From IMG/VR virus record IMGVR_UViG_3300013137_000135, positions 1 to 20,396 of that record: 20,396 bases of DNA; one strand, written 5' to 3'. Source of the stretch: a virus. Position 1 is the stretch's first letter, and each line of letters starts with the position of its first letter. Position numbers and translations under genes: made by a program. The notes under the pieces were generated by a model. That model saw nothing but the letters and a program-made list of their open reading frames with translations, was not told the DNA's origin and did not search any database. This document shows positions 1 to 20,396 of this stretch, in pieces.

Positions 1-1
1 C

Positions 2-238
2 ATGGCGGAGGCTGCGAAGCAGCACAAGGTGATCGACCTCGGCGAGCACGGCGCCTCGGGTGGCAACGAGGGCAGCGCCTACGCGAACCCCTCCGTCGAG
101 CTGGCCGAGAAGGCCAAGGCGCGCGCCGCCAAGGACGGCCTGAAGTACGCGGCCGCCGAGAAGCTCGTGCTCGCCGAAGACCCCGACCTCAAGACGCGCT
201 ACTTCGACTACCGCGTGAATCCCGGAAAGGAGGCCTGA
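2..238 (+). CDS. Capsid scaffold/protease-like protein, C-terminal end (probably 5'-truncated)
   Basis: The reading frame is open to the left edge, so the ATG at base 2 may be an internal methionine and the gene probably begins outside the window. The visible 78 residues are charged and helical. They end in a segment (LAEKAKARAAKDGLKYAAAE, then KLVLAEDPDL) of the kind seen at the C-terminus of Mu gpI-like protease/scaffold proteins, where it would act as the scaffold that organises coat subunits. The position directly before a decoration-like gene and the major capsid gene agrees with this. No protease catalytic residues are visible because that domain would lie upstream. A short stand-alone head protein is the alternative. 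The family call rests on recalled sequence pattern, not on a search. Confidence 0.6.
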   Translation: MAEAAKQHKVIDLGEHGASGGNEGSAYANPSVELAEKAKARAAKDGLKYAAAEKLVLAEDPDLKTRYFDYRVNPGKEA

Positions 239-241
239 GCC

Positions 242-631
242 ATGGCCACCGTTCTCCCCAGGGGCCCGTTCCGTGACGAGACCTACGTCGCGGCCGAGGA
301 CCTCTCCGACCTCCAGTACCATCAGGTCGACCTCACCAGCTCGACAACCGTGTCGGCCTCCGACGCCAACGACGAGTCGATCGGCGTCCTGCAGAACGCG
401 CCCGAGTCGGGTGAGCAGGCCGTCGTGCGCACGAAGGGCGAGTCCTTCTGCATGGTCGACGGCACGACCGACATCGCCCTGAACGACGGCGTCGACGCAG
501 ACGCCAGCGCTCACGGCGTCAAGCAGGAGTCCGACAAGGGCTGGATCGTCGGCTTCGCCCGCGAGGAGTACACCTCGGCAACCCCCGGTCTCATCGTCGT
601 GGACGTCAATCCGCAGACGCTGAGCGTCTGA
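242..631 (+). CDS. Capsid decoration/stabilisation-like protein
   Basis: This 129-residue protein starts at an ATG three bases after the upstream stop, with AAAGGAGG as ribosome-binding site. It is a small beta-rich protein. The central stretch around residues 43-75 (SIGVLQNAPESGEQAVVRTK, then GESFCMVDGT) resembles DUF2190/lambda gpD-like head proteins, which bind capsid surfaces as trimers and stabilise expanded heads. Its place between scaffold and major capsid protein is the usual one for a decoration protein. A perfect 7-bp inverted repeat (614-620/624-630) lies across the end of the gene. The function is inferred from family resemblance and gene order. Confidence 0.7.
   Translation: MATVLPRGPFRDETYVAAEDLSDLQYHQVDLTSSTTVSASDANDESIGVLQNAPESGEQAVVRTKGESFCMVDGTTDIALNDGVDADASAHGVKQESDKGWIVGFAREEYTSATPGLIVVDVNPQTLSV
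614..630 (+). other. Small hairpin at the end of the decoration gene
   Basis: CAGACGC and GCGTCTG form a perfect 7-bp inverted repeat with a 3-base loop. It includes the last codons and the first two bases of the stop of the decoration-like gene. It lies 19 bases upstream of the major capsid start and could affect mRNA stability or translation there. No T-tract follows, so it is not a terminator. It could be chance in a GC-rich genome. Confidence 0.35.
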
Positions 632-649
632 AAGGCTGGTGAATAAGTC

Positions 650-1585
650 ATGGCATCCATCCAGCCTGGCACCCTGCACATCGACGCCGCCCTGACGGCG
701 TGGTCGCAGGAGTACGCATCGCAGGATGACAGCCTCATCGCGGCCCAGGTCGCGCCGGTTGTCCCTGTGTCCAAGCAGACCGACTACTACTGGATCCACG
801 GCGCTGAGGGCTTCGAGCTCTCCGAGACCGCCCGCGGCCCCGGTGGCCAGTACGGTGAGATCAAATGGACCAAGTCCAGCACGACCTACAGCTGCGACGG
901 GCATGGCATCATGGCCCGCGTGCCGCAGGAGGCCATGGCGAACGCCGACCCCCAGGTCGACCCCGCGAAGGACGCGCTCACGCTCCCGCTCCAGCAGATG
1001 ATGCTGGCGTATGAGAAGGCCGTCGCGGACGTCATCTTCGCCACGGGCACCTTCACGAACACGGCAGCCCTGGCCGCGGCGGATCGCTGGGACGTCGACA
1101 CGTCCGATCCGGTCGATGCCGTGGACGACGCCAAGGCCAGCGTGAGGGCCGCAGTCGGCCGCGAGCCGAACGCCATGGTCATCGGCTATGACGTGTTCCG
1201 CGCGCTGCGCAAGCATGCGCAGATTCGCAAGGTGGTCTTCGGCTTGAACGCTCCGGAGGGCCTTGCCACCGAGGCGCAGATCGCAGAGGCCCTCGGGCTC
1301 AAGAAGCTGCTTGTCGGCCGCGCCGTCTACAGCTCGGCTGCCAACACCTTCACGAACATCTGGGGCAAGTACGCCTCTGTGTGCTACATCGACCCCAGCC
1401 CGACGAGCAAGTCCATCTGCCCGATGAAGACCTTCGCCTGGACCGTCGACTCTGGTCGCTTCGCGACCCGCGGCCCGGTCTGGGACGACGACACCAAGAG
1501 CTGGAAATATTACTGTGACGACTACCGCGACGAAAAGGCCACCTCGATCTATGCGGCCTACCTGTACTCGACGGTGGTGAGCTAA
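650..1585 (+). CDS. Major capsid protein
   Basis: The 311-residue product has the length and composition of an HK97-fold coat protein of the Mu gpT/GpE-like groups. The N-terminus lacks a long delta-domain, which agrees with a separate scaffold gene upstream. Recognisable features are the IAAQVAPVVPVSKQTDYYW stretch near residues 31-49, the region around residues 78-107 containing RVPQEAMANAD, and a segment near residues 170-200 (AMVIGYDVFRALRKHAQIRK) seen in many coat proteins of this group. No strong Shine-Dalgarno is seen close to the ATG; AAAGG lies about 14 bases upstream. A strong hairpin directly follows the stop, a common arrangement for the most highly expressed virion gene. Confidence 0.85.
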   Translation: MASIQPGTLHIDAALTAWSQEYASQDDSLIAAQVAPVVPVSKQTDYYWIHGAEGFELSETARGPGGQYGEIKWTKSSTTYSCDGHGIMARVPQEAMANADPQVDPAKDALTLPLQQMMLAYEKAVADVIFATGTFTNTAALAAADRWDVDTSDPVDAVDDAKASVRAAVGREPNAMVIGYDVFRALRKHAQIRKVVFGLNAPEGLATEAQIAEALGLKKLLVGRAVYSSAANTFTNIWGKYASVCYIDPSPTSKSICPMKTFAWTVDSGRFATRGPVWDDDTKSWKYYCDDYRDEKATSIYAAYLYSTVVS

Positions 1586-1595
1586 CCACTCACTG

Positions 1596-1639
1596 GCGCC
1601 GGGCGGCCAACGCCCCGGCTGAGGCCGCCCGGCGCTTCC
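1596..1639 (+). terminator. GC-rich terminator-like hairpin after the capsid gene
   Basis: A perfect 13-bp stem (1596-1608 with 1623-1635) with a 14-base loop begins 10 bases after the capsid stop. Only TTCC follows, so there is no good U-tract. It could be a partial terminator that lowers expression of the downstream minor head genes, or a 3' mRNA stabiliser for the capsid transcript. Confidence 0.65.
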
Positions 1640-1655
1640 GAAAAGGAGTAAGGCA

Positions 1656-2630
1656 ATGAAGAAATGGAAGATGGGCCTCGAGATCGACGCCCCGAGCATC
1701 GTCACCGATGCCCTGTCCGTCGGCGGAACGCATGTCATCGGCGAAGTCGGCGACGTCTTCTACGTCGACCCGGCCAACGGCAGCGACTCGAATGGCGGCA
1801 CCTCGCCGGACGATGCCTTCGCTGACATCCAGGCCGCGCACGATGCAACCACGGACAACAACAACGACGTCGTGGTCTTCATCGGCAGCGCGACGGCAGA
1901 CAACCCCTCGGCCGCAGTCACCTGGACGCACAACTATACGCACCTGATCGGCATCTCGTCTCCGCTCCCCGGCGTCGGCCAGCGTTGCCGCGTCGTTATG
2001 ACGGCAGCCACGGCCAAGACCCCGGTCATCACCGTCTCCGGCAACGGCTGCGTGTTCAAGAACCTCCAGTTCAACCAGGAGAAGGCGACCGGCACCGCAA
2101 GCGGCGTGGCCGTCGTCAGCGGCAGCCGCTGTTACTTCGAGAACGTCTTCTTCATGTGCCCGACTTCGGCCACAGCGGCCTCCTACTCGCTCAAGGTGGG
2201 CGGCACGGAGAACGCCTTCGTGCGCTGCACCATCGGCCAGCACACCAACGTGCGCAGCGCCGCGACCTACGGCCTCTGGCTGCACGTCGGCGACGACTCC
2301 TGCCACCGCAACAAGTTCATCGAATGCGAGTTCCTCAGCTGGGCGAGCGGCGGCGGCACGGCGCACGTCCTGGTCTACGTCGACGTTGATATCGACGTTG
2401 AAGTGTACACGGCCTTCTTCGAGAACTGCCTGTTCGCCAACGTCGGAGCCGCGACGCTCGCGGTCGCGATCGATGACAACTGCGCGACGACCGACCACCG
2501 GATCATCATGCGCGGCCACACCGACGTCCTCGGTTGCACGGCCGTCTCTGACCCGCTGACCTACGTCTACGTGCCCGACGCCGCGGCCAACGTCAGCGGC
2601 CTGCTGATGATCGCTGTCGCGGAATCCTGA
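1656..2630 (+). CDS. Right-handed beta-helix (pectate-lyase-fold) virion protein
   Basis: This 324-residue protein starts at an ATG preceded by AAGGAG with 7-base spacing. After a short N-terminal segment (about 1-30) comes a typical beta-helix entry motif, FYVDPANGSDSNGGTSPDDA (residues 34-53), followed by IQAAHDA. Repeated rungs follow with G-N-G-C-x-F-K-N-L, S-x-x-x-Y-F-E-N-V and F-x-x-C patterns through about residue 300. This is the architecture of DUF1565/pectin-lyase-like proteins. In phages the fold is most often found in tailspikes and depolymerases. Here it sits in the head module directly after the major capsid gene, so a capsid-surface decoration or adhesin is more likely than a tailspike. 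No polysaccharide lyase catalytic residues could be assigned. Confidence 0.65.
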   Translation: MKKWKMGLEIDAPSIVTDALSVGGTHVIGEVGDVFYVDPANGSDSNGGTSPDDAFADIQAAHDATTDNNNDVVVFIGSATADNPSAAVTWTHNYTHLIGISSPLPGVGQRCRVVMTAATAKTPVITVSGNGCVFKNLQFNQEKATGTASGVAVVSGSRCYFENVFFMCPTSATAASYSLKVGGTENAFVRCTIGQHTNVRSAATYGLWLHVGDDSCHRNKFIECEFLSWASGGGTAHVLVYVDVDIDVEVYTAFFENCLFANVGAATLAVAIDDNCATTDHRIIMRGHTDVLGCTAVSDPLTYVYVPDAAANVSGLLMIAVAES

Positions 2631-2645
2631 TCGGGGGGGTTCGCA

Positions 2646-2825
2646 ATGCCGTACATCCTCAAGGTCGGCACGATCTTCGGAAAACCCTACAAGTGCGGGG
2701 ACTTTCTGCCCGGAGCCAAGGGCAGCCTCGCCGACATGGAAGAGGTCGGCGCGGTCGAGTGGCAAGAAGCGCCCGTGCGCGAGCCGAGGCCTAAGCCGCG
2801 CGCTGCCCGCAAGGTGGTGAGCTGA
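2646..2825 (+). CDS. Small basic-tailed head protein, 59 residues
   Basis: A complete short frame runs from ATG 2646 to TGA 2823-2825 in the gap between two structural genes. The next gene starts one base after its stop. The product begins MPYILKVGTIFGKPYKCGDF and contains a DMEEVGAVEW segment. It ends in a Pro/Arg/Lys-rich tail (PRPKPRAARKVVS). Short proteins of this kind, whose core ends in a '-LGAVE-' type strand, are common between capsid and connector genes. The function is unknown; a head-completion role is only positional inference. The upstream G-run (GGGGGGG) is a poor ribosome-binding site, so translational coupling is possible. Confidence 0.6.
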   Translation: MPYILKVGTIFGKPYKCGDFLPGAKGSLADMEEVGAVEWQEAPVREPRPKPRAARKVVS

Positions 2826-2826
2826 T

Positions 2827-3513
2827 ATGCCGCGCACCATCGAGACGCTCGCCGGCGCCGATTCGACCACCGGCAAGATCGGCACTATCCCCGCGGCAGG
2901 GACCGTCTACGTCGCCTGCCCGGTCAGTGACCTGACGAAGCGCGTGAAGTGGATCGCCTCGGCGAACAAGGCGTTCACCGTCCAGAGGTACGTCGCCGAG
3001 TCGAACCCGCTCTCGTGCACGCTCACGCTGGCGGACGCGACCGCCGTCGACGACGGTGACACATGCATCCTGAACGGCCTCACCTTCGAGGCAGACACGG
3101 CCGCCAGCCATGCAAACCGCAAGTACGCGGTTGGGGCCAGCAACGCAGCCACGGCCGCCAACCTGGCCGCGCTCCTGAACGACGCCACCTACGGCCTGCC
3201 CGGCTTCACCGCCGTGGTCGAGGCCGTCGACGCTACCGACGTCATCACCCTCGTGGCCACCACCGGCACGGCGCTGCAGTTTGGCCAGGGGACCTCGGAC
3301 GCCAACGAGATCGCATTCGCCGACACGACGCTGGCGAAGCTCATGGTCGACGGAGCAGCCGTCGCCGACGCGGCCGCGACCGGAAACACCGGCACGCTCG
3401 GGGCCGTCACCGAACACGAGAATGACGGCTTCGTTCCCGTGCTCGGCATCACGAACAACGACGGCGCCGACGCGATGACTGCCGTCGTCAAGGCCGTGAG
3501 GTTCGCGGCGTGA
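2827..3513 (+). CDS. Virion structural protein, unknown
   Basis: The 228-residue product is rich in Ala, Thr, Asp and Gly and nearly free of long helices. The N-terminal 60 residues contain short beta strands (TVYVACPVSD, VKWIASANKAFTVQRYV). The centre (about 72-150) has a GDTCILNGLTFEAD strand pair, then an ASNAATAANLAALLND helix and VITLVATTGTA. This looks like a small domain recurrent in phage structural proteins ('G-D-T-V-x-I-N-G-x-T-F'). The C-terminal part (about 170-228) has a GFVPVLGITNN beta strand. The gene overlaps the adaptor gene by four bases (GTGA). A minor capsid, head-fibre or neck role is possible; I do not recognise a named family. Confidence 0.6.
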   Translation: MPRTIETLAGADSTTGKIGTIPAAGTVYVACPVSDLTKRVKWIASANKAFTVQRYVAESNPLSCTLTLADATAVDDGDTCILNGLTFEADTAASHANRKYAVGASNAATAANLAALLNDATYGLPGFTAVVEAVDATDVITLVATTGTALQFGQGTSDANEIAFADTTLAKLMVDGAAVADAAATGNTGTLGAVTEHENDGFVPVLGITNNDGADAMTAVVKAVRFAA

Positions 3514-3983
3514 GCTACTGCACCGTCACCGAGGCTCTGAGCCTTCTGCCGACGCTCGGCACGCTCCGCGACGCTGCGACCGGAGTCACAGCCACCGTGC
3601 CGAGCGCGACGCAGGGCGCGGCGATGCTCACCGCCACGGATGCGGAGATCAACGCGCACCTCATCGACAAGGGCCACGAGCTGCCCGTCACAGGTGCCGA
3701 GGCGCTCGCCTACCTGAAGGCTGTCGCCATGACCGGCACCGCGGCGAGGATCGCTAAGGCGAAGTGGCCGGCCGACTCCGGGCCCGGTGGCGACTCCGGG
3801 GCGGCGAGTGCGCTGCGCGGCGACTACACCGCCATGCTCGCATTCATCGACGGTGGCGGGCTCTCCGTGGCCTCGTCAGACGTCGTCGGCAGCTCCGTCG
3901 CGCACGGCTTCCGTGACAGTGAGGGGACGGCACTCTCCGGCTCGACGCTCGTTGCCCCCTTCAGCCGCGAGACGGAGTTCTGA
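3510..3983 (+). CDS. Head-tail connector adaptor (gp6/gp36-like)
   Basis: This 157-residue protein starts at GTG overlapping the previous stop. It opens with YCTVTEALSLLPTL, a helix typical of gp6-like and Mu gp36-like (DUF1320-type) adaptors. These form a ring between portal and tail. Helices around residues 43-56 (TATDAEINAHLIDK) and 66-88 fit the small four-helix adaptor core. A Gly/Ser/Ala-rich C-terminal tail follows. The place between coat genes and the gpG-like gene is the expected one. The assignment is by pattern and order. Confidence 0.65.
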   Translation: MSYCTVTEALSLLPTLGTLRDAATGVTATVPSATQGAAMLTATDAEINAHLIDKGHELPVTGAEALAYLKAVAMTGTAARIAKAKWPADSGPGGDSGAASALRGDYTAMLAFIDGGGLSVASSDVVGSSVAHGFRDSEGTALSGSTLVAPFSRETEF

Positions 3984-3986
3984 GAA

Positions 3987-4523
3987 GTGGCCTCTCCCGC
4001 CATCAAGTTCGACCTGACGACCGATCCCCCGATTGATGGCATGGTCTGGGCGCTCGACCGCATGGCCGATGGCGTCTCCAACTTCGACGGCCTCTTCCGC
4101 GGCTTCGGCGAGATCTTCCGCGGCTTCATGCAGAAGCAGTTCGAGACCGAGGGCAGCTTCGGCGCCGGTGGCTGGGCTGCGCTCTCGCCGGCCTACGCAG
4201 CGTGGAAGGAAGAACACTTCCCCGGGCGCCCGATAGGCGTGCTCAGCGGAGCTCTGCGCAGCGGCATGACGGGCGGCGGCGGGTACAGCGAGGAGATCGG
4301 CAGCGACTCCGCCAGCTGGGGACTCTCCGCCTCGTCTCCCGCGGATGCCTACGGCAAGCACTTCGCGGCGCGCCGGCCGGTCATCAAGTGGGGCGCCGAG
4401 CAGTCGCGCGCCTTCCAGAAGTTCAGTCACGAGTGGCTTCACTACGCGATCAAAGAGGCGCAGGGCAAGAGGTCCCCCGGCTCCGGCAATCCGGCCGTCC
4501 CCGGCGTCTTCGGTGGTCTCTGA
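3987..4523 (+). CDS. Mu gpG / P2 gpS-type virion morphogenesis (tail completion) protein
   Basis: The 178-residue product starts at GTG three bases after the adaptor stop. It has the signature of the phage virion morphogenesis family: helix FGEIFRGFMQKQFETEG (about 45-60), then W-x-x-L-S-P-A-Y-A-A-W-K (about 65-76), then GRPIGVLSGALRSGM (about 81-95). It ends in a segment where such proteins usually form beta structure. Family members act in head-tail joining or tail completion. An H-F-A-A-R-R-P stretch near residue 130 corresponds to the 'HQfG...iPaRpfl' part of family members. The Gly/Pro-rich C-terminus looks disordered. Confidence 0.75.
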   Translation: MASPAIKFDLTTDPPIDGMVWALDRMADGVSNFDGLFRGFGEIFRGFMQKQFETEGSFGAGGWAALSPAYAAWKEEHFPGRPIGVLSGALRSGMTGGGGYSEEIGSDSASWGLSASSPADAYGKHFAARRPVIKWGAEQSRAFQKFSHEWLHYAIKEAQGKRSPGSGNPAVPGVFGGL

Positions 4524-4524
4524 T

Positions 4525-5022
4525 ATGGGCCTCGTCGGCATCGAGGCGATCATCGACGCCATGATCGCGAAGCTGCAGGCTGACATGCCGGCCAAGATCG
4601 CCGCGCTGAACGCCGAGTATGACGACGCCTACGTGCTCACGGAGATCCCCGCGACCTCCTACTACTGGTACGTGCCCAAGGTCCAGCAGGGTGCACTCAA
4701 TATCGAGCTGCCGGCCATCGTGCTGATCAACCGGCCGGCGGCGCCCGGCGACCTGAACCCGGCGCAGATCGAGATGCACTACAGCATCGTCGCCGATGCG
4801 CTCGTGCGCGGTGAAGACGGCGCCGCCGTGTCGCGCCTGGTCTGGCGCTACAACCGCGCCATCAAAGAGATCCTCGCGCAGCGCCACGCGCTCGCCGCGA
4901 CCTGCACGACCTGCACGTTCGCCGGCGAGCAGCAGCACGAGACCACCGACCCAATGTCCGGGGACTTCCTGCACGACTTCGCGAGTCTCTGGACGATCAT
5001 GACTTCGGAGGCGACCTCTTGA
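4525..5022 (+). CDS. Tail terminator-like / tail completion protein
   Basis: This 165-residue protein starts at the ATG one base after the upstream stop. An in-frame start at 4345 would overlap the previous gene by 179 bases and is rejected. An N-terminal helix (GIEAIIDAMIAKLQADMPAK) is followed by alternating strands. These include YVLTEIPATSYYWYVP, ELPAIVLINRPA and the strand-helix pair MHYSIVADALVRGEDG / VSRLVWRYNRAIKEIL. This is the layout of tail-terminator/neck proteins (lambda gpU-like or minor tail completion proteins) that cap the tail tube. The function is inferred from predicted fold and position. Confidence 0.55.
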   Translation: MGLVGIEAIIDAMIAKLQADMPAKIAALNAEYDDAYVLTEIPATSYYWYVPKVQQGALNIELPAIVLINRPAAPGDLNPAQIEMHYSIVADALVRGEDGAAVSRLVWRYNRAIKEILAQRHALAATCTTCTFAGEQQHETTDPMSGDFLHDFASLWTIMTSEATS

Positions 5023-5225
5023 ACGAGACCATACCTTTGCGGAGGTTCCGCGCAATCCGCAACTTCACCTATCCCGACGGACCGGCGGAGTTCGCCAAGG
5101 CCAAGCGCGGCGACCTCGCCAAGGCTCGTCGTCTCGAGGCCGCCGTCGGTGACGAACTCTCCGAGCCCGCTCCCGGGGTGCTCGCGTCCTGGCTGGCCAA
5201 CGACTGCGTCGAGGAGGTGAACTGA
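5019..5225 (+). CDS. Small hypothetical protein between tail completion and tail tube genes
   Basis: A 68-residue frame begins with TTG at the overlap TTGA with the previous stop; GCGGAGG lies too far downstream to serve it. The product has a beta-strand start (LRRFRAIRNFTYPDG) and a basic helix (EFAKAKRGDLAKARRLEAA). The end, GVLASWLANDCVEEV, resembles the '-L-V-x-x-G-x-V-E-E-V' endings of small phage proteins. No function is recognised. The coding frame and tight coupling support a real gene. Confidence 0.55.
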   Translation: MNETIPLRRFRAIRNFTYPDGPAEFAKAKRGDLAKARRLEAAVGDELSEPAPGVLASWLANDCVEEVN

Positions 5226-5226
5226 T

Positions 5227-5964
5227 ATGGCTACACACGGTCTGCCCGACGTCGCCTGGGTGCTCTTCGACGGCGTCGACGTCACGGGCATCGTGGTCGA
5301 CGGCAGCGACTCGATCGAGAACGTCACCGAAGACGTGCAGGTCGCCGGCGTTTCTGTCTCGCAGAAGGCCTACGTCGGACCCCAGTCCGGTTCCGTCAAC
5401 CTGAGCGGCTTCTACGACTCAGTCATCACTGCGACGCTGGATGACGCCGCCGCTGCGGTCCTCATGTACACACTGGAGGGCAACACCGCGGGCAAACACT
5501 GTGAATGCATCGCTGAGGCGCTTCCCGGCACCTACGAACGCAGCATGGGCGACAACGCTCTTCACAAGGCCAAGGTCGACTACTCGGCGCAGGGTGCCTG
5601 CACCATCGACCATGCTTACATCCTCGCCGCGCTGGCGACGACCACGGAGGCGAGCGGCGACACCGACGCTACCTACGTCGATGGGCTCGCGGAGACGACC
5701 GGAGGCGGTCGCTTCTACGTCGCCTGCACGGACCTGACGCTGGACGACTACACCAACTTCAAGGTGCAGCTGCGCGACAGCGCCGACCACACCACCTTCG
5801 CCGACATCGACGGGGCGGTGGCGACGTTCACCGCGGCCGGAGCCTCGATGATCGAGGTGTCCGGAACCATTCGCCGCTACCTGTCCATCAGCTGGGCCTA
5901 CACCGGAGACGGCGAAGACCAGTCCGCGAAGTTCGTCCCGGCCGTCTTCAAGATCGCAGCCTGA
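5227..5964 (+). CDS. Tail tube-like protein with C-terminal accessory domain (copy 1)
   Basis: This 245-residue protein has GAGGAGGTGA upstream as a good ribosome-binding site. Residues 1-130 resemble a tail-tube fold and match the next gene in order: start MATHG, a T-E-D motif, then VSVSQKAYVGPQSGSVNLSG followed by FYD (about 42-63). Residues about 135-245 form a separate beta-sandwich-like domain (GGGRFYVACTDLTLDDYTNF, VQLRDSADHTTFADIDG, then GTIRRYLSISWAYTG). That domain occurs at the end of many phage tail proteins and would project from the tail surface. It is probably one of two tube-type subunits. Which copy builds the main tube cannot be told from sequence. Confidence 0.6.
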   Translation: MATHGLPDVAWVLFDGVDVTGIVVDGSDSIENVTEDVQVAGVSVSQKAYVGPQSGSVNLSGFYDSVITATLDDAAAAVLMYTLEGNTAGKHCECIAEALPGTYERSMGDNALHKAKVDYSAQGACTIDHAYILAALATTTEASGDTDATYVDGLAETTGGGRFYVACTDLTLDDYTNFKVQLRDSADHTTFADIDGAVATFTAAGASMIEVSGTIRRYLSISWAYTGDGEDQSAKFVPAVFKIAA

Positions 5965-5996
5965 GAAACCCGACCACGTGATACAGGAGAGAGCAC

Positions 5997-6404
5997 ATGG
6001 CTACCTACGGCATCGACGATGGAGCACTGACGTACTCCACCAAGAGCATGGAAGACTACATCACCGACTTCCCTTCCCTCAGTCAGGAGAACGAGACCGA
6101 GGACTCGACCACGCTCGGCGCGAGCGTCGCCTCGAAGGCATACACCGGCCTGACCAGGTACGGCGAGGTGCAGGTCGGCGGCGCCTACGACGACACCGCG
6201 ACAAACGGGCCGGACGCGGTCTTCGGTGGCGCTGCGCGCGCGCAGAGCTACGCCGCACTCGTGCTCACGTGGGGCGGCACCAAGACCACCACGTTCAACC
6301 TCGTCGGCGTCGAGAAGTACGAGCGCACATGGAAGAAGGGTGCGCGCACTGGGTACCAGTGCACGCTCTTCCTCGGCTCCGGATGCACCGTGACAGAGGC
6401 CTGA
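5997..6404 (+). CDS. Tail tube-like protein, short paralogue (copy 2)
   Basis: The 135-residue product starts at an ATG with CAGGAGAGAG as ribosome-binding site. It parallels the first part of the preceding protein: start MATYG, then ETEDSTTLGASVASKAYTGL and a VQVGGAYDD strand. The projecting C-terminal domain is absent. It is directly followed by the tail assembly chaperone genes, the usual neighbours of the major tail protein. This copy is therefore the better candidate for the main tube subunit. The similarity was read by eye. Confidence 0.6.
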   Translation: MATYGIDDGALTYSTKSMEDYITDFPSLSQENETEDSTTLGASVASKAYTGLTRYGEVQVGGAYDDTATNGPDAVFGGAARAQSYAALVLTWGGTKTTTFNLVGVEKYERTWKKGARTGYQCTLFLGSGCTVTEA

Positions 6405-6405
6405 C

Positions 6406-6837
6406 GTGGTGTTCATTGACGACATCCCCAACCGCAAGCTCGTCGGCCCTCCCGGCGAGCCCGAGGAGTGGTTCGAGGTCCGGCTGCTCTCCTGGCACGA
6501 GCTTGAGGAGTGCCAGAGCGCCGTCGCCAGGCGATCCATCAGCCGCATGCGCGAGATGGGCGGCGAGATCATCACGGCCGTCGGCAAGATCGAGCAGGAG
6601 CGCCCCGAGGTGATCGCGGAGGCCAAGGAGATCAAGAGGTCTGCCGATGACTACGACCGCGAGACGCTCGTGAGTAAGAGCGTCGTCGGCTGGAGCTACC
6701 AGCGCCACTTCCAGCCCAACCTCATCCGCAAGCTGACCGAGGAGACCTTCGCCTGGCTCTTCGGCGAGATCGCCAAGCTCTACGTCGGGGACGATGCCCA
6801 GAGAAAAGACGACTCCGAGAGCTCTACGACTACCTAG
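6406..6837 (+). CDS. Tail assembly chaperone, short form (lambda gpG analogue)
   Basis: The 143-residue product starts with GTG one base after the tube stop. It is a charged helical protein with LRKLTEETFAWLFGE-like helices (residues about 108-126). The last residues after the proposed slip site (DDSESSTTT) are low-complexity. In lambda-like tails, gpG binds the tape measure protein during tail assembly and is not in the virion. The position between tail tube and tape measure genes, and a second conserved-looking frame overlapping its 3' end in the -1 frame, are the classic layout. The N-terminal part FEVRLLSWHELEECQSAVAR is consistent with such proteins. Confidence 0.7.
   Translation: MVFIDDIPNRKLVGPPGEPEEWFEVRLLSWHELEECQSAVARRSISRMREMGGEIITAVGKIEQERPEVIAEAKEIKRSADDYDRETLVSKSVVGWSYQRHFQPNLIRKLTEETFAWLFGEIAKLYVGDDAQRKDDSESSTTT
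6804..6808 (+). promoter_or_regulatory. Candidate -1 ribosomal frameshift site (A AAA G)
   Basis: The zero-frame codons are CAG AGA AAA GAC, with four consecutive A at 6804-6807. The AAA tRNA can re-pair one base back, moving the ribosome into the frame that stays open to 7103. CTCTA (6822-6826) and TAGAG (6835-6839) can form a small 5-bp hairpin 13 bases downstream. This is not a perfect X XXY YYZ heptamer. The site is chosen because it lies within the overlap, just upstream of the zero-frame stop. Confidence 0.55.
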
Positions 6838-7103
6838 AGGAGAAGGGACCGTGTCCCGAGGCCTACTTCTGGAGCGAGGTCTGCGAGGCCTTCCACTGCA
6901 CACCGTTGGAGGCCTACCGGCAGCCGTGGCCGTTTCTGCTGGACATCCTCGAGGCACGGTCCTTCGCACGGGTCTACGAGGCCGAGGACGAGGCGAGCCG
7001 CACGGAGGGCGCCAAGCACCCACATGGTCCGATGGCCGACTTCATTCTGCAGTTCGCGAAAGAGGATTACGAGAGGTTGAAGGAGAGTCGCGCACGTGAA
7101 TGA
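6807..7103 (+). CDS. Tail assembly chaperone, frameshift extension (lambda gpT analogue)
   Basis: In the -1 frame relative to the short form, an open stretch of 98 codons runs to TGA 7101-7103 and overlaps the tape measure start by eight bases. It reads RRLRELYDYLEEKGPCPEAY, then FWSEVCEAFHCTPLEAYRQP and a helical charged end. There is no ATG or GTG in this frame between 6807 and 6905. The first usable start is TTG 6906, which would discard the well-formed segment before it. A fusion made by slipping near 6804-6808 would be about 232 residues. In lambda and many siphophages such a minor fusion product loads onto the tape measure protein. The assignment follows from frame arrangement and context. 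Confidence 0.7.
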   Translation, partial: RRLRELYDYLEEKGPCPEAYFWSEVCEAFHCTPLEAYRQPWPFLLDILEARSFARVYEAEDEASRTEGAKHPHGPMADFILQFAKEDYERLKESRARE

Positions 7104-9759
7104 GCAGATGCTCCGATTCGTGATCTCGGCCCGCGACGATGCGTCGAAGGTGCTGAAGGGATTCCGCGGCGAGCTGGACAGGGCAGGCGCTGACGCGGAA
7201 AAGGCAGCCGACCGCGGGCACCGGGCATGGTCCAAGTTCGGCGGCATCATGAAGTCGGGACTGCTGGCCGGCGCCGTCGCCGGGGTCGCCGCCCTGACTG
7301 CTGTCGTCCACACGGGCATCGGGGAAACGCTCGACGCCTCAGCTGGACACGCGCAGCTGGTGGCAGGCATCAAGTCCACCGGCAGCGCGGCTGGGGTCAC
7401 AGCCAAGCACATCGAGGACCTGGCGGGCACGATCCAGGGCTACTCAGGGCAGACTGACGACAGCATCGTGGCGACGGGCAAGCTCCTGCTCACCTTCACG
7501 AACATCAAGAACAGTGGCCCCAACAAGATCTTCGATGAGGCCACGATCGCCGCCGCAGACATGGCCGCGAAGATGGGCGGGGAAGCCTCAGCATCCGCCA
7601 TCCGGCTTGGCAAGGCGCTCAATGACCCGGTGAAGGGCATCACTGCACTCCAGCGTGTCGGCGTCTCCTTCACCGAGGGACAGAAGAAGCAGATCGCGGC
7701 CATGGTCGAATCCGGTGACGTGGCCGGTGCGCAGAAGATGATCCTCGCTGAGCTCAATAGGGAGTTCGGCGGTGCGGCCAAGGCGGCAGGGGAGTCGCTG
7801 CCGGGCCAGCTTGCCAAGGGCAAGCGCGCTTTCGAGGACATGTCGCAGTCTGTCGTGACGGCCTTCGTGCCGGTCGTGGTGCCGGCGATAGAGGCGGCGG
7901 CGGCTGCGTTGCAGAGAGCAGCCCCGCACATTGAGGCCTTCGCGCAGGGCCTGGCGAAGTCAGCACAGAACGGCGCGTTGGGGGCGATCTTCAGCGCCAT
8001 CGGCACCGCTATCGGATTCGTCGCCCGCAACATCGAGTACGTCGTGCCCATTCTCGCCGGCCTGATCGCCGGTATGGTGGCCTTTCAGATATCGAACGCC
8101 ATCACGGCCGTCACGGCATGGTCTGCAGCGTCCGGAGTCAGTGCCTTGGGCGCGGCCGTCGCCTTCGCCACCGCCCCGCTCACGCTCATCGTCGTTGGCA
8201 TCGCCGCCTTCGTCGCCGGGCTGGTGCTCCTCTACCAGAAGAACGAGACCTTCCGCGAGCTGGTCAATACGGTCTGGTCGTTCGTCAAAGAGAAGGTCGG
8301 CGAGGTGGTCGGCTGGGTGGTCGAGAAGCTGAAGGAGTTCGGCGCCTGGCTCAAGGACGTCTGGGAGCGCAACGAGAAGCTGCGCGACAAGGTGGCGTCT
8401 GCGTGGTCGGCCGTCTGGGAGGCCGTCAAGAAGGCGGCGACCTGGGCGATCGGAAAGCTCAAGGATTTCGGCGGCTGGCTCAAGGACGTCTGGACCCGCA
8501 GCGAGAAGCTGCGCGACATCGTGGGCAAGGCCTTCGGCCTCGTCTACAGCGGCATCAAGCTCAATATCGGGCTCACCGTCACGGTCATCAAGACCATCAT
8601 CGAGGTCTTCAGGAAGACATGGGAAGCAGGCGGCAAGGTCAAAGACAAGCTCGTCGATGCCTTCCAGTCCCTGCACTCGCGGGCCAAGGACATCTGGGGC
8701 AAGATCGGCGACGTGGTCGGCGCGGCGAAGGACCGTATCGTCGATCTCGTCAACAACATCATCAGCGCCATCAACTGGGTCATCCAGAAGGTGCCGGGCG
8801 TCAGCGAGAAGCAGGGCGTCCTGCCGACCTTCCGCACCTCGGCGAACAGCAAGGCCTCCAACGGCGGCACCGGCGGCCCGGCTCCCAGCCGCAGCAGTGT
8901 CGCAAGCTCCCTCATCCCGTCTGACGGCGGCCTCGGCCTCATGGACAACGGCGGCACCGGCGTGCCCGGCCAGGGCGGCATGGGCGGTGGCTCAGGAGCC
9001 AGCATCGGCGGTATCGTCGACTGGGCCAAAGAGATGATGGGCAAGCTGCGTATTCCGTGGCCGCAGAAGTTCGGCGGACTCTTCGGCGGAGCCTCCGGTC
9101 TGATTCTCGAGATGGCCAAGGACGCCGCTCTGGCGCTCATCCGCAAGTACGGCGGCGGCCCCGGCCGCGCAGCCGTCGAGTGGGCCAAGACGCAGATCGG
9201 CAAGCCGTACCTGTGGGGCGCGACCGGCCCCGACGCCTACGACTGCTCCGGCCTCATCTACCGCGCCTACGCGACCGTCGGGCACCCGTTCCCGACGCGC
9301 GCCAACTGGTGGAACTACGGCCGCCTCGTGAGCGGCAGCCAGGTTCGCCCTGGCGACGTCGGATTCTTCGCCCCTCACAACAGTCAGGGAGTCAAGTACG
9401 GACACGTCAAGATGTACGCAGGCGGTGGCCAGGCCATCGAGTCCGCCTCCGGCGGCGTCCACATGAGCCCGTGGGGCGGTGCGTCGGAGATCCGCACGTA
9501 CCTCGCCAAGGGCGGCATCGTCTCCGGCCCCAAGAGCGGCTTTCCGGTCATGATGCACGGCGCCGAGGCAGTCACCGTGACGCCGCTCGACAAGGCCGCG
9601 CCCAGCGTCTACGAGGACAACAGCCGGCTCACTATCAACCTGCCGCCGAGTCTCACCCCGTCTCAGGCGAAGGCCATCGCCTCGCGCGAGATCGCGGCGT
9701 GGGAAGCACGCAGGAAGTCCGCCGCGAGGGCTGCCGGGTTCGGCAGCGTGAGGGGGTAG
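7096..9759 (+). CDS. Tape measure protein with NlpC/P60 peptidase domain
   Basis: This 887-residue protein sets tail length and probably helps open the cell wall. It starts with GTG overlapping the chaperone end; AAGGAGAG lies upstream. Residues 1-300 are helical, with a hydrophobic stretch at about 56-71. A long hydrophobic region spans about 316-380. A helical block repeated at 43-residue spacing (about 410-490, containing W-L-K-D-V-W-x-R and EKLRD) follows, then a Gly-rich linker (about 590-640). An NlpC/P60 domain lies at about 690-800: DCSGL gives Cys717, and GHVKMYAGGG gives His770. The third position of the triad appears to be Glu782 rather than His. The end carries the common tape-measure motif K-G-G-I-V...H-G-A-E-A-V. 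The peptidase would cut peptidoglycan stem peptides during entry. Confidence 0.85.
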   Translation: MNEQMLRFVISARDDASKVLKGFRGELDRAGADAEKAADRGHRAWSKFGGIMKSGLLAGAVAGVAALTAVVHTGIGETLDASAGHAQLVAGIKSTGSAAGVTAKHIEDLAGTIQGYSGQTDDSIVATGKLLLTFTNIKNSGPNKIFDEATIAAADMAAKMGGEASASAIRLGKALNDPVKGITALQRVGVSFTEGQKKQIAAMVESGDVAGAQKMILAELNREFGGAAKAAGESLPGQLAKGKRAFEDMSQSVVTAFVPVVVPAIEAAAAALQRAAPHIEAFAQGLAKSAQNGALGAIFSAIGTAIGFVARNIEYVVPILAGLIAGMVAFQISNAITAVTAWSAASGVSALGAAVAFATAPLTLIVVGIAAFVAGLVLLYQKNETFRELVNTVWSFVKEKVGEVVGWVVEKLKEFGAWLKDVWERNEKLRDKVASAWSAVWEAVKKAATWAIGKLKDFGGWLKDVWTRSEKLRDIVGKAFGLVYSGIKLNIGLTVTVIKTIIEVFRKTWEAGGKVKDKLVDAFQSLHSRAKDIWGKIGDVVGAAKDRIVDLVNNIISAINWVIQKVPGVSEKQGVLPTFRTSANSKASNGGTGGPAPSRSSVASSLIPSDGGLGLMDNGGTGVPGQGGMGGGSGASIGGIVDWAKEMMGKLRIPWPQKFGGLFGGASGLILEMAKDAALALIRKYGGGPGRAAVEWAKTQIGKPYLWGATGPDAYDCSGLIYRAYATVGHPFPTRANWWNYGRLVSGSQVRPGDVGFFAPHNSQGVKYGHVKMYAGGGQAIESASGGVHMSPWGGASEIRTYLAKGGIVSGPKSGFPVMMHGAEAVTVTPLDKAAPSVYEDNSRLTINLPPSLTPSQAKAIASREIAAWEARRKSAARAAGFGSVRG

Positions 9760-9762
9760 GGC

Positions 9763-10974
9763 GTGGCCGCACTCTCAGCACTTCTCAGACGCGGCGCGAC
9801 GACGCACGCACTGACGATCAGAACCGAGTTCGCGCCGCCCAGCCTGCAGGCCGACGTTACCATAGCCGGAGGCAGCCGCACCGCAGACCCGCGCCTCGTG
9901 CGCGAGACCCTCGGAACGCCTGTCGCCATGGCGCTGCCTGTCATGATCGAGGGCGCTTCGCAGGCTGCATTCCAGGCCGCCGTTGATGCGCTTGACGCCT
10001 ACTTGAGGCTCGGCGAATGTACCCTTGAGGTGACGTTCGAAGGAGCCGCGGCGGCCACGATCTGGACCGTCCACCACGCACAGCCAGTGCAGCCTCTGTT
10101 CTCGCGGTCCGCGAACTTCGAACACTGGGTCGGCGTCACGCTGCCGCTCGTGGTCTCCCCGTTCGTGACCACGGCCGCCGTGACCATCTTCGATGCAGAG
10201 TCCATCACGGCCCCGGACTCGCTCGACCTCTCGGCGATGGTCGGCAACTACCGCGCCCCGCTGACCATCGACGTCGAGGCCACAGCCGGCGACACGCACA
10301 GCCTGTATCTGGCCATCGACGCCGAGTCTTACGGCGCGTTCTTGACCGACTGCGTCGACCTCACATGGGACGCGGGTGCGACCGACACCGAGGACGAGGA
10401 CGCGCGCACCGGCGACGCCGTCTACGTGGCCTCCACAACGCCCGTGACGGCCGCCATCGACACGTCGGCCTACCCCGAAGGCCCCTACCTCATCCTCGCC
10501 CGCGTCAAGGCGCTGGGCGGCGAGACCGGCTACATCACCAGCTGTCACACCGACGAGGTGGTCTCATTCACCCGCGCCACGTGGCACATCATCGAGCTCG
10601 GCACCTGCTACCTGCCGACGAAGAAGGTGCGCGGCCTCGCGACCGCCGACCTCGTCGTGTCCGTCTACGGCAGCAGCGCCACCGGCGGCGACGAGGCCTG
10701 CGTCGACTGGGTCTATGCGCTGCCCATCGGTGACGGGATGTTCGCGTGGCATCCGACGACAGACACCATCGACGCAACCACTATCGGGCGCGACGCGGCG
10801 ACGGCGACCACCTACGTCGACGACGTGGCCGACGAACAGCACGTGACCGGCACCAGCCTCATGGCTCTGGGCGGGACGCTGCTCATCGTGGCCGATGAAG
10901 CCACCGGAGGCGAACCGGAGCAGGCGCTCGACGTCACGGTCACGTATACGCCTCGATATGGGTGGATGCGATGA
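9763..10974 (+). CDS. Distal tail-like minor tail protein
   Basis: The 403-residue product starts with GTG; AGGGGG lies six bases before it. It follows the tape measure gene, where distal tail proteins that cap the tube are encoded. The N-terminal region (about 1-140) has strand-rich sequence with HALTIRTEFAPPSLQADVTI and a central helix QAAFQAAVDALDAYLRLGEC, as in Dit-like proteins. From about 145 onward the protein is a beta-rich accessory region (ITAPDSLDLSAMVGNYRAPL, VRGLATADLVVSVYG). This resembles carbohydrate-module-like insertions in Dit proteins of other siphophages. No catalytic motif is seen. Confidence 0.6.
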   Translation: MAALSALLRRGATTHALTIRTEFAPPSLQADVTIAGGSRTADPRLVRETLGTPVAMALPVMIEGASQAAFQAAVDALDAYLRLGECTLEVTFEGAAAATIWTVHHAQPVQPLFSRSANFEHWVGVTLPLVVSPFVTTAAVTIFDAESITAPDSLDLSAMVGNYRAPLTIDVEATAGDTHSLYLAIDAESYGAFLTDCVDLTWDAGATDTEDEDARTGDAVYVASTTPVTAAIDTSAYPEGPYLILARVKALGGETGYITSCHTDEVVSFTRATWHIIELGTCYLPTKKVRGLATADLVVSVYGSSATGGDEACVDWVYALPIGDGMFAWHPTTDTIDATTIGRDAATATTYVDDVADEQHVTGTSLMALGGTLLIVADEATGGEPEQALDVTVTYTPRYGWMR

Positions 10975-11981
10975 GCCAGCCGGGAGTCGTCGCAGGCGCC
11001 GTCTACGAGTTCCACGCCGCGCGGGCGCGCATCGGCAAGTCGCCGGGCGTCAACAGCCCGCTGACCACGGCCCTGTTCGACACCAGCGGCAACGCGAACC
11101 ACGGCACCCTCATCAACTGCGACGGCACCGAGTGGGGCGGCACCGGGACGCTCGCTGACCCGTACGCGCTCACGTTCAACGGGACTGACGAGTACATGAC
11201 CGTCCCCGTGCTCTCGGCTGCCGATACCCGCGAGTTCACCTATGAGGCGTGGGTGCTGATTCCATCCATCCCGGCCGAGAACAGCTTCGTGGTGCAGGAG
11301 GCCGAAAACGGCTACAACAAGCACGCCGCACTCATCGCCAATGCGACTACCGGTTACGGTCGCATCTCCGTCGATTACGGCGACATCGTGACCTGTGGTA
11401 ACGTCGCGCCGAACATCTGCGACAACGTCGTTCATCACATCATCGGGACCGCCGACGGGACGAGCCTCCGATACTACGTGGACCAGGTGCTGAAGGCTGG
11501 CCCGACGGCGCTTCCGGCAGACAGCATGACCTCAGTGCGGACGAGACTCGGCGTCTCCGAAACCGACACCGCGTACCTCACCGCATTCCTGCCCGGCTCC
11601 ATCCTCGTCGCCCGCATCTACCCGTTCGGCCTCTCCGTCAGCGAGGTTGAACAGAACTTCGACGCAGGCTACCTCTGGACGCCGAACGACCCGACTCGTC
11701 ACGGGATCGTCACCGACGTCGACGACACGCTGTGGCAAGTCACGGCCGGCAACGAAACCGACGGCTGGCGCGACATCACCGACGAAGTCGGCGACCTCAC
11801 CTTCACCCACGTTCGCCCAGGCGGGCCCGGCTCCTGCTCCTTCACTGTGCCCGCCGACGTCTGGAGCCACGGCTACAACGAGCTGCAGCCGGACCAGCGC
11901 ATCGTCGTCAGGTACGCAGGCGAAGTCGTCTGGGGTAAGGGCTACATCCTGCCCCGCGGTATCGACTATCAGGGGGGATGA
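10971..11981 (+). CDS. LamG-domain minor tail protein / first part of tail hub
   Basis: The start is taken at ATG 10971 in the ATGA overlap; ATG 10962 is possible and adds three residues. Residues about 10-225 form a LamG/concanavalin-like domain. They contain LFDTSGNANHGTLIN, ALTFNGTDEYMTV, FTYEAWVLIPS and GTADGTSLRYYVDQ, and end in the typical ILVARIYPFGLSVSEVEQNF. Such domains bind glycans or proteins. Residues about 237-336 (DLTFTHVRPGGPGSCSFTVP and the strand RIVVRYAGEVVWGKGYI) look like the opening of a siphophage tail hub protein. The frame ends at a G GGG GGA TGA sequence, and the next gene continues the same kind of domain. The protein may therefore be made both alone and as a fusion. 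Confidence 0.7.
   Translation: MSQPGVVAGAVYEFHAARARIGKSPGVNSPLTTALFDTSGNANHGTLINCDGTEWGGTGTLADPYALTFNGTDEYMTVPVLSAADTREFTYEAWVLIPSIPAENSFVVQEAENGYNKHAALIANATTGYGRISVDYGDIVTCGNVAPNICDNVVHHIIGTADGTSLRYYVDQVLKAGPTALPADSMTSVRTRLGVSETDTAYLTAFLPGSILVARIYPFGLSVSEVEQNFDAGYLWTPNDPTRHGIVTDVDDTLWQVTAGNETDGWRDITDEVGDLTFTHVRPGGPGSCSFTVPADVWSHGYNELQPDQRIVVRYAGEVVWGKGYILPRGIDYQGG
11972..11978 (+). promoter_or_regulatory. G GGG GGA slippery heptamer before the stop codon
   Basis: In the frame of the upstream gene the bases read CAG GGG GGA TGA, so GGGGGGA has the X XXY YYZ phasing of a -1 frameshift heptamer next to a stop. Slipping back one base joins the LamG/hub protein to the next frame at its first ATG, with no residues lost. 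A single missing G in the sequence would give the same picture. The run also abuts the downstream ATG with no spacing, so it would be a poor ribosome-binding site. Confidence 0.5.
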
Positions 11982-12589
11982 TGGAGCGCCCGCTCATCGC
12001 CATCGACGCCGCCGGGACGCTGGCTCGGGCGAAGCGGCGGCAAGACTACTGCCGCGTCTGGGCCGACTTCGAGACGACGCAGTGGTACTCACCCACCGGC
12101 GACTGGACGCCCGGTATCCAGATTGACCGCGCGGGCGTGCTCAAGTTCGCAGCGGCCAACGCCTCCGTCTTCCCCGCCGAGAGCTGGGTCGCACTCGATT
12201 ACCACCTCCATGCCGGTCTCTCGACCGAGCAGGACATCTACGGTGTCGCCTTCGACTGGTCGAGCCTTGGAGCTATGGAACTCGAGGTCTACGAGACCGA
12301 GCTCCCCGACGAGGCCGCGGTGTGGTCTGAGCTGGACACCTACGGCGGCGCCACGAACGCGACGCCGGATTCGGTCACGCTCACCTGCAGCGCCGGTATG
12401 CGCGGCCTGCGCGTCGTAGTCGGCTACACCGGCGGGCACACGCTCTCTGCCGGCGACGAGTGGCTCAAGATCGCCAACCTGCGTGTCCTCGGGCAGTCCG
12501 GCGCGGCCAGCATCGGCAGCGCGCTTGAGGACATCATGGTGACAACCGGCCTCGCGGGCAGCTACTACTCGAAGTCGGTGTGTGCATGA
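11978..12589 (+). CDS. Tail hub middle segment
   Basis: The 203-residue frame begins at ATG 11978 or ATG 11981, overlapping the previous stop. The N-terminus (ERPLIAIDAAGTLARAKRRQ, then DYCRVWADFETTQWYSP) looks like the interior of a hub protein: a strand, a short helix, and a 'W-A-D-x-x-x-x-x-W' segment. A beta-sandwich-like stretch follows (about 45-175). The end (ASIGSALEDIMVTTGLAGSY) matches the 'x-x-I-v-x-d-I-v' segment that precedes the C-terminal half of such hubs. Starting and ending inside hub-like segments suggests it is one exon-like piece of a divided protein. The call is by pattern and context; no catalytic site is visible. Confidence 0.5.
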   Translation: MMERPLIAIDAAGTLARAKRRQDYCRVWADFETTQWYSPTGDWTPGIQIDRAGVLKFAAANASVFPAESWVALDYHLHAGLSTEQDIYGVAFDWSSLGAMELEVYETELPDEAAVWSELDTYGGATNATPDSVTLTCSAGMRGLRVVVGYTGGHTLSAGDEWLKIANLRVLGQSGAASIGSALEDIMVTTGLAGSYYSKSVCA

Positions 12590-14172
12590 GCACCACGAGC
12601 GTCACGAAGTTCCCGACGGCAGCGAGCGGCTCCGGCTGGACGAACCCGGCGAACGTCTATGCCGACGACGGCTCGTATGCCACGGCCACAACGACAACGA
12701 GCCAGGCGGAGACGCTGAGGTGCTACGCCTTCGCCTTCGACATCGCCGCCGGAGAGGCAGTCGCGTCGCTCACGGTGGAGGGGCAGGCGAAGGTCGCATC
12801 GTTCACCGGCATGCTCACGCTCACGCCGTGGACTGCAGCCGGGAGCGCGCGCGGCGTCCCAGCCAGCGGTGCGCTCGGCACGTCAGACACCACAGTATCG
12901 AAGGCCGCGACGACGAACCTGCCGACCATCGACGAGGTCAACGACGAGGGGTTCTCCATCTACGTCGCCGTCTCGTCCAACCAGTATCCCGGTCCGACCG
13001 CCTCCGTCGACTACGTCAAGCTCACGGTCGTCCACTACACCCCCGCCACCGTCACCACCGACGCAGTCAGTGACATCACGCAGACCACGGCAACCTGTGG
13101 CGGCGAGACGACCGACGACGGAAGCGGCACCATCGCGGCCTGTGGCGTCTGCTGGAACACGAGCGGCTCGCCGACGCTGGCCGATGCGCACACCGAAGAC
13201 GACTCCGGCATCACGTCGTTCGTCAGTTCACTCACCGGCCTCTGGTCCTCGACCACCTACTACGTCCGCGCCTACGCGACGACCGAGGACGGCACCGCCT
13301 ACGGCAACGAGGTGTCCTTCACGACGCTCGGCAGCGGTTCCCGCTCGCTGGTCGCGCGACCGTTCACCACCCGCGCCGCGGCGGCCGAACTCGTGGCCCG
13401 CACCGGCGACGGCATCATCGACTGGTGGTTCGAGGACGACGTGCTGCACGCCGAGGTGAGACCCACCGACGTGGCCAGCATCCCGCGGGGCCGCTGGCAC
13501 ATCGTCAGCCGCGACATGCCGGGCGTGAGCGTGAGCCTGAAGATGAACAGCGAGGACACACCCGACATTGTCTGCGTCGTCTTCAAGGCCTTCGGCGTCA
13601 GCGACATTCGCGACGGCACGATCCTGCGCGCCTACGTGCCGGCGGCTCCGACCTCGGCCATCCAGCGCGTGCAGCTGGTCGACCTGTCGGGGCAGTACAT
13701 GGCCGTGGCCGACGCCGAATCCTACGGGGCCAATGTCCTGCTGCGCATCTCCGCCGATGTTATGACCGCGACCGTGACCGCCAAGGGCGGCTTGTTCACC
13801 GTCGACGGCCAGTTCCGCGCCGCGCCGCTCATCAAGGCCGGCGACTGGATCGACGTCGTCGACCTCCCCGGCCACGTGCCCACCTTCATCACCGGCAGCA
13901 CCTACTCGATGGCAGAACGTATGGTCACCCTCACGACCGGTGGCACGGAACAGCGTGAGCTGGTCGTCCCCGGCATGAGCGCCCTGCCATCGGCGCTGAG
14001 AGTGTACGCAGGCTACGGCCAGAAGCCCGGCGTCGTGCCTCGCGAGTGGGAAGAGACCGAATGGGAAGACCCCGGCGAGCGGAACCTCAAGCCCGGCGTC
14101 GTGCCCTACCGGCCCGGCGTCCCCTGGGTCGACCCCGTCCCCTACGAACCCGGCATCGACCCTTGGCCCTGA
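12586..14172 (+). CDS. Tail hub C-terminal part with jelly-roll-like and FN3-like domains
   Basis: The start is ATG 12586 in the ATGA overlap; GTG 12580 is the alternative. The product has 528 residues. Residues about 3-148 form a beta-sandwich-like domain. Residues about 150-247 form an FN3-like domain of the type with GVCWNTSGSPTLADAHTEDD and TTYYVRAYATTEDGTAYGNE, common in Bacteroidota surface proteins and metagenomic phages. Residues about 252-465 resemble the C-terminal half of a siphophage hub (PFTTRAAAAELVARTGDGII, then DWWFEDDVLHAEVRP, then GRWHIVSRDMPGV). A Pro-rich tail (about 480-528) repeats KPGVVP twice from an exact 17-base repeat (14023-14039 and 14089-14105). It probably forms the tail tip and contacts the host surface. 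Confidence 0.6.
   Translation: MSTTSVTKFPTAASGSGWTNPANVYADDGSYATATTTTSQAETLRCYAFAFDIAAGEAVASLTVEGQAKVASFTGMLTLTPWTAAGSARGVPASGALGTSDTTVSKAATTNLPTIDEVNDEGFSIYVAVSSNQYPGPTASVDYVKLTVVHYTPATVTTDAVSDITQTTATCGGETTDDGSGTIAACGVCWNTSGSPTLADAHTEDDSGITSFVSSLTGLWSSTTYYVRAYATTEDGTAYGNEVSFTTLGSGSRSLVARPFTTRAAAAELVARTGDGIIDWWFEDDVLHAEVRPTDVASIPRGRWHIVSRDMPGVSVSLKMNSEDTPDIVCVVFKAFGVSDIRDGTILRAYVPAAPTSAIQRVQLVDLSGQYMAVADAESYGANVLLRISADVMTATVTAKGGLFTVDGQFRAAPLIKAGDWIDVVDLPGHVPTFITGSTYSMAERMVTLTTGGTEQRELVVPGMSALPSALRVYAGYGQKPGVVPREWEETEWEDPGERNLKPGVVPYRPGVPWVDPVPYEPGIDPWP
14023..14105 (+). repeat. Exact 17-base repeat in the Pro-rich tail
   Basis: AAGCCCGGCGTCGTGCC occurs at 14023-14039 and again at 14089-14105, both in frame and encoding KPGVVP. 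Related units (YRPGVP, YEPGID) follow at the protein end. This marks a short repeated Pro-rich extension of the tail hub protein. Confidence 0.8.
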
Positions 14173-14203
14173 CCATGACCACGCGCACACGACAGGAGCG
14201 AGG

Positions 14204-14548
14204 ATGAGCAACGGCAACATCGCCAAGGCCGAGATCGACGCGCTCCTTGACGACAGCAGGCGGTCACTGGACCGGCTGATTCTCACCAACCTGAAGGAGA
14301 TTCAGGCGAGCATCGCCACCCTTTCCCAGCGGCAACAGTCCATGATTGAGGTCTGCGAGCAGCGCGGTCTCATCTGTCCGGGCCTGCACGAGAAGAGCAT
14401 CGCCGACCCGCACGTCTCGACGCCGCCTGCCGTTCCCGACGACCGGCGCACGTGGGTCATGTGGGAGGGATGGAAGATGTTCACGCTACAGGTCGGCCTG
14501 CCCATCCTCGTGGTCGTGGCCACGCTGATCATAGCCGGGAAACTGTAG
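14204..14548 (+). CDS. Holin-like small membrane protein
   Basis: This 114-residue protein is preceded by CAGGAGCGAGG. It has a helical, probably coiled-coil N-terminal part (about 8-55, with SLDRLILTNLKEIQASIATL) and one C-terminal membrane segment (about 93-112, MFTLQVGLPILVVVATLIIA). Only GKL follows. This is the reverse of a typical signal anchor and resembles XhlA-like or single-span holins. It is placed nine bases before the amidase gene, which makes a holin or holin-associated role likely. Cys51 and Cys58 lie between the coil and the membrane segment. The role is inferred from topology and context. Confidence 0.65.
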   Translation: MSNGNIAKAEIDALLDDSRRSLDRLILTNLKEIQASIATLSQRQQSMIEVCEQRGLICPGLHEKSIADPHVSTPPAVPDDRRTWVMWEGWKMFTLQVGLPILVVVATLIIAGKL

Positions 14549-14556
14549 GAGGCACC

Positions 14557-15243
14557 ATGAAGATCATCGAGACGAAGTGGAAGTGGAACGGCCATCTTGG
14601 CAAGCGCAGCGGCCAGCCTCCAATGCTCGTTCACCACAACGCCGCCGCGACCACCTGCACGGCCGCCGACGTGCACCGCTGGCACCAGGCGAACGGCTGG
14701 CTCGGCATCGCCTACCACTACTTCATCCGCAAGGATGGCGCTGTCTACCGTGGCCGCCCCGAGTGGGCCGTCGGCGGGCACACGTTCAAGCACGGGACTT
14801 CCATCGGCATCTGCAGCGAAGGGAACTTCGACAAGGAGCAGATGCCACAGAAGCAGCGGGACGCCGTGCGCGAGCTCACACGCGAGATCCACGGCCGCTA
14901 CCCGGCCATCAAGGACATGCGGCACAAGGACGTTCCCGACAACGCGACCAGCTGCCCGGGCAAGAACTACCCGTTCGCCTACGTGACCGCGAAGGCCGAG
15001 GCCAAGCACGTCACGCCCAAGGTCGACAATATGAAGCTGAAGCAGGCCATGATGCAGTACGCGCTCCTGTCCGGAATCCGCGTCACCGGCTGGGAGCGCA
15101 TCACCATCCTCTCGCCGGGCTGGGGCAAGCACGCGCGGATGCTCGCGTGGCGGGTCTCCGGGCGCGTCCACGAGACGAACGCGAAGGTACCGCGGTCGCA
15201 GCACCCGACGCCTGAGCTGTACGCGGCGCTGGTGACGAAGTGA
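14557..15243 (+). CDS. Endolysin: N-acetylmuramoyl-L-alanine amidase (Amidase_2/PGRP type)
   Basis: The 228-residue enzyme starts at ATG 14557 with AGGAGG four bases upstream; an earlier in-frame start (14452) would overlap the holin gene. Residues about 18-145 form a zinc amidase domain. PPMLVHHNAA gives the first ligand (His26), MRHKDVPDNATSCPG gives His123 and Cys133, and GIAYHYFIRKDG supplies the conserved Tyr53. The family, including T7 lysozyme, cuts the bond between N-acetylmuramic acid and L-alanine. Residues about 150-228 form a basic C-terminal region (MKLKQAMMQYALLSGIRVTG, then WERITIL). I do not recognise it; it may bind the cell wall. No signal peptide is seen, so release depends on the holin. 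Confidence 0.88.
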   Translation: MKIIETKWKWNGHLGKRSGQPPMLVHHNAAATTCTAADVHRWHQANGWLGIAYHYFIRKDGAVYRGRPEWAVGGHTFKHGTSIGICSEGNFDKEQMPQKQRDAVRELTREIHGRYPAIKDMRHKDVPDNATSCPGKNYPFAYVTAKAEAKHVTPKVDNMKLKQAMMQYALLSGIRVTGWERITILSPGWGKHARMLAWRVSGRVHETNAKVPRSQHPTPELYAALVTK

Positions 15244-15887
15244 CTGTCACCGTCATCCAACCGGACGCGACGGCGGGGAAGGATTGTTCCCTCTGGCAGT
15301 ACACGCCGACCACGAACTACGAGCCGTTGACCTACCTGTCCGTCGGCAAGAACCTCGACGGCCGCTCCTCCCGCTCACTGCTCCGCTTCGACCTCTCCAG
15401 CATCGACGCAGGCGAGGTCGTGGATTCGGCAGTCTTCTCGGCCGGGTACTACTACGACGACTCCGGGACCGCAGGACACACTCAGGTCATCAGCGCCTAC
15501 CGCCTGCTCCGCGACTGGACCGAATCCGGGGCGACGTGGCGAACCTACGATGGTTCGCATGAGTGGGGCACCTACGGGGTCGAGAACACGACCACCGACC
15601 GCGAGGCCGCCGCACTGGGCTCGTTCACGCACACATACCGGGCCGACGACTGGAGCATCGCCCTCGACGCCGCCAAGGTGCAGGAGTGGATCGCGGGCAC
15701 GACGGCGAACTACGGCTTCGTGCTGCGGGCGGCCGAGTCGGAAAATATGCGAATCACCATCTGCTCTTCCGACTACGCCACTGAGGCCCTGCGCCCGAAG
15801 CTCACCGTGACTCATCACACGGCAGAGGGTGGCGCCCCGGTCCACCTTTGCCGCACCGTCTTCTACCCACAGGGGGTAATCCGATGA
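15240..15887 (+). CDS. DNRLRE-type putative carbohydrate-binding protein
   Basis: The 215-residue product starts with GTG in the GTGA overlap with the endolysin. Nearly the whole length is one beta-sandwich with DNRLRE/CBM96-like features. They are TYLSVGKNLDGRSSRSLLRF (about 31-50), DLSSIDAGEVVDSAVFSA, RLLRDWTESGATWRTYDGSH (about 86-105), a 'V-Q-E-W-I-A-G-T-T-A-N-Y-G-F' segment (about 144-157) and LRPKLTVTHHT near the end. Such modules bind polysaccharides in secreted enzymes. Here the domain stands alone in a phage lysis/fibre cluster, so a receptor-binding or wall-adhesion role is inferred. Confidence 0.7.
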   Translation: MTVTVIQPDATAGKDCSLWQYTPTTNYEPLTYLSVGKNLDGRSSRSLLRFDLSSIDAGEVVDSAVFSAGYYYDDSGTAGHTQVISAYRLLRDWTESGATWRTYDGSHEWGTYGVENTTTDREAAALGSFTHTYRADDWSIALDAAKVQEWIAGTTANYGFVLRAAESENMRITICSSDYATEALRPKLTVTHHTAEGGAPVHLCRTVFYPQGVIR

Positions 15888-16216
15888 ACGAAGCCGACGC
15901 ACTCGCATTCATCATCAAGAACACTCTCGGCTTCGAGTATGCCGAGGGCAGCTACGTGGTCCGCAACATCTACAGCATTGGCCTCATCCCGCCGCGCCGC
16001 ATGGCTGGGCAGGGGACGAGTCTCGCCGAGGCGCTGAAGCAGTACATGAGCATCCTCGTGGACGAGAGAGGCACGCAGAAGGAGCCGCTCGCCATGTACG
16101 TGGCCGAGAAGGACGCCGACGCCGATGTGGTTGCTGCCGTGCAGGCCGACGCGAAGATGCCGAAGCCGAAGGTGGAGCCAGTGGAAGATGACGAACTGAT
16201 CGTGAAGGAGGGCTGA
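15884..16216 (+). CDS. Hypothetical protein in fibre cluster
   Basis: The start is ATG 15884 in the ATGA overlap; the longer in-frame start at 15848 lies within the previous gene. The 110-residue product has a helical N-terminus (NEADALAFIIKNTLGFEYAE), a central helix SLAEALKQYMSILVDERG and an acidic C-terminal tail with KPKVEPVEDDELIVKEG. No family is recognised. Its place between the DNRLRE protein and the fibre protein suggests an accessory virion protein or a fibre assembly factor, on context only. Confidence 0.55.
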   Translation: MNEADALAFIIKNTLGFEYAEGSYVVRNIYSIGLIPPRRMAGQGTSLAEALKQYMSILVDERGTQKEPLAMYVAEKDADADVVAAVQADAKMPKPKVEPVEDDELIVKEG

Positions 16217-16219
16217 GCC

Positions 16220-17230
16220 GTGGCCGACATGAGTAGACCGCTCAAGGGAGTCGCCTTCTCAGTCGGCTTCTCGCTGTACAAGAACGATGGGACCGTCATC
16301 GTCAACCCCGGCACGCTGACGAAGAAGATATCGAAGGATTTCGGGGACTACGCCGACATCGGGACGGTCTCAGAGGAGGACACGACCTACGGCCAACTCA
16401 AGGCCGCGCTGACGACGGACGAGATGAACGCCGACGTGGTGAGCCTCTACATCAAAGACGACACCTCGGGCTGTGTCCCGTTCGTCTGCACCATCTACCC
16501 GGCCGCGGCGCAGGTATCTGTGCTGACCGCCGCGAACGTGAACTCAGAGTGTGACACGGCAATCAGCGACGCTGCGCTCGCCACCGCCGCCGCCCTCGCG
16601 ACCGTGGACGGTATCGTTGACAGCATCCTCGTAGACACCGGGACCACGCTCCCTGCCACACTCGACACCATCGACGGCCACGTCTCCGACACATACGATG
16701 ACGTCGGCGACGTGCGGGCCGTGGTGGACGCCATCTTCGTGGACACCGGGACGACGCTTGACACGCTGGTCAAGGACCTGCCGACGAACGCCGAACTGGC
16801 GACGGCGCTGGCCGGGGCCGACGACGCGGTGCTGGCAGCCGTGGCGGCGGTGAAGCTCAAGACGGACACCATCGGATCCGGTGCGCTCATCGCCGTGGCC
16901 CCGGTCCTGCCCGCCGGTGACGTCAATATCGTGCAGGGCGACGACTACTACGCGGCCGATGGCCGTTCGCTCGACTGGTCGGGGACGAACTGGCCGGATC
17001 TGACGGGGGCGACGGTGACGTGGCTGTGTGACAGTCAAGCGGTCGCCTGCACGGTGCTCACGCCGGGGGCCACGACCCAGACGGTGCGCCTCGAACTGAC
17101 GGCCGCGCAGGCGGCGGCGCTTGGTGCGCAGAACTACGTCTTCGACATCGAGGCCGTGCTTGACAGCGGACACACCATCACGCTAGTGCGCAGCACGGCG
17201 TTCGTCGCCACGTCAGGGCCGGGAGCGTAG
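16220..17230 (+). CDS. Tail fibre / baseplate protein with BppU-like C-terminal domain
   Basis: The 336-residue product starts with GTG after AAGGAGGG. The N-terminal domain (about 1-95) has ALTTDEMNADVVSLYIKDDT followed by CVPFVCTIYP, a pattern found in many phage fibre proteins. The centre (about 100-225) is Ala/Thr/Asp-rich with a repeated VDTGTTL unit (VDSILVDTGTTLPATL and VDAIFVDTGTTLDTLV), suggesting a trimeric stalk. The C-terminal part (about 235-336) has VNIVQGDDYYAADGRSLDWS, the LTGATVTWLC strand and LELTAAQAAALGAQNYVFDI, which resembles BppU-like upper-baseplate domains. It is the last gene of the rightward structural operon and ends before a terminator. Confidence 0.65.
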   Translation: MADMSRPLKGVAFSVGFSLYKNDGTVIVNPGTLTKKISKDFGDYADIGTVSEEDTTYGQLKAALTTDEMNADVVSLYIKDDTSGCVPFVCTIYPAAAQVSVLTAANVNSECDTAISDAALATAAALATVDGIVDSILVDTGTTLPATLDTIDGHVSDTYDDVGDVRAVVDAIFVDTGTTLDTLVKDLPTNAELATALAGADDAVLAAVAAVKLKTDTIGSGALIAVAPVLPAGDVNIVQGDDYYAADGRSLDWSGTNWPDLTGATVTWLCDSQAVACTVLTPGATTQTVRLELTAAQAAALGAQNYVFDIEAVLDSGHTITLVRSTAFVATSGPGA

Positions 17231-17249
17231 AAGAGGGTCCGCACTCCTA

Positions 17250-17278
17250 TAGACGGCACCGCCTGTCTCACATATACT
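17250..17278 (+). promoter_or_regulatory. Sigma-70-like promoter candidate, rightward
   Basis: TAGACG (17250-17255) and TATACT (17273-17278) are separated by exactly 17 bases. The -35 box matches TTGACA at four of six positions and the -10 box matches TATAAT at five of six. Transcription would start near 17285, just before the terminator hairpin at 17306, and could make a short non-coding RNA. A small inverted repeat (17251-17257/17261-17268, one bulged T) overlaps the -35 box. Confidence 0.45.
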
Positions 17279-17305
17279 CGTCCTGCAGGGCTCATTTCCC
17301 TTGCT

Positions 17306-17358
17306 GAGGCGGCCGGTCTGTGGAGTTCGTCCGCTCCCCTGGCCGGCCGCCTCTTTCT
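17306..17358 (+). terminator. Rho-independent terminator of the structural operon
   Basis: GAGGCGGCCGG (17306-17316) pairs perfectly with CCGGCCGCCTC (17343-17353). The stem has 11 bp and a 26-base loop, and TTTCT follows it. It lies 75 bases after the fibre stop, in the space between the rightward structural genes and the leftward regulator operon. Confidence 0.75.
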
Positions 17359-17415
17359 GTAGACGGACGAGAGGCGGCAGCTACGGATACCACGCTCACC
17401 CCCATCGAACCCACT

Positions 17416-17437
17416 TTGCCGGGCTCACCACCGGCAA
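17416..17437. repeat. Short inverted repeat in non-coding region
   Basis: TTGCCGG (17416-17422) pairs with CCGGCAA (17431-17437) over an 8-base loop. No T-tract is present on either side. It is the second of three hairpins in the 17231-17590 stretch. Alone it could be chance. Confidence 0.45.
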
Positions 17438-17475
17438 CTGCTCCTGCCCACGGGCTTACCCACCCAATGAGCGGG

Positions 17476-17551
17476 AGCCACCCCACGGACGCAGCGGCGG
17501 CCTCTTCTGGCCTGACCTCCTCCAAGAGGCCGTCGCGCTCCGTGGGGGGCT
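17476..17551. ncRNA. Long 28-bp bulged hairpin, candidate structured RNA
   Basis: Positions 17476-17506 pair with 17551-17524 in 28 base pairs (one is G-T) with a 17-base loop. Three single unpaired bases (A17480, C17490, A17493) all lie on the 5' arm. No T-tract follows on either strand, so a standard terminator is unlikely, although it sits between convergent operons. No believable gene is seen in the whole 17231-17590 stretch. A structured non-coding RNA, a non-canonical bidirectional terminator or a DNA protein-binding palindrome are the options. Pairing was traced base by base; no folding energy was computed. Confidence 0.5.
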
Positions 17552-17590
17552 AAAGTCATGACGTCTGCTCCTGACACAGCCGGCCACTGG

Positions 17591-18037
17591 TCAGATTTCC
17601 TCTTCCTCGTCGGTGCCCATGCCAGCATCCACGCGCTCCGCGTAGGCGCGGCCTGTGCTCTCGGTGTAGAGCTGCTGCCAGAGCATGCTGCGGATGATCT
17701 CGGCACGGCTTGCGAGATTGCGTGCGGCGAGCTCGTCGATCCGGTCAATGAGCTCTTGCGGCATCCGCACGCTGACGTGCGGCCCTATCTCGGGGCGTCC
17801 CGGGCCGGACTTGGAGGCGCGCCACGACTTGCCGGACTTGGTACGCTCGATCCTTCCCTCGCGCTCCAGCTGGTCGATGACGACGGAGGCAATCACGTTC
17901 GAGCCGGTGATCCTCGCGACCGTGTCCTTGAGGACGTCGCAAGCAATCAGCCCTCGACCGGTGACGAGGTTGATGACGCTGCGGTGAAACTCGCGGGCGT
18001 TGTCGCCGACGGTCCTGTCTGTCGTCTGCTGGCTCAT
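17591..18037 (-). CDS. Winged-helix / ribbon-helix-helix DNA-binding regulator
   Basis: The 148-residue product is read leftward, with ACAGGAGCCCACC before its ATG. Residues about 33-76 look like a winged helix: IACDVLKDTVARITGSNVIA, then VIDQLEREGRIERTKSGKSW with the wing. Residues 87-123 form a CopG/MetJ-type ribbon-helix-helix: beta strand HVSVRMP, helix QELIDRIDELAARN, then ASRAEIIRSMLWQQL. The C-terminus is acidic (DEEEEI). A protein combining both DNA-binding folds is probably a transcription regulator. It is the second gene of a leftward operon whose promoter region carries tandem 11-bp repeats, so autoregulation and control of the divergent operon are likely inferences. A plasmid-type partition regulator is the alternative. 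Confidence 0.7.
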   Translation of the reverse strand: MSQQTTDRTVGDNAREFHRSVINLVTGRGLIACDVLKDTVARITGSNVIASVVIDQLEREGRIERTKSGKSWRASKSGPGRPEIGPHVSVRMPQELIDRIDELAARNLASRAEIIRSMLWQQLYTESTGRAYAERVDAGMGTDEEEEI

Positions 18038-18061
18038 GGTGGGCTCCTGTCTCGTGGCGGT

Positions 18062-18367
18062 CTAGAGGCTGGCGATCTCGGTGAGAGCGGCGCGGGCGGT
18101 CTCGCGGTCGGCCTCATCGGCTTTGCAGCTGATCGGGCGGTTGTCGGCGGCCCGGTAGGTGATGCTCTTCATGGCGTCAGCGGCGAATCCGGCGTCGGTG
18201 TGGTCGATGGCGCCGAGGATGCTGTCGACGATTGCGAGGCGAGCCTTGATGGGGGCATTGATCTCGCGTGCGGCGCTGCGACTGCCGGCGGCTGCTATGT
18301 TCTCCCTGAGAGAGGACTCAAGGGCCTCAACCTCTGCCTGGTACCTGGTGACTGTCTGCTGGTTCAT
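18062..18367 (-). CDS. Hypothetical small protein, first gene of regulator operon
   Basis: This 101-residue protein is read leftward from an ATG with an AGGAGGGG ribosome-binding site, starting about 27 bases after the predicted transcription start. It is mostly helical (YQAEVEALESSLRENIAAAG, INAPIKARLAIVDSILGAI) with a short middle segment DAMKSITYRAADNRPISCKA. No DNA-binding motif or known family is recognised. It lies 24 bases before the regulator gene and shares its Q-Q-T-rich start. An antirepressor or a partner of the regulator is possible but unproven. Confidence 0.65.
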   Translation of the reverse strand: MNQQTVTRYQAEVEALESSLRENIAAAGSRSAAREINAPIKARLAIVDSILGAIDHTDAGFAADAMKSITYRAADNRPISCKADEADRETARAALTEIASL

Positions 18368-18400
18368 GATCCCCTCCTGCTCCGTTCACCTGACTACCTA

Positions 18401-18429
18401 AGTATAGACGATGCCGCTTATCGTGTCAA
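18401..18429 (-). promoter_or_regulatory. Strong sigma-70-type promoter of the leftward regulator operon
   Basis: On the minus strand TTGACA (18429-18424) and TATACT (18406-18401) are separated by exactly 17 bases. The -35 box is perfect and the -10 box has one mismatch. The start would be near 18394, leaving a leader of about 27 bases with AGGAGG before ATG 18367. The inverted repeat ACGAT/ATCGT (18408-18412/18420-18424) lies between the two boxes and could be an operator. Confidence 0.8.
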
Positions 18430-18440
18430 CATAAACGGTG

Positions 18441-18462
18441 GCGATAATGTTGCGATAATGTT
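18441..18462 (+). repeat. Tandem 11-bp repeat, candidate operator in divergent region
   Basis: GCGATAATGTT occurs twice in a row (18441-18451 and 18452-18462) with no mismatch. The core CGATAA appears a third time, inverted, as TTATCG (18418-18423), in the spacer of the leftward promoter. Each repeat contains GATAAT, so they may also serve as -10 boxes for the rightward gene. Ribbon-helix-helix regulators typically bind short tandem sites about one helical turn apart, and such a regulator is encoded next door. AAGGAG (18463-18468) follows directly. Confidence 0.65.
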
Positions 18463-18474
18463 AAGGAGTGCCGC

Positions 18475-19191
18475 ATGAGCTATCTCAGAGTCCTCCGCCG
18501 CATGGCCGAGCTGGCGCTGCTGGCGATCCTCGTGGTCGTGGTCATCCTCGCCTTCGCCGGCCGTGCCGACACCTACCCACAGGCGAACGACACGCAGTAC
18601 AAGAAGTGGGCGCTCGGTTGGCACAAGCAGGCCGTCCGCGAACGCAAGGCCCTCGTCCGTCACACCGACGCGCTCGGCCTCAAGCGCCCGCGCAAGGTGC
18701 CCACGATCGCCGAGTGGACCGTCTACATCTGCGAGACGGACAAGCCGAATCTCCGCGTGGACTTCACCGCCGAGGGCATGGACCTCGCCACGGCCGAATC
18801 CCGCTGCGACACCGTGACCGCGATCATGAGCTGGCGCCACTACGGCGCCGACTCCAAGCGCGTGGCCAAGGCGTTCCGGGCGCGGACGGCGAAGCTCCAC
18901 CATCGCATCACGCATCCCGGCGGGTCATCGAACGGTGTGCGCTGGAAGCCGCTGGCCCGTTATGTCGGCTGGCCTGAGTATGCGCTGCCGAGGCTCTCCC
19001 AGATCATCATGCGGGAGTCGTCAGGGCGGCCACAGGCCTACAACGGCATGATCGGCTGCTCGGGCTTGCTCCAGATATGGCCTGGTCATGTGTCGGCCGC
19101 CAATCGGTCACGGCTCTTCGACCCTGAGTACAACCTGCGCGTCGGGCTGAGACTGTGGCGGCAGCAGGGGTGGCAGCCTTGGACGCTGTAG
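18475..19191 (+). CDS. Membrane-anchored lysozyme/SLT-like transglycosylase
   Basis: This 238-residue protein starts at ATG after AAGGAG. An N-terminal hydrophobic segment (about 11-28, AELALLAILVVVVILAFA) is a signal anchor or signal-arrest-release type sequence. Residues about 35-155 are basic and of unknown fold. Residues about 160-238 form a small lysozyme-like domain: ALPRLSQIIMRESSGRPQAY places the catalytic Glu at residue 181, then CSGLLQIWPGH, and a final EYNLRVGLRLWRQQGWQPW helix. This is the core of SLT-type enzymes that cut glycan strands. It lies apart from the main lysis cassette, under the divergent regulatory region. It could serve in a second lysis step, wall remodelling or superinfection exclusion. 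The catalytic fold is recognised by motif, the role is inferred. Confidence 0.75.
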   Translation: MSYLRVLRRMAELALLAILVVVVILAFAGRADTYPQANDTQYKKWALGWHKQAVRERKALVRHTDALGLKRPRKVPTIAEWTVYICETDKPNLRVDFTAEGMDLATAESRCDTVTAIMSWRHYGADSKRVAKAFRARTAKLHHRITHPGGSSNGVRWKPLARYVGWPEYALPRLSQIIMRESSGRPQAYNGMIGCSGLLQIWPGHVSAANRSRLFDPEYNLRVGLRLWRQQGWQPWTL

Positions 19192-19664
19192 ACAAAACTG
19201 CAGAGCTGGAAGCGCGGCTCTGGCAACTTCTGCGCCTGTGGCAGATGCGGGTTGACCATTGCTCCGATACACCACGCAGCGAGGGGCATGCAGCAGGGTG
19301 GGAAGGCGCTATCAATGACCTTCGGGACACACTTGAGACGCGGAGGCAGCTCGTCATTGCCAACACCACTGCCGTGAACCTGCACGACATCATCCGGCAG
19401 CGGGACGCTGAACTAGCCGCCCTCACCGCCGAGCGGAACGAGCTGGCCTGTCAGGTCATGAAGTCAGAGGCGAAGGTGACGGCGGCGGAGACCCGCGTAT
19501 CGGAGAAGCAGGCCGAGTGTGCGCGTAAGGCACTGGCCGAACTGGAGAGGCTGCGGACCGTCATTGTCGAGGCGTGGTACGGCCGCGACTCGTTGTGGGA
19601 CGCGGTGGCCGAGGAAAGCCCTGACGGGACCATTGAGGCGTGGGTCAAGCGGGACCAATCATGA
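19179..19664 (+). CDS. Coiled-coil hypothetical protein
   Basis: The 161-residue frame overlaps the end of the transglycosylase-like gene by 13 bases. TTG 19179 is preferred because AGGGG lies eight bases upstream; GTG 19170 and GTG 19155 are alternatives. The N-terminal part (KTAELEARLWQLLRLWQMRV) and a long helix (DAELAALTAERNELACQVMK, then heptad-like sequence to VIVEAW) suggest a coiled coil over about 80-140. The family is not recognised. Phage genomes often carry such short coiled-coil early proteins of unknown role. Confidence 0.6.
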   Translation: MDAVDKTAELEARLWQLLRLWQMRVDHCSDTPRSEGHAAGWEGAINDLRDTLETRRQLVIANTTAVNLHDIIRQRDAELAALTAERNELACQVMKSEAKVTAAETRVSEKQAECARKALAELERLRTVIVEAWYGRDSLWDAVAEESPDGTIEAWVKRDQS

Positions 19665-19701
19665 CCACCGTCATATTGGATTGCTAAGGAGGGGGGTCTT
19701 T

Positions 19702-20019
19702 GTGAGTTATGACATCTCAACCCAAATGGGTGGAACCGTGGAGCTAGAGTCAGAGAAGCAGTACGCGGAGGTACGGCAGACCATCGCATCTCAGTTCATG
19801 GACGAACTGGAGGCCGTGCGCCTATTCGCGGCCAAGGTCTGCGAAGAAGCATCGGAGCGGCTCGCAAGCGTGATGATGGAGCCGTCCAATAGCGGGCCGG
19901 TTGCGGAGAAAATCTCCGAGCGGTGGCCGCCATTGTTCAACGAGGGGCGCAGCAAGGTGGACGACATCGATGCTAGCCTGCGCAGCATTGCGGCATTCCT
20001 GCGAGCCACAGAACTATGA
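19702..20019 (+). CDS. Helical hypothetical protein
   Basis: The start is GTG 19702, preceded by AAGGAGGGGGG with about seven bases of spacing; a longer in-frame start at 19519 would lie inside the previous gene. The 105-residue product is helical (EKQYAEVRQTIASQFMDELE, EKISERWPPLF, DDIDASLRSIAAFLRATEL) with no membrane segment or Cys motif. No family is recognised. Its stop overlaps the next start (ATGA). Confidence 0.6.
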   Translation: MSYDISTQMGGTVELESEKQYAEVRQTIASQFMDELEAVRLFAAKVCEEASERLASVMMEPSNSGPVAEKISERWPPLFNEGRSKVDDIDASLRSIAAFLRATEL

Positions 20020-20315
20020 ATGACCCCAACGCGATGACCGGCCCTCTGGACGAGCTGCGGGAGATGGCTCTGCGTCGCTCTGGCATCCCCGCCGACGCGA
20101 CTCTCAGTATCAACGACCTCGACGCCTTCGAGGCCGTGCACCCCGGACTATTCGACCGCACCGCGATCTGCATCTGCTGCGGCGTGCCACATGACCCGCT
20201 CGACCGGTGGGACGAGATCAGGGAGGACCCGCTCAATCGCTTCTCGTTCTGTGCCGATTGCGCCGACCGGGGATCGACGGCGGAGCCGTGCCCGAAGTGC
20301 GGGCCGAAGCCGTGA
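20016..20315 (+). CDS. Cys-rich (zinc-ribbon-like) small protein
   Basis: The 99-residue product starts in the ATGA overlap. The first 48 residues are helical and acidic (GPLDELREMALRRSGIPADA). The second half contains C-I-C-C-G (Cys52, 54, 55), C-A-D-C (79, 82) and C-P-K-C-G (92, 95), enough ligands for one or two zinc sites. Zinc-ribbon-like small proteins of this kind are common in phage early regions; nucleic-acid or protein binding is plausible but not shown. The downstream frame begins in the overlap GTGA. Confidence 0.65.
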   Translation: MNDPNAMTGPLDELREMALRRSGIPADATLSINDLDAFEAVHPGLFDRTAICICCGVPHDPLDRWDEIREDPLNRFSFCADCADRGSTAEPCPKCGPKP

Positions 20316-20396
20316 GCGCCTGCCCCGTCTGCCACGGCTCCGGTCGTGTCACCAGCGCTGTCCCGCAGGATGTGTCTATCCTGCTGTACGGCGACA
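20312..20396 (+). CDS. Start of a DnaJ-type Cys-motif protein (cut by window edge)
   Basis: A frame begins at GTG 20312, overlapping the upstream stop as GTGA, and runs open to the window edge. It reads SACPVCHGSGRVTSAV at its start. C-P-V-C-H-G-S-G matches the zinc-binding CxxCxGxG module of DnaJ-type proteins. Only 28 codons are visible, so the size and role are unknown. Small proteins with this motif are frequent in phages. Confidence 0.5.
   Translation, partial: MSACPVCHGSGRVTSAVPQDVSILLYGD

Follow-up and report, generated by a model that had tools for sequence, protein, structure and literature searches.

Arc and Mnt of phage P22 are small ribbon-helix-helix (RHH; CopG/Arc/MetJ family) repressors encoded beside their own operator, a layout that the locus described here resembles. 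In Escherichia coli, the RHH protein RelB represses its own promoter, its dimers occupying adjacent half-sites on one side of the helix (PMC2812701). The omega protein (ParB) of pSM19035 recognises 7-bp repeats, direct or inverted, that overlap promoters (PMC9499535). MobC of plasmid RA3 is the autorepressor of a two-gene operon and has its operator at the promoter (PMC4175270).

A candidate locus of this kind lies in the window, the whole 20,396-base virus record (IMG/VR) under analysis, which is an uncultivated phage fragment with 66% GC. Its right end had no DNA matches among 50,697 phage records. The window carries a capsid gene, a tail tape-measure gene and an amidase gene, then two leftward genes and then rightward genes, the first coding for an SLT-type transglycosylase; a lytic-enzyme gene had been expected on this side. 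Close to the C-terminus, the 887-residue tape-measure protein (7096-9759, + strand) contains an NlpC/P60 peptidase domain. Past the final tail-side gene lies a strong hairpin rich in GC, with TTTCT behind it (17306-17353, + strand), which is a likely terminator of the late operon. The gap of 107 bases between the leftward gene pair and the oppositely directed transglycosylase gene (18368-18474) overlaps the GC minimum of the contig, 44.9% at 18385-18491 in 107-bp windows. It is best read as the autoregulated promoter of a small phage RHH repressor operon, because the leftward operon encodes an RHH protein together with a 101-residue protein. The probability that this reading is correct, with the regulator binding at this site, is about one half.

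Table 1. Features within and near the 107-base gap.
Feature	Position	Strand	Remarks
Strong hairpin past the regulator gene	17481-17547	-	Possible terminator of the leftward operon, without T run
Gene of the 148-residue regulator	17591-18037	-	RHH domain spans residues 88-122; winged-helix-like prediction for the N-terminal part, at low confidence
Gene of the 101-residue protein	18062-18367	-	First in the leftward operon; no significant family match
Shine-Dalgarno GGAGGGG of the 101-residue gene	18371-18377	-	From sequence
-10 hexamer TATACT of PL	18401-18406	-	17-bp spacer
-35 hexamer TTGACA of PL	18424-18429	-	
Operator-like unit A, CGTTTATGTTG	18427-18437	-	Inverted, 9/11; overlaps the -35 box
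Operator-like unit B, CGATAATGTTG	18442-18452	+	Contains GATAAT, a possible rightward -10
Operator-like unit C, CGATAATGTTA	18453-18463	+	Head to tail with B; touches the Shine-Dalgarno
Shine-Dalgarno AAGGAG of the transglycosylase gene	18463-18468	+	From sequence
Gene of the 238-residue transglycosylase	18475-19191	+	N-terminal hydrophobic segment; SLT-type domain at residues 174-227

The leftward promoter PL, TTGACA-N17-TATACT (18429-18401), is the top sigma-70-type promoter-like site of the whole window with a score of 11/12. A score of 11 was reached in none of 1000 shuffles of the region, in agreement with the near-perfect promoter noticed by the sequence-only reading. The ATG of the 101-residue gene follows 33 bases after PL, a good Shine-Dalgarno lies in between, and transcripts from PL probably start near 18394. 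In the rightward direction, the best promoter candidate of the region scored 8/12.

The 11-bp sequence GCGATAATGTT occurs twice, exactly and head to tail (18441-18451 and 18452-18462). This pair is the only perfect tandem duplication of at least 10 bp in the 20.4 kb. Comparable perfect tandems appeared neither in 20 simulated windows nor in 2000 simulated regions. The sequence-only reading had noted the pair and proposed a search for further copies; the remainder of the 20.4-kb window contained no other exact copy, and the exact tandem was absent across all IMG/VR. The promoter with its repeats is real and beyond chance. A third, inverted copy, unit A, had been overlooked. It shares three bases with the -35 hexamer of PL (simulated p = 0.011, before allowing for other comparisons), and just two 9/11 matches to the 11-bp unit lie elsewhere in the window. 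Unit A is a better copy than the inverted CGATAA core that had been proposed within the PL spacer. This core is present (18423-18418), but it is a plain 6-mer and matches at 6-7 of 11 positions when extended to the full unit. An ACGAT/ATCGT inverted repeat is present as well, but a similar one was found in 44% of shuffled regions. It was dropped as evidence, being at chance level.

Units B and C are 11 bp apart, hence on the same face of the helix, and lie directly upstream of PL. They adjoin the Shine-Dalgarno of the transglycosylase gene and overlap the only GATAAT -10-like elements that point rightward. Counted from the probable PL start, the coordinates place A at about -33 to -43, B at -48 to -58 and C at -59 to -69. 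Repeated units overlapping the operon's own promoter, as in autoregulated RHH operons, are thus present with A on the -35 and B and C directly upstream. The neighbouring same-face sites and the putative repression of the own promoter by RHH dimers recall RelB at relO (PMC2812701). In relO, however, 12-bp half-sites consist of 6-bp repeats and a toxin acts as co-repressor, whereas here the units have 11 bp, a toxin was not found and the RHH domain is C-terminal. The omega system also combines an RHH protein with direct and inverted unit repeats over promoters, but with 7-bp units in arrays of 7-10 and a ParA partner (PMC9499535); here, there are three 11-bp units, one pair of them exactly adjacent, and no ParA was seen. 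MobC shares the putative autorepression of a two-gene operon, but it serves plasmid transfer and has one palindromic operator (PMC4175270), unlike the repeated units of this locus.

A DNA-binding regulator had been assumed in the leftward operon. The 148-residue protein has a significant RHH domain in its C-terminal half (Pfam RHH_1, E 1.7e-8, above cut-off), and its operon starts at the near-consensus promoter whose -35 the repeat units overlap. The protein also matches phrog_4738 'transcriptional repressor' (E 2e-10); its Pfam Arc match was below cut-off. The RHH part is 33% identical over 65 residues to gp27 of Propionibacterium phage B22 (phrog_4738), whose gene is likewise near lysis genes. 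In contrast to the window regulator, gp27 has 64 residues and no N-terminal domain, and the stretch upstream of its gene lacks a PL-like promoter. A model of the regulator, built with few relatives, reached a mean pLDDT of 60, with about 75-86 in the strand-helix-helix (RHH) region. The N-terminal part was modelled as helix-strand-helix-helix-strand-strand, which is the winged-helix order, followed by the RHH helices. Foldseek retrieved mostly winged-helix chains, the best no better than E 0.09, and the Pfam MarR family gave E 0.06. A fusion of winged helix and RHH is plausible at this low model confidence and may be the sole mildly unusual part of the locus. A literature search for winged-helix plus RHH proteins returned no paper that combined all the terms, and a sequence search of solved structures gave just weak matches to the RHH part of NikR. 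Among the relatives found, different N-terminal parts precede the RHH part, or it makes up almost the entire protein. Searches of family, toxin, defence and partition libraries with the 101-residue protein gave no significant match.

Single-sequence searches of viral contigs with the regulator, the 101-residue protein and the SLT protein retrieved no relatives. A full-length regulator orthologue was found neither in viral contigs, by sequence and by profile, nor in genome contigs. The profile search yielded ten RHH loci. Apart from that on contig G001, readable N-terminal parts belonged to another family (GWFD-type) or were missing, and the tested loci had no strong promoter. Relatives of the amidase provided no additional neighbourhoods with the regulator. 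Two contigs, G001 and G002, have a related capsid gene (64-70% identity). Both also carry a tyrosine integrase gene, so the phages of this group are probably temperate. G002 had no RHH match.

G001 is the sole relative with the same neighbourhood: genes for an unknown 105-residue protein, a 112-residue RHH regulator and an SLT protein follow each other on one strand. Translated from an inner ATG, this SLT protein (locus L005, 1834-2300) begins lipoprotein-like (VCLVGC), and the ORF list probably places its start too far upstream. The G001 operon has an 11/12 promoter, and terminator-like sites lie both upstream of it and between its regulator gene and the SLT gene. Since it runs in the same direction as the SLT gene, with a terminator in between, divergent control is not a conserved feature. 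An inverted repeat, GTTTACAGTGCCC / GGGCACGGTAAAG, spans the promoter's -35 and -10 with 11 of 13 bases alike by eye. The best repeat of an unbiased 11-base scan was equalled by 10% of shuffles, and the repeats around the G001 promoter are only suggestive. The 11-bp unit and its GCGATAATG core are absent from the G001 RHH operon. Loss of the repeats in relatives that keep the regulator had been named as a refutation; the absence of GCGATAATG is only a weak form of it, because the two regulators align just over the RHH part, with 36-45% identity. An RHH operon with a strong promoter and an SLT neighbour recurs in G001, with a different orientation and operator sequence.

With promoter, repeats, their geometry and the RHH domain as observed, the autoregulated promoter may work as follows. 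The strong host-type PL would transcribe the leftward 101-residue gene and the regulator gene. RHH dimers of the regulator would bind the 11-bp units, cooperatively in the case of B and C, which face the same side of the helix at a distance of one turn. Once occupied, B and C would cover the leader of the transglycosylase gene, the border of its Shine-Dalgarno and any start in the rightward direction. Unit A, inverted and weaker, reaches into the -35, and its occupation would switch PL off. The neighbouring lytic-type gene would thereby be held low and the repressor would limit its own level, with repression perhaps acting both ways. The most economical reading assigns the strong sites to the SLT gene and the weaker one to self-limitation. 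The similar bicistronic operon beside the SLT gene of G001, again behind an 11/12 promoter, speaks for it, as do the mode of action of known RHH repressors and the probably temperate lifestyle of these phages. The position of B and C, about 48-69 bp upstream of the probable PL start, speaks against it: so far upstream, the two best copies would not directly block PL, and they could even help it. The poor rightward promoter, the lack of the exact tandem elsewhere in IMG/VR, the missing core in G001, the modest p value of unit A by itself and the failure to find a full-length regulator orthologue also count against it. A more elaborate version, in which a two-domain repressor of winged helix and RHH restrains the transglycosylase from the strong tandem sites, caps its own synthesis at the weak inverted site and obtains graded control from three 11-bp units, is quite improbable.

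The compact two-way switch of the sequence-only reading was not borne out. The two good opposing promoters of a CI/Cro-like arrangement were not found, given the rightward score, and the divergent layout is not kept in G001. No opposing regulator was detected among the scanned rightward genes, which encode the SLT enzyme and proteins of 169 and 99 residues without significant family match; this arm, which also has an ORF at 19700-20019, runs 1.9 kb to the contig end.

The regulator operon may instead be a self-contained inserted (moron-like) unit, expressed in the prophage from its own host-type promoter, with purely autoregulatory repeats and the transglycosylase gene not a target. The GC valley and the strong host-type promoter are consistent with an insertion. 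The same applies to G002, without RHH match, and to G001, where the operon has another orientation to the SLT gene, a promoter of its own and flanking terminator-like sites. This explanation is possible but unlikely: B and C, the perfect repeats, sit right next to the SLT gene start, a place for controlling this gene and not PL. It is improbable that the tandem repeat belongs to a rightward promoter, with the GATAAT of each unit as -10, and is a product of replication slippage that plays no part in repressor binding. GATAAT agrees with TATAAT at 5/6 positions, and in unit C it is preceded by TGC, as in extended -10 promoters. However, the matching -35 is missing (3/6), a start from unit C would land within the Shine-Dalgarno, and the inverted third copy is left unexplained.

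It is very unlikely that the operon is a toxin-antitoxin pair or partition module whose operator or centromere is formed by the repeats. Antitoxins and RHH ParB proteins typically combine an RHH domain with repeat operators (PMC2812701, PMC9499535), and the operon is small with two genes. Yet the 101-residue protein matched no toxin, ParA or defence family, and a partner toxin was not found; the antitoxin matches of the regulator were far below cut-off. Omega partition sites need at least four contiguous repeats (PMC9499535), compared to just three units here.

The locus is a well-known sort of control region and ordinary in kind. If the reading as an autoregulated repressor promoter is true, it would add one more RHH-type phage repressor with its operator, and a link to a cell-wall enzyme that can be tested. 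Both regulator and operator are short and well defined, so they would be easy to test, but the underlying principle has long been established.
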